64,000 bases of DNA, taken from positions 62,872,752 through 62,936,751 of the forward strand of contig OX457038.1 of NCBI GenBank assembly GCA_949752735.1, written 5' to 3'. Below the pieces are notes generated by a model. That model had not been told where the DNA came from. It saw only the letters and a program-made list of their open reading frames with translations, and did no database searches. The translations under genes were made by a program, and so were the position numbers. Of this stretch, positions 1 through 64,000 are shown one piece after another. The stretch comes from Lumbricus terrestris. Taxonomy: Eukaryota; Annelida; Clitellata; Crassiclitellata; Lumbricidae. Position 1 is the stretch's first letter; every line of letters starts with the position of its first letter.

Positions 1-97
1 TATCGGGTATAAAAAGAGTAGGCCTATAGGTTGACCTTCGCTCTTGGTGGGACAATCATGATTATGTGGGTTCTTAGATGACGTGTTTCTCTCACAG

Positions 98-559
98 GAT
101 GGTCAACTTCAGGTCAACGATCACCTCGTCGAAGTCAACGGAATTTCGCTGGTCGACGTTGACAAGCCAACCGCCGTTGACCTATTTCGCTTGGCTCTGC
201 AGAGAAGCGTCGAGAAACTGACTGCAATCGACATTACGATAATTCGATGGAAAACTCAGGAAACCTCCTTGCCTCGTCCTCCTCCTCCTTCGAAGTTGGA
301 ACAGGTGATCTGTGATGAAACGAGCGAACCTCTTACTCTGAATGATGCAGTCTTTGACGCATCCGATTCTGATAAGCGGATTATTCCGTTTTCGAACTTG
401 ATGACTGAAGATGCAGACGTGGTTGAAGGTTCTTCCGTAGATTGTATGGCATTGGTGGATCATGATGTCGTGTTTTCCAGTGGAAAACGTTTGGTTGATT
501 TCTTCCCAGATGGCAGCGTCATTCCTCAGGTGGAAGAGCCAACGTCAGCTTTTCGTGAG
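98..559 (+). CDS. PDZ-domain exon
   Basis: The exon is bounded by a TCTCACAG acceptor and a GAG|GTAAAG donor. It is 154 codons long with phase 0 on both sides. Residues 1-52 match the C-terminal half of a PDZ fold: DGQLQVNDHLVEVNG is the beta-turn before the conserved 'VNG', and 'AVDLFRLALQ' is the alpha-B helix that lines the ligand groove. The carboxylate-binding GLGF loop must be on the preceding exon, outside the window. The 'DG.L..ND.L..VNG.SL' spacing is like PDZ domains of PAR3. After the domain the sequence becomes acidic and Ser-rich and is not recognisable. Confidence 0.75.
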
Positions 560-3500
560 GTAAAGGATATATAACGATATTGCATGGATGAGAGACAAAG
601 GATTTAGGAAGACATTACCGTTTACTTATTGATTGCGATGATGACATGATTGTAGTGATGATGACAACGATGCTGGTGGTGATGATAGCGACTTAAATGA
701 CCTCGATCATGACGATAACGATTATGCTGGTTATAATCTTTATCAACAATCTCCACAATTTATTTCCTTCATATAGTCATTAGTCACTGTATTTAAAAGA
801 CTAGAATTTGGATCTGATCCATTTCTACCTGGAAATGCATCTTTCTGTAATGAGAACAGTGCAGTATTTCCATTAAAAAATTGAGCGTTTTTTCCAATTC
901 TGGGGCTTTCAATGAACATGGTCGCAAAATATACAGACTAGAAAATTATAGGTTAATATAGGCCTACGCAACATTAATTTGTACCTGCTCGAACCCCACA
1001 CTCCCCCATAAAGTAAATACGCCCGTGAAGCTTACATCTTGAAATGTTTTTGCTCTTTCATCTCTGGTCATGCCTTATTTGCTTACAACAAATAATTAAT
1101 TCTTTGATGTGTTTCGTTGATGACATAGAACGAAGTCGTCATTGGTGACATCGTCAAATCACATGATGACAACTCTGCTTCTGCAGCTTCACCTTTAGAA
1201 TCATCTGATGCAGCTGTTCACGAAAAGGAAGAGGTGTAAGTGTTTACTTAAGTGTATTTTGTATAGTTTTACTCAAAGTACTACGGATATTGGCCATCGT
1301 AACCGTAATCGTAAACTCGAACTTTCTAAAGCGCCACTCGAAAGCCAAGCGCGGGGCACCAGCTTATTCACGAGCGCTGCGTTGAGTTAGAAGGGGTAAT
1401 TGTCCGTGAGAGTAAATAGTCCGTGGTGGTACGGGTCGAGTATTGGTATGAATCGTAAGGTGAAAGTAGTAAAGTATAGGCAGTGAAGATAACGCGCAAT
1501 TATGCAATATTCCCAAACTAGTACGGTAGTTTAGAAATAATGTAGTCAGATGAAGAACAGCATGCAATATTTCTACGGTGAACACTTCTCTGGCAGTGAC
1601 TGGACCCAGACAAACCATGAGCAGTGAAAACAGAATGGTTTTGAAAGCAACTTTTTTGTAAAGCCTCGCTTTTTGCATGGTATTCTGCTGTTATAAATGG
1701 AAGGTTGTTCTGCAGAGGCTTGACTGTGGCGTGTTTCGAGAGGCAGGGCTTCGGTCGGATAAGTATCTCTGAGAAGCGAAGCAGCAGAGAACTCCTCACA
1801 GACTCTGAAGTTTATCGCAGCATCAAAGAGAATCGAAAACGGAGGGATCAAATGAAACCTGGTAGGGCCTAGTGCCGATTTTCTTCAAAGAGTATAATAA
1901 TGCATCTGTTTAATTTCGTCCCAATAGACATAAGCTATAATATGCATTCAAACCATTAAACCATTGAGTCTGCTACTTTGTGCATATTTTGGTATATTCT
2001 GCCTGTTTGGGCGAATTTCTGGATATTTCTTGCATTATTATCTTCCGCGTTTTCAGTTTGCTGATTACTGTACGTATTTTGGCCAAGCTTTTGTCCATAA
2101 TTATTGTCAACTTCTGCCAATTTGCATACTATTTTTTCATCATCTTTTGGTACCACAGAAGCAATAATTCTTGAAGCCGATTGCCACAACAGTTAACTCA
2201 TAAGCATCAGCTACGCTAAAATTTGTTGATACTTATTGAGACTGTATTGAAATTTGTTATGGAATTATTACTATGCAAATGAACCATGAACTTTATTGAT
2301 TCCAACTCCCAAGTAGGCTAATAGTAGTGATATATAAGAAAAAAAACAAGGAGGTAGCTGTCCAAACTCCAGCGACCGTTGCAACATCAATAAAAAAATA
2401 TACATTCAAGTCAACCAGTGACTTTGTCCATGCTTCATTTTAGGCTACAAAAAATGCAAAAGATTCCTGAAGTGAGTTCTGGCGGGCCACTTTAAACCGC
2501 ATGCGACCCACGGGCCGCAGGTTGGACAGCACTGATCTAGAATGTCCTCTTTCCTGGTTATATTAATTCCTATAATCGTGTTACGTTTTAAAACTTGGAA
2601 TATGAGTAGGCCTGCTACATGTACGGCAGGCCTTATACTAGCGATGTTCAATTCATTTATGAAAATCTGTTTTGTGTTTTATGAAAAGAAATTAATGCTG
2701 GACATCACGGCGCAGAACATTTAGACAGAAGGGAAATGGAATTCCAGGAACATTTCCAGGCTTTGGAACCAGCAGCAATCAGATCCGAGACACGAATAAC
2801 AACTATTCCATACGGAACTGATCTACAAAGACATCTTTCCAGCGCATCCACAACTTTTATTTCCAATTCTGATGGATCTCTTGCACCTGGATTGCTTCCA
2901 AGTGAATCTTACCAGCAAGGATCATTTCCAAATGGATCTGATGCAACAGAAGATTCAGATCATCGTGGATTTACACTTGGACCCGTTCTACACATATCTC
3001 CTCCACTTCCATCTGTTCCATCTGGATCTGTTCCATCTGGATCTGTTCCATCTGGATCTGTTTCACTGGGATCCACTCGACGTGGATGTCTTCCAGCCGA
3101 ATCTTTTCCAGTTGGATCAGTTCCATGTGAATATCTTCCACAGAATTCCCTTCCACCTGTTCCACGTAGATCTCTTTCACACAAATCCGCTCCACGTGAT
3201 TCGGTTCCACATGGTTCCATTCCATCTGGAGTGGTTCCTCAGGAATCTGTTCCTATTGGATCGACACCTGATGTCCTTATAAATGCTTGCATATCAAATG
3301 ATCTCCATACAAAACGATCGATGGATGTTTCAAGAACAGCAGCTGCTGTGGTAACTAGACAAAGTAAGACTTCCATTGTTCTTATTACTGCCCTGAATCA
3401 ATTACATGTAAACTTACATTGTTTATATGTTTATTTGTTGTTTCAGTTTTATCATTGTATCCAGTTTTCATATTATTCCATGGATTTCTTTAGAGAAGTA

Positions 3501-4000
3501 AATTGCATTTTTATACGGTATTCATATGATTATGTCCTGGGCATGACGTTAAACTGCATCCATCCTCCGCCACAGGGAACCAACAACGTCCCTGCGCCGG
3601 TCCTAAGCCCGGACAAAAGGAGGAAGGTTTACCAGATGGGTGGCGATACGCTGGCAGTAAAAGACCCAGACGATTGAAATCCGCAAAAACCACTACACAA
3701 GTGACATAGCGACCCAGATGCTTCAAGGTGTCATGATGTGGATCTGACATGCACAGGCCGGTCAGTACAGACCAGGGGAGAGAGTCGGGGGAAAGCATGG
3801 GACATGCGGGCATTGACCCAGTTGTCCTTCATGCCTCTCTCCCATATTCTCTTCAATCAGATAAGGTGGTCCAGCTGCTTCAAGACGTTAATGGTATGGA
3901 GCAGACCTGCTGACCGGACCCGTTGAAGCTGGGTAACATGACGCGAGACAGACTCAGACAGAGAGTGGCGTCGGACTCCTACGGGCACTGTGCCTAGGGA

Positions 4001-4036
<36 letters not shown>

Positions 4037-4809
4037 CATATGATTGTTATTGATAGTTATATTTGTAGTAGCCTACTTTTTTATTTTTTAAAACTATGTT
4101 TATGTCCTTTTGACAGAAAATTCTTCATTCTAATTCTTCTGTTCATGTCGTTTTGACAGATGATTCTGTGCTTCATTCTAATTCTTCTGTTCAAGTCGTT
4201 TTGACAGATGAATCTGTTCTTCATTCTAATTCTTTTGTTCGCGTCGTTTTGACAGATGATTCTGATCTTCATTCTAATTCTTCGTCGTTTTGACAGATGA
4301 TTCTGATCTTCATTCTAATTCTTTTGTTCGCGTCTTTTTGACAGATGAATCTGTTCTTCATTCTAATTCTTCTTCTCCATCGACGTCATCACAGGTCCCA
4401 TCAGAAACATTGTCCGCTGTATCATCGAGTTCATCAAAACCAGCAAAGAAATTCACGGCCTCCTTAATCAGAAAATTCTTCAAGAAAGGATTTTCCGATC
4501 TCTTTGGGTCAGCATCTGTAGCTTTACTTATCAGTTTATTGCATCGGTTAAATGTGCATTGGTCGGTGTATCTAATTTTGAGGCGTTAGAGTCTTAGACA
4601 AAAGCTTTTTCACAACTTCTGTCATTAAAATGGAGTCCATCTGCAGACTCTGACAGGCAATCGGTTTTTTGTATCAGTCCCTGCACGCTACCGAACAGAC
4701 CACTTGTATTGTGCGTATATGCGCAGTAATGTTTGTTACCTGCATATAGGGCCTATCATTATATCATTGACTGCATGATGTTCACTTTCAACTAATTGTC
4801 GTTTGCCAA

Positions 4810-4870
<61 letters not shown>

Positions 4871-6296
4871 CGACGGTGATGATTACGACAACGACGATGA
4901 CGATCTACATAAATTTCATGCCAATGAAATCATCGGTCCACACGGCTGTCGAGTGTCGACCCATGCAGTTAAAAGTCTATCTGTCAACACTTTGGATGTT
5001 TCGATGAGAATCCGATGGTTTTTTGCTCCATGTGACTGACATTGGCGATGCTTATGGTTTCTATGCATTTTCTTTGCATAATTATATTAATGGAAGCTCT
5101 AACTAAATTAAGTTACTATAGACCCTCTATTGGTTCCATGCAACAATCCCATCTGTGATAGCAATATATATCCATTGATGTGAGATACGGCACAATGACG
5201 TAGGCCTATTACTGGCATTAATTTTCAACTGAGACTAAAATGATTTTGAATGAGTAGGCCTACTTAAATTACATTACCTAACATTTTATGTGTTTGCGTT
5301 ATGTCTGCTCAAACCAGATCTGAAACACAGACAGGAAATCGTCGGCATGCTAGCGAAGACAGGAATGAAGGCGTCGTCAAACACTTGACGCCAAATAACA
5401 ATCCGATCAGGAAAGACTTCTCACTTCCAAGGCAAGAGTAAAAAATTAATCAATGCTCGTGCAATCTTACAGAACGAGTTAATTTTGTAGATTTATTTTG
5501 CAGATGCCTCGATCCTAATCATGTGACAATACTGTCATCTGTCGTTTGGCTGTTTATCAATACTAAGAATGTAGTAATGGATATGATCAGTGATCACATG
5601 TATCTACCATGTGTTGTCTAATCGAGACTTCTATGTACCACTAAATTAATTACCAATACCTTACACGAATATAATTGGACTATATGATTCGAAGAAGTTT
5701 CAATGAAGTTGGGTAATGTGACAATGACATAGGATAAGCCCTATTATACCGTTATCGAAGCTCTTCCTTTACTTGTGTTGTAAACCATTATCTTTACTCT
5801 CTGTCTTTGTGTTATTGAATGTGAGCTGTGTTTCCTTTTTCTTTTTAGGGCTCAAAGTGCTCGTACTGGCAACAATGTCATTTCCCCGAGTCACAGTCAT
5901 CCAGATCTTCAGCAGAGCAATCCGAATGTAATACGGACAGTTCCACCCAGATTCTTTAACCGGGAACCGTTTCTACATCATCCAGCCATGTTTCCGGTTC
6001 CACTCTCCTCCACAAGGAACACTCTTCCCCTCCAGTTCTACCGTCCGAATCCATATCCGTTTTCCACGGTCCTAGTGAGAACGCAGGTTCCTTCAATTCC
6101 GAATGGCTTTGCTCTCTGTCCGACCTACGTTCCACTTGGACGCGGAGCCATCCAAGTGTGTCCGATTCAGGGACATCGCTTTCATGGTCCGTCCGTCGGC
6201 GCTGCAGGGCAATTGTCATGGGTCGGATTTGGACATAGGTTTGTGAACGCTCAACACGTCGTTGCGTCGCAAGAACCACACCTGACTTACCAGTAG
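98..6296 (+). CDS. PDZ-domain protein gene, 3' portion (Par3-like PDZ)
   Basis: This is a multi-exon gene that enters the window from the left. My exon model is 98-559, 1129-1233 (or 1235), about 2760-3363, 4297 (or 4345)-about 4517, about 5331-5437, and 5849-6296 with a TAG stop. The first exon encodes the second half of a PDZ domain, a peptide-binding scaffold module. The remainder is a low-complexity Ser/Pro-rich tail. The last two exons join cleanly in phase 2 (donor GTAAAA, acceptor TTTTTAG). The 3363 donor (GTAAGA, phase 1) fits the TTGACAG acceptors of exon 4. The joins of exon 2 to 3 and 4 to 5 are less certain, because more than one donor or acceptor is possible. The PDZ pattern recalls Par3/Bazooka, a cell-polarity scaffold, but I cannot name the orthologue. 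The N-terminus lies outside the window. Confidence 0.65.
1129..1235 (+). CDS. Probable internal exon of the PDZ gene
   Basis: A short open segment follows a ...GACATAG acceptor and encodes an acidic, Ala/Ser-rich stretch (NEVVIGDIVKSHDDNSASAA...). Two overlapping donors are present. GAG|GTGTAA after 1233 keeps phase 0. GT|GTAAGT after 1235 is a better consensus but does not keep a frame with the next candidate exon. It is unrecognised as a domain. Support is only open frame plus splice signals. Confidence 0.45.
1296..1385 (-). mobile_element. 3'-end fragment of the same LINE family as 8.3-10.3 kb
   Basis: About 90 bases here align by eye with the 3' terminus of the LINE at 8305-8395. Shared blocks in the same order are CGTAATCGTAA, AGCGCC, AAAGCCAAG, CGGG and CCAGCTTATTCAC, followed by an AGGCGCT/GAGCGCT block. 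This looks like an extremely 5'-truncated insertion, or a SINE sharing that tail. It sits in an intron of the PDZ gene, antisense to it. Confidence 0.7.
2455..2534 (-). mobile_element. hAT-type transposon end (fragment)
   Basis: Read on the minus strand from 2534, the sequence begins CAGTGCTGTCCAACC and continues with GCGGCCCGTGGG. This is the style of hAT/Charlie-type terminal sequences (CAGTGNTGNCCAACC). The second terminus and an 8-bp duplication are not found, so I call only one end. Confidence 0.45.
2760..3363 (+). CDS. Repeat-encoded Ser/Pro-rich exon of the PDZ gene
   Basis: A long open frame from about 2725 to 3363 ends at a CAAA|GTAAGA donor (phase 1). Between about 2860 and 3270 it encodes a degenerate pentad repeat of the type (V/F)-P-x-(G/E)-S. 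Three exact VPSGS units come from 15-bp DNA repeats around 3010-3058. The pentads are the most regular part of the protein's presumed disordered tail. The acceptor is uncertain. TTTCCAG at 2759 gives phase 0, compatible with the preceding exon ending at 1233. Because the DNA is repetitive, other frames are also open, so the frame choice rests on the pentads and on downstream phase agreement. Confidence 0.5.
4117..4393 (+). repeat. Tandem 48-bp repeats, each with a splice acceptor
   Basis: Six units of about 48 bp run through this segment. Each contains TTTTGACAG followed by ATGA(T/A)TCTG and CTTCATTCTAATTCTTC. Potential exon starts after the AGs are 4117, 4160, 4208, 4256, 4297 and 4345. Spacings are 43, 48, 48, 41 and 48. 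The 48-bp units are multiples of three and code in frame, whereas the 41-bp unit (7-bp deletion) introduces a stop. Only acceptors 4297 and 4345 therefore read through into the downstream exon. Confidence 0.75.
4297..4517 (+). CDS. Exon of the PDZ gene after the repeat acceptors
   Basis: The frame continues from the 48-bp repeats into a Ser-rich segment and then a basic/hydrophobic stretch (SLIRKFFKKGFSDLFG). The candidate donor is either GG|GTCAGC after 4507 (phase 2) or TCT|GTAGCT after 4517 (phase 0). The latter fits an acceptor at 5330 for the next exon. No domain is recognised. Confidence 0.4.
4809..4870 (+). repeat. (GAT)n microsatellite
   Basis: About 20 consecutive GAT/ATG triplets. 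The Asp- or Met-run frames over it are repeat artefacts, not genes. Confidence 0.9.
5331..5437 (+). CDS. Penultimate exon of the PDZ gene
   Basis: The segment after AACACAG is open (TGNRRHASEDRNEGVVKHL...) and ends CAAGA|GTAAAA in phase 2. That exactly matches the phase-2 acceptor at 5849, where GA|G forms Glu. It encodes a short polar stretch with no recognised domain. Confidence 0.5.
5849..6296 (+). CDS. Terminal exon of the PDZ gene
   Basis: It begins after a strong polypyrimidine tract and TTTTTAG and stays open for 149 codons to TAG at 6294-6296. It encodes a Pro/Phe/His-rich C-terminus (for example RTVPPRFFNREPFLHHP and FYRPNPYPFSTV) ending HLTYQ. No canonical AATAAA is seen in the following 400 bases. 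Confidence 0.6.
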
Positions 6297-8035
6297 CGAA
6301 GGGTATAACCCTATACTGTAAGCTATATATAGGGGAAATATAATTTATTTTAATAATATAGGCCTATGATGATTTTCTAATATCGACCATGTTGTGTTCT
6401 CGACCCTGCAGGCCCCAATAGAAATTGATCAGACGAAATCCATCTATCCTTTGGCACCGCCATTTAAATTCGTATGTGTAGCTTAATATTGTGTTAATCC
6501 GAGATTTAAATCCTGGAAATTTCTTATAAGATGTTTGTTTAATGTAAGCCACTGTGTGCAATCAGGCAACCAAAAGCGCACAACTAAAGACGATGGAATA
6601 TTGTACTGCAGAGAACTCGATCTAGTCAACGTAGATAACCGCGCAGAGTATGCTGGGTAGATGTTTTATTAGGGTACACGGTGGTCTATAATGGTTAGCA
6701 TATTGTAGGCCTACTCTTAAATGCAGAGATTAAACATTAAAATAGCGCAGGTCAGTATAATTGTTGCTCTGTTGGTGATCCTTTGTGGACTCTGTTTTCA
6801 AGAGAATAGTCTAATACTGACTGTACCGATAAAAAATAGCTTGGCAATTAATCCTCATTTGTTTGGTATCCTATCACAAGGCTATCAGAGGGCGAGTTCA
6901 AACGGTCGTCGCTTATTAAGGCGCCTGTTTCAAAAGGCGTCGATCCAAAGGGCGCGCAATCAAAATGACGAAAATCTTTAGTCTTCATGATCGAGAGATT
7001 TAAAAACAAATCAATTGAACTATCCAAACACCCTTGCAACCCGAGTCGCCGGAAGTCTCACGAAGAAGTCTTGCAGGAGCTGCAGAATGCAATATGACCG
7101 GAACTGCAATTTCGCTTCCGTCGGGAAATCGACTGCAGCCAAACCATGTGCGCAGTGCGCTTATTCGAAGTCATGGGCAGAGTTTGGTTTCCGTTCTTGG
7201 AGGGCTAAATTTGTTGGGGCAGAGACTCGGTCCAGAACGAGCGGCACCGATGTCTGCGTCTTCTTGGGGGCGGGGGGGAGGGCTAAGCCCGAGTAAAGAT
7301 ACCATTTACACGGAGGAAAATGAGTCTGGGTCTTCTTAGCCCCTCTATATATATAGTCCCTGATAAACTCCGCCCATGTTCGCAGTCCTTTCCACGTTGT
7401 CATCTGCAAATTTGCAATCTTTCGATCTTTGCCTTGACCTCTCTTCTATAGTCTATTGGGGAACTTGTGGTTCCCGAGTCATATCACTTCAATTAACTAT
7501 ATAGGCAGCGTTGAGCATCCTACATTTATAATCTTCATTTAATCACTCAATCTGACACACCGCAGAATGATTACAAGTAGGCCTACATGTTATACCAAAT
7601 ACGGCCCACTATAGCACGACACGCAGGTCGGCTTTACAGCAGTGGGTTCGGTAGCTTAACACTAATGGCCTATAAGTGCTGGATCACTCCTGGTAGGCCA
7701 AGCCAGAAGTGGGAGGGGCTATCTTTATTTTTAGCAGAACCCGAGTCAAGCAACACAACAGCAAAGCGCCAATGTGGCAGCTAACAGAAATTTTAATAAA
7801 TTAATGCCCTGAGCGAGGCTTGAACCCGGGTCGCTCGATCGGATGACTCATTTGCATACATTGTTGGCCCATCCATTTGGAAATTTGGATTGAACTTCCG
7901 TTGGAAATGCGCCCGCTCCCTATAGAAGTAATGACAATTAACAGGCCTGAATTTGTCAAGTTGCCGAGATCTCATTTATATTGCTGTGGTTTCGCTAGGA
8001 GCGCTTCTGAATAGGCTATAGATTCTTGAAGAGGC
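6297..8035. other. Intergenic, no supported gene
   Basis: No coding region can be supported here. A short open frame at 6721-6981 has a hydrophobic start but no other support. Around 7805-7850 the minus strand carries GGTTCAAGCC, like a tRNA B box, with an ill-defined surrounding, so this may be a decayed tRNA-type SINE. Several TAGGCCTA motifs occur. Confidence 0.4.
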
Positions 8036-8049
8036 GCTGCACACATTAT

Positions 8050-8297
8050 ATAGGCCTAGGCGTACGCACTTACGCAAGTGCGTACAGCAGCGGCGCCCGA
8101 AGACGTACGCACATAGGTAGGCTAAGTGCGTACAGCGCGATGACCCAAAAGGTATGTTTTTGGAAAATTCTAGATTGACGACTAAAAAAAAAAAGGTCAT
8201 CAGTTTTTTCGGCGACCTAACGAACATTTTTCCATGTTCGCCCCTCCATCGAAAATTTCTGTGCGTACAAGAAAAAAATCCTGCGGGCGCCGCTGCC
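8050..8297. repeat. Inverted-repeat (foldback/MITE-like) segment
   Basis: GCAGCGGCGCCCG at 8087-8099 is repeated in inverted orientation at 8284-8296. Outside the left arm is a palindrome, GTACGCACTT-ACGC-AAGTGCGTAC, near 8051-8085. Further GTGCGTAC/GTACGCAC words lie inside. It ends about 10 bp from the 3' end of the adjacent LINE. It could be a small foldback or MITE-type element; no target duplication was established. Confidence 0.45.
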
Positions 8298-8304
8298 TAT
8301 TTTG

Positions 8305-10330
8305 TTAAATGAATGGTAATCGTAATCTCGAAACTTCTACAGCGCCCACAAAAGCCAAGTCGCGGGAACCAGCTTATTCACAGGCGCTCAATCAAAACAA
8401 AATCGATAGGCAGCGGGTCAAGTCCGGAGAGTCAGGCAGGCAGATAGATGGACGGCTAAGGTGGGTGATGTTTAGAGTTGAAGTGGCGGGGGATGTAAGG
8501 AGAAGAAGAATCAGGATAGGATTTTTGAAAGAGCAATGTTTTCAGTTTTGAGTGAAAGACCTGTGGGGAGCTAGCGAGAGGTGGAGTTTTGGTGAGTTCG
8601 TATGATGGGTCGGAAGTTTGCCGAAGTGCTGGCGGAAGTTTGTTCCAGAGAGGTGGAACGGCAATGGCTATGGAGCGGTTTGCGAATTTCAGTGATGAAG
8701 TGATGGGAGGGCGAAGCAGTGTAATGGAGGATGAGGAGCGTGTTGAACGAGGTGGCTGGATGGTGAACAACTGACGAAGGTAGAACGGCTGGGATGATTG
8801 AAGTGTATTGTAAGTGAGTGAGAGGACTTTTTATTCGATGCGTTCAGGTATTTTGAGCCAGTGAAGTGATTTCAGGACAGGAGTGATGTGGTGACGTTTG
8901 GGGGTTTTCGTCACTGCACGGGCGAGGGCATTCTGGATAGCTTGGAGGCGGTTAATTTGGGTTATATCAATGTTTAGGAAGAGAGAGTTGCAGTAATCAA
9001 GTTTCGCATGAACTATGGATGTGGCTATTGTGGATGCAGTTTTAAAGTCAAGCATAGGTCGGATTCTGCGGAGATCTCGTATGTGCATGAAACAAGTGCG
9101 GGAAAGTTGGGTTATGTGGTCGGAGAAGCTAAGATGCTGGTCAAAGATTACACCTAGGTTTCGGACAGGAGAATTTGCGGAGAAAGTGTGGTTGGAAGAA
9201 GAGTCATTGTTGAAGGAAATAGAGGGATCAGGAATTTTCTTGAGTTGCTCTCTGAGGCCAATTAGTATAAATTCTGTCTTGGAGGGGTTAAGGCAGAGGA
9301 GATTTGAGGTCATCCAAGAGGTGATTTGGGTGACCACAGAGAGAAGATTATTTATGGAGTCAGAGAAGCTGCTTGGAGAGAAAGAGATGAATAATTGGGT
9401 GTCGTCAGCATATAGATGATGGTCGACTGTGGATGCTTTTATGAGTGAACTGAGTGGAGTGGTGTAGAGGATGAACAAGAGGGGCCCGAGGACAGAACCT
9501 TGCGGAACACCACAGGTGAGGGGGCGTGATTGAGATGATGTTTCAAGTGTTTTGACTGAGAAAGTGCGTGATGAGAGATAAGACTGAATCCAAAGGAGAG
9601 CAGTGTCGGTAAAGCCAAAGCAGGAAGACAGTCTTTGGAGTAGTATGTTATGGTCGATGGTGTCAAAGGCTGCAGAGACATCAAGGAGGCAAAGGCAGGA
9701 GACTTGTTGATGAGAGATGGCAGAGACAAGTTTATTGTAGAGTGAAGTAAGAAGTGTTTCGGTGGAGTGCTTTTTAGTAAAGCCGGACTGGTTTGGGTTA
9801 AGGAGTGAATTTGAAGTCAAGTAGTCATTGATGCGAGAGAGTACGACACGTTCTGTTAGTTTAGAAATGAATGAGAGGTTGGAAACAGGTCGATAATTAG
9901 AAAGGATTTCCTTATCAAGTGATGGTTTTTTTAGAAGTGGAGTTACCAAAGAATGTTTGAAGAGGAGGGGAAAGTTGCCAGTAGATAAGGAGAGGTTGAT
10001 TATTTGTGTGATGATGGGGACAATGATAGATGCGCACTCTTTCAGTAGGGCGGTAGGTATAGGGTCGAGTTCGCACTGCTTGTTTGGGAGAGATTGTAAT
10101 AAATTGGACACTTCAGACTCTGATGTTGGGCTAAAAGCAGATAGTGATGATTGAGGTGGGGAAGACGGAAGGTCGTGAGTGGAGGAGGGTGTATCTGCAG
10201 GTGAGTCGATGGTAGATTTTGAGAGGAGTGATTGCAGAGAGAGACGGATAGTAGTTACTTTGCCAGAGAAGAACGAACAAAATGAGTCAGATGGTGAAAG
10301 TAGGAACCTAATTTTGAATGTAGCCTACAA
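8305..10330 (-). mobile_element. 5'-truncated CR1/L2-group non-LTR retrotransposon
   Basis: The minus strand carries a LINE reverse-transcriptase reading frame from about 10316 to 8456, then a roughly 150-bp 3' tail ending near 8305. Upstream of about 10330 the frame meets a stop inside TAGGCTAC-type host sequence, so the 5' part (endonuclease and start of ORF2) is missing. That is usual for target-primed insertions. The tail has no microsatellite or poly(A). A second copy of the tail lies at 1296-1385. Target-site duplications were not resolved. Confidence 0.88.
8456..10316 (-). pseudogene. LINE reverse transcriptase, one premature stop
   Basis: This reverse transcriptase (RNA- and DNA-templated DNA synthesis for retrotransposition) lacks its endonuclease. 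Visible landmarks in order are FFSGKVTTIR in the upstream linker, LDVSAAFDTIDH (RT motif A with catalytic Asp), GVPQGSVLGPLLF (motif B), LYADDTQLFIS (YADD catalytic motif C), LNPSKTEF, NLGVIFD, LDYCNSLF and the C-terminal VPPLWNKLPPALR block typical of CR1/L2/Rex1-type elements. A single TAA at 8828-8830 interrupts the otherwise continuous frame, between 'IPERIE' and 'KVLSLTYN', where relatives normally have Tyr. The frame resumes at once and ends at TAG 8456-8458. The copy is therefore young but broken. Confidence 0.88.
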
Positions 10331-11419
10331 TAGGCTAGCCTATAGTTACCTTTTTATATTATGTAGTAATTATTGACTTGCAGACATGGGCGGTTACTTG
10401 CGGGGGACGAACGAATGGCCGAAGGAAGGACACGAGATTTTGGGCGGACGATCATGGCTGAGCCGCTGACGAATTTTTCCATTTTTTGTAGGCTAAAATT
10501 TCTGACGACCTTTTTTTAGCCATCTGGCCGAAATTTCTAGGTAAAACCCAATTTTCTCTGTAAGGTCATCATTCGATCTGATGATCGAATGATGGCCTTC
10601 TCTCTAGTCGTTGCATCGCACTTCTTCTAAGATGATTTCTTCTTCTAACGTTGGGGGGGAACAAATGCATGGGCGTCCCCCACCACACCCATTGAGGGGA
10701 TCGCCCCTCTGTCCTCCGTAAGTCTCCGCCGATGCGTGCAGGCATAATTTTGACAGCAATTGACTCTGAGATTTAGCAGAGATCTTAAGTCTAGACATTT
10801 AGGTCTTTGGTTTCACTCTATAAATGCGCTATATGATATTGACCATTTAATGTTGCATCCATAGATATAATACATTATAAACCATTTCGAAAATAAATAT
10901 TATAGATATCCATGGTCGCATGGTGTGTTTTAAAAAAGGAATTTATTTGGAAAACACTTTTAAAGGTCTGCTTTAATTTATGATGTTACGATGAATAATG
11001 TAACCCTTTAGTGGTTGATTTGACTTTGCATCTAAATTCTGAACTGAAACCTTACTGTTTTTGAGTGTAATAAGCGATTAAATTGTTCTTGTATTATCGC
11101 TCAGATTAATTAGTTGCGTAAAGAACGACAAAACCGTAAATACTAGGCCTATTGTGTGTGTTGTTTCCCTAAAATTAAAACATTTAGGGAAATAGCGTGA
11201 ACTTTTCCCGAAAGTCACGAGACAATGTTGTACTCGATATTGAAACATTTTTCACCACTGTGTCTCGACAGGTGTTAACGTTTTATATAAATACGTTTAA
11301 GGTTTTTGTCCATCGGCCTTCAATGCCTGAATTAGGCTTTTGTCGGATCCTCGAATTATTTTTAAAGTTGAAATGTTATCTGCGATATTGTTATTGGACC
11401 GTGGAAAACGGATATGGAG
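10331..11419. other. Intergenic, no supported gene
   Basis: AT-rich DNA without coding support. A G/C-rich patch at about 10640-10720 resembles accessory transposon sequence but has no defined ends. TAGGCCTA-type words near 11145 mark apparent host DNA just outside the transposon that begins at 11420. Confidence 0.4.
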
Positions 11420-11580
11420 GTAGAATTCCTGATTTGTTGATTTGTTCTTAGCACTAAATATTTCTTAAATGCTGGTACCTAAGACCCTTAGTGTTCAAAC
11501 GCACCTATTCCCATTCTCCGGAGACGTTCCGACGATTTTATACGAATTATTGAATTATTAAAATCTATAGGAAATCCAAT
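11420..11580 (+). repeat. Left terminal inverted repeat
   Basis: About 160 bp, beginning GTAGAATTCCTGATTTG and running through CCCATTCTCCGGAGAC to CTATAGGAAATCCAAT. It matches the reverse complement of 17703-17856 apart from a few substitutions and a short indel. Confidence 0.88.
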
Positions 11581-11710
11581 GATAAAAATCGCAGCTCACT
11601 TTCGGCCGCCATATTTACACACATAATCCGTGACGTCATGAGAACTTGCGGCGTTCAAATGCGTGTAAATATTGCGGCCGAGAAGTGAGCTGCGATTTTT
11701 ATCATTTAGT
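11577..11710. repeat. Near-perfect palindrome adjacent to the left TIR
   Basis: The left arm, ATGATAAAAATCGCAGCTCA then CTTTCGGCCGCCATATTTACAC, and the right arm, GTGTAAATATTGCGGCCGAGAAG then TGAGCTGCGATTTTTATCAT, are reverse complements with few mismatches. They are separated by about 45 bp containing TGACGTCA. There is no counterpart beside the right TIR. It may be a foldback MITE inserted in the transposon or a sub-terminal structural element. Confidence 0.75.
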
Positions 11711-12091
11711 GCGTTCTGTTAAAGTCATCAAGCCCCCGCATTGTGCATTGACCACCTACAAGCATGAATATTTTTTTATAAGTTATTTATGTTATGACTA
11801 AACGAACTAAACGTGTTCACATCTTGAACTGTATTCGAGAAAAAAGAAATTTGATCATTCTTTGGGAAAGTTTATTATGTCCATTTGGGCTATTTATTGG
11901 GCTAGATCCTGAAAATTCAAATGTTTTGTGCTCTTTTTGGAAACTTCCGGTTAGTAATTTCCGGCATTTTCAAAGTTATGATGTCTGCTAGGGAAGTTTA
12001 TAATTCTTTAAATTGATTTTTTGAAGGTAATTTGGGTGGTTTCGGTAAGTTGGTAAGACATTATCATACTAGATCTAACCTATTACAGCCA

Positions 12092-15000
12092 ATGGATCTA
12101 GAACCAAGCGCTAATTCTTTGGATTGGACGCGCTGCATTTTCTGTCAGAAGGTGACACGGGAAAAGACGTGTTGCCCAGGTTTGTCATCCAGAAATGATT
12201 CTGGTTTAGGCTACAGAACTTTCTCTGAGAATGTAGGTGGATTTCAAGAGCTGGGATCATTTCCCGGTAACATTAATGTAAATTCATGGGATGAAGGCGA
12301 TGGTGTTGAAAATACTTGCATCAGAAACGATGCTTGCTGGCATCGCACATGCAGGCAACGACTGCACTCGACAACACTTGGGAGGATGCGAAAGCGACCG
12401 CATGCCCAAATTCCAGAGGTCAATGAACAAGAACTGCCCAATAACCTTTCGGCTGAATTTGAAACTCCCGAGCGTGTACCGCGCTTGACACGTTCAACGT
12501 CAGGTTTAGTAGAAACCGCATTTAGTTCGGTTTGCTTTTTTTGCGAGGTAGAAGGAAAAGACAATCGTCGCACAGTTATGACTGAACCGGTTACTGACAG
12601 AGTACGTCGTTGTGCTCAAATGATACAGGACCCTCATTTACTGGCTAAACTTGCGCAAGGAGACTTAATTGCAATTGAAGCTCAGTACCATCCAGCATGT
12701 CTACTTGGTCTTTATGATAAAGCTTCAAAGGCAGAGAAATCAATTCCACAAGTAGACGCTGAAGCTTCTCATTCTCAAATCAATGCAGAGTCACTTGCTT
12801 TAGCTGATGTCATAGCATATGTGGAAGACATACGAATAAATGAGAATACCCCTGCAGTGTTTACATTAAGTAAACTTATAGAGTTGTATTCTGAGCAGCT
12901 TAAGCTTCACGGTGTTTCTATTTTTAATAGAATTCACTCAACGCGATTTAAGGACCGCTTGCTCCAAAATTGCCCTGATCTGACCGCTGTAGACCATGGT
13001 AAAGAGGTTTTATTAACCTTTAATGATAGTCTTGGCATTGCCTTGCACAAATTGAAAGAAAACTCTGATAGTGACGCTGTGTTGCTAATGCACACTGCAA
13101 AGCTTATTAGAAATGAGCTGTTTAAAGCAAAACAATCTAGTTTCAATGGTGTCTTTGATACAACCAGTCAGCAAAACTCCGTACCCTCAATGTTAGTTTC
13201 CCTCATTGGTATGCTGCTTGAAGGGCCCGGGAATTTTGAGGTCATTGATAATCAGGCAGCTTTGTCCATCTCACAGTTGATAGTTTTCAATGCTGTTAAA
13301 AGGCCTCGCAGAACGATGGTTTCAGATACCCATCCAAAATCTTTTGTTCGGCATGCTCTTAATCAAGAAACCCCTCTTGCAATTTATCTAGGCATGATGC
13401 TGCATGCAGCAACACGTAAAAAGAATCTTGTGGAGAAATGCAATAAATTAGGCCTGTCGATATCATATGACAGAGTCAACCAAATATCCACAAAACTGGG
13501 AAATAGTGTATGTGCACAGTACAATTCAGAGCAACTTGTATTCCCTCCTGTTCTGAGGGGTGGTTTATTTACTGTTGCTGCTGTTGATAACATCGACCAC
13601 AATCCCAGTTCTACAACAGCCAAGTCTTCATTCCATGGAACTGCCATTTCCCTCATGCAGTTTCCGAGTGTTGAAAATCCTGGTGTTGACAGGCATATAA
13701 CTCACTCGCTTGATGAAGCTTCGACCGTTTCATCGGAAATCGTGCTTCCACTTGTTTATTCTGAAGTTCCACCATGCATATTTCCTAAACTTGACCCAAA
13801 CATTCCAACACTTCAGTGTCAGTTATCAGACCCAGTCAATAATACAAAAGCTGAATATGACTGGCTGAAGAAAGTTATGAATTGTGTTGAAAATGAATTG
13901 GATCCAATAAATATAACATGGGCTGCCCACCATGCTGAGGTCAGCATTCAGGAATCACAACCGATGCCAATCACTGCGATGTTGCCAATTTTCCGTCACA
14001 GTGCCAACACCGTTGCAATGATTCGACATTCGCTAACAGTTATTCGGAATGCTGTTCATAAGGTGAATCCAGAACAAGTGCCTGTTGTAACTTTTGACCA
14101 GCCACTTTATGCGTTAGCAAAGCAAATACAGTGGCACTGGCCCGAGGTATATGGGGAAAAGCATTTCGTAATCATGATGGGTGGTTTGCATATTGAAATG
14201 GCTGCTCTCAAGATGTTAGGTAACTGGCTGGATGGTTCAGGTTGGGTTGAATGTTTAGTGAATGCCGGGCTAGCGACATCCGGCGTTGCTGATGCATTCA
14301 TTGGTGCATCTCATGTTAAAAGAACTCGTTATGCACACACAGTCACAGCTGCTGCGCTATACATTTGCCAGCAGCGCGCATACTCAAAGTACTGTGTTGA
14401 TAGTCCAACACCAATTAGAATGTCATATGTCCAATGGTGTTCGGCGAAAAGTAAAAGTTCAGTTCAGTTCTTGTACTGGAACACTGTTCTGGAGTTGGAG
14501 TTGATGGTTCTGACCTTTGTTCGGGCAATAAGAGAGGGTACTTTTCAATTATATGTCGAGTCATTAAGAAATTTGGCACCATGGTTTTTTTGTCTCGATC
14601 ACACGCATTATGCTCGATGGATGTCAGTGCATTTGCGAGACATGTTGAACCTGGAAATGACTCATCCTAATATTGCATCAGAATTTCAGAATTCTAAATT
14701 TACAATTTCCAAATCCAACAAACATTTCTCCAACATTTCAATCGACCATGCGCATGAGCAACTAAATGCGTTGATCAAGGGTGATGGTGGTGCAGTTGGG
14801 CTTACAGAAAGTGATGCTGCTCTTAGCAGATGGACAATTGCAGGTCCTGAAATTCTCAGATTTTTGGAAGAATTCGAAGGGATTTTCACTTGGGTTAGTA
14901 ATAACCGTCAACATCATGAGCAGAAACCATATTGTCAGAAACGATTTAAGCAGGATGTTAAGAATGTTCTTGGGGTGTTTGAGCAAGAGGGCAATCCATT

Positions 15001-15970
15001 TAATGAAACCACAGCAAATGATGATCTAGCCTATTGTTTCTTGATTGTCACACAATTGCAGATAATGCTGTTTGTTCCAGCGTTAGAGCAGCACATGAGT
15101 TAGGTAGCAAACAATTGGAAACATGTTTTCATGAACGACTTCACGGGAAGGTTTCTATCCATGACCCGATGCATAAAAATAAGCTGCCATTGTTCACATT
15201 CAAGTCGGCTTCCAAAAATAAGAGCGCAAGTCGCTTAAAAGTAGCAGAGCTAAAAATGGATTGCCAATTGTTTTCACAGTTGTACATTGCTTGCCAATCT
15301 CGTGACAGTGATCTTAACGAATTTTTTCGACATGAAAATCAAGCTTGTCCCCCATCTTTGTCACAGCGAGGATCACTGAGATTTGGTGCCAAATCAGATT
15401 TGCTGACTTGCCTGAGTACATTATCTAACCCAATCAAAGATATTTCTGAACTCGATGTGGAATGTTGTGTTTTGGATGGAGCTGTCATTGTGCAGATGCT
15501 TAATCCAGGTGGTAGCCGAAATTTTGAGGAATATATTAGGACAATATTTCTTCCATACATTCATTCGGTTCTTTCAAAAGTTCAGAGATTGGATATTGTT
15601 TTTGATAGATATATTCCAAATAGTCTGAAATCCAGTGCAAGAGAGAAAGTCTTTGGAGTCACTTCCACCAACATCTGATTCGTTCTTGCAGCATGTCAAG
15701 CGAACAATCTATCAGGCAGTGCACTGCTGGGGTCATTGCATGGAAAAACGACCTATTTTCCCAGATCCAGTTGAGTGGGGTTGGACAAAAGAAGGTGAAA
15801 GCTGGGTGCCACTATGGATGACTCTACCAGAGGTGTCACTAAGTTGCAGTGAACTTATCCACTGTGGCTGCAAGAAGGGTTGCTTTGGAAGATGCAGGTG
15901 TGTAAAATCACGTTTGGTCTGCACAGCTCTGTGTCATTGTGGTGGTGTAGACAAGTGTGTCCGTAGGTAA
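12092..15970 (+). pseudogene. Large transposase-like protein of an unnamed metazoan family, decayed
   Basis: The start is ATG 12092, just after a TTACAG acceptor-like site. Frame 1 runs to TAG 15101-15103. It opens with a Cys-rich segment (WTRCIFCQK...CC) and a second CFFC segment. The core blocks are DNIDHNPSSTTA (near 13587), VVTFDQPLYALAKQIQW (14087), MMGGLHIEMAALKMLG (14174) and DHAHEQLNALIKGDGG (14744). The protein continues in frame 2 from about 15030 (FLDCHTIADNAV...) to about 15650, with the VQMLNPGGSRNFEEY block. It then returns to frame 1 (LPPTSDSFLQHVKRTIYQ) and ends with eight clustered cysteines at 15863-15940 (CGCKKGCFGRCRCVKS, then ...CTALCHC). From memory of the family, about 200 residues with an EEADTR/DTDVVVLA nuclease-like region should sit before LPPTS. 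They are absent, so there is an internal deletion as well as a frameshift. Acidic residues in DNIDHN, FDQPLYA and HIEM are candidate catalytic sites (inference). Confidence 0.75.
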
Positions 15971-17702
15971 CTTTTGAAATAGTGTATCCCATAATATAGA
16001 TGAAATAATGCATATATCAGCAGGAGCATCATCACCCATCACATTGAGCCCTGTCGGGATCCATTTAACCCAAACGGGTACTTCCATAACCCTATGCTGA
16101 TATATGCCTCATTCATGTGCTGTTCATGAATTTGTATGCTTATGTGAGAAAGGTGATGACCAAATGCATCACCTTTCTTGTTATGTGTCTGAGTGCATTT
16201 GGGTAGTTCATTCATCTGCAGCTTGAGGCCATTTATTTTATTTCACATTTATTTAGTGTGCAATGGCTTTGGTCTGTGTCCTTGAATGTTGCAAAGACAC
16301 TGACCATGCAAATGCTTTGTGCTAACTGAACTTTAGCTTATCTCTGTTTCCTGCTTGTTTCTTCATAGCTGCATATTTTGCCTGTTCTGTATCTAGTGAC
16401 CTTTTTCATCTTTATTCAGTAGAGTTTTTCTCCTCTGTCTAGTTAGGTCTCTCTTGCTGCTTAGATATTTTTTGCATGTTTTGCCTTGTTCTTGGTTATG
16501 GAAGCCAAATATTGCTGTACATCTTGCTCCAGGTCCTCTTCTTTTTTGTGTTTTGGTGTTCTCTGCCATGTTTCATGTTATTACTGCTTTCACTTAAATT
16601 GTCCCATGTCCGTTACTCTGTCTCATTGTATGTCTGTCTTGCTGCTTGGACATTTTTCTTTTCATCCTGGTGTTTTATGTTATAGACTAACTGCTATCGC
16701 TTTCACTTTCTTCCTGCATCAGTTTCTTTACTGTATACTTGTCTCGTTATATGTCTCTTTTGCTGCTTTTATTTCTTCTTCTTTTCATGCTTCTTCTTGT
16801 TCCTGCTCAAGGAGTCCAATTTTGCCATGCTTTTCTCTTCAAAGTCTCCACAGATTTTATGAGCCCTGGTGACAGGCTGGTGTTTTATGCTATAACTGCT
16901 GTCACTTTCATTTTCTTCCCATATCAGTTCTTCCTCTCTCTATCTTGTTATTGCAATTCTGACTTTTAGTCACTTTGAAAAAATTCAAAATTTTAATTTC
17001 ATGAAACTGGGAGTATGGGGTGTTTGCCCTTGGTGATTACTTATGCACTGAAATTATTTGCCTCAAGGTTTACGATGAATGAACTACGGAGACCTTTGCC
17101 AACACCTCCTCGTGGTGGTCTCTGGGCATGCAGTTGGCTGTTGGCTACCTGCATGGCGAAGATTGGCAGTATATTATGATGTACGAAACCTAAGTGCGAA
17201 TTGACCTCTGTGCAACATTTACAACATTTTATAATTAAAAACCAAAAGTAGCACCACCTCGATTCTTAAATATTTAGAAAGAGCACAACAAACGGGTTGC
17301 ATGCAAAAAGTTTCAAGTCTCTAGCCCATTTCTTGGCCAATATATAGCAGTCCAAACTTGGTAGATCATGCCGTTTCGCACAATCCGGTGTTTTGCCTAA
17401 CTTCAAAAATTAATATATACGTCAAATTTTTAGATATTCTGCTCAAATTTTCGTTGTTATTACCTATTTTGCATGCAGTTTATGCATACAAATTTTTCAT
17501 AAAAATCCAAGGGGTGTGGTGTGCACCCCTGGTTGATTTTACATGAAAATTTCTAAAAATTTTTTAAAAAACTTGAATTTTTTTTTCATATCTGGAAATG
17601 TGAACACGTCCTATCATTATCTCCTTTAATAGCTGATTCCGAATATGTAAAATATTTGCTTGTAGGTGGAAAATGCACAATGTTACAGTAACAAAACGGA
17701 CT
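15971..17702. other. Non-coding 3' part of the TIR element
   Basis: The Cys8 frame runs into a TAG|GTAACT donor-like site at 15967-15973, so a last exon may have been lost. Two stem-loops follow: TGCATATATCAGCA / TGCTGATATATGC (about 16009-16108) and AGAAAGGTGATG / CATCACCTTTCT (16148-16179). From about 16550 to 16950 there are two to three diverged copies of a pyrimidine-rich unit (TGGTGTTTTATG..TATAA..CTGCT). Open frames there are composition artefacts. Confidence 0.5.
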
Positions 17703-17856
17703 AATTGGATTTCCTATAGATTTAAATAATCCGTATAAAATCGACGGAATGTCTCCGGAGAATGGGAATAGGTGCGTTTGAACACTAAGGGTCTTAGGTA
17801 CCAGCATTTAAGAAATATTTAGTGCTAAGAACAAATCAACAAATCAGGAATTCTAC
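17703..17856 (-). repeat. Right terminal inverted repeat
   Basis: Inverted copy of 11420-11580, ending GGAATTCTAC at 17856. Differences include single substitutions in CCGTCGATTTTATACGG and a shorter ATTTAAAT linker. Confidence 0.88.
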
Positions 17857-18687
17857 GAATTCGGACGATAGAACTGCAGGGGAAGAGTGTTCCTATAGAA
17901 ATGCTATAAATGCATTTAATAGAGGCCTATAATTGTTCTAATGGATTCGTCTGATCTATTTGGGGTCAAGCCGAAACCCGAATTCCAGAAAATGCACAAA
18001 AACCCGATTTCCCAAAAGCAATCTGATAGAAAGGGGTTGAACTCCTGAATTCTAGTTTTAGAGTCTAATTAAATACATGACACAAATGGTCAGGCTGTGA
18101 GTGTTGGTGATGCACAATTTATTGTCTAAAAATTCAAGTCACTCTTGTAAAATCGATTTTGGGGATCCAGCCGATATTTATTTCGGGGATTCGGGCTGCA
18201 CCCCCATCTATGCCACATTTCGTACACTATTGGTTATTCGAGTCTGTTTTTCAATATATCAGATGTTTAGTGGAAAACTGCTCGCAGTGATTCTGTTTAC
18301 TTTACAGTTTAATAACTTTTTGGAGAATGGGGATTCAGGTATACCTCTGCTTATTATTGTACATGATTTGGGTTTGAGTCGTGCGATGTAGTTAAATGTG
18401 AGTCACGCACTGTGATGTTATTAAGTGCTGTTTCATTCATGTAGAAACAAAATTTAGGATTGCCAGCGAGAATCATTGTAGTGAATGATCATGTTTGGTT
18501 TGTTGGGGGAAATTTGTTGTTTATTATCTCTGGAAGTCTCTTCAGTCAGAACCTGAAACACAAGAAGCAAGTCATTACACTAAATAGTTTGCAGACAGTT
18601 TTGATTTAAAGTTTTCAAATAAACTGGAGCTCGGGTGCAATATTTTACAGACATTTTGTTCAAACTTGTCCAGGTTCGACTGAAGTC

Positions 18688-21600
18688 ATGTCTCAAAAGG
18701 CAAGCTATACACCGGGTGATGTGGCAAGTTTTCTGGCAAAGCAGTCGACAGGCACAGCGGCTGTTAAAGAGCAGAGTCAACTTCGTGCACTTTTTGATAA
18801 GCCAGTCACAGCAAAAGCAATGCAAAAGAAGAATGAAACTGTAAGTTATTGCACTTGGTACTTTATCATTATGTATGTATTACGGACGAGGTGGTATGGC
18901 GGTATGTTCTCGAATCTACCTCATGCCACTGCGTAGCGACCTTGGACAAGTTGCTCACCCATAATTGTCTCAGAGGAAGGCAATGGCAAACCACCTCTGT
19001 ATCCTGCCAAGAAAACCATCATGGCGAGAGGCGAAAGTCGCTTGTCATGGTGGTCGCTAGGGCTCTACGAGCCGAAAGCACTAACTAACTAACTATGTAT
19101 TACGTCATTTTGTATACACCATTGCCTAATAAATTTGCATACATTACAGAAGTGCTGGGCATACGATTTACGATGGTTAGAAAAATAACGCTGAATGGAA
19201 ACAAATGCAGTAGAATACAGCACTGGCAGACCATGCCATGAAGGCAATTCAACCCATCAAGCATGATGGACTTGAGTTGAAGTTTCAACATGCAGCTGAT
19301 TTTAAATACAGGCTAGATTTAGGGCACCGTAAAAGATCCTTGCATACAAAAGCCTCATCTTTGCAGAGACCTCTTTCGATATATGTAGCATGTTTTAGAG
19401 TGTTTTGTAAATTACCTCTCAGAAGTATTAAGAACTTGCTCAGTCCCACACAGTTGGATGACAAACAATTAGTTATTAATAATGACTAATAACTCTCTGC
19501 AATTTTTGTGACAGGCAGCGGCTGTGGGGTCACTTGTTAAAGCCCTAAAGGAGGCAAAGACAATACCTTCAGTTGTTGGACCAAAGCCAAAGAAGAGGTC
19601 GGCATCACAGCTGAAAGAAGTTTCTTCGAGGCAAGTCCATCAAGTTCAGCACTTGTTGCACTTTAACTCGAATTCTTGTGCAGTTGGGGTGTGGATGTTG
19701 AGTGACTTTGAAGTGTTCACCAGAAACTAACATTAAAGCTTACTGTGGAAACCATATCGTAATTCTATGTTTCAGCCGGGTCATAGCTAAATTCATCATC
19801 TTCAACATAAACCATGGGTTCATCGCCCGTAGATGTGCGACACCATTTTCACTAAGTTCTTCCACCGTTATGTATCCAGAGTGATGTGGCTCAACTCCTG
19901 GAGTGATGTTCTGCTCCTCTAAACTATTGCTTATTTGCACACCAACAAAATTGCTCTAAGTTGCATTGGGCTTTTTGCTGAGTAGAGCGAAATGCTATGG
20001 TACGTGAATACATTGGAAAACTTTGAAGAGCTTATATGTATTCTCGTATGTACAGGCTGGAACAATCAGAGCGGCCATCAAAGCGCATGAGAAAGGATCC
20101 TGTGATCGTTCCAGAAGCTTCTGAGCCAAGTTCCTCTGATGAAACGGAACAGACGACGGTGGTGACGAACGCTGAACGGAAACTAAGCCAGAACGAAGTC
20201 AACGCTAAACGACGCCTCGAGTCAAAACTGAAGGAGAAGATTACGAAAGATGACGAAATTAAAAACAAGAGAACCGTCTTCGTAGGAAACGTGGCTCTGA
20301 CCGTCAGTAAAAAGGTCTTGCTGATGTCTCATCTCTATCTAAACTTTATCACATGCAGCTTAATCTGTTGTTTCTATAATTTTAATGTTGTTCCATTTAG
20401 TCATAGAATTCTTTGCTAGGTAGAGCTTTGCTTTACACTCAGATGGGTCCCTACCAACATTTTTCTCGGGCACCTTCAGCCTCGGCCTGCCACATTTTGG
20501 AAAATATTGCTATTGACCCGCCATTAAAAAGGCTTCACACTGTGCCATGGTATTACACTGTCAGTTTGGAAGATGAGTCAGCGAGTGAGAATATAAGCCA
20601 CTACATCATATGTGAAGGCTCGGAAAACAAAGTTGCTGACACCACCCTTGTCTGTGATTCACTCACAGGATTGTTCTCTTCTTCGTTGTTGCTTCACCTG
20701 CTCAGTGCCTTGTACAATGTACATTAGATGTATGAAATTACGAATTGCCTCACTAATGTAACTCTAACTTATTTTGAGACCAGCCTTACCTAATTAAATT
20801 GTAACTTACTATATCATTCTACATTCTATATCATTGCCTAGACGTAATCCTGTTCTAATCTGAATCTGACCTAATATTAATCAAAGTTCTCTCAATGTAC
20901 TCCCAGTTTCATCCGATTGTAATGTAATATAAATTTAGACTTTGTCATATTCAAGTGTTTTCCTTGAGATTGAATCGTGGACTTGGAGAAGTGAAGGCAC
21001 TTCATTGTCTGCCACGTCATTGTCTGTCACACCACTTCATTGTCTGCCACTGTGTGTCACCCGTAGCAGCATAAATACACTGATGCAAAAAACTGTTTGT
21101 TTTGCTCGATTTAGAATATTGCTGTCAGTTAAAGTATTTTTTCATGAATCCGTTGTGCTGCTTTCATCCATAGACTCTAACAAAACTGTTCAAGCCATTC
21201 GGAAAAGTAGAAGCCGTTAGAATTCGTTCAGTGGTACGTAGTACGATTATTAATACTATAATTTTTCATAGTATCGTTATTTTGTTTTAATATTTTGTTG
21301 ATATTATAGTGAATATGAATTTTAATATTATTATTATTATTTTAATATAATTTATGTATTTATGACAATTTATCTAGGTACTTGCTATAGTACTTCAATT
21401 GACTTGAAAACTATCACAAATCAAAATTCATTGGATAAAACTGGTCAAAATCTGTCTGGTCAGATGAATCAGTTCTTTTATGTGATATCAGTACAATGTG
21501 GTTCAATTGTTGTTGTACAATGTGGTGCAATTGTTGCTGTACAATGTGGTTCAATTGTTGTACAATTTTAGTGCATAGTTCTAGCTATATGGTATTTATA

Positions 21601-24600
21601 TTATTGACTTGTGTTTATATGGAAGAGCATAAAAACTAATGAGGATCTTATGTCGTACAGTTGTTATAACCTTCCCCTGCTCAGACTTAATTTTTTCTGA
21701 CTCTTTTCTGAATGCTACCGAATTGCTTTGCGACAATGTAAATTTAATACAGTTCTAACTAGTATGTTAATATATTTGTTATCGTATTGTTTTTGTATGT
21801 TGTATTGTTTATTATGTTGCAGTATACTGTATTATGTTGTATTATATTATATTGATATTTCTTTTTAGCCAGTTGCTGCTCAGAAGAAGCCAAAGAAAGC
21901 TCTTGTTATTATGTAAGTCTTTTTTATATTACTTTAGTTTTGTTTAACTCTTCATTTTTGTTGAATTTGTCTTTTGCAAAACATAATGGTATAAGCCAAG
22001 GGCTCTGATATGCAAATAAATATAAGTTGTGAACTTGAGTGACTATTTGAGTTTTTGAAGGTTCTATATAAATATTTTATGTGCGATCTTATGGACGATG
22101 AATGTGCATGCATATTTCTTTTTAGCCAGTTTTACTTAGCCCTGTATTATGTATGTACGTATGCATTATACATACTTACGTACATACACTAGAGTGTAAA
22201 GAGTTTTCATTTTACGCATTTCTTATAACACAGGTTCTGATATAATTCAGTGGTCCAATAATTCAGTAGTGCATATATATATATATATAAAATTATATAT
22301 ATGATTATATATATAAATTATATATATATGTATATATATTCTATCTAAGCTTTGTTCAGGGCTCCCTATAAAATGATGGAGGTGCATGGCAGCCTAGTTC
22401 TTGCATGTTATGTTGGATTAGAGCACCTTTGTCTCCAAAATATCAGTTACTTGTTTTTTGTCGGTTGTAGGAAAGAGTTTGATCCGGAACGTCACAGCAT
22501 GAATGCTTACGTTGTGTTTGCAACTGAAGAAGAAGCTCAACAGTCTCTGCAGTTGTATGTATTTGGTCATTTGATTTATTTATTTATTTATTTCCAAATA
22601 TTGGGCAGTTGTTTATTGCAATCAAAGTGTAAACTTTAAATAAATCTGCTTCAGTTTCATACAGAAGACCCACTTCTAGTTCCCAACATATATGAGTTTG
22701 ACAAAAAAGAAATATTTCTGCAAGGAAATATTTCTGGTTATGGTGCAAGTTGTGATGAACACATTACGATACAAGTGCTACACGACTAAAATTTCTAACT
22801 GAAGTTGGGATAGAAATGTTGTGTCTGAAAAATCCGACTTCATTTGCCGTCTGGCATCATTTTGATCTGACTTGGAAAAATTGGTATGAAGAATTTTTTC
22901 CTGTGTCAGCTCGATTTGTTGGGGTAAATTTAATTATCTTGGAACCCTCCAGTTAACTTGGGGGTGGGTGTCTATAGTATTGGTTTCCCATGTATCCATC
23001 CTTCACATAACTTGTTTCTCACCTTTTTGTGGTGAATTGGTTTTTGGTTTTGTTTTAGAAATGGCACAGAACTTGAAGGTCTACACATACGCGTGGATGT
23101 GGCAAGCATTTCAAAAAAGGTTTCATGTCCACAGATAATTATTTGTTTCCAATTTTGTATTGTCTTCGTTTGATCTGCGTTTAGTTTAGGCCTACGAGCA
23201 GCTTTCATTAAGGAATTGGATCATACTCAGAGATGCCTCTGATTAATAATGTTTGCTGCACCTGTGCGTACACTGTTGAGTGGCGCTATATAAATTTATA
23301 GATACAATGTCAATGTAAGACATGGACTTCAAATGGACTGCTTCAGGCTTCTGGTCTATGGGAACTTGTGGATCTCAGATGACTTAGTCCAAAGTAAACT
23401 GTAATTTTCAGAATGCTGTTATGCTTACAATTGATGTCACTTACATTAATGTCAGTGTAGAAATGTTCCAGATTGGATGGTTTTCATGTGTTCAATCAAT
23501 TAATATGTCAACGAATAAATCATGAATACGCAGTGAACAGACTGAAGAGTGAATGCATTATTCACCGATTATTCATTGGTGAATTAATATGCGCATGAAT
23601 GATGAATGAAACGATGCATTAAGGAATTGAATGATCGCTCTTCATATCAATCCACTGATGTAGTCATATTAAAATTGACATTTTGATCATCCGTCTTGTC
23701 TTTGTCTTTTTAGCACGATCACAAATCCACGATCTTTGTCGGCAACATGCCTTTCAGTGAGTTTGTCAACAGACACATTTAATGTATTGACCTGCTAAAT
23801 ATTCTGTGTAGTTTCATTTAACTCATATTTACAGAATGCCGTGAGTATTATGTGGTGTCATTTCGGAAATGAGAGACATGTAGATATCTGGCAAAAATGC
23901 GTACAAATAAACTTATCTACCCCCATCCCCTTAGAGAAGATAATTAGCTAAAGTCTCCTACAAAACCATTTATTTTACCGTAGCTACTACTTATCTTTGT
24001 TAAACATCATTTTTGCTAGCTAACATTTGATAGCTGTTATGGTTTACAATTGGAATTGAACAAAATTAAATTATGATGTAATCAAATGATATCGGACGAC
24101 TCTAGGATAATACAGAGTTATAAATAGGCAAATTATGTGGATGTCATAATTAGACTGATTTATTTTGTGTACGTACATTTTTTATGGATAGTAGATGCGA
24201 CATAATTTTCTTATTCTGAAATATGAAACAATTAGGTGAATTGGCAACTTGGTCAGTGGGGCAATTCAAACATTGGGAGTTGCCAGTTTCTGAATATCTT
24301 TACGTGTCTGCACACTGTGCAGATGGATTGCAGTACTTAGTGTCCAGGCATGTCAGGAGAAGGAGAGTCAATGTGTTGCTCTGCAGGTGGTTTCGCTATT
24401 GAAACCTGAAGTAGGCTGGACCTAACACAACGCGTTCCTCATGCATAGAAAGGTTAAATGGAGCAACATTTACTAACATTTGCCAACTGTTATGGCTTTC
24501 AGTTGGATCTGAACAAAATTAATCTATATTTGTTGTATTGTTGTACAGATGTAGAAGAGGAAGCTGTAAGAAAGCATTTTGACGTCTGTGGTGAGATCGA

Positions 24601-26123
24601 AAACGTTAGAATCATTCGAAACAAGCTCGATGGATCAGGGAAGGGATTCGGATATGTGAAATTTGCTGTGAGTTAACAAATAATGTCAGATTCGTGGTCA
24701 TACTGTTTGTGTGTCAGTCTGTTTGTCTGCCTCTGCAGCATGTTTGTCTGCACGTATTTCTGTGTCTGCCTGTTTACATTCGACTGCAAAATAACAGGCT
24801 TTTGCAAAAAAATTGGGAATATTATATATGACATGTAACGTGTTAGTTCTCTACTATGCTGTGATGTAGGGTTATGTTCAGTGCTTTGGAGCTGCAAGGT
24901 TGTGGGTTCGAATCCATCTAAAGCTGCTGTGTAGGGACCCTGAGTAAGTCCTTCACTCGCAATTCCTCATGTACTCCAGCACGAAGCTTCGATTCAGTGT
25001 CCGTGTTGTAGTCAGAGGTGCCTCTGATTCATTTAAATGCCTTGTCCAATTTCATGGTGCATTATTTCATGCATGTGCAATAATAAGTGCTACCGTTCTA
25101 GTAATAAAATAAACTATGTGAAGGGAATAATTGTTATAAATGAATGGATGAACTGTTTTCAGGACCAATCGTCCGTCAGTCTGGCTCTGAAGATGGAAGG
25201 ACAGGACCTTCTGGGTCGACCACTTCGAGTGAAGAAGGCGGCCAAAAAGCAAAAGAAAAAGAAGTTGTCTCAGGCGGAAGATGTAAAAATGAAGCAGAAT
25301 GGAAAGCCGTCGAAGGCAAGAAACCAGGCAACGAGGCCAAAGATGGGGACTACAAAGCCGGCGATAAAAGCCGGACCAGTTGAGAAGTTCAGAGGAAATG
25401 ATGAATCCAATAAAGCAGGAACGAAACCAAAGAAACCGCTGCGAAAGGTATCATGCTTTGTACTTTGTGGTTGATATGGTTATGATGATTATAATAGAGT
25501 GTAATTGTAGTTGGTATGTTTCTGAGCATTGCACTAAGCTATATTTTAGTCATGGAGACCAGGTGATAGAGTACAATCATTATACACACCACCTTTCATT
25601 GCATACGATAGAGAGACTGGCACAAAAATTAGATAAGGGAGTGCTTGCAGTGTAAAAAATTTTGAACTAAATTGGTTAGTTTTAATTTTCAGAAGAAGGA
25701 ACTTTTGGATGACAATTGTCCATAATTTAAAAAAATAATTCTTATAGGTAAATTGGTCACCTTTGTTTAATAACAGAAATAAATGTCATTAATGAAGTGG
25801 TTTTAATATTAAACTTAAATAAACAACAAAAAGAATACGTTGATCATATTATTTTCTTACTGGTTATTGTTTCTGCAAATTATTCTACTTATTTCCAAGT
25901 ACAATTTTCTAATCAATTGGTTTTGACTATTTGCTTAAATTACATTTGATGCTGGTTGTGTTTGCAGTTTGGTGATTTGAAGAATCGTTTGAAATCCATG
26001 AACAGTTCATCAGTGATTGGTCGAAAGGAAAAGCATGGCCTCAAAAAGGCAATGCGTGAAATGGTTCTGGAACGAAAGAAGTTGTCTTTGGGAAAACTTC
26101 TAACTGGAGGAAAGAAAAACTAA
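18688..26123 (+). CDS. RBM34: RNA-binding protein 34 homologue, complete 11-exon gene
   Basis: This encodes a nucleolar protein with two RRMs, related to yeast Nop12 and implicated in ribosome biogenesis. Exons: 18688-18840, 19515-19630, 20056-20314, 21174-21233, 21869-21912, 22471-22554, 23059-23119, 23714-23756, 24549-24667, 25163-25447, 25968-26123 (TAA). All phases agree and give 459 residues (human RBM34 is about 430). RRM1 spans about residues 160-259, with RNP2 TVFVGNV and RNP1-like AYVVFA. RRM2 spans about 264-335, with RNP2 TIFVGNM and RNP1 GKGFGYVKFA. The N-terminus starts MSQKASYTPGDVASFLAKQ. A Lys-rich tail (KKAAKKQKKKKL) follows RRM2 and fits nucleolar targeting. The C-terminus KEKHGLKKAMREMVLERKK is conserved-looking. 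Intron 2 uses a GC donor (CGAG|GCAAGT). All other introns are GT-AG. Confidence 0.93.
18885..19097 (+). mobile_element. SINE with RTE/BovB-like 3' tail, in RBM34 intron 1
   Basis: The unit contains CGACCTTGGACAAGTTGCTC, then GAAGGCAATGGCAAACCACC, CTGCCAAGAAAACCAT and GGTCGCTAGGGCTCT, and ends in ACTAACTAACTAACTA. The GGCAATGGCAAACCAC..TGCCAAGAAAACC..ATGG..GTCGC..ACTAACTAA order resembles BovB/RTE 3' ends, so its mobilising partner is probably an RTE LINE (inference). Sense relative to the host gene. Its left end is not well defined. Confidence 0.65.
21000..21070 (+). repeat. Short ~19-bp repeats in RBM34 intron 3
   Basis: The words TCATTGTCTGCCAC / TCATTGTCTGTCACACC recur about three times just upstream of exon 4. 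Confidence 0.5.
21490..21571 (+). repeat. 27-bp tandem repeat, ~3 copies, RBM34 intron 4
   Basis: The unit GTACAATGTGG(T/G)(T/G)CAATTGTTG is repeated three times, with small differences between copies. Confidence 0.7.
23218..23305 (+). mobile_element. SINE/LINE 3'-end fragment, RBM34 intron 7
   Basis: ACTCAGAGATGCCTCTGATT resembles AGTCAGAGGTGCCTCTGATT in the SINE at 24850-25045. It is followed by GAGTGGCGCTATATAAATTTATA, the type of 3' end common to CR1/L2 LINEs. This is probably the tail of the same SINE family. Confidence 0.5.
24850..25045 (+). mobile_element. tRNA-derived SINE in RBM34 intron 9
   Basis: GGGTTCGAATCC at 24904-24915 is a perfect RNA polymerase III B box. It is preceded by a degenerate A-box region (TAGGGTTATGTTCAGTGC) and followed by TAGGGACCCTGAGTAAGTCCTTC, a 'gggcaagtccctt'-like SINE body. 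It shares its 3' block with 23218-23305. It is decayed but has the same orientation as the host gene. Confidence 0.65.
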
Positions 26124-26246
26124 AATCTCAAACTGGTCTATGAGCTCTATAAAAATGTTTCTGCAGCTCAATTGATGTAATATATATTATGCTTAGAATT
26201 TCTGTGGTGCAACAGTATGGTTGCATGCTACATGCAGACATGCTAC

Positions 26247-26252
26247 AATAAA
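26247..26252 (+). promoter_or_regulatory. Poly(A) signal of RBM34
   Basis: AATAAA lies about 125 bp after the RBM34 stop codon. This is the first canonical signal downstream. Confidence 0.7.
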
Positions 26253-26407
26253 TTGGTGCAGTATTATATTTTGTTGTACAGCTCATTACTTTTTTAAAAC
26301 TTAATATTTTGAGGAGAAATGTCTAAATTATGACTGCTAGCCTAATGGCATTGACAAGTGATTTTGTGGTCCATTATGCCTTCGGTTATTAGTGCAAATT
26401 ACGGAAT

Positions 26408-26430
26408 GATAGACCAAAATTTGGTCTATC
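26408..26430. repeat. Perfect 11-bp-arm palindrome
   Basis: GATAGACCAAA-A-TTTGGTCTATC. It lies about 155 bp past the RBM34 poly(A) signal. Function unknown. Confidence 0.7.
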
Positions 26431-26698
26431 GTTTAAATGTTGTCCGCTCTTACCACAGGTTCTGTAATAACTGTCAACTCTAAACCTTAACATGTTACTT
26501 AATTGCTTAGTACTGTATAGCACGTCAATCACAAGTACTGAGTCAAATGTCATTGGTTTTATGTAGATGCACTCTGATCGGTTTTTAAAGAACCAGATAA
26601 AAAAAAGCATAATGCGAGAATGTCTGCCACAGGGGAGGGATGCAGATGCAACGAATCTATCGGCAAGTTGCAGGTTCCTGAAGGCAAGTTATGAATAG

Positions 26699-26894
26699 CA
26701 GGGCTGTTTTTAAGGAATTTTTAGAACTGCACAGCCCCTTCTTTTCCTTCCCATCCTCCATGGTAAATTACTTCCAATCGGAGAACAATAACCATTTTCT
26801 GCTAGTTTTAACTGTACAGAAGTACCTCTAAAACTGCACAAATCCATTTAGAACTGCTCATTTTGTGTACAACTGCACGTTAAAAAAAGCCCTG
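26699..26894 (+). mobile_element. hAT MITE copy 1 with exact 8-bp TSD
   Basis: The 196-bp element begins CAGGGCTGTTTTTAA and ends TTAAAAAAAGCCCTG, so its termini are inverted repeats. ATGAATAG flanks it on both sides (26691-26698 and 26895-26902), an exact 8-bp target duplication as expected for hAT transposases. It is non-coding. A sister copy lies at 54403-54594. Confidence 0.93.
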
Positions 26895-27329
26895 ATGAAT
26901 AGTGTTGCCAGTAAGTTTCGGACTTGTCTAAATCAGCACAGGCTCTACTTCTCGGATGGGTCTTAGCCATGAACTCGTGTGGTTCATATGTATTAATGTA
27001 TTATTCTGGCTCTCGCTTCCTCTATAAAATGTATCACCTTATCAACACCACAGTCGATTATAAATTTTTTCTCCTGGTGGAGTAGATCTATAATTTACGT
27101 GGCCAAATTTATGTCGTTTAGAAGTGAGTGGCCTAGCGGTATTAACTGATAGATGTACAACTTTCAACGATATTCGATCCAAAGATTGACTGCTGCGTCA
27201 AATAGTTTAGTTTCATATCTACTTTAGTCTGTCGTCGTTTGTTCAATTACTGCTCATCGGTGTCACAGTTGTCAGGCAACGAACATAATATTACTATAGG
27301 CCTACTATTTATATTGGCCAACATAGTCA

Positions 27330-27395
27330 CTGCTCGTTCTTTGACAGTGCCAGTCTCAGGCCTGGATAAACGAGGAGGGCGACACTAATCATCCA
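27330..27395 (-). repeat. Three-copy interspersed repeat, copy 1
   Basis: On the minus strand it reads GATGATTAGTGTCGCCCTCC, then TTTATCCAGG, GAGACTGGCACTG. This matches 51497-51575 and 58849-58925 on the plus strand. Ends and class are unknown. Confidence 0.65.
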
Positions 27396-27488
27396 TGATT
27401 ATGCCACAGTGTCGTTAAACAACAGCAAGCGACATAGGCCTATAAAATTATAATCATAGGCCTACCTAAAATAATGGTGTGCCTACGC

Positions 27489-27600
27489 ACAGTGCTTGAA
27501 GTGTAAAAGTCGCCTGTACGCCCTCACCTTTCCAGGATGTGCATACTGGCCTAATAATTAAGTGACAGGAAGCGTTCAGATTATAAAACAATAATATTTT
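27489..27600 (+). mobile_element. Fragment of the CAGTGCTTAAAGTG hAT-like family
   Basis: It begins CAGTGCTTGAAGTG and shares CCTTTCCAG-ATGTGC-TGGCC-AATAA-TAAGTG and GCGTTCAGATT-like blocks with 56656-56789. Its terminus matches the element at 46977-48506. The right end is missing. Confidence 0.6.
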
Positions 27601-28569
27601 AAAATCTGTTTGTCTGTCTGTCTGTGTCTGAAAAACATTTCCTCAGCTACTTCAGTGCCACTTTTGTTCGGCAATGAGAAATTTCGTCGATTTGCATAAC
27701 AGAAGGGCCTAACTAAATGGCCTAATAGACCTGCTGGTAAAACAGCCTCGATCGGCCAAGACGAGGACCATTATCATCCGTGCCACCACTGCAGCAGCAG
27801 ACTGCAGCGACGAATGCGACGACGACATAATAGATTGAAACAGATTAAGACTCGTGGGAACGGGACACGTTTCAGTCTCCAACTTCTAAGAGAAAGAGAT
27901 ATCGCCGTTCGGATGATTAATTCCGTTTTTCCGTTCTGCACCCCGACCCCCCCCCACTCTACTTCCCGGCAAACGTTCGAAGGAACGGCGGATAAGACAC
28001 GGAATGGAGGAGAGCTCACGCAACGCCCCTAGACCAGCGACCACGACGTTGACGAATGTAATATTGACGGGGCGATGCAGGACCGGGTCGGTCCGGTCGA
28101 GTCCCAGCGCAGCAGAGGCATGATTACTATACGGGCGTCCGTCCGTCCGTCCGCCCGTCCTTCAGACCGGCCTATACACGGTCGACTAGACGCCCGTCTT
28201 AGGTAGGAGGGACCATGCTTCTTCTGCAGGCTTTGTCGGTGGCTGCGGCGGTGGCGTCCGGCTAATTAACTGACTGGTTCGGTGGCTGCTGGTGGTGGAG
28301 TTGGTGGTGGTGGTGTTAGTTGTGTTGTTCGACTTCTGTCTTGCTTTTTGTCTTGCGAGTCAATCCAGCGTCGATAAGGAATTAGTCTCGGCGGAAATTT
28401 CGTCCAGCTTTTTGGTCCTTGAAGCCGCAGAAAGGCAGAACGAGAGGTTGATTCGTGACTATCGACGAAAGCCAGCTGAATGAATGGTTTCCTCCTTTTC
28501 TCTGTTGTTCAGCTGAGCTGACGACGACGGTTCAGCCAGGCTGAATCAGCTAGGCTGAATCAGCCTCTG

Positions 28570-28620
<51 letters not shown>

Positions 28621-28659
28621 AGGCCTATATATTTGTCCAACTGTGTGCTTTATATAGCC
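27601..28659. other. Intergenic; simple repeats only
   Basis: No supported gene. A GTCC-rich patch lies at 28136-28160 and a (TCTG)n microsatellite at about 28568-28620. Short open frames at 27814 and 28292 have no supporting features. Confidence 0.4.
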
Positions 28660-29064
28660 CAGTGGTTCCCAAACTTCAGCAGGCCGCGGACCGGCAATAA
28701 TTTTTAGTGAAACTCGTGGACCGCTAACGTAGGCCTAAATGACGATGACAAACAAAAGCAGTGGCTTAGCAATTAAGGTTGTGCAGCTTGTGCAGTGCAC
28801 AAGCGACGAAACTGACTGCATTCATCGAAATTTAAATTGTTTGAATTGGCAAATTAAAATAAGGTGCGTTGATTTATTTCAAATTTTTAAATAGTAAGAC
28901 AAATTTAAATGAATTTTGGACAGCGATTTCACAATTTCAAGTTTAAAGAAAATGAACTAATGATTACAGTTTACTTTGTTTATTTTTGACTCTTCGCCGC
29001 GGACCGGCGATCATACCTCCGCGGACCGGCACCGGTCCGCGGACCACCACTTTGGGAACCACTG
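28660..29064 (+). mobile_element. hAT non-autonomous element (CAGTGGTTCCCAAA) with exact TSD
   Basis: The 405-bp element begins CAGTGGTTCCCAAACTT and ends TTTGGGAACCACTG, with perfect 14-bp inverted ends. It has GCGGACCGG-rich sub-terminal repeats on both sides. The target duplication ATATAGCC is exact (28652-28659 and 29065-29072). It is non-coding and AT-rich inside. The ends are of the Charlie/hAT type widespread in animals. Confidence 0.93.
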
Positions 29065-29072
29065 ATATAGCC

Positions 29073-32000
29073 TATCTCTCAGCGCCGGTTAATAAGCTGG
29101 TCTCCCTGGCGTGGTTTTTTGGGGGCTGAGAAATTCTCGAAGATTTACATTACATTTTTTACATTAGGCCTACATTACATTTCTGTCGCTCTCACCTATC
29201 CTTTGTCTAGGCCTATAGGCTCCGATATATCTAGCCTATATATATATATATATATATATATAACTCAGTCTGTCTTTGCTTCTCTGCCTCCTTCCTGCAT
29301 GCCTCCCTGCAGTGAGAGAATAGTGGAAAAATAACTGGAGGTTGCACTATGATTCACTTGGAATTGGGTGCGAAAAACAGGCTTTAATATGGTGCTCTAA
29401 GAAAGACTGAGTGGTTGAAACCTCCAACTCTCCAGCAACCATCACTCTGCCTCTCTGACTGCCTGCCTCTCTTCCTCCTTCTCTGCCTGCCTGTCTGACT
29501 ACCGGTCTGCCTCTCTGTCTCTCTTCTTCTAGAATAGCCTATAGCCTAGCTATTATCGCTCTCGATCTCTATATCTTTCTGACAATCTGTCTGCATATAT
29601 AGGCCTAGGCTATAGTGTCTTTGTCTGACTCAGTTACTGAGTTACTCTCTGTCCGTTTGTCTGTCTGTCTCTCTGTGTGTCTCTCTGTGTGTGTGTGTCT
29701 GTCTGTCAATCTGCACTTGCATTTGTGTGTGTGTGTGTCGATTGGTGTCGTGAGAAGGATTTTCTGATAGTGTCAGAACGAAAACCGATCGTCAATCGCG
29801 TTCAAGAGGCGACGGTCGGTTATGTAACTCGCGGGTTTTAGCTAATCCCGTTTCATCCGGGACTTGACGGAAAAAGTAAGTAAGCAGACTGGAGAACCGA
29901 AACCGTTTTTCTTATCATCGGTCTGGTGATCAAGCACGCCAGAGAATTTCTGAGTTTGTTCTGGAGACTAATCTGTCCGTCGATATCAATCTCGATTCAT
30001 CCTCGTCGACCCTGTCCAGCCAAAAAATTGGGCTATTTGATTGGCTGGACCATTCGCTTACAACATGATCGATGCGAGAGTAGGCTCATTAGGAGGGTTT
30101 AGGGTCAAGCTTAAGCCTAGGCCTATGGTCCAGTAGGCCCAGGCCTATTCGTTGATGGTGGCGACAACGACATGAAATAAAATGGTGATGATGACGACGA
30201 CGATGATGATCACCGCTGCGACTAATATGGCGATGAAGAAGAAAGTGATTTGTGAGAATAATTTTTGTGGTGATAAATTGTGTCGGACTATAACAATAAC
30301 TTCTGTAGATCCTACTTAGGCCAATGTTATGATGACTGCATAATTGCTGCAATGATTGTGGCGATGTTGGTCATGATGTCAAAGACTCAAAACAATGCCT
30401 ATAGAAGCAAACGAAGCCAATTATGATGATTCAGAACGATCATGAAATATCAATTGTCTATCAGACAATAGGCCTAATGAACAGACACTCGGCTACGGCG
30501 TTTCCTTGAAAAATAACGACATGCCTTTATTTGTCCAACAGTGTATATATGCTCCATGGTCGTTCCATGATCAAAACAAAGGTAGGCTATACCTTGGATG
30601 TAAGTTGGATGGATCGAGTTACTGCTTCCGATAACGTATACTAACGATTGATGTTATATAATAATGGTATAGGCAAAGGCTACACCTTGATCGCCTCGAA
30701 CAATGGTTTGACCTCCTTGATTCTGCTGTCAACTGTTTTGCATCTTAGCCACCATTGTCCTACACCCTGCGACCGTCTAACTCAATCAATAAGCATCAAA
30801 CTATTAACTCCGAGCCACACCAGTGTTGGCTGCAATCAGGCATTCGTTTTAGCAGCGCATTTACATATACACTGGCCTCCCTCCACGTAACGAGGTGAAA
30901 TATCGGAGAAATTCATCGCAGCGGATGAGAACAGCCCTTGGGAACTGCTCCCTGCAGTTCTTCTGTTCTTCTGTGCGTCGGAAGTGCTAGGCTCCGAGAA
31001 AGAGACTCCTTTTATTTTTTGACGCCATTACGGTGACAGTCCGCGACGAATACGAAATTCTTTCTCCTCGCCCAAGTCCGACCAAGTCGACCGACCGACC
31101 AACCGGGTTTGATCGGGGAAGCCGCAAGAGGGAAACTCCGCATGTCCCATTCGCTGGATTAGCGGCGAAATTGAAAGCTCCGACGACGACCGCAGCCATT
31201 GAACGAGGAGGGGGACAGCGCTATAAAGAATCGCAATTGAGGGATCGGGTCTATCCTGCTCCGTGTATGCTCGGAGGTTACTCTCTCGTTGACGTGGAAC
31301 ACTATGCGGGTCGAGTAGGTAGGGATTTTTGCAGAGTTAAAGAAAGGCGATGGAACTTGAGTGTCGGGAGCTATTCACCTTTGCGGACTTTGCCCCAATA
31401 GCAGGCCTAATATCGAAATGAATGGACATGATACATTGATACAACTCCATATGAAAGAATGATTATGTGACCAATCATTTAAATTGATTTTACATATGAT
31501 AATGTTTCATAAGCAGAATCTACCTCCCCAACCTCTAGTACTCTATTCAATTCAACTGAATTGCTTCTCCATAAAGGATGGAACCAGTTTATTCCCTCTA
31601 CAGTACTATCGTATGTTGTACGTGTGAACGGAGCATGCTCCGAGCAAACTCCGACCATGTCCAGAGCAGCAGTGGAACGGACCATCCGAAAGCAGACGAC
31701 GACGAGAAGAGCTAGATCGTCTGGTAATTAATGGCTGCCTTAGCGGCCGGATGTCCAATGAATTTAATGGAATTATATCAGCCGGTCGCAGCGCAAGTAC
31801 GATCATAAGACTGACTGAAGTAAAGCGCTTAATCAAATCGATGCTGTCGAGCACTTAATCAAATCGTTGGCGACCAATCCCGTTGCGAACAGTGTTGCTG
31901 GTGTGTTGGACGCATTGAAGGTTGTGATAGCCTAAGGGTTTAGGCCCTATAGGCCCATAACGGTGGAATTCTGGATACTGGCAGTTGCGTCTATCAGTGG

Positions 32001-32950
32001 TATTGGTGTCCCACGGTGTCCATCATTGGGAGAGGGGTAACTTTTTGACATAATCGAAGCCGGTTTTCAGTTCAGATAGGCTAATTATAAGGACTGTAGC
32101 CTCAGGCTCTGCAATGGGAAGACTAATATAAGTCGGCCAGAGCGGAAGTTTGTTTTTTAATTTCGGATGGTAGTTACGCGTCACCATGGGGGCACGTATA
32201 AGATATTTTTGCATGAGGGGCAAAACACAAAGGACAAAGGTCACAGTTGAAATCTTGAGCAAGAGTAGAGCTATGAGTCTATTAGCACTTAAGACCGATT
32301 GAAGGGGGTAAGACGCTGTATGCTCCGGAAGACGTAGGCTATAAGTCATAAGAGGTGCCTCCATGGCAGGCTTGCAGCAGTCTTGGGGAAAACAGATAAG
32401 CGCATGAACTAAAAACAGAGCGAGAGATCGATCGTCTGGTGGCTTTGAGTTGCTTATAATTTCACGAAAAAAGCAGGAACGGGTCAAGTCAGATGTATAT
32501 ATTCAGGCCATAGGTATAGGCTACATATGTAATGATAGTAACATCAACGCGAACGCCAACGAGGAGTCAAGCGTGACGTCCTTACAGAGACGTGACATTA
32601 GAAGAATGGGCTGTATAGCCTATACGTATAGACTAAGCAGGAAATGTCTCGGTCAGCTAAACTTGACCTTCAGTTACCTTCAAGTTTAGCTGTTGCCTAC
32701 AATAGCTAGTACAAGCAAACCAGATCAATTGATTTGAGTCTGTGTAAGTCATTTAGGCCGAGAACGCGGAGTAGATCATAACTATATGCATATAATTATT
32801 ACAATTGCATGCGTATATTATGTGATATAATTATGTATGTTGCCTTGTATTCAACCGTCCTCGGCACGCATTGTAGACAATTCTTCTCCATCCTCTTCTG
32901 CCCTCGGTTGCTCTCAACAACTTCTCTGTTGATCAACCCGACCGTTCACT
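29073..32950. other. Intergenic; no supported gene
   Basis: Contains (TA)n at about 29237-29262, CTGCCTCTCT/TCTG-rich low complexity at 29280-29720, and many TAGGCCTA words. Open frames at 31033-31401 (+) and 32023-32487 (-) show no domain, codon pattern or splice context. I do not call them genes. Confidence 0.4.
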
Positions 32951-32952
32951 CA

Positions 32953-33003
32953 TGTCGTCCAACCACCTCCTCCTATATATTAGGAGGAGGTGGTTGGACG
33001 ACA
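32953..33003. repeat. Perfect hairpin, 23-bp arms, 5-base loop
   Basis: TGTCGTCCAACCACCTCC-TCCTA / TATAT / TAGGA-GGAGGTGGTTGGACGACA. Both arms are identical when inverted. Either a recent palindromic duplication or a structured RNA. No flanking duplication was seen. Confidence 0.85.
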
Positions 33004-33660
33004 CATCCTCCCTCTTGCTCTCGGAATATGTTTATGCATATTAGGCTATGTAACTTATATTATAAAATGGCTTAAAGTTAATGCACACTCGCACGCACTC
33101 TTGTTTTTCCTTGAATACACATGTGCGCGTAATTACTTACAATTGCGTGTTAATACCTGCAGTCCTGCTGTGGTCTATCCATTCATTCTAACCTGCTTTC
33201 TACCGATCGCCTATCCATCACAGACTGCCTCCCTGTCTTCGTAGATTCATCGATGTTTCTTGATTAGGCCTACGACTTCCTTTTGATACACCGTCCATTG
33301 ACTTCCTGCGGTGCAGCCATAGACTCAAAGACCGACATGAGAGAGGCTAATTAATCCGGATTATAGGTTATTTTAGTTAATATATAATGATAATACATTT
33401 GAACAAAAGATACACTAAATATATAGAGCTGTTTCGTGTGTATACGGCTCTATATATATATGCCGCATTCCAATCAGGTCAAATGTCTATTGGTTCATCT
33501 ATCTGTTTTGTGCGTCTGTCTTTCTGTCTGTCTTTCTGTCTGTCTGCCTGTCTGTGTGTCTACATTTCTGTCTATCTGCCGGTCTGTATACACCCATTTT
33601 CCTATGTATGTCCGTCCTGCGTATATGCTAGTTTTCTCTTTCTATTATTGTCTCTTTTCC

Positions 33661-33665
<5 letters not shown>

Positions 33666-33706
<41 letters not shown>

Positions 33707-33800
33707 GTATATTTGTCTGTCTCTTTCGATTTCTTTCTCCCAATCTGTCTATCTTTCTGTCTGTCTGTCTGTCTCTGTACATATAATATATATACCGGTA
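33666..33800. repeat. (TA)n and TCTG microsatellites up to the assembly gap
   Basis: About 40 bp of TA repeat and several TCTG runs lie directly before the N block, which probably caused the gap. Confidence 0.8.
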
Positions 33801-34000
33801 NNNNNNNNNNNNNNNNNNNNNNNNNNNNNNNNNNNNNNNNNNNNNNNNNNNNNNNNNNNNNNNNNNNNNNNNNNNNNNNNNNNNNNNNNNNNNNNNNNNN
33901 NNNNNNNNNNNNNNNNNNNNNNNNNNNNNNNNNNNNNNNNNNNNNNNNNNNNNNNNNNNNNNNNNNNNNNNNNNNNNNNNNNNNNNNNNNNNNNNNNNNN
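33801..34000. other. Assembly gap (200 N)
   Basis: Exactly 200 unknown bases, likely a scaffold gap of arbitrary length. Proteins drawn across it are meaningless. Confidence 0.98.
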
Positions 34001-34079
34001 GAAGCGTTATGCTAACTAATATAATAATTAAATATGCTAATTTTCTGGATCTTCGTGCTATAGTGCAAGAAATGCGGCA

Positions 34080-34250
34080 TCCAACCAGCATGCGAGAACC
34101 ACAATAGCCCAGGAATCTGAATCCAATCAGCGTGCGAGAATTCCTAAGAGCGACCAATGAGGGAGCGAGAATTCTATAGTGTGCCCAACCAGCGTGCGAG
34201 GTCTCTTTTAGCCCGAAATCCATGCCCAATCAGAATGTGAGAATCTTACT
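34080..34250 (+). repeat. Degenerate repeats (CCAATCAGCGTGCGAGAATTC), 5 copies
   Basis: Units near 34080, 34123, 34153, 34185 and 34225, spaced 30-43 bp. They lie between the gap and the PolB gene 3' end. Confidence 0.7.
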
Positions 34251-34304
34251 AGTAGGAAATTTCTAAGTATGAATGAACAAACACAATATTTTTCATAGCA
34301 ATTC

Positions 34305-34310
34305 TTTATT
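34305..34310 (-). promoter_or_regulatory. Candidate poly(A) signal of the PolB gene
   Basis: AATAAA on the minus strand, about 320 bp beyond the PolB stop codon at 34628-34630, after the 78-bp repeats. Confidence 0.5.
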
Positions 34311-34389
34311 ACACACGATTATGCGATCTTTATGTTAATGCGATTGCGCAATATCTTGCGCGATGGTGCAACTATTTCATTTATTTACA

Positions 34390-34600
34390 TTGTTCGTCGC
34401 ATAGTTCATTTCAAATATCTATAGAGCTCAATACTTTTCGCAGAGTCCATTATTTACAACCATCGACGACTTTTTCGCATTGTCCAAATCAAATATCTAC
34501 AGAGTTCAATACTTTTCGCAGAGGCCATTATTTACAAGCATCGACGACTTTTTCGCATTGTCCAATTCAAATATCTACAGAGTTCGACGACTTTTCGCAA
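34390..34600. repeat. 78-bp tandem repeat, ~2.7 copies, in the PolB 3' UTR
   Basis: TCAAATATCT recurs at 34411, 34489 and 34567. CATCGACGAC recurs at 34461 and 34539. The repeat lies immediately downstream of the PolB stop codon. Confidence 0.8.
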
Positions 34601-34627
34601 TAACTACAAGTATTTACTTCAATTTCT

Positions 34628-37600
34628 CTATACATTATTTACACTTGGAATATTTACATGCCCATACGACAGCGATTCTGAGGAATTTAAAAGATACCGC
34701 TTGTCGTCATACGGAGAGAGAGCTGCTTTTCGCAACTCAACAGTGTGCAAATCATGTTTTCGACTTTGTATAACACAGAATTTGGACTTAGTAGGCTTTT
34801 CTTCAAGAATACAAGCTCTGTATTCAGCATGTCTGATGCATTTCTTGACAAAGGCCCTTTTTATCCCCTTCGCCGTCTTCTTTTCCTTCTCCCCAGCCAA
34901 CAACAAACTATACATCTTCGACCGCAGACCGCAAAATTCAATTACAGCATCCCCATTGCACTCGTCCTTGAACTTCCCAATAACCTTAGCATTGGTGCGA
35001 CTATGCAAAAAGTGCCCACAGGGGTAGTCAGAGGTATCGTACTCGTCTAAGTTGCGCTGCATGTCAAGATATACGTCGTTTGTAAAGATATGGTAGCAAA
35101 GACTGTCGGTATCTGTGAACAGGAGTTTGCAGGCAGATCCATAAATGGGTATTATATGCTCGTAATGGAATTCATACATTTTTAATTTAGATATATCCAG
35201 GATACACATGCCGGCGTAAAGAGGCTTGTTGAGTAAAACATTAGAATTTGTTAATTTTATCACGGTCAAATCTTCGTTTATGATATTGTAGGATTCAAAA
35301 TTTGGTCGGGCCACGAAACGTTTGGCTCGTTTCGCGTTGGTGACAAGCTTCACGGCAAGATGTTTCCTGTTATTTTGCATCGTCTTACCGTAAATTGAAT
35401 TGTTCATTAATTTGAAGAGGTCCTTTTCAAAGGAAGATTTTGCAATCTGCCGTTTGGAAGTGTTGAAGTCGATATATGGCTTCAGCCATCGACTTTGGCG
35501 AAACTCGAGGATTTTATGAATTTTGGCCAATTTCATACCCATTTTCAGATAGAATTGAAGATTTCGATAATGCACGACGTACCGGGTCTTTGCCATGAGA
35601 TTGGGCACCAACTTTTCGACCCCGGTACCGATTTTAGCCGAAATTTTCTGTGAAACGGACTTTGCGTACGGGGATATCATGTCCGGTCGTATGTGCAGCG
35701 TCTCTGGTGCGAGGGGATAGTCATTGTGGTCGTCGTGGAGATGAGAAGGATAGTCCAAGTCCACGGCCAAAATATATCCTAAATCGTCGTCTGTCGATTT
35801 AGAGTCCAAGTCAAAATCGTCAATTTCGTATTCGTCCAAAAATCTAAATTTACCCGTTGGGAGCGGCTCGGACATGGCGTACCCATAGAGGTTGTTACAA
35901 TCCAAATACATGATGTAGCTATTTGGACTGCTTGGGTCGTATCCTTGAGCGAGATACGGGTTATTCGCCTTTGCATATCGATTGGATATCATGGAAACGC
36001 CACCTCTCATGCCCCGCTCCACAAACAGGTAAATGTCTGGGTCGGTAATCAGGTCCAAATTTACATTTGTCATGCGCAGACACGCGTCAAAGCTAAGTCC
36101 GGGGCTGCTGTAATAGTGAAGCGGGTCCAATTTATAAAAGTCCAAGGACATGGCACGAAATGATTCGAAAACATCAGCCAGTAAAATGACGTCTGTCTTC
36201 AAATACAGATCGTGGTAGTCCTGCATAGTTGTCATATTAAAAGTCTGCCAAATTTTCTGGGCATAGTCGTAGTCGTCCTGCGAGATGTCTTCGTCCGTCA
36301 GTTTACTGAAGAAACAGCCCTTGGGTGGCAGAGTCCTTTCGGTCATTCTGCAGGCTGTCGTCATGTATTCGTAGGGAAATACCCCCTTACGCAAAAGCAA
36401 TTTGTAGTCGGTCGGAAAAATTCGCCGCAAATGTTTGAATTTGGAGTCGTCCTCTTTCGATAAATTTTTTACCAACACGTCCAAACCGCAGTTTAGAAAT
36501 TGGAGGGAATCCAAAAAGCGTATATTATTGACTTCGAACGAGAGATATTTTTCCATGTTGGTTGCAATGACATTTATTTCTTGCTCTGCAAACTCCTTGT
36601 TCATGTTTTTGAGAATAAGATGAGAGTCGTAACCTTTAAGGTTGTGAAAGATGACAGGAAGAAGATAGTTTGCAGTTTTCCCTTTCTTAGACTTTGTAGG
36701 TTTGCGAAACTTCATTTTGAGATTGCAAGGTGAGCAAAGAGCAGAAACAAAGTTACCAGTCATGTGACAGTGGTGTCGAACTTTGTTGGAGCCAGAAAAA
36801 GCGGAAGAGCAAGAAGGACATGCAGCACAACTTTCAAACTGTAACCGCTGCTGCTGGGTAAGTGGAATCATCGGTTTGTTGGTTGCCAAAATTTTATTTA
36901 TACGAGTTTGTTCCGATTTTATATGCGAAAAGAAATGCGCCATCACGTCTGGGCCCGAATACGTGTATGGGGCAGCATCGTCCAATTGTGGAAACGAAGA
37001 AACTGTGAGACAACAGAACCCGCTAGGAGTATGCGTATCGAGAAATTTTGTTGAGTTGGTCGCAGAAGTAGTATCGTTTGGCGAGAGATAGCTCTCGAAA
37101 TCTGAATATATCGCGTAGGGCACAGGCATTTCATGCTGCGTGTTTGAAAATGAGAGGTTAGAATTTTCATCGGACGGGTATCGCACGGACTGCAAGCCGT
37201 GCTTGCCGCATTCGTCCATGTGTGCGTGTTTCCCAGCAGCAGTGGTAAAACAGTAAAGACAGTAAGGACAAGGAAAAGATCGGCCATTATGTGAATTTCG
37301 TGTGCTTAGAAGAGCAGAAAGATTGCGAATTGTGATATAATGGCGTTTAGCACCATCGTCAAGAAGTAGAAGGTTAACAATGTGTTTTCTACCCCTATGA
37401 GCACTTGCATATAGAGGAGTAAACTTTTTATCATCCGGATTGAAGTACATAATATTAATTGCATAGTCAGGATTGAGAGATTCAAAGAGTGGAATTTGAT
37501 CAATCGTCATTGGAAATTTCAACCCTTTAATTACAAGTTCGTCCACATATCGCCTGTAGATACTGACCCTTTGTGCATTATCTTTTTGAAAATGACTTAC

Positions 37601-37955
37601 AGCTAATGTTGCATAGAGAAAGCAGAAATCATCATCATTTTGAATATTTAGGGTAGCATGCTTATTCAATATATATTGTGGGGTGGAAATGTAAGTAGAC
37701 GCGCCGATCGGTTCGTATACCGCATTGCACAACTTAAATTCCGCCACTCCATTCACTAACCACCCCGAACTCTGGCTTGTGAAGGTGTCGACAAGTTCGT
37801 CGATGCGATGTATTGCGTCTTGCAATTGGTCGGCGATCTGTGACGGATGCAATAGTGTTGCCGGCACAGACTTGAAATACCCGACCGTCTGGGTGTCTCC
37901 ATCTGGCGTGGGTCGCTTGAAGTCCACGTCGACCGCTACGTACCATTTCACCGGC
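34628..37955 (-). CDS. PolB catalytic exon
   Basis: One 3.3-kb exon holds the entire exonuclease and polymerase domains. The acceptor TTTCTTTAG at 37956-37964 precedes G|CCGGTGAAATGG, which matches the phase-2 donor GG|GTGAGT at 38249. The frame stays open 26 codons further upstream to 38032, so an unspliced read-through start there is conceivable. A C2H2-like finger (CPYCLYCF..HAHMDEC) lies at about residues 530-550 of the full model. All catalytic acidic residues expected for proofreading and polymerisation are present. Confidence 0.93.
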
Positions 37956-39924
37956 CTAAAGAAAACATTGTGCTTAATACGAAATGGATATGTTCGAATG
38001 CTGTAGTGAAAAATTTCGATATGTTCAAGCAAAAATTTTCTAAGTCCAAATCACAGAAGCGAAAAATTTTCTAAGTCCAGATTTTTAGACGGAAAATTTC
38101 TAAGTACAACATTTTAGAGCGAAAAATTTTCTAAGTCCAAGAAATAGAGTTGGTAAAATGTTCTATGTTGCACGCTTTAGAGTGAAAAATTTCCTAAGTC
38201 CAGCATTTTAGAGCGAAAAATTTTCTAAGTCCAAGAAATGCAAACTCACCCTTCGTCTCCGAATGTATCCTCCAGAGCGGCGGTCATGCGCGATGCTTCT
38301 GCCAGCAACAGACCGTGCACGTCGGTTGTTTCCGGCACAGGAAACGTCATATCGATGAATGTGTTTTGTGTCGACGTGTGTACGCCCGGATTGGCCGCTT
38401 TCTTCACGCATGTAACACAGATCTCTTGGCCGGATCGGAAGAATCGCACAGGCCGGCGATTCTTGCATTTCGTACACTCTTGACGTAGCCGGCAGGTTTC
38501 ACAGAGCCCGTTCGTCAGATTGGTCGCCTTGTACGCGCGACAAGACTTGCATCGACCTAAAGACATCCAGTATATTTTAAACTACGAGATTTTACATATA
38601 CAAAATAATAATGTATCAGAATACAAGCATAAAATTCTGTGTCTTTGTACGTGTGTGTGTGTGTCATGTGCAAGAATGTTAAAGTCCGTAAACTCGCTTA
38701 CTCGAAGTGCCGGGCTCTGCTGGCGATGTCGGCCTCGCGTCCCTGTCGCTGGAGCTGGCCGCGCCGCTGGAGCCGGAGCTGCTCGCCGCCGCAGCCGCAC
38801 CGCGGCTGCTGGGATTGGTTGTCGCTGCCACCGCCGCCACCGTCGCCGGCACCGCCGGCGACCCTTCTCGCAAATTTCCCATCAGATCTACATCATACAG
38901 AAATAACAAACACAGCTTTCTTTACAAATTGTTGTATTTGAAAAGTACAAGTTCGTTAAAATTGATCAATGCAGCACAAAATTCCGTATTTGAAAAGTAC
39001 AATTTCGTTGAAATTGTTCGTTGTATTGTATAAGTTTAAAAGATTGAAGGAAAGCGTACTTACGGATTCGTTTTGGTGCGCATCCAGTGTCCGGCTCTGC
39101 CTTTCGCTTAGTTTCTACAACACAAATTAAACGACATGTTACAAAGTATTTTCTAGAATTATATCACAGAACTTTAAAAATAATATATTTTATTCAACAT
39201 ACGAAAATTTTTGATTGTTTAAAAATTATTTTGTTCGAATTAAAAAATAAACTTACCCATTTCTCGAATCGTCTTCTTCAGTTGAGCCTCGATCTTGAGC
39301 AGTTCATCAATTTTGGCACGCAGGTTGCTCGCTAAAGAAAATTTAATTTTTTTTTTTAGTGTTGAGGATTTGCATTAGGTCTAAGTTAGCTAGGTACATA
39401 AAGTTTAAGAAAATGTCCTACCAGTTTCCATGACGGGTTCTTCTTTGTCAAATTCGCTTAAATCGGAAAAAGTTTTATATGGGTTCGCATGCACATATAT
39501 CTACTACTTAATTCTTGTAGACAGCGTCTTACACTACTTTCGCAAAAATGCCAAATATCAAACCAAATGTAATAAGTCAAGTTCTGCTGAATTCTGAAGC
39601 TGCTGTGTGACGGCCACCGTCTGGCGATGGACTTTATATTGCCGGGGACTACTTTTTCATATATTCCTACGCGAAATAGTTCCAAGCGCGCATGCGCGCG
39701 GAAGGATATGGTTAAGGCGGTGATGCGGTCGCGTGTGAGTGTGCGTGTATGTTTGAGCTGGTGTGTGTGTGTGTGTGCGTGTGAGGGAACTACTTTCTTC
39801 ATGTCCTCCTATGCGAATTAGTTCTAAGTCCAAGCGAAATAATACTAAGTGCGCATGCGCGCAGAATGTTATGTTGATGCTGTGATACATTTGAGTGGAT
39901 GTGTGTGTGAGTGTGTGTTTGAGC

Positions 39925-39959
<35 letters not shown>

Positions 39960-41136
39960 TGGGGGCGTGTGCGTATGTGTGCGTATGTGTGTGTGTGTGT
40001 ATGTGGCACACACAGGGGAAGAGTTCGTGGCGTCCATAGCTTACTTGAATCGTCGGAATGTGCTGATGATGCTGATGATGATCCTGCATGTTGCTCTACC
40101 ACTGATGCAGAGGGTTCTGTGCGCTGACCAGCGTTGTCAATCTCTGCAAGAGTTAATAGTATATACCATAAAGTGCGAATCGTTCGTCCATAATAATAAT
40201 ATTATTATTTTCTATTCATTTCAAAATACAATGAATTTTCCTTTCGTTCGTCTTTTTGGCCTCTGGAAAAAAGTTCCAAGGAGTAAATGATTCAGCTGGC
40301 ACATATGTAATGCACGCTAATACCGCTCAGATCTATAGGCCTATACAATGATAGGATACAAAATAAATGCCCATAGAAATTTATTATTATCTCAGACCTA
40401 TAGAATTACAGAACGATAGGCTGCAAAATAAATGTCCATAGAAATTAATTATTATGTCAGATCTATAGAATTACACATCGATAGGCTGCAAAATAAATGC
40501 GCATAGAAAATAATTATTATGTTCTAGCCACATGTGCAGCGAAGTTACTACAAAGTCCTGCGCATAGACAATTTATTTTAAAATAATTATACTCACGAGA
40601 TGTTGAATTCCTGTCGGCTGTAACGATTCGAGTGGGAAGGATTCTGATGTTCGTAGAAGATAACTGTAGAGCTGGAAATCGAGGCTGGTCAGGAGACGTC
40701 GCCGGATTTGCGCCGCGCTCTGATGCCGATGAGGATTCTGATTGCAAATCATCCTTATTCAGATCTATAAGATATGAACCGTTATAAAGTGCGAATCTTT
40801 AAAATATAATGATAAACTTGCTGCATGCATACTAAAATGAGCGCCCATGGATAGAAAATTCGGCGCTTTGCAGTATAATATATTGTGCATATTTTCTATG
40901 ATGAGAATTTTAGTATAGAAAAAGGATATGACTACTATTATTATATTCTATCGTCAAAATTTTGCAAGAAAGGCCATTACAGATCGGCATTATACTAGAA
41001 AAAATCCGCTGCAGTGTGCAAGTGCCAGTCCCAAGGCCGTAAAAATTGTCCGGACGTCGATAGAAATAGCTCTTACGATTATATAAGATTAGAAACTTGC
41101 ATTAAAATAATTTAACTCACTCGATGTTGAAGCCAT
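34628..41136 (-). CDS. Spliced Polinton/adintovirus-type DNA polymerase B gene
   Basis: My model has eight exons on the minus strand: 41136-41121 (ATG), 40764-40597, 40143-40045, 39331-39257, 39114-39064, 38887-38702, 38556-38250, 37955-34628 (TAG). The total is 4230 nt, exactly 1410 codons. Introns are phase 1 six times, then phase 2. The N-terminal 300 residues are Ser-rich, then a short coiled coil (LRAKIDELLKIEAQLKKTI), Ala/Ser-rich, then a CxxC zinc-ribbon block. The last exon is a protein-primed family B polymerase: exonuclease motifs DFE (about residue 586), HNLKGYDSH (about 738) and YLKTD..LLAD (about 885), an HHCHMTG..C..C endonuclease-VII-like finger (about 680-711), and polymerase motifs DCNNLYGYAM (about 985), KLMNNSIYGK (about 1149) and the catalytic TDTDS (about 1248). 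No inactivating mutation is seen. This enzyme replicates Polinton/Maverick and adintovirus-like genomes. None of their other genes (integrase, ATPase, capsid, protease) is visible here. It may be a domesticated or unusual element gene. Confidence 0.85.
38032..38235. repeat. TTTTCTAAGTCC repeat array in the last PolB intron
   Basis: Six copies of (GAAAAA)TTTTCTAAGTCCA, with slight variants, start near 38034, 38072, 38098, 38130, 38190 and 38222, some joined by CATTTTAGAGCG. On the coding strand each reads ...TGGACTTAGAAAATTTTTC and offers an acceptor-like TTAG. Related words occur at 34256 and about 39825. Confidence 0.85.
38250..38556 (-). CDS. Zinc-ribbon exon of the PolB gene
   Basis: The acceptor is GTCTTTAG and the donor GG|GTGAGT. 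It encodes CKSCRAYKATNLTNGLCETC, then RLRQECTKCKNRR and EICVTCVKK. These are four CxxC knuckles, like the treble-clef or zinc-ribbon modules that precede some invertebrate PolB proteins. They are followed by a Thr/Glu-rich linker. It forms residues about 199-300 of the model. Confidence 0.8.
38702..38887 (-). CDS. Ala/Ser-rich exon of the PolB gene
   Basis: The acceptor is GATGTAG and the donor TTCGA|GTAAGC; the exon is 186 bp and phase 1-1. Its very high GC (GCC/GGC/AGC codons) contrasts with AT-rich flanks. The product is disordered, ending SDRDARPTSPAEPGTS. Confidence 0.7.
39640..40010. repeat. (GT)n microsatellites and duplicated ~180-bp unit in a PolB intron
   Basis: ACTACTTTxTTCATxTxxTCCTAxGCGAAxTAGTTC followed by GCGCATGCGCGC occurs twice (about 39648-39702 and 39788-39866). 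Each is followed by a GTGTGT tract, so a unit with its microsatellite has been duplicated. Confidence 0.75.
40328..40523. repeat. 65-bp tandem repeat, 3 copies, in a PolB intron
   Basis: CAGA(T/C)CTATAG starts units at 40328, 40393 and 40458. Each contains GATAGGxTxCAAAATAAATG and CATAGAAA..TTATTAT. Confidence 0.88.
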
Positions 41137-41450
41137 GCCTGCTGTAAATGTTCGAGTTGGAAGGAGTCTGCTAGCTGTAGAACGTCGTGTGGCGATGTAG
41201 ACCGCCTGTCGAATGTAGATGTGTAGAAGATGCTGCGTGCCGGTCGAATCTCGAAATCTCCTGGTCTTCGAAACGTATGTGTTTAACTAGTGCGTTGGCC
41301 GGCCTTTTTATAAATGCCTGTAACCATTCTGATGATATCATCAACCATCCTGTTCAGACAAGATCGGGCGAAGTCAGACATGTCTGGGGGAGAGCTCTGT
41401 TGCTGTAGACGCGCAGTGAGCCCGCTATGCCAGCAGCCCTGCTGAGTAAT

Positions 41451-41725
41451 TGAGAATTCATGTTCAGACACGCTTGGGCGCGATCAGCAGCTCTTATGTG
41501 TACTTGGGAATTCATGTTCAGACACGTTTGGACTCGATCAGCATCACGCTGGACGGTTGCACTGAGGCTGCCATATAGCCACACCAGCTGCTCTTATGAG
41601 TAATTGGGGATTCATGTTCAGACAAGCTTGGGCGCGAATAGCATCACGCTGGACGGTTGCACTGAGGCTGCCATATAGCCACACCAGCTGCTCTTATGAG
41701 TAATTGGGGATTCATGTTCAGACAA
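41451..41725. repeat. 100-bp tandem repeat upstream of the PolB gene
   Basis: TTCATGTTCAGACA recurs at 41511, 41611 and 41711, exactly 100 bp apart, and in a shorter 60-bp unit before. GCATCACGCTGGACGGTTGC recurs at 41541 and 41641. It lies 315-590 bp upstream of the inferred PolB ATG. Confidence 0.88.
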
Positions 41726-41879
41726 GATTGGGCGAGAATTCTGTCGCTTATGGTGAGAGTGAGAGAGGGGTGGGAAGAGCTCTGTATGGGTGGGAGAGAA
41801 GGATGCTGTGCGTGGCGCATGATGAGTAATTCTATCATACTGTTCATAGTAGATCAGATGAGGCCAGACGAAGTCAGAT

Positions 41880-43260
<1,381 letters not shown>

Positions 43261-44575
43261 TTTTCTTTCATCTTCTCTTCACTCACCCACCCATCCGCCT
43301 CGTTTGTTGGAGCTGAAGACAAATAGCGCCACACAGCGAGTGTTGGACAAATAGAACCTTCATCTCTTACATCGATTGGCGCCTGCGCAGAACCACGCAA
43401 TGCTGGTTCTCCGCTTCCGTTGGCAGAGACGCGCCTCGTCTCGGCTAATCCATGTAGCCAAGGGAACCATAGTCACCCAACCTGCAGAGACGTTCTGTAT
43501 GTGCGTGTCGCTTCTAAACTAATGGCCCCTCAATGCTTCGCTGCAGTCAGGTCGGGCAGCAGATGCCTTCTCTCAGAACTGCTGGACCTATCCACACGCA
43601 CGTGTGTCTACGTGTGTCTATACGTGTGTCTACGTGTGCATGTCTACGTGTGCATGTATGGCAATGCAAGCATATACGTCTAAATCATACTAAATGTACA
43701 CCTTATTTATTACGGGTTGTAATTATTATGTGTGAGTATAGGCCTACTTGACTACAGATGAACGCATGCATTTATGTGTATAATTATATTTACATGGTGT
43801 ATAGGTAATATTTACATGGTGTATAGGTAATATATACATGGTATATAATTATATATGGCATGTTTATCCATACATTTTATCTTAATTAATAATGATCTCT
43901 GCAGAGTCCTTGGGGATTGAAGTCACATACACAGAGGAAAATAATATAAGCTGATATGTGTGTGTGCGCGCGCGTGTTGTGTACGCAAATATTTTATATC
44001 CGCATTCCTGGATGCACTTTACTGTTTATATACTACTAGCTGGGATACCCAGCGTTGCCCGGGAAATTTAGGATTCGCCCCGCTCCCGGCCAATTTCTTA
44101 CTTTCCGCTCCCCGGAATGTAAATAATTTTCCAACTTTAGAAACTAATCCTGTGTACTTTGCAACCATGTGTACTTTGCAGCCCTGTCCATCCTACCTCA
44201 AACGGGAAGTCCCCCAGTTTTTTTCTTGGCTACGCCCCTGGAGGGATTACGTTACTTTACCTTCTCGTAATCAATCAGTTCATCTAATTGTCTGACAAGC
44301 TGGCGCTACAAAAATGTCCTTCTGCGTCCAATCAATCACGTCCTCAGTCCATTTCCGTCAGCCGTTGGCCACGCCCATCTGCTTCCGGCTCCGGTCTCAA
44401 AGGTAACATCCCATTCTGTGCAAATTCCTTCCTTCCGCAGATCGCATGCGCGAAGAATCGCAATTTCCGGGCAGCTGAATTGCGCCCAAAGCGTTCTCTG
44501 GCACGCCCAAAAGTCGCCACAATCGCATGCTAAGCACACACAGACATCGTTGCAACCGACATGCGCTGATATATA
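43261..44575. other. Intergenic; possible repeat from 44035
   Basis: No gene supported. At 44035-44070, ACTAGCTGGGATACCCAGCG-TTGCCCGGG resembles interspersed repeats with a 'CCCxGCGTTGCCCGGG' block known from other invertebrates. I cannot define its ends or class. Confidence 0.35.
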
Positions 44576-44640
44576 CATATATATAAGCGATGTCAGGTTC
44601 ACTATATATATAATTTTTATATATATATAGTGAACCAGGT

Positions 44641-44728
<88 letters not shown>

Positions 44729-44735
44729 ACCTGAA
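44576..44735. repeat. (TA)n with nested CAGGTTCACTATA hairpins
   Basis: CAGGTTCACTATATA..TATATAGTGAACC occurs at 44591-44630. Immediately after, AGGTTCACTATATA..(TA)..TATATAGTGAACCTG spans 44631-44733. These are two consecutive palindromes sharing arm sequence. Confidence 0.8.
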
Positions 44736-44763
44736 TGAGAGAGACAGAGGCGCACATAGTCAT

Positions 44764-45054
44764 ACAAAGAAAGAAAGAAAGAAAGAGAGAAAGAAAGAGA
44801 GACAGAAAGAGAGAAAGAAAGAGAGAAAGAGAGAGACTCGGTCAGAAGCACAGCGAGAGATAAAGAGACACATGTAGACAAAGAAAGAGAGACACAGTGA
44901 GAGGGGGCGAGAGAGACAAAGACAGAGGCATATGCATTGGCAGAGATACAGAGAGACAGAGACAGACAGAGAGAGAGAGACAGACAGAGAAAGACAGAAA
45001 GAGACAGAGAGAGACAGAGAGAGACAGAAACAGAGAGAGAGAAAGAGATAGATG

Positions 45055-45149
<95 letters not shown>

Positions 45150-45180
45150 GGATAGAGAAACAGACAGAGACAGATAGATC
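44764..45180. repeat. GAAA/GAGA/GACA/GATA microsatellites
   Basis: AGAAAGA-rich from 44764, GAGACAGA-rich from 44890, (GACA)n at 45058-45113 and (GATA)n at 45114-45150. Confidence 0.95.
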
Positions 45181-46734
45181 ATAGACATACATACGCAAAC
45201 ACACATGTCTAGTGATTGTGAATTTGTGAGCGAGACAAGCAGACAATCTGAGAGTTTTGAAGAGACAGTTTTAGTTCAACTCAAACTGTACTTTTGCCGT
45301 TCTAGAGTATAGGGGGTGGGGGCTTCTTAGTCACCTCCATGAGGCGGCGCCATAGAGATTAATTAACGATTTCAGACAGAGTGATGTATAATACATAGCG
45401 CATCTTTTCCTCCACCTATATATTTTTTGTTGCGAAGTTCGCCATACGAACTAATGAAGTGCATTCTTTATACTACAGATCGTTTAACCCCCTTCTCAAA
45501 GTGCACCTTCTTACAAAATACCTTGTAAGTTCTAGTAACGCAGATGTGCTAGTTTTTGTCTCGTCTCTGTCCTCTATAGGCGTCGATCTTTCTCAATACT
45601 CAACAAAATGCTTTTACTTGAAACGTTGCTAAAGAAACCTTATAACTATAGTTGACCGGACACAGCCAATCGACCTGCCCACTTAACGTTGCGTAAATCA
45701 TACAACTTCCTACAAAAACGTTACGACCATGTTATTCCAGAAATATTGCTATAAATTACTAACTCCATATTCAATTTCCTATATCTAATGCGATATAAAT
45801 AATAAAACGGGTAATAAAAGTTACAATGTCGCGTTTAGATCAGCCTGTCCTACCTAGTGCCCACAATGGACTGGTCCACGATGGCTGTGATCCGGCACGG
45901 CGTGTATACGCTTCGGCGACACAGTCGGTGGTGAGTTAGTCAGAGCTATAAATGGCGTTGAACATTCAGTCGGCTGTTAAACTTGCGCCTGCGTGTACCT
46001 TTAAGATTGAAATAAAGATAAATTATTCCTAGCGTTTCAAAGGTTTTAGGTGCTTGAAAGCGCTCTAAATTTACAACACGTCGTCAGCGTGATTTTTTTT
46101 ATGAATTTGATTTGATTTGAAGAGGCAACTATCAAACAAAAGCGGCCTCACGGGTGATAGGCCTATTATAAATTGTCGCGAGTGGGTGGACGTGTTTGTT
46201 TAAGAAGTGAAACAGAAAGTTGGTTTCCTGCGTTATATATACCGTCATCGAACGAGTTTTCTTGACTATGGATCAAGTCGAACTGAGGTTACCGGCGGAT
46301 AAGCTGAGCACACAAAAGCTTGAAGATTGTCATCGGTCAACTCCTCACTGCAAGGTTTGTAAACCCAGCACGGCGCGATTTGTACGGGGTTATGGAGCTC
46401 GTGCTATTGGTTCCGATAATTAATCGATTGTACATTTCACTTCTGCTCTATAGACAGATCTTTGCTTCGACTGTCTCAGGCTACATTTTTACCTACTGAT
46501 TAGACCCACTGTACATTTCCGATACATTTTGCTGCTGACCATTGGTCTTATGTATAACTATATAGGGTTCGACCAAATCTCATAGACTATGAAAAATATA
46601 TGTCGACTATATCCATGCATGTGCTTAGCTGCTGCTCATATATGCTCCATGCAGGACCGTGCAGGACGTCATCTCTCTCAGCTGCTACGTGTTGTTCATT
46701 GTTCTGCGACTTCGCTGCTTCTAAGCTTCGTTGC
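45181..46734. other. Intergenic with possible retroelement relic
   Basis: At about 46255-46330 the plus strand encodes VFLTMDQVELRLPADKLSTQKLED. This resembles the post-RT 'xxMxxRLPxDKL' segment of DIRS- or gypsy-type elements. No flanking domains are present, so it is at most a short relic. The preceding 45900-46090 has TATA-like CTATAAATGG and AATAAAG words but no defined LTR. Confidence 0.3.
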
Positions 46735-46976
46735 TCTGTTTTACCTCTTTGTTCTGCTGTATCTCGTTGCTCTACTATACCTCGTTGCTCTGCTATACCT
46801 CGTTGCTCAAAGACTTCATTGATCAGTACCTCGTTGCTCTGCTATGCCTCGTTGTTCTACTATACCTCGTTGCTCTGCTATACCTCACTGCTAAAAGACG
46901 TCTCCGCTCTGTATCTCGTTGTTCTGTTATACCTCGTTGTTCTGCTATACCTCGTTGCTCTACTATACCTCGTTGC
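46735..46976 (+). repeat. 18-bp satellite array (TCTGCTATACCTCGTTGC), left part
   Basis: About 13 imperfect units (TxTACCTCGTTGCTCTGCTA). It is interrupted by the element at 46977-48506 and continues at 48507-48735. Confidence 0.88.
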
Positions 46977-48506
46977 CAGGGCTTAAAGTGTGCCAGGACG
47001 GTCATGGACGGCGTCCTGGCACTTATTTTCGAGGCGGGACGCCGTCCTATTACTTATTTGGCCAGCACTGCCAGGACGGTCGTCCATGACGGCATGGACG
47101 ACCGTCCAGACAGCCATAGACGGCAGTGCATGGCAACAGGTTTCTATAGGACGTTGAGTTTTATGCCCAAATATTACACAAATATTTCAGATATATCATT
47201 TTAGATTTCTAGAGAGTTATCCATTGTCTTTATATAATGAATCTTAAAATGCCACCATTGCAGTGAGGAAATTCAAACATGCAAACAACGTGCATGAAGA
47301 GGACATTTATTGAACTCGTAAACTGTGTCTTTCGTCAATGAAATTATGAGAAATTTGGTACCATTACAGTTTGAAGATTTAAAAAAAATTTAAACAGCTG
47401 AAGAGACACTTTTGAAGCCATAAACCACGACTATCGGCACTGAAGTGACGAGCCGTTTAGTTAAAATGACAACCTATAATGACATTATTGCAATATGGAA
47501 ATTCGTCAAATTTGAACAATGGGGGAGAAAACTTTTCTTGAACTCTGAAACCATATCTTTCAGCAACGAAATTATGAGGTATTTTGCAATTAAGAAATTT
47601 GACAGATTTAAACAATAGCAGGACTCTGCAGGAGACACTGCAGAAAACCACGACTATCAGCACTGAAATGATGAGCATTTTCGTCATATTGACAGTCTAA
47701 AATTCTACCATTGCAGCGTGGAAATTCAAAAACATTTCGATATGTGGAGAGGTGCTATCCCCTCCACCAAAACCCCTCCCTCTGCTCAGTGGCTCAACAC
47801 TAAACAATGGTCGCAAAATACAATAACTTGTATAAGTTAAGCCTTCATAGAATTTATTCTAAAAATTAGGAAATCACATATTTTTGGTGAGCTGAGCCCG
47901 TAAAACCCCTAAATACGACATGCCCCTTGAGTTTCTTATAGGCTATAGGCCTACAGTACCCAAACGACGGCCGGCATACTTACAAACTTGTTATTGGCCT
48001 AAACTTTTAACTGTTGTGATTACGGTAAAGACAAAACCTTTATCTTTTACAATAAAACTTTGACTTTTATTGTTATCCTGGTAGCTTGCGACTCTGAAAA
48101 ACGACTTAGCCTATTTTTGAAGTTTTCATGACTTTATCGTTCATAAAATAGCTGGCAAACAAGGGCCGAAAAAGGGCTCCAGTTGAGGTCGACACAGCTA
48201 AAAATGAGTTGGTCGCTGGGGTTCCGCGGCTCCGCCCCAGACCCCGCTGGGGGAACTTACGACGCTCCCCCAGACCCCCTAGTCGGCATGGGCTTCGGCA
48301 CTCGCAGCTTCGCGCCTTCGGCGCTTGCAATATGAGCACCCTTTAAGAAAACATTTCTTATGCACCTCTGGGAGGGAGGAACGGCTTAGGGCTTCAGCTC
48401 CCCCCAAACCTGAAATCCTGGCGCCGCGCCGCCGCCACTGATGACAAATTATGTCTCCGTATACAATACAGCGTCCTGGCACTTCTTTTTTACACTTTAA
48501 GCACTG
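46977..48506 (+). mobile_element. hAT-like element inside the 18-bp array
   Basis: The 1530-bp element begins CAGGGCTTAAAGTGTGCC and ends ACACTTTAAGCACTG, giving inverted termini (CAGxGCTTAAAGTGT). It is flanked by CTCGTTGC on both sides (46969-46976 and 48507-48514). That is the expected 8-bp duplication, though CTCGTTGC is also part of the array unit. Both ends carry GGACGGCGTCCTGG-type sub-terminal palindromes. The interior has three diverged ~220-bp units (47230-47730; marker CATTGCAGxxxGGAAATTC) and no transposase frame, so it is non-autonomous. Fragments occur at 27489 and 56656. Confidence 0.8.
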
Positions 48507-48735
48507 CTCGTTGCTCTGCTATACCTCCTTGCTCAAATACTTCATTGCTCTGTACCTCGTTGTTCTGCTATACTTCGTTGCTCAAAGACTTCATTGCTCA
48601 AAGACTTCATTGCTCAAGGACTTCATTGCTCCTAGACTTCATTGCGTTGTACCTCGTTGCGTTGTACCTCGTTGTTCTGTACCTCGTTGCTCTGTACCTC
48701 GTTGCTCTGCTACGTCGTTGCTCTGCTGCTTCGTC
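48507..48735 (+). repeat. 18-bp satellite array, right part
   Basis: Continuation of the array at 46735-46976, with units such as CATTGCTCAAAGACTT and TGTACCTCGTTGCTC. The array sequence is contiguous if the element is removed. Confidence 0.85.
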
Positions 48736-49368
48736 GCATTGCCTGTCAGCAACAGATCCTGCATAATCCGTCTGTCCAATTGTTGGCCGGTCTTAATCGT
48801 GACCAATAAAATAACTCCTGTTATTATGTAGTATTGTAGTTGAACATTTTCTAGCAATGATTTTAATTCTTGGCGGAACGACTTTGCTGTTCTTTACATC
48901 AGATACAACCTACTCAATTAAGGGTGGATCAATGGGAAGCAATAATATAACCTACACGCATCCATGGACCATGGTGGATCCCAAGGGAGCACTCAGTCTC
49001 TCCCCTCCCATCCTCCCCCTCCCCCCACCGAGCTCAGGTGTGGTAGCCTGGATCGGCAAGTAATAATTACTGTGTGGATGTCATTCGGAGACGTTTCATT
49101 ACGCGAATTAGACGTGATTGATGTCGACCTGTGTGTCTCATTTTGCGCTTTCCGACGCTTTATGGCCGCGCAATTTGTTTGCTCCTGCCGTGCACGACGC
49201 GAGATTCGTCGGTAATGACGGGCGAAGCATAAATTCTGTATATTATTCATTTTATTGTCAACAGATGCGACGGCGACGGCATCCATTTCGAATCGGTATT
49301 ATAACACAAATGCGTTCGGCGATTATTATTTTTCAATGATCGTCAACAGACGATGATGATGATCTATA
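48736..49368. other. Intergenic; no supported gene
   Basis: Unique-looking sequence with a C/T-rich stretch at 49000-49035. No coding support. Confidence 0.4.
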
Positions 49369-49376
49369 TACAGAAT

Positions 49377-50976
49377 CATAGGCGTAGGGGACATTTCAGA
49401 AGTGGGGGGGCAAAATTTTTACTTTTGCCCGAAAAATTAAACCCGGAATAATTGACGTCGTGCACACAAAGCCATCTTTGTTCTTGCACCCACACCCGGG
49501 GACAAGGGGCAAATACACCGGGACACCGCCAATCGCCATATTATAGGGACCAGGCTGGGTAATTTTAGGCATATATGCAAATTTATTATGTAGCCTATGT
49601 ATATATTCTTGACGCTTAACCAGTTCAAACTTCACACGAGCAACTGATTAAATTCATAATTGTAGATTGTTTTGTATATCTAATCATCTACAAAGCGCCT
49701 CAGTAGGGTGAACCGTTCAGAGGCGCTAATAGTGCGCAAAACCGCGCTCGAAGAGGCAGGTTTTAAGATGAGAGAATGAAGAAGAGAGACTGACACAGAA
49801 AGTGTATAGAGTGAACGCAAGGAGAAAGCTCATTTCAAAGAGAAAGACCAATTGAGGCAAATGATCGAGACTGAGCCTCAGCAGTTTTAGAAGGCGGAAG
49901 CAAACGTCAAGTCTGTTGGATGAACGAAGTGGACGGTTGGAGGAAGCTGAGTGAGGCCTTAGTATAACGTCGGTCAGATATTTGGGGCAAAACCCCGCTG
50001 AGCCTTGAAGATCAGAGTGAGGAATTTAGATTGAATGTGAGCACGGAGAGGAAGCCAATGGTTGGGGACAGAACATCTAGAGATCCTGAGACACCTTAAA
50101 TGAAAATAAGTGGAACGTGTGCTTTTGGAAATGTGCTCAGTTAAGGTATTATCCTTCCCGTAATATAAGTGAGCTATCAAGTGCAACACCCTGATCCCGC
50201 ACACTTGACAAGAAGGAAAAGATTGTAAATTTTCAGAGAGCAGCCCAAGATCTGCACGTTCAATGTTGATAATCGCAAGATTATCGTGTCTATTTTGCCT
50301 CATGACCAGTAGAAATTTCGATGTCATTCAGGCAGTGAATTCCGTGTTTTGTTCCACCTAGCTTGCATGCTGTGAATTTCCCCAAATGCCGCGAATAGTC
50401 GCAATTTTCGGTCAAATTTCGGCTCTTGAATTGGCTGCGACTCTATACTATAGCCATTATTTACCGTGAATTCAGAACTTTTTCGGGAATTTCTGCCATC
50501 CATAGTCTTATGAGCTATATCTAACTCGATTCGGGCAAGATTTTCGGGCAAATTTCAGCTCTTGAATTTGTTTAGATTCTAGCCATTATTTACAAAATGC
50601 TGCTGTGAATTCAGAATTTTTCGGAAATTTCTGCTCTCAATGGTTGTGAGTTAATATCTAATTCGATTCGGGCAAGATTTTCGGGCAAATTTTGGCTCTT
50701 GAATTTGCTGCGATTCTCGCCATGAAGCTTATTTATAAAATGTTACCGTGAATTCAGAACTTTTTCGGGAATTTCTGCTAACCATGGTTGTTGTGAGCAA
50801 ATATCTAACTCGATTCGGGCAAGATGGAACTGGGAGATAATGTGGTATACTAATGGACGTTGAACTTCAAGAAGTTTGGTTAATATTTTCCCGGGTCTAC
50901 TTGCCCGAAAAAACAGACTTGCCCGAAATTTGGGGGGGGCATTTGCCCCCCTGGACCCCCGTCTCCTACGCCTATG
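49377..50976 (+). mobile_element. DNA transposon (CATAGGCGTAGG ends), exact 8-bp TSD, non-autonomous
   Basis: It begins CATAGGCGTAGGGGAC and ends GTCTCCTACGCCTATG, 16-bp inverted ends with one mismatch. TACAGAAT duplicates flank it (49369-49376 and 50977-50984). Runs of G/C (GTGGGGGGGCAAAA / TTGCCCCCCTGGACCCCC) lie just inside both ends. The interior includes a nested LINE fragment (about 49690-50327). It also has three ~125-bp tandem units at about 50450-50830 (GAATTCAGAACTTTTTCGGG...TCGGGCAAGATTTTCGGGC). An 8-bp TSD fits hAT and a few other superfamilies. No transposase is present. Confidence 0.88.
49690..50327 (-). pseudogene. Nested LINE reverse-transcriptase C-terminal fragment
   Basis: The minus strand encodes TEHISKSTRSTYFHLRCLR and HWLPLRAHIQSKFLTLIFKA. 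These match the region after the RT domain in CR1/L2/Rex1 LINEs (NHISxxxxxxxxHLRxIxRIR; LHWLPxxxRIxFKxxxLxxKxL). The segment between the two blocks is deleted relative to intact elements. The 3' side shows AGCGCCTCAG...AGAGGCGCT words typical of such LINE tails. It is broken and old. Confidence 0.65.
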
Positions 50977-51033
50977 TACAGAATGCTCCAAGTGATGCCT
51001 GCATAGAGCAGACACTGTTAACCATTGCATATA

Positions 51034-51118
51034 TAGTCTATATATATAATATATATACATACTATATTATGTATATATTATATTGTATATTTTTTCAATA
51101 TATATATATATACATAAT
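51034..51118. repeat. (TA)-rich tract
   Basis: TATATATAATATATATAC-type low complexity after the transposon. Confidence 0.8.
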
Positions 51119-51328
51119 GGACCTGTGGTCGTCGGCCTTATAGCTATATACGCAAAGCGCGTTGAGTTTAAGATCTTAATGCTTAGCATATGTCTATAAT
51201 TGCATGTCTTCGCTACATTGTTGGCTGTGGCGCATCATAACATTGTCATCATATCTAGAGTGCCTTGGCCTCATCCAATCCGCCTCATAGATCGCATTCC
51301 AAAGTTTGTCCTATAGTCTCTGAATACA

Positions 51329-51470
51329 TGCAATCAATCAATCACATGAATTTATGTAGCGCCCCTTCAAGATCTCTACTCAGAGGCGCTCCCAGCTCAG
51401 AGGCGCTCCCAACTCAGAGGCGCTCCAAACCCAGGCCTGGTCAAAAAGAAAAGTCTTGAGAAGACGATAG
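51329..51470 (-). mobile_element. CR1/L2-type LINE 3'-end fragment
   Basis: On the minus strand it ends GGGCGCTACATAAATTCATG after three repeats of AGAGGCGCTCC(C/A). GGCGCTAYATAAAT is the usual 3' end of CR1/L2 relatives, and the upstream AAGACTTTTC..GACC fits the end of the coding region. Confidence 0.55.
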
Positions 51471-51496
51471 AAAGAGCCAGCATGATGTCATTGCCA

Positions 51497-51575
51497 TATC
51501 AAAGATGATCAGTGTCGCCCTCCTCCTTTATCCAGGTTTGGGACTGGCACTGGCAGAGAACAACCAGTGGCGGAG
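51497..51575 (+). repeat. Three-copy interspersed repeat, copy 2
   Basis: CATATCAAAGATGATCAGTG, then TCGCCCTCCTCC-TTTATCCAGG and GGGACTGGCACTGGCAGA. Same family as 27330-27395 (inverted) and 58849-58925. Confidence 0.7.
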
Positions 51576-51612
51576 TTGAGCCAGCATGATGCGTGATGAA
51601 GGCTATATATGC

Positions 51613-51646
51613 TCTTTATTACGAGATAATTGATGTATAATATGAG
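51613..51646 (+). repeat. 34-bp direct repeat, left copy
   Basis: TCTTTATTACGAGATAAT-TGATGTATAATATGAG is identical to 53631-53664. The surrounding bases diverge apart from a nearby GAAGGC in both. The 2.0 kb between them is repeat-rich (ACTAAAACTGAAAAGTT arrays at 51985-52110 and 53440-53595) and has no gene. Confidence 0.88.
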
Positions 51647-51984
51647 TATATACTCTATTGTCCCCTCTTTAATATCCACAGCGCATTGTATACCGAATTT
51701 CTGTTTTGGTCCGGCGCTGTGTTGAGTGTTTATATGTCAATGTAAACTATCGCCAGACAGCTTTGTCACGCATCTCAAAAGGTTGCATGTCTACATAGGC
51801 CACATTGACCGCGCTTTGACATCAGACAATTAGGAGTGTTAGGAGTCTTAGGACCACATTAGCATCTGCATTACTTCTAAGAAAGTATAGACCAGCAAGA
51901 GGACAATGTCTAGCACCGTGCCATACAATGCAGAGACCGAGTTCTTGTTCGAGATCATAAGAGCGAAGCAATGTTATTCAAGTT

Positions 51985-52115
51985 AACTAAAACTAAAACT
52001 GAATTGAAGTTAACTGAAAAGTTCCATTTGAGTTAACTGAGACTAAAACTAAAACTGAAAAGTTCTGAAAACTTAAACTAAAACTAAACTTGAAAGTTGA
52101 AAACTGAATTAATTT
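51985..52115. repeat. ACTAAAACTGAAAAGTT low-complexity repeats
   Basis: A-rich degenerate hexamer (ACTAAA/ACTGAA) array. A second array of the same kind lies at 53440-53595. Confidence 0.75.
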
Positions 52116-53439
52116 TTGCATGGCGCACAAACCAAATGGCAGAAATGTTTGCAACTGTTAGCAGCAAACGGTCTGAATGGCGCAGATGTTTGACTGAGCA
52201 ATAGCTGCAATATGTGTCAAGCAAACATCCGGTCTAACCCTTTCTCTATCGGCTTTCTCTATAGGGGTCAGTCTATTGTAAAATGCCATCAACCCTAAAG
52301 ATCGGCTGTGGGCCGACAAGATAGTGATGTGTATAATTAATTTGATAACAATGTGTCAGTTAAACAGTCTGACATTGATTAGTCATTGCTACGGATGGCT
52401 GGGCACCGCTGACCACGGGGTCGCCGAAGTTAGTTACAGGCGTATTTGAAGCTTGGTCCGTGTGGTGGAAGAGTATGAATATTTGAACTTCAGCCTGTTT
52501 AGATAAGTCATACACAGGCCTGCGGATCACATGCACATGTCTATATACATGCAAGGTTCTTTCAATACACGATCTTGATAATATTATACTTGAATACATA
52601 GCCTACCTATGAGGATTCATTTCAATAACCAGCATAATTATGTTTGAAATCAGTTTGATGTTTGACACCTCAATGGACTTGGTATAGGACACACAGGCTA
52701 GATACATGTACATCATGCATGTTATTGATCAAGATGTTTATAGATAGGACAAATGAAGATGGAAATAGACGTGTCTACGTGTCTGTTGGTTGTGATGACA
52801 GTGATGATGGAATGGGCTAATTAATTCCATCAGACACATTAGGCATGGACACAAAGAATGCTGAACTAGATCAAATGTCTGTTGGTCTTCAAAATTCTAT
52901 GCTAAGAATTTTCGGTGCAATCTATTATGACTTTCTTACTAATTTTGTCGTATAGTTTGGCACAGTTTTTTAAATTAGTATTTAAAACACTTTTCCAAGC
53001 CAAGTATTTTATACTTGTAGCCTACTTTTAATACTTTTGTAATAAAGTGTTTTACCTGTATTTTAAATACTTTTGTGATCAAGTATTAATATACTTATAC
53101 TCAAAATACTTTTAAAAAGTATTTTCTCTATGACTGACCCTAAACACAGAATTCAGCAGTACGGACAGAATTACTATTAGTAAGCTTGATTTAAGTTTCT
53201 GCGCCAGCATTGCAGGCAAATGTTGAAAAAAGTTTTCAGTTTGTGAGCTTTCAGTGCTCTGAAATTAAATCGGATTAGTGTTCCTTTAGACTTAGAGCGA
53301 TGAGTGTTTTTGATACTAAGCATGTAGTGGAGTGCTTCAAACTGCAGCTCAATTACATGAAAACATGAATTCAGCTAAATCTATTGCTCTTGCTAATAAA
53401 AATGAACGTCAGTAATAAAAAAATTCAATTCCTTCTGTT

Positions 53440-53595
53440 GAAGGTTTACAAAAACTTAACTAAAACTGAAAAGTTATGAAAACTGAAACTAAAACTAAAA
53501 CTGAAAAGATTAGAAAACTTAAACTAAAACTAAACTGAAAAGTTAAAACAAAACTAAAACTAAAACTGAAACTGAAAAGTAAATTGAAACTTAAA
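53440..53595. repeat. ACTAAAACTGAAAAGTT low-complexity repeats, second array
   Basis: Same composition as 51985-52115. It lies just inside the right copy of the 34-bp direct repeat. Confidence 0.75.
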
Positions 53596-53630
53596 TAACA
53601 CTGGAGCGAAGGCCATGATTGTTATATCGG

Positions 53631-53664
53631 TCTTTATTACGAGATAATTGATGTATAATATGAG
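53631..53664 (+). repeat. 34-bp direct repeat, right copy
   Basis: Identical to 51613-51646. Confidence 0.88.
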
Positions 53665-54394
53665 AGCGTTCTTATCACAAAAGTGTCCGACTGTTCACAG
53701 ACACCGTTACTTGCGGTGCATGCAGGTAGGATTTTCTTTGAGTCTCAGTCGTAAAACTCGGGAAAATATTGGAAGAACACGGCTCTTATTCTTCTCGAAC
53801 GCTGCCGGACTCTATGCAGCCGAAGGAAGAGGAGAAGAAGGAGGAGAAAGAGAAGGAGGAGGGTGAGAAGGAGGAGAAGGAAGAGGAGGAGGAGGATTGC
53901 CCCATCCGGTCGTAGATTTCATTCGCACAAAGATCCTCTGATGAATGGAATTATTTTCGAATAAGATTGCGCCAATGCAGCGCAGAACAACAACGTCGCT
54001 TCAGCCAAGTTTTATGTACAGCGTGTATCGATTTGTCGGCGGTCGTCGTCGTCGTCGTCGTTTGCCGCAGTTTGTAACCGGAGGCGGACGAACGTTGTGC
54101 GCTGATCCGCAGGGATTTCGCTTCGACGCTGCGAGTTCAAGGTGTGGCGGAAGATTGCGCCGGAGGTGCTCTTGCTGTGACGCTCAGCGTATTGTACTCG
54201 TGTACAATGATGTACTTCGGTAATGCGTTTCTATTGCGAAAGCGTCACGTGCCGAGTTGAAACATTTTTTGAGTCCCGAATCGCCCGGTGAGTTGTAAAA
54301 TAAGCTTATGTGTTGAGCAACTTGAATAGGCCTACTGTTCAGTGTACAGTGGCGTGTTTTGTCATTTGAGTTACTGTTAAGTGAATATCGCGTG
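53665..54394. other. Intergenic; simple repeats
   Basis: GAGGAGAAG-type purine tract at 53820-53895 and a (GTC)n run at 54043-54060. No supported gene. Confidence 0.4.
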
Positions 54395-54402
54395 CTAAAT
54401 TG

Positions 54403-54594
54403 CAGGGCTGTTTTTAAGGAATTTTTAGAACTGCACATCCTTTCTCGTCCTCCATGGTAAATTACTCCCAATCTGAGGAAAATGGCCTATTTCTACTAGT
54501 TTTAACTGCACGGAACGTGATGGAAGTGCTTCTACTGCACGAATCCATTTAGAACTGCACATTTTGTATAGAACTGCACGTTAAAAAAGCCCTG
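54403..54594 (+). mobile_element. hAT MITE copy 2 with exact 8-bp TSD
   Basis: The 192-bp element begins CAGGGCTGTTTTTAAGG and ends GTTAAAAAAGCCCTG. It is flanked by CTAAATTG on both sides (54395-54402 and 54595-54602). It is highly similar along its length to 26699-26894 (shared GGAATTTTTAGAACTGCACA, TCCATGGTAAATTAC and AATCCATTTAGAACTGC), in the same orientation. Confidence 0.93.
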
Positions 54595-54799
54595 CTAAAT
54601 TGAACATTTTAAACTGTGAGTACCACAGTGGAATAACCTATATTCGATTATCCAGCACTGTAGATATCTTAATGGTTTTTAACTTCTTATACTATTATAG
54701 GATAATCAGATACATTTTACATGTATTATACACACATGCATACGTAGAAAGGCCCATTCATATACCCAGTAATCATGCAAAATATAAAACACAATAGTA

Positions 54800-54837
54800 C
54801 ATACTTACATACATACACGCATACATACATACATACA

Positions 54838-54871
<34 letters not shown>

Positions 54872-54885
54872 CATACATGCATACA

Positions 54886-54919
<34 letters not shown>

Positions 54920-54965
54920 CATACATACATACATACATACATACATACATACATACATACATACA

Positions 54966-54997
<32 letters not shown>

Positions 54998-55003
54998 CAT
55001 ACA
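54800..55003. repeat. (CATA)n microsatellite
   Basis: About 200 bp of CATA repeat with occasional TATATA and TGCA interruptions. Flanking open frames are artefacts. Confidence 0.97.
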
Positions 55004-56655
55004 TGAATGGTTGCATTAGCCGGGTCACTGGATTGACCTGCTCGATTTTTAAACGATTCATTTCTGACTATTTTCATCATTACATGCATGCATGAGTATA
55101 CGACTAGTATACGTGCTCAATGAAAGTAAAGCGGAAATAAAATTTTAGAGCACCTTACGCGGTTGAGTATCGAACGTTGGTGAAACAGAGTGTTATAAAT
55201 GGTTCTATTGACGTTTCATCCCACCATTGCCTATACTTTCCCAAATGCTTCAGTAACCTAACCTTAGAAAGTTACAATAGGAAGAAGCAGACATTTTCCA
55301 AATAATAATACCGTTGATACGTCATAAATCGATCCTAAATCGAGATGGGACAGCCAAACACCCAGCTTGTGACAGACGGACAGACCTTTAGAAAGTCCTG
55401 GGGCCTATTTATCAATTCTGCATGTGCTGGATTTAAGCAATTCCAATCGTACATTACATTACATCAACGTACTTGACCCAGATAATAATTATTGCGCGCG
55501 TGCAAAAGCAGACATGAAAAAGCAGACAGACAGACATCCACACAATACTGACACTGCTTAGGCAAACAATGAAGTGCTGACAAACACGGACAGACTGACA
55601 TAAAACAGACACGGACACTGTCGGACAGGCTGACGATCACACGCAGACAGACAGACAGACAGACAAACAAACCGACAACTACCCAGACGAGCCAGTCTGT
55701 ACAGACCAGTTTATCGATCCTGCAGTTCTTGGATTTCTGCCAGCCACACGGTGCTTGGAAGCTGCGACACTTGACACGACGAACAAAGGTAGGTCTCCCG
55801 CAAACACCTGAGCAGCCCTCCAATTAACCTACATCATCACCTGACAAAGGAAGCGTCCGCGCTCAGCCAACCGAAACGTCACGCTCCGCTACTCATCCTT
55901 GCTCGTCCCTGATTTGTTCCGGATGAAAAGCTGCCGTTGTCTGCCTAATTAATGGCCTAATCGCATACCAGCGCAACATAAATAATTAATTATGCTGTTG
56001 CGCTACTGCAGTGAAAGTGCGTTGGTCTAATGTAGATAAAACTGCCTCTCTTTACTGCAGCTATTTCATTTGTTATATTGCATGGACGCTTAAGTTCTTT
56101 GCGTAGCATTACCTGAGGCCTATAATAAATCACCATATATACGCAATGGTGAAAGTTCTGGATAATTGCATTAACATCGCATTATATTACGTTGCAATTC
56201 CAACTGTCGTAATTATGCCGTTGCAATAAACGGAACGCATTCAACTTGCAATGCATTTCCAGTTGCCTGGCATAGGCGCCCGCGCATAGGCAGAAGCGGG
56301 GACACACCCTCTGGTAAATTGACGCTTACCTTTCAACTATAGTATGTTTTATTTCTTTAAAAAAAATTCCTACAGAACACTAATGATTTAGAAACCACCA
56401 AGAAATATTCTTAATTTCGCGCTTTGGAATTTCTAAGCTCTTACTCTATGAATTAACCGCGATTCAGGTCGGTTGAGAATTGCCAGAGGAATTGGGGGTT
56501 TCAATCTCCCAGTCTTTCTTAGAGTCGAATAGCAAAGTCTGTTTTTTACACCCCACTTCCAAGTGGATCATAGTCCAACCCCCAGTTATTTCTCCACAAT
56601 TCTCACACTGCCGTGAACACTGTGCTTTGCCCCTCATGCAAAAGTTTACGCGGCC
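55004..56655. other. Intergenic; no supported gene
   Basis: CAGACAGA-rich stretch at 55505-55670. Around 56272, CATAGGCGCCCGCGCATAGG resembles a decayed transposon end. Nothing coding can be supported. Confidence 0.4.
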
Positions 56656-56789
56656 GCACAGTGTTTAAAGTGTGGGAAAAGAAATACCTGGACGCCCCTT
56701 ACCTTTCCAGACTGTGCTGGCCAATAAGTGGCAGTACGGCGTTGAGATTTTAAAATAAGTGCCTGGACGCCGTCCATGACCGTCCATAA
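56656..56789 (+). mobile_element. Truncated copy of the CAGTGTTTAAAGTG hAT-like family
   Basis: It begins CAGTGTTTAAAGTGTGGG. Its right part (AAAATAAGTGCCTGGACG, then CCGTCCATGACCGTCC) matches the reverse complement of the left sub-terminal region of the element at 46977. The final terminus is lost after GACCGTCC. Confidence 0.6.
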
Positions 56790-56947
56790 CATCCAGCTGC
56801 CTTCGAAAGGAACTATATAAATATTCAGTTTCATGCTAACACAAAATCATTTCGCTCTAACTATAGCACTTGAGTCGTTTTCTGTTCTTGCTTAGTGAAT
56901 CGGAACCAAGAGAAGAGTCAACGAACTGCGACCGATACGCAGAGTAA

Positions 56948-57601
56948 TCGAACATCACTGACTCCCTCTGTCGTCGTCCAACTGATAGTCTGCCGCTGTC
57001 CACTCTATCCCTCAAACTCAACAACCATCTGCTTCCGGTTGGTCCTTCGTCATCCGGGAAGATGTTCGTCGTCGAAACGTCGTCGATAGGGGTCGTCAGG
57101 GTTGCTCTCAACCTTGACTCAGTGATCAGGGACCTCGACATTTCCAGGGGTCTGGACGAAGAGGACCTAGAGGACCTTGAAGAAGATCCCAGGGATTTCG
57201 AGCAGGACCTGAAGGACCTCGAGGATTCCATGGATTTTGAGGAGGACTTCAAGGACTTGGAAGAGCACCATAGAGACTTCGAAAGTGATTTCAAGGACGC
57301 CGAAGACGAGCAATGGATCGATATCGAGACTGGATCTTCGAACGTCCTTGACGAAGAAGTGAGCAGTCTGTTGCTGGGTTCAAGGTCAGCCTCGGGGGTC
57401 ATGAACCCAGGACACGTCAGTCTGCTGATGACTAGATCTGGCGGTGGGGGTTCTGAAGAGGAGGAGGACGAGGAGGACGAGACCGGGGTCCACTTGAGGA
57501 GCAGACGTGGTTGCCAGCGGAGGGTGAGGAACTCCGGACGCCAGAATCAGAAGAGTTTTGTGATGCAACAAAGACCAAGTCTGGACTTTGACAAAATGCA
57601 G
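56948..57601 (+). CDS. Probable exon of an acidic, repeat-containing protein
   Basis: The segment is open from about 56948, with an internal ATG at 57062. It ends ATGCAG|GTTGGT (donor-like, phase 0) at 57601. From about 57140 to 57310 the product is highly acidic, with repeats of the type D-F/L-E-x-D-F/L-K-D-L/A-E (DFEQDLKDLEDSMDFEEDFK). A GGGGSEEEEDEEDE run and a basic tail follow. It is unrecognised. The minus strand is open too (Ser/Arg-rich), which weakens the call. I prefer plus because of the regular acidic repeat and the donor. The gene's other exons were not found. Confidence 0.4.
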
Positions 57602-57734
57602 GTTGGTCATCACGAGAGACAATGCAGATTAAACAATAGCAACGCAACACAATACATTAAAATACTCAAATAATCAGGCACAAAATAAACAGACAATCAA
57701 ATGAACAAGCGGAGCCTACATACATGCATACAAT

Positions 57735-58085
57735 GCCATACATACATAGGCTACAAGCTTGCATGCATGCAAACATACATACATATGTATACACATACAA
57801 TGCATGCATATACATATATATGTATGCATGTCATACATACATACATACATACGTACGTACGTACGTACGTACGTACGTACATACATACATACATACATTC
57901 CACGGTGCAAACATGCAATTGTATGCACATACAATGTATGCGTATACATATATATGTATGCATGTCATACATACATACATACATACATACATACATACAT
58001 ACGTACGTACGTACATACATACATACATACATACGTACATACATACATACATACATTCCACGGTGCAAACATGCAATTGTATGCA
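57735..58085. repeat. (CATA)/(CGTA) arrays within a duplicated unit
   Basis: ATACATATATATGTATGCATGTCATACATAC, CATA/CGTA runs, then ACATTCCACGGTGCAAACATGCAATTGTATGCA occur twice (about 57808-57925 and 57945-58085). This is a ~145-bp tandem duplication containing microsatellites. Confidence 0.88.
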
Positions 58086-58848
58086 ATGCATTTTGAATCC
58101 GTTGAAAACGATGCGATGCGAAGAAAGAGAACAAGAGCAATTAGTAATACCAAACAGTACGTGTACACTGTACAATGCAAACGTTACCTAAGATCTCAGT
58201 ATGCCACGTGTTTATATAACATTGAAGTATACATCAACTGTTACAGTATGCAGATTCCACACTGCAGTATGCGTATAGGATATACTCGAACAACAATCAT
58301 CCTTTAGGCCATCATCGATTCTTTTAATCAGACGATAGCTGGGCAATGCATTTGGCCGTGACCTGACCTGACTTGATCTGACCTAGAATTGAATCGCCTC
58401 GTTTCCATTTACCCAGACGTCCTATTGATCGACATCATTTCCGTAGGTATAGCCTACGCCCTAACTGATTTTCAGAGCTTTTTCAATTATTTATCGCGTT
58501 CTTGTTCGTTGTCATTTGTTGGCAACCATCTCCTCTGTTGTCCAAAAATGTGACAAACCGTTTCTCGTTGCACATCAATCGAATCTTTGTTATGAATGGC
58601 TGGATAACGGTGGGTGTGGGGTGGGTGGGGGTGGGGGTGGGGGTGGGGGTGGGGGTGGGGAATGAATTGATGCATAGACTAAACGTTTTAAGGACAGAGG
58701 CATGCATCGATGGATCGACGACTGGCGAAATTTTCAATTCGCTCTGTTGTCGGAAAACCTTCACAAGGCATCTAATTCAGACTATAATATATTATAGCCT
58801 ACTATAAAAAAACTGTCTATAGCTTGTTGCTGCATGTTTACGCCAATG
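58086..58848. other. Intergenic; G-rich minisatellite
   Basis: (GGGGTG)n at about 58612-58662 has G-quadruplex potential on the plus strand. Otherwise no features. Confidence 0.5.
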
Positions 58849-58925
58849 TGTCATATCAAAGATGGTTAGTGCCCCCTTCATCCTTTCTCCAGGTTTTGGA
58901 CTGGCCCTGGCAGATTACAAAAAGT
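58849..58925 (+). repeat. Three-copy interspersed repeat, copy 3
   Basis: CATATCAAAGATGGTTAGTG, then CCCCCTTCATCCTTTCTCCAGG and TTTGGACTGGCCCTGGCAGA. Same family as 27330-27395 and 51497-51575. Confidence 0.7.
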
Positions 58926-59785
58926 GACAGAGTAAAAAGTCTCTAACCACTGATGTGTATTAATTCTACTGGATTGATAAGGCCTCGGCTATAGCCTATT
59001 GACCCACAGCAGACGGCGAATCAGACGCGGTTTCCGGTAAGGGAAGCAAGTCTTTATCTACATTATAAGGCGGAAAGTTTGTCTTTCTGTTTGTATGTCC
59101 GGATGTATTTTTGAATTTTTGTCTCAAGAAAGACTCTGAAACTATATAGAGTTTCGGTTTACGAAAATTTTTTGCAATTAGTTCTAACCATAATTTGTAG
59201 GTCAACGCGGCTATTTTCAGCTCTCAATTCACTTTAAAACCTGAGATATGAGCATGATCTTGTAGTCAGCGCCTTTACAAATCTAAGCAGCGATTTTCAC
59301 GTCGCACATTAACCAAAGCGTCGCCGTTGTCGAGCATCCTCGCCTCTTGCATATTAATTAACTAAGTCGTTAAACACCGAACATGTCCAAAACACCACAC
59401 GTGTCCAGCACCCGAGAACAAACATAGGGGCTCGCGTTCAAAATTTTTAGCGTATACCTTTCAAGAGTTTGAAACATTTAATTTTCTTTCCGAAAGTTAA
59501 CGATGTATTTAAAACGTTCTTTGTTTTCAACTATCTATTTTCAACGAGCGCATACATTAATGACGTCATCGCTTCTTCACCTCATTTTTTTGACGACGGC
59601 CGATCTTATAGCACGCGGTTGTATTTGCGGTTCGCAAATAATAGCAAAAGCACCGATAATGAACGGCTGATCGCAAGTTTGGACAAGACAATGACACTAT
59701 AGATACCGGTAATTAATACCGGTAATTAATATCCTACCGTGTCGTCGTACGTAGGCTATATCTCCTATCTGGAGATTACTTATAG
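58926..59785. other. Intergenic; no supported gene
   Basis: AT-rich sequence with no recognised element. A short ACCGGTAATTAAT duplication lies near 59705-59730. Confidence 0.4.
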
Positions 59786-59790
59786 CGGAC

Positions 59791-61600
59791 AGGCCCGGAT
59801 TAAGCCCTCGGAAGGCCCGACGCCATATTCTCCGGGGCAGTGATATTTTCGTGAATAAGAAGTAGAATAAGAATAATAATTATTGCATTTTCGTTCAGCA
59901 GAAGTAGAAGTAGAATAAAAATTATTTTAAGAACGAGAATAGAATAAGAAGTGGAATTAAGACCTTCAGAAGTGAATAAGAATAAGAAGTATAATTATTT
60001 TAAGAACGAGAATAGAATAAGAAGTGGTATTAGGACATTCAGAAGTGAATAAGAATAAGAAGTATAAATATTTTGAGAACGAAAATGAAGAGACTTCTGA
60101 TTTTTATGGGCCGTATTTTAGTAATGTGAGGAGGCAGATTAGTCACAGAACAAAGAGGCGTTTTACCTGTATTCCCGGGGTCATAATTATGGCTCTAAAC
60201 TAATCTAAACCAGTTTGGAGTTAGGGGCTATTCGAGGTCAATCCACGCAAGAAGCCAAGAACCTTGGAGCTATTGATATGCAAATGGGGTAATGCAGGGC
60301 TGAGGGGATGAGAAAACCAGGGTCACCATTGGAGTTAGGTAAGATATGATTGGCCTGTGAATAAGGAGAGACAAGAGTCAGGCACGTGAGACTGAACAGA
60401 GACAGTCCGCTGGCAAGAAAGACTGTTTAGTTGTAGCTGGATATGAAAAGGAGGGTGGTTGTCTCAGGTGTAGAGATTAGAGAAGAGCATAGGATTGCCC
60501 TTGGAGAGAGAGAAACCAACAGAATTCTCTGGCCAGGGTGAAATATATCAGGCTTGAACAATATCTGTCACAACATATTTTGAGGGCAAAGAAGGAAAGG
60601 GGCCACTTTGTTTAATCTGAGGTAAAAAAATTAGCCGTAGAGTTTACAGTTACAAAACATTCTCGTTGATAACATGCTTTGTCTGTCACCTTTATTTAGT
60701 TCTATAAAATCCTGTTAGTACTATGTGAATAGGCGTCCAACTTCTAATTCTGATTCATTCACACCACATTACAATATCGCACTTTGGGATGTTTAGTTCT
60801 TTGTATTCATAGCCAGACTAGTGTTATCGAGGCAGCGTTCTAGCAAATGATAGACTGAGCGGACCTTTGGTATGATAGCGGGAATCTATCCCGCATCCTA
60901 CCTGATGTTCTGCTCTTCACGCCAGTTTAAGTTATGTTATCATTATTCTATGGATCCCCATATGCAAAGCAGGGCCATTAATTCCCTCGGCCCGTAACCT
61001 GGGCTTGCAGGTCACAAGTACCTTCTTTATCATGAGACACGGATGCCATCGGCCTTCTGGCAATGAAAACCAGGTATTCAACAAAATTGGTTCCAAGCGT
61101 GGAGTTTAATCACCAGAAAAGCACCCACTAACTTGAAGCTTTATAAGTTTATATCATAGCCTTAAATTCCAAGCTTCTAATAAAGCACCAGCCGAAAGTG
61201 TCATCACACAGAAAGCATTAGGTCTATCATCGTGACTATAAATAAGCTAAATTGGCAAATTGCAAGAGCGAGAAAAACTGACAAGTGCACGGATAAGTAA
61301 AATTGTGTCAAATCTCTAACTGGAAGAAGAAGTGAAATTATCTGAGAACTGGAAGTAGAAATAAAATTGCTCAAGTAGAAGTGAATAAGAACTAGAAGTT
61401 AAATTATTTGAGAACTAGAAGTAGAAGTAGAAGTAAAATCACGTCAACAGAAGTGAATAAGAACTATAGAAGTAAAATTATTTGAGAACTAGAAGTAGAA
61501 GTGGAAGTAAAATCACGTCAACAGAAGTGAATAAGAACTAGAAGTAAAATTAATCTAGGAACTAAAATATCACTGCTCCGGGGCCCCCTATAATTTACCG
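59791..61600. mobile_element. Possible nested elements: hAT-like outer, LTR-like inner
   Basis: CAGGCCCGGATTAAG at 59791 is a hAT-style terminus. GGGGCAGTGATATTTT at 59836 recurs inverted as AAAATATCACTGCTCCGGGG at about 61564. Purine-rich AGAAGTAGAATAAGAA arrays lie inside both (59855-60090; 61320-61545). Between them (about 60125-61090) is a segment with TTCTATAAAA at about 60699. It ends before AATTGGTTCCAAGCGTGGAG (about 61086), which resembles a primer-binding site after an LTR. No coding domains were found, so this is a tentative reading. Confidence 0.3.
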
Positions 61601-62290
61601 TTACCTTCTGTTACCACACTGTTCCTACAATCCCACGTGTTTATGCATGCCTATCAATGACTAGGCTATAGACCTGTAATTCAAACTTAATCAAGTGTAG
61701 CTTAACCAAATACAGAAATATTTTTTAAATGACACTTTATAAATGTCAATGCAGTAGATTATATTGTTTAGTGTCACGGATTAAAGCCTATTGTTATACC
61801 AATAATAGTTCACATTTTCTACTCGTGGCAGTGGCATACTGGTCAAAATGTCATTAAAGGAAACAGTAGGCTATCTAAGAGATCCTCAGATCAGCTCGAT
61901 GGCCTCCTAATCCCTCCTTTGCCGAAATGGTTCGGCCAAAGAACTTTGACCTATCCATTTAGCGTTTACAACTGTTGTTTGTCGTGACAAATTGCCATTG
62001 CTGTTAAATTTTTTATTCTGCTGCCACCCATAGACTTGCGCCAGCATTGAGAACTACCCTTGAATTGCGCTATAAAAGAGCCGTACAGCAATTTCCTCCA
62101 CCGCCGCCTGCTCTATTCCTCCTTCACTCTCTTCTTTGTGTCCCATTAACCTGTGTCCCACTCTCTTGTTTTATTCTTCCTTTCCTCTTGAATGTATATT
62201 TGATAAATTTTTCTCGGCCAGTGTTTTAGTGGCTCTGTATAGATGACGCTTTTGCTGCTGAATAAGCTAGAAATGAATAAAATGTGTATA
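61601..62290. other. Intergenic; no supported gene
   Basis: No recognised element. The 62047-62229 open frame is a C/T-rich artefact. Confidence 0.4.
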
Positions 62291-62291
62291 T

Positions 62292-62460
<169 letters not shown>

Positions 62461-63420
62461 ATAATTATAAAAATAACGACAATTTATGATGATTACAAGT
62501 CATAGAATGAACGAGTGATTAAAATATATATATAGCAGGAGTCGAATTAACGATAAAATTATGGCAGCCATGCAAGTCGTCCATCACGAGTTGATGCTTA
62601 TTTTATGCCACTTAACGAGTGGAAGACTGAGAAGATCTTTTGGAGAGGCAGCAGAAATCAATCCCGAGTCCATGATGGTCTGATCTTCATACCGGAGTGT
62701 TGACATTCACTTACCCCCCCCCTTCCCAAGGGAGTTTAGGTGAAGAGTGAACTGATGTGAATTTCAAAATAAATTTGATTTATAAGTTAGATGTTTGGTT
62801 CATATTTAATAAACATGACTTCTCGCATTATGACTGTTTCTTCAATAATAATATTATTGTCTGTCGATAAATGATAATTTCATACGTGTTTCATACATAA
62901 ATATGGCCTTACCAAAAACCTTATAACCAAAAATCGAACAGGCCTAATTTCACTACTTATTGGAAAAATATAAAACTGAAACCCGTCCAAACAAAAAGTC
63001 CTAGAGACTAATTACTATGTAGTGTGAGAGTATATAGCATATTTGTGATTTACATGTTATCTTAAATATTATGTGCGTATATAGTCAATGTGTATGATCA
63101 CATCAAAGTACGTGCAAGTTGGTGTTATTTGGCGGTTAAGTTTTAAGCATACATCCTCAATATGCATACACTACATGTATATTATAGTGTCTATAGGTCC
63201 TGTATGAGTAATTATAATTATGCAATTTACATATCCATGCATAGAGATAAATATTGTACACGAATGTATAATTATATCTGATTACACTAGTGTTATAATC
63301 AGCGTAATAAATGCGTGTGTTGGCTAACGGAAAGATAAAAGTGTTGGAGATACGAGGAGGGCCTGCAGAGAGGAGGAAGAGAGGGAGACGTCGGTTGGGG
63401 TCATTCCGTCCATTGCATCA
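62461..63420. other. Intergenic; no supported gene
   Basis: AT-rich and apparently unique. Nothing is recognised. Confidence 0.4.
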
Positions 63421-64000
63421 TTGGCTGCTGACCCAGAGCTGCCCCCGACGCTATGCCTCCTCCTTCCCCTTCTCCTTCTCCTCCTCGTCCTTCTCCTCCC
63501 CCATCCCTTCTCTTCTCCTTCCTTCTCGTATTCCCTTCCTCGCATCTCGGCTACTATACTCTCCTTCCTCTTCCGCTTCCTCCCACTTCTTCTCCCACTC
63601 TGCCCCGTTTCGTTCCTATCCGTCTGATGGATGTGCTGATTGCTTCCATAATCCATTTTCTCCCCCGGTTCCCAGAAGGGAAAGGGAAGGCCACCGCCCT
63701 CACTTTATCAGTCGCTACTCGATGGATGGACCGATGGATGGACGGATGGAAGAATGGATGGATACTTAGACGGATGGATATATGAGTGGCTGGATGGATC
63801 GGTGGATAGAAGGATGAATGGTCGGTGGATGGATAAGTAAATGGATTGAAGGAAGAATGGATGGATGAATAACAAATGGATGAATAATTGACAGAAGGAT
63901 TGGAGAAAGGAGGAATGATTGGATGCTTTTGTGGATTTATTTCTATAGAGGACGAATACATGGAATGAATGGAAGAAATGGATAGCTGGATGGGGGTGGG
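63421..64000. repeat. Pyrimidine-rich tract and GGAT minisatellite
   Basis: CTTCTCC-rich tract at about 63450-63630, then GATGGATGGA-type degenerate tetranucleotide repeats from about 63720 to the window end. Open frames on both strands here are compositional. Confidence 0.85.

What the first reader, a model, noticed from the sequence alone, without database searches (positions are those of the whole stretch)
34628..41136. A viral-type protein-primed DNA polymerase B encoded by an eight-exon, intron-rich gene
Seven introns with good GT-AG signals join in frame to exactly 1410 codons, and the polymerase has all catalytic motifs. Polinton/adintovirus polymerases are normally encoded among integrase, ATPase and capsid genes, none of which is seen in the 7 kb around it. 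An intact, spliced polymerase with its own N-terminal modules suggests host domestication or an unrecognised kind of PolB-carrying element.
Basis: partly seen in the sequence, partly recalled or inferred. Interest (0 to 1): 0.88.

Follow-up and report, generated by a model that had tools for sequence, protein, structure and literature searches.

The report
Polymerase-only transposon with spliced gene
A viral-type DNA polymerase gene split into eight exons turns out to be the only gene found in a roughly 9-kilobase jumping element present in many copies in this genome: a stripped-down, intron-bearing relative of the large virus-like Polinton transposons.

Summary
In detail: eight exons (4230 nt, 1410 codons) on the minus strand encode an intact protein-primed PolB of adintovirus/Polinton type. 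The introns are real: in six other genomic copies, 37 of 42 exons (1-7) could be placed; all 37 have the same length or differ by a multiple of 3, lack stops and keep GT/AG. Exon 7 aligns end to end with a continuous relative.

Host domestication is not supported. The gene is repeated: the 40 scored of 1619 candidate places, the window included, match at 90-100%. Copies lie in ~9-kb elements with 0.4-0.6-kb terminal inverted repeats, AGTAGTG termini and perfect 6-bp target duplications (8 of 8 copies with both ends held). PolB is the only gene found in five complete elements, under purifying selection (dN/dS 0.08-0.14). The same genome holds a 17,434-bp Polinton with integrase, an ATPase-like frame and its own intronless PolB (38.6% identical), AGTAGT termini and a 6-bp duplication.

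Best reading: a polymerase-only, intron-bearing Polinton derivative that keeps its own replicase and borrows an integrase (inferred).

The parts
34001..42582 (-). the part of the mobile element that the window holds; its 3' end lies in the assembly gap 33801-34000
   Evidence: similarity to 6 other copies; 5' terminus AGTAGTGAGAGTAGG at 42582, flanked by GTCACT
42093..42582 (-). 5' terminal inverted repeat
   Evidence: 42093-42491 matches terminal repeats of other copies; outer end by terminus motif
34001..34042 (-). inner stump of the 3' terminal inverted repeat; the rest is in the gap
   Evidence: 29-42 nt match to the 3' repeat of 4 of 5 copies
41431..41739 (.). tandem repeats upstream of the promoter region
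41303..41313 (-). TATA-box-like sequence (TATAAAAAGG), read by eye
   Evidence: inference
41121..41136 (-). exon 1 (putative start codon)
40597..40764 (-). exon 2; its end is part of a 69-nt duplicate of the exon 1 region
40045..40143 (-). exon 3
39257..39331 (-). exon 4 (helical, coiled-coil-like by eye)
39064..39114 (-). exon 5 (basic, nuclear-signal-like by eye)
38702..38887 (-). exon 6 (low complexity; 141-402 nt in 6 other copies, always in frame)
38250..38556 (-). exon 7, Cys-rich zinc-finger-like N-terminal region of PolB
   Evidence: P0122 vs P0123 E 3e-14
34628..37955 (-). exon 8: OTU-like region, exonuclease with embedded HNH-like motif, polymerase
37956..38249 (-). intron 7, phase 2; the same position is inferred in 10 other homologues
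34305..34310 (-). AATAAA polyadenylation-like signal followed by a T/G-rich stretch, read by eye
   Evidence: inference
33801..34000 (.). assembly gap (200 N)

Best explanation
It is a Polinton-derived DNA transposon reduced to terminal inverted repeats and one eight-exon PolB gene. Shown: repeated copies, inverted repeats, 6-bp target duplications, shared introns, intact polymerase frame, purifying selection, and no second gene found in five complete elements. Inferred: host RNA polymerase II transcribes the gene and the spliceosome joins the exons; the polymerase returns to the nucleus and copies the element by protein priming from its inverted ends; a Polinton-type integrase made by resident full-length Polintons inserts the copy. 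Introns persist because the element moves as DNA, not through RNA.
For: Repeated copies: 40 scored of 1619 candidates (window included), all 40 at 90-100% identity. Perfect 6-bp TSDs in 8 of 8 copies with both ends held, of 11 looked at (C6 and the window have a gap; the C11 piece fell short); for C4 the script overran by 2 bases and listed none, and I read CACATG/CACATG by eye. Five complete lengths: 9184, 9593, 8757, ~9530 (9534 before that correction), 9451 bp. Introns shared. dN/dS 0.08-0.14. PolB only: 35 frames of the resident Polinton hit the five elements and the window only at PolB, while the control found its integrase and ATPase-like frame at about 74-84% identity in three other copies. 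Resident Polinton: TIR 389 columns at 95.6%, AGTAGT termini, TSD CCACTT by eye. Fold: phi29 polymerase leads the PDB hits (TM 0.70 by target length), densovirus-labelled (bidnavirus-type), adintovirus and MELD-virus PolBs the viral ones.
Against: No integrase was linked to this element; trans-insertion rests on matching termini and TSD length only. The terminal repeats share no similarity beyond the termini with the 17.4-kb Polinton (against L050-L052, no hit at E 1e-3), so the recruiting integrase may belong to another Polinton family. No transcripts. A partner gene too diverged for tblastn or Pfam could have been missed: the L001/L002 queries find only integrase and PolB in the resident Polinton, not its ATPase-like frame. 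Only the best 40 candidates were scored, so the share of degraded copies is unknown; 1 of 7 loci examined has a broken frame.
Confidence: 0.77

Rival explanations
1. Deletion derivatives of one full-length, intron-bearing Polinton family that still exists elsewhere in the genome; the 9-kb elements are non-autonomous and their PolB is a leftover.
For: A full-length Polinton is present and shares AGTAGT termini and a 6-bp TSD.
Against: The one full-length copy examined has an intronless PolB only 38.6% identical. A leftover gene would not be expected to keep dN/dS 0.08-0.14 and in-frame indels. No longer relative with these TIRs was seen, but the TIR search did not complete.
Confidence: 0.15
2. 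A host gene domesticated from a Polinton.
For: Introns, promoter-like and polyA-like signals, strong constraint.
Against: Repeated copies on many contigs, with TIRs and TSDs in the 8 copies whose two ends were held.
Confidence: 0.02
3. The element inserts without an integrase, using the HNH/endonuclease-VII-like motif embedded in PolB.
For: Near-invariant C411, C414, H427, H429, C442, N443 (119-120 of 120) and a beta-beta-alpha segment in the model.
Against: A weak match to the same motif family is in the PolB of L001, whose contig also has an integrase. The 6-bp TSD and AG termini are what Polinton integrase leaves (TSD: PMC8097293, passages; termini recalled).
Confidence: 0.06

Closest known systems
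Polinton/Maverick transposons
   Same: 6-bp TSD, long TIRs, protein-primed PolB; AG termini (recalled)
   Different: no integrase, ATPase, protease or capsid gene found; ~9 kb instead of 15-20 kb (size from PMC13419823, passage); eight exons, whereas intact vertebrate Mavericks have no introns (PMC8097293, passages)
Adintoviruses (Adintoviridae)
   Same: PolB of the same family (P0068, Parasteatoda house spider adintovirus, 45% over 100% of the region searched), OTU-like N-terminal region
   Different: no hexon, no chromodomain integrase found, spliced gene
Capsid-less Polintons
   Same: loss of MCP, protease and ATPase together: nine elements in PMC4028283 (passages), read there as a virus-transposon continuum
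   Different: here no integrase was found either, and the polymerase gene has introns
Bidnavirus PolB
   Same: high structural similarity of PolB
   Different: no NS1 or VP domain among the window ORFs scanned with Pfam

Membership tests
Polinton/Maverick | 6-bp target site duplication | tested here: met
   8 of 8 copies with both ends held, of 11 looked at
Polinton/Maverick | long terminal inverted repeats | tested here: met
   ~0.42-0.59 kb, 91-98% identity, in the same 8 copies; only 62 nt in C6, where a gap lies
[quoted passage not shown]
   homology and fold only
Polinton/Maverick | RVE integrase in the element | tested here: not met
   tblastn with L001/L002 and resident-Polinton frames: only PolB hit; no rve among the 219 window ORFs scanned
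Polinton/Maverick | packaging ATPase, protease, capsid genes | tested here: not met
   sensitivity to highly diverged genes is limited (Pfam finds ATPase and integrase of L001, not its capsid; the L001 ATPase does not find the ATPase-like frame of the resident Polinton)
Polinton/Maverick | intronless genes | tested here: not met
   seven introns shared among copies
Adintoviridae | PolB with N-terminal OTU-like domain | tested here: inconclusive
   homology to adintovirus PolB over the region and conserved C143/H237; catalytic role recalled, not tested
Adintoviridae | hexon and chromodomain integrase | tested here: not met
Domesticated host gene | single-copy locus outside a mobile element | tested here: not met
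Family-B polymerase, active | enzymatic activity | not testable with these tools
   motifs and fold only

The most novel reading that the evidence does not exclude
Polymerase-only, intron-bearing elements form an old and widespread class of their own: solo replicase transposons that split from Polintons/adintoviruses, express their polymerase as a multi-exon nuclear gene, keep it under selection because it copies its own element, and parasitise the integrase of resident Polintons. The shared intron 7 position inferred in 10 diverged homologues from several collections would mark this lineage.
Probability: 0.4. Interest if true: 0.87.

Novelty: new variant of a known kind. Interest (0 to 1): 0.76.

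Why it matters
Polintons are thought of as viruses or self-synthesising transposons that carry polymerase and integrase together, without introns. Here the replicase alone, spliced like a host gene, is kept under strong selection in a repeated element. That separates replication from integration, gives a natural case to ask whether protein-primed replication by itself is what selection preserves, and warns that intron-blind virus gene callers split such genes. In PMC10120064 (passage) a prokaryotic/virus gene caller was said to work well because endogenous viruses do not contain introns.

Tried and rejected
Domestication: rejected on copy number, TIRs and TSDs. Chance splice signals: rejected on copies, GC contrast and the P0123 alignment. 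Pfam DNA_pol_B_2: no hit for P0001 at E 0.1, although homology and fold are clear. NCBIfam gave nothing at E 1; PHROGs gave two endonuclease VII families and one of unknown function. PDB by sequence gave only weak ankyrin, zinc-finger and one HNH-nuclease (Hpy99I) hits. Exon 7 searched alone found no relative. A search with residues 20-320 gave 4 proteins. IMG/VR scans gave two contigs only. The 8 contaminant contigs in bacterial MAGs show no intron at the 7/8 site where it can be judged: L005, L006, L010 and L011 read through it, and apparently L007, as do the PolBs of L001 and L002; this is against the intron being universal. P0123, the best N-terminal relative with that region, is also uninterrupted there. 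The shared-intron inference is therefore protein-level only: no DNA of an intron-bearing relative outside this genome could be read. No inverted repeat of the element was found inside the window, because the 3' repeat lies in the assembly gap. Searches of the genome with PF00665, the ATPase and the TIR did not complete.
Full report
What is there. The minus strand of window 41136-34628 holds an eight-exon gene. Exon 8 (37955-34628) encodes most of a family B DNA polymerase in 1109 codons including the stop. A search of 5.8 billion proteins gave 7723 homologues among 7986 scored candidates, of which 120 were listed; the named viral one in that list is PolB of Parasteatoda house spider adintovirus, 45% over 100% of the region. 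The usual exonuclease and polymerase motifs sit on columns invariant in an 18-sequence alignment (D317, E319, D475, Y616, D620, D717, Y722, K880, N884, G888, D980, D982; motif names recalled). An AlphaFold2 model (mean pLDDT 80.3) matches phi29 DNA polymerase best in the PDB (E 9e-17, TM 0.70 by target length) and densovirus-labelled (bidnavirus-type), adintovirus and MELD-virus PolBs best among viral models: a protein-primed type.

The introns are real. Exon lengths 16, 168, 99, 75, 51, 186, 307 and 3328 sum to 1410 codons with consistent phases and no stop. The seven donors are the only GT[AG]AG[TC] sites on that strand between 41136 and 37956. Exon GC exceeds intron GC more than in any of 20000 random placements. 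The relative P0123 reads without interruption through the exon 7/8 junction, and exon 7 aligns to it end to end. The strongest test came from other copies in the genome: of 42 exon-copy pairs (7 exons, 6 copies) 37 could be placed. In 25 the length is the same; in 12 it differs, each time by a multiple of three (exon 6 ranges from 141 to 402 nt; three of the 12 are exon 1 at 10 nt, where the start was not well aligned). No stop occurs; 37 of 37 donors are GT and 31 of 31 acceptors AG (splice sites also). Five pairs could not be placed (exon 2 in C6, C2 and C10; exon 3 in C2 and C10). Because exon ends were located by alignment around the splice sites, the GT/AG count leans towards agreement; the frame result does so less.

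It is a mobile element. The genome (1,056,305,194 bases, 331 contigs) contains many copies: 1619 first-look candidates, 40 scored, all 40 (the window included) at 90-100% identity over nearly the whole frame. The tool flags 0-3 stops in the matched stretches, 'none' in 9 of 40; some of these flags may be the natural end, which I did not resolve. Of 7 loci examined for frame, 6 have a stop-free frame of 1119-1140 aa and one (L018) is broken at 608 aa. Two loci (L014, L015) give identical values and may be one copy assembled twice.

Borders. Window similarity to six copies runs from the gap at 34001 to about 42.3-42.55 kb and then stops, apart from short scattered matches. In five copies the ends are inverted repeats of 479-588 alignment columns at 91-97% identity; in C6, which has a 200-N gap in its 3' piece, only 62 nt were found. 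Three further copies gave 420-572 columns at 94-98%; in a fourth (C11) the fetched 5' piece fell short of the end. Termini read AGTAGTG...CACTACT. Target duplications: GTCGTA, AATGGC, ATGGTC, AACGGA, CACATG (C4, by eye), GACCAG, TACGCA, CACGCC: 8 of 8 copies with both ends in hand, of 11 looked at. Five complete elements measure 8757-9593 bp. In the window the 5' terminus is at 42582 and the 3' repeat lies in the gap, apart from about 40 nt.

One gene only. The ORFs of two IMG/VR Polinton-like contigs hit the five elements at PolB alone, and so do 35 frames of at least 100 aa of a full-length Polinton from the same genome, which in the same call recognise integrase and an ATPase-like frame of three other copies at about 74-84% identity. 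Pfam on 112 and 107 window ORFs gave one clear domain, an RRM. Not sent: 24 of 136 for length in the inner part, 17 of 153 before that for low complexity, and 19 of 126 by my choice in the outer part. As a control Pfam does detect the ATPase and integrase of L001, but not its capsid or PolB, and the L001 ATPase does not find the ATPase-like frame of the resident Polinton, so a very diverged gene could escape the first two searches.

Selection. Exon 8 of the window against seven loci gives dN 0.021-0.048, dS 0.15-0.37, dN/dS 0.08-0.14 (for L018 only 597 codons). Selection on the polymerase, together with in-frame change in the small exons, says that copies which spread had a working, spliced polymerase.

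The neighbours. The L001 integrase finds 129 scored places of 4227 candidates, mostly open frames of about 316-331 aa; retroelement integrases may be among them. Around one of them (C19) lies a 17,434-bp element with inverted repeats of 389 columns (95.6%), AGTAGT termini, TSD CCACTT (by eye), an integrase (27% to that of L001, E 3e-19), an ATPase-like frame (P-loop read by eye), more than ten other frames of at least 130 aa and an uninterrupted PolB frame of 1298 aa, 38.6% identical to the window's. The chromodomain-like end of the integrase and the phospholipase-like frame are labels from memory; no capsid gene was identified there by search. This Polinton shows that a suitable kind of integrase exists in the same nucleus. 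That one of them inserts the 9-kb element is inference from matching termini and TSD length.

How far it reaches. In a tree of 120 homologues (801 columns, midpoint root) the window's clade of 58 holds 10 other proteins whose predicted frame begins 3-23 residues before the exon 7/8 junction, with an unrelated lead-in and R or S (an AGN codon, as an acceptor would give) exactly at the junction: 10 of 10, against 20 of 62 continuous proteins (p 6e-5; residues F, C, Y or D before it 9 of 10 against 7 of 62, p 1e-6; the other 47 of 119 start too late or too near and were left out). The ten were chosen by eye from the list, and related sequences are not independent, so these p values are a guide only. 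In the other clade, 0 of 62 are of that kind and 48 of 62 are continuous, against 11 of 57 in the window's clade. The simplest reading is an intron at the same site and phase in diverged relatives. Against a universal intron: P0123, the 11 continuous clade members, and at least four MAG contaminant contigs that cover the site lack it.

Known and new. Polintons without capsid, protease and ATPase have been noted (PMC4028283, passages). Intact vertebrate Mavericks have no introns (PMC8097293, passages). Ten searches of the open-access library (capped listings) showed no title or abstract start that describes an intron-bearing or polymerase-only Polinton. I saw passages of ten papers, none in full; PMC12721341, on a PolB fusion in dinoflagellate polinton-like viruses, was seen in the listing only, and the key adintovirus paper (PMC8502044) is not held, so this is weak evidence of novelty. 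I file it as a new variant of a known kind: it looks like a Polinton at its ends and in its polymerase, but fails the integrase, capsid, size and intronless criteria.

Noticed in passing
window 36700-36860 (P0001 residues about 401-447): An HNH/endonuclease-VII-like zinc motif sits between the first two exonuclease motifs of PolB: C411, C414, H427, C442 in 120 of 120 homologues, H429 and N443 in 119 of 120, on a beta-beta-alpha segment of the model. The Pfam match is below its cut-off. It may be a second nuclease in the whole family.
   Followed up: partly
L053, L051, L050 (G000:C19:1812157-1829590): A 17,434-bp Polinton with integrase, ATPase-like frame, its own uninterrupted PolB, 389-column TIRs and a 6-bp TSD in the same genome.
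   Followed up: partly
window 41102-41170 and 40578-40646: The exon 1 region with its donor and the end of exon 2 with its donor are 80% identical duplicates; in copy C2 a 141-153-nt unit over the same exon 1 region is repeated several times.
   Followed up: no
window 38702-38887: Exon 6 is a low-complexity stretch whose length varies from 141 to 402 nt among 6 other copies, always in frame.
   Followed up: partly
window 12017-15678: A 1028-aa open frame plus a 217-aa frame with a weak DUF6589 match, probably another mobile element or host gene of unknown kind.
   Followed up: no
window 8831-10324: Non-LTR-type reverse transcriptase frame (PF00078, E 2e-34; non-LTR type by eye).
   Followed up: no
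window 24458-24673: An RRM exon, RBM34-like by eye, probably a host gene about 10 kb from the element.
   Followed up: no
L005-L012: Bacterial MAGs in the species-genome collection carry contigs with eukaryotic-virus-type PolB, probably contamination.
   Followed up: no
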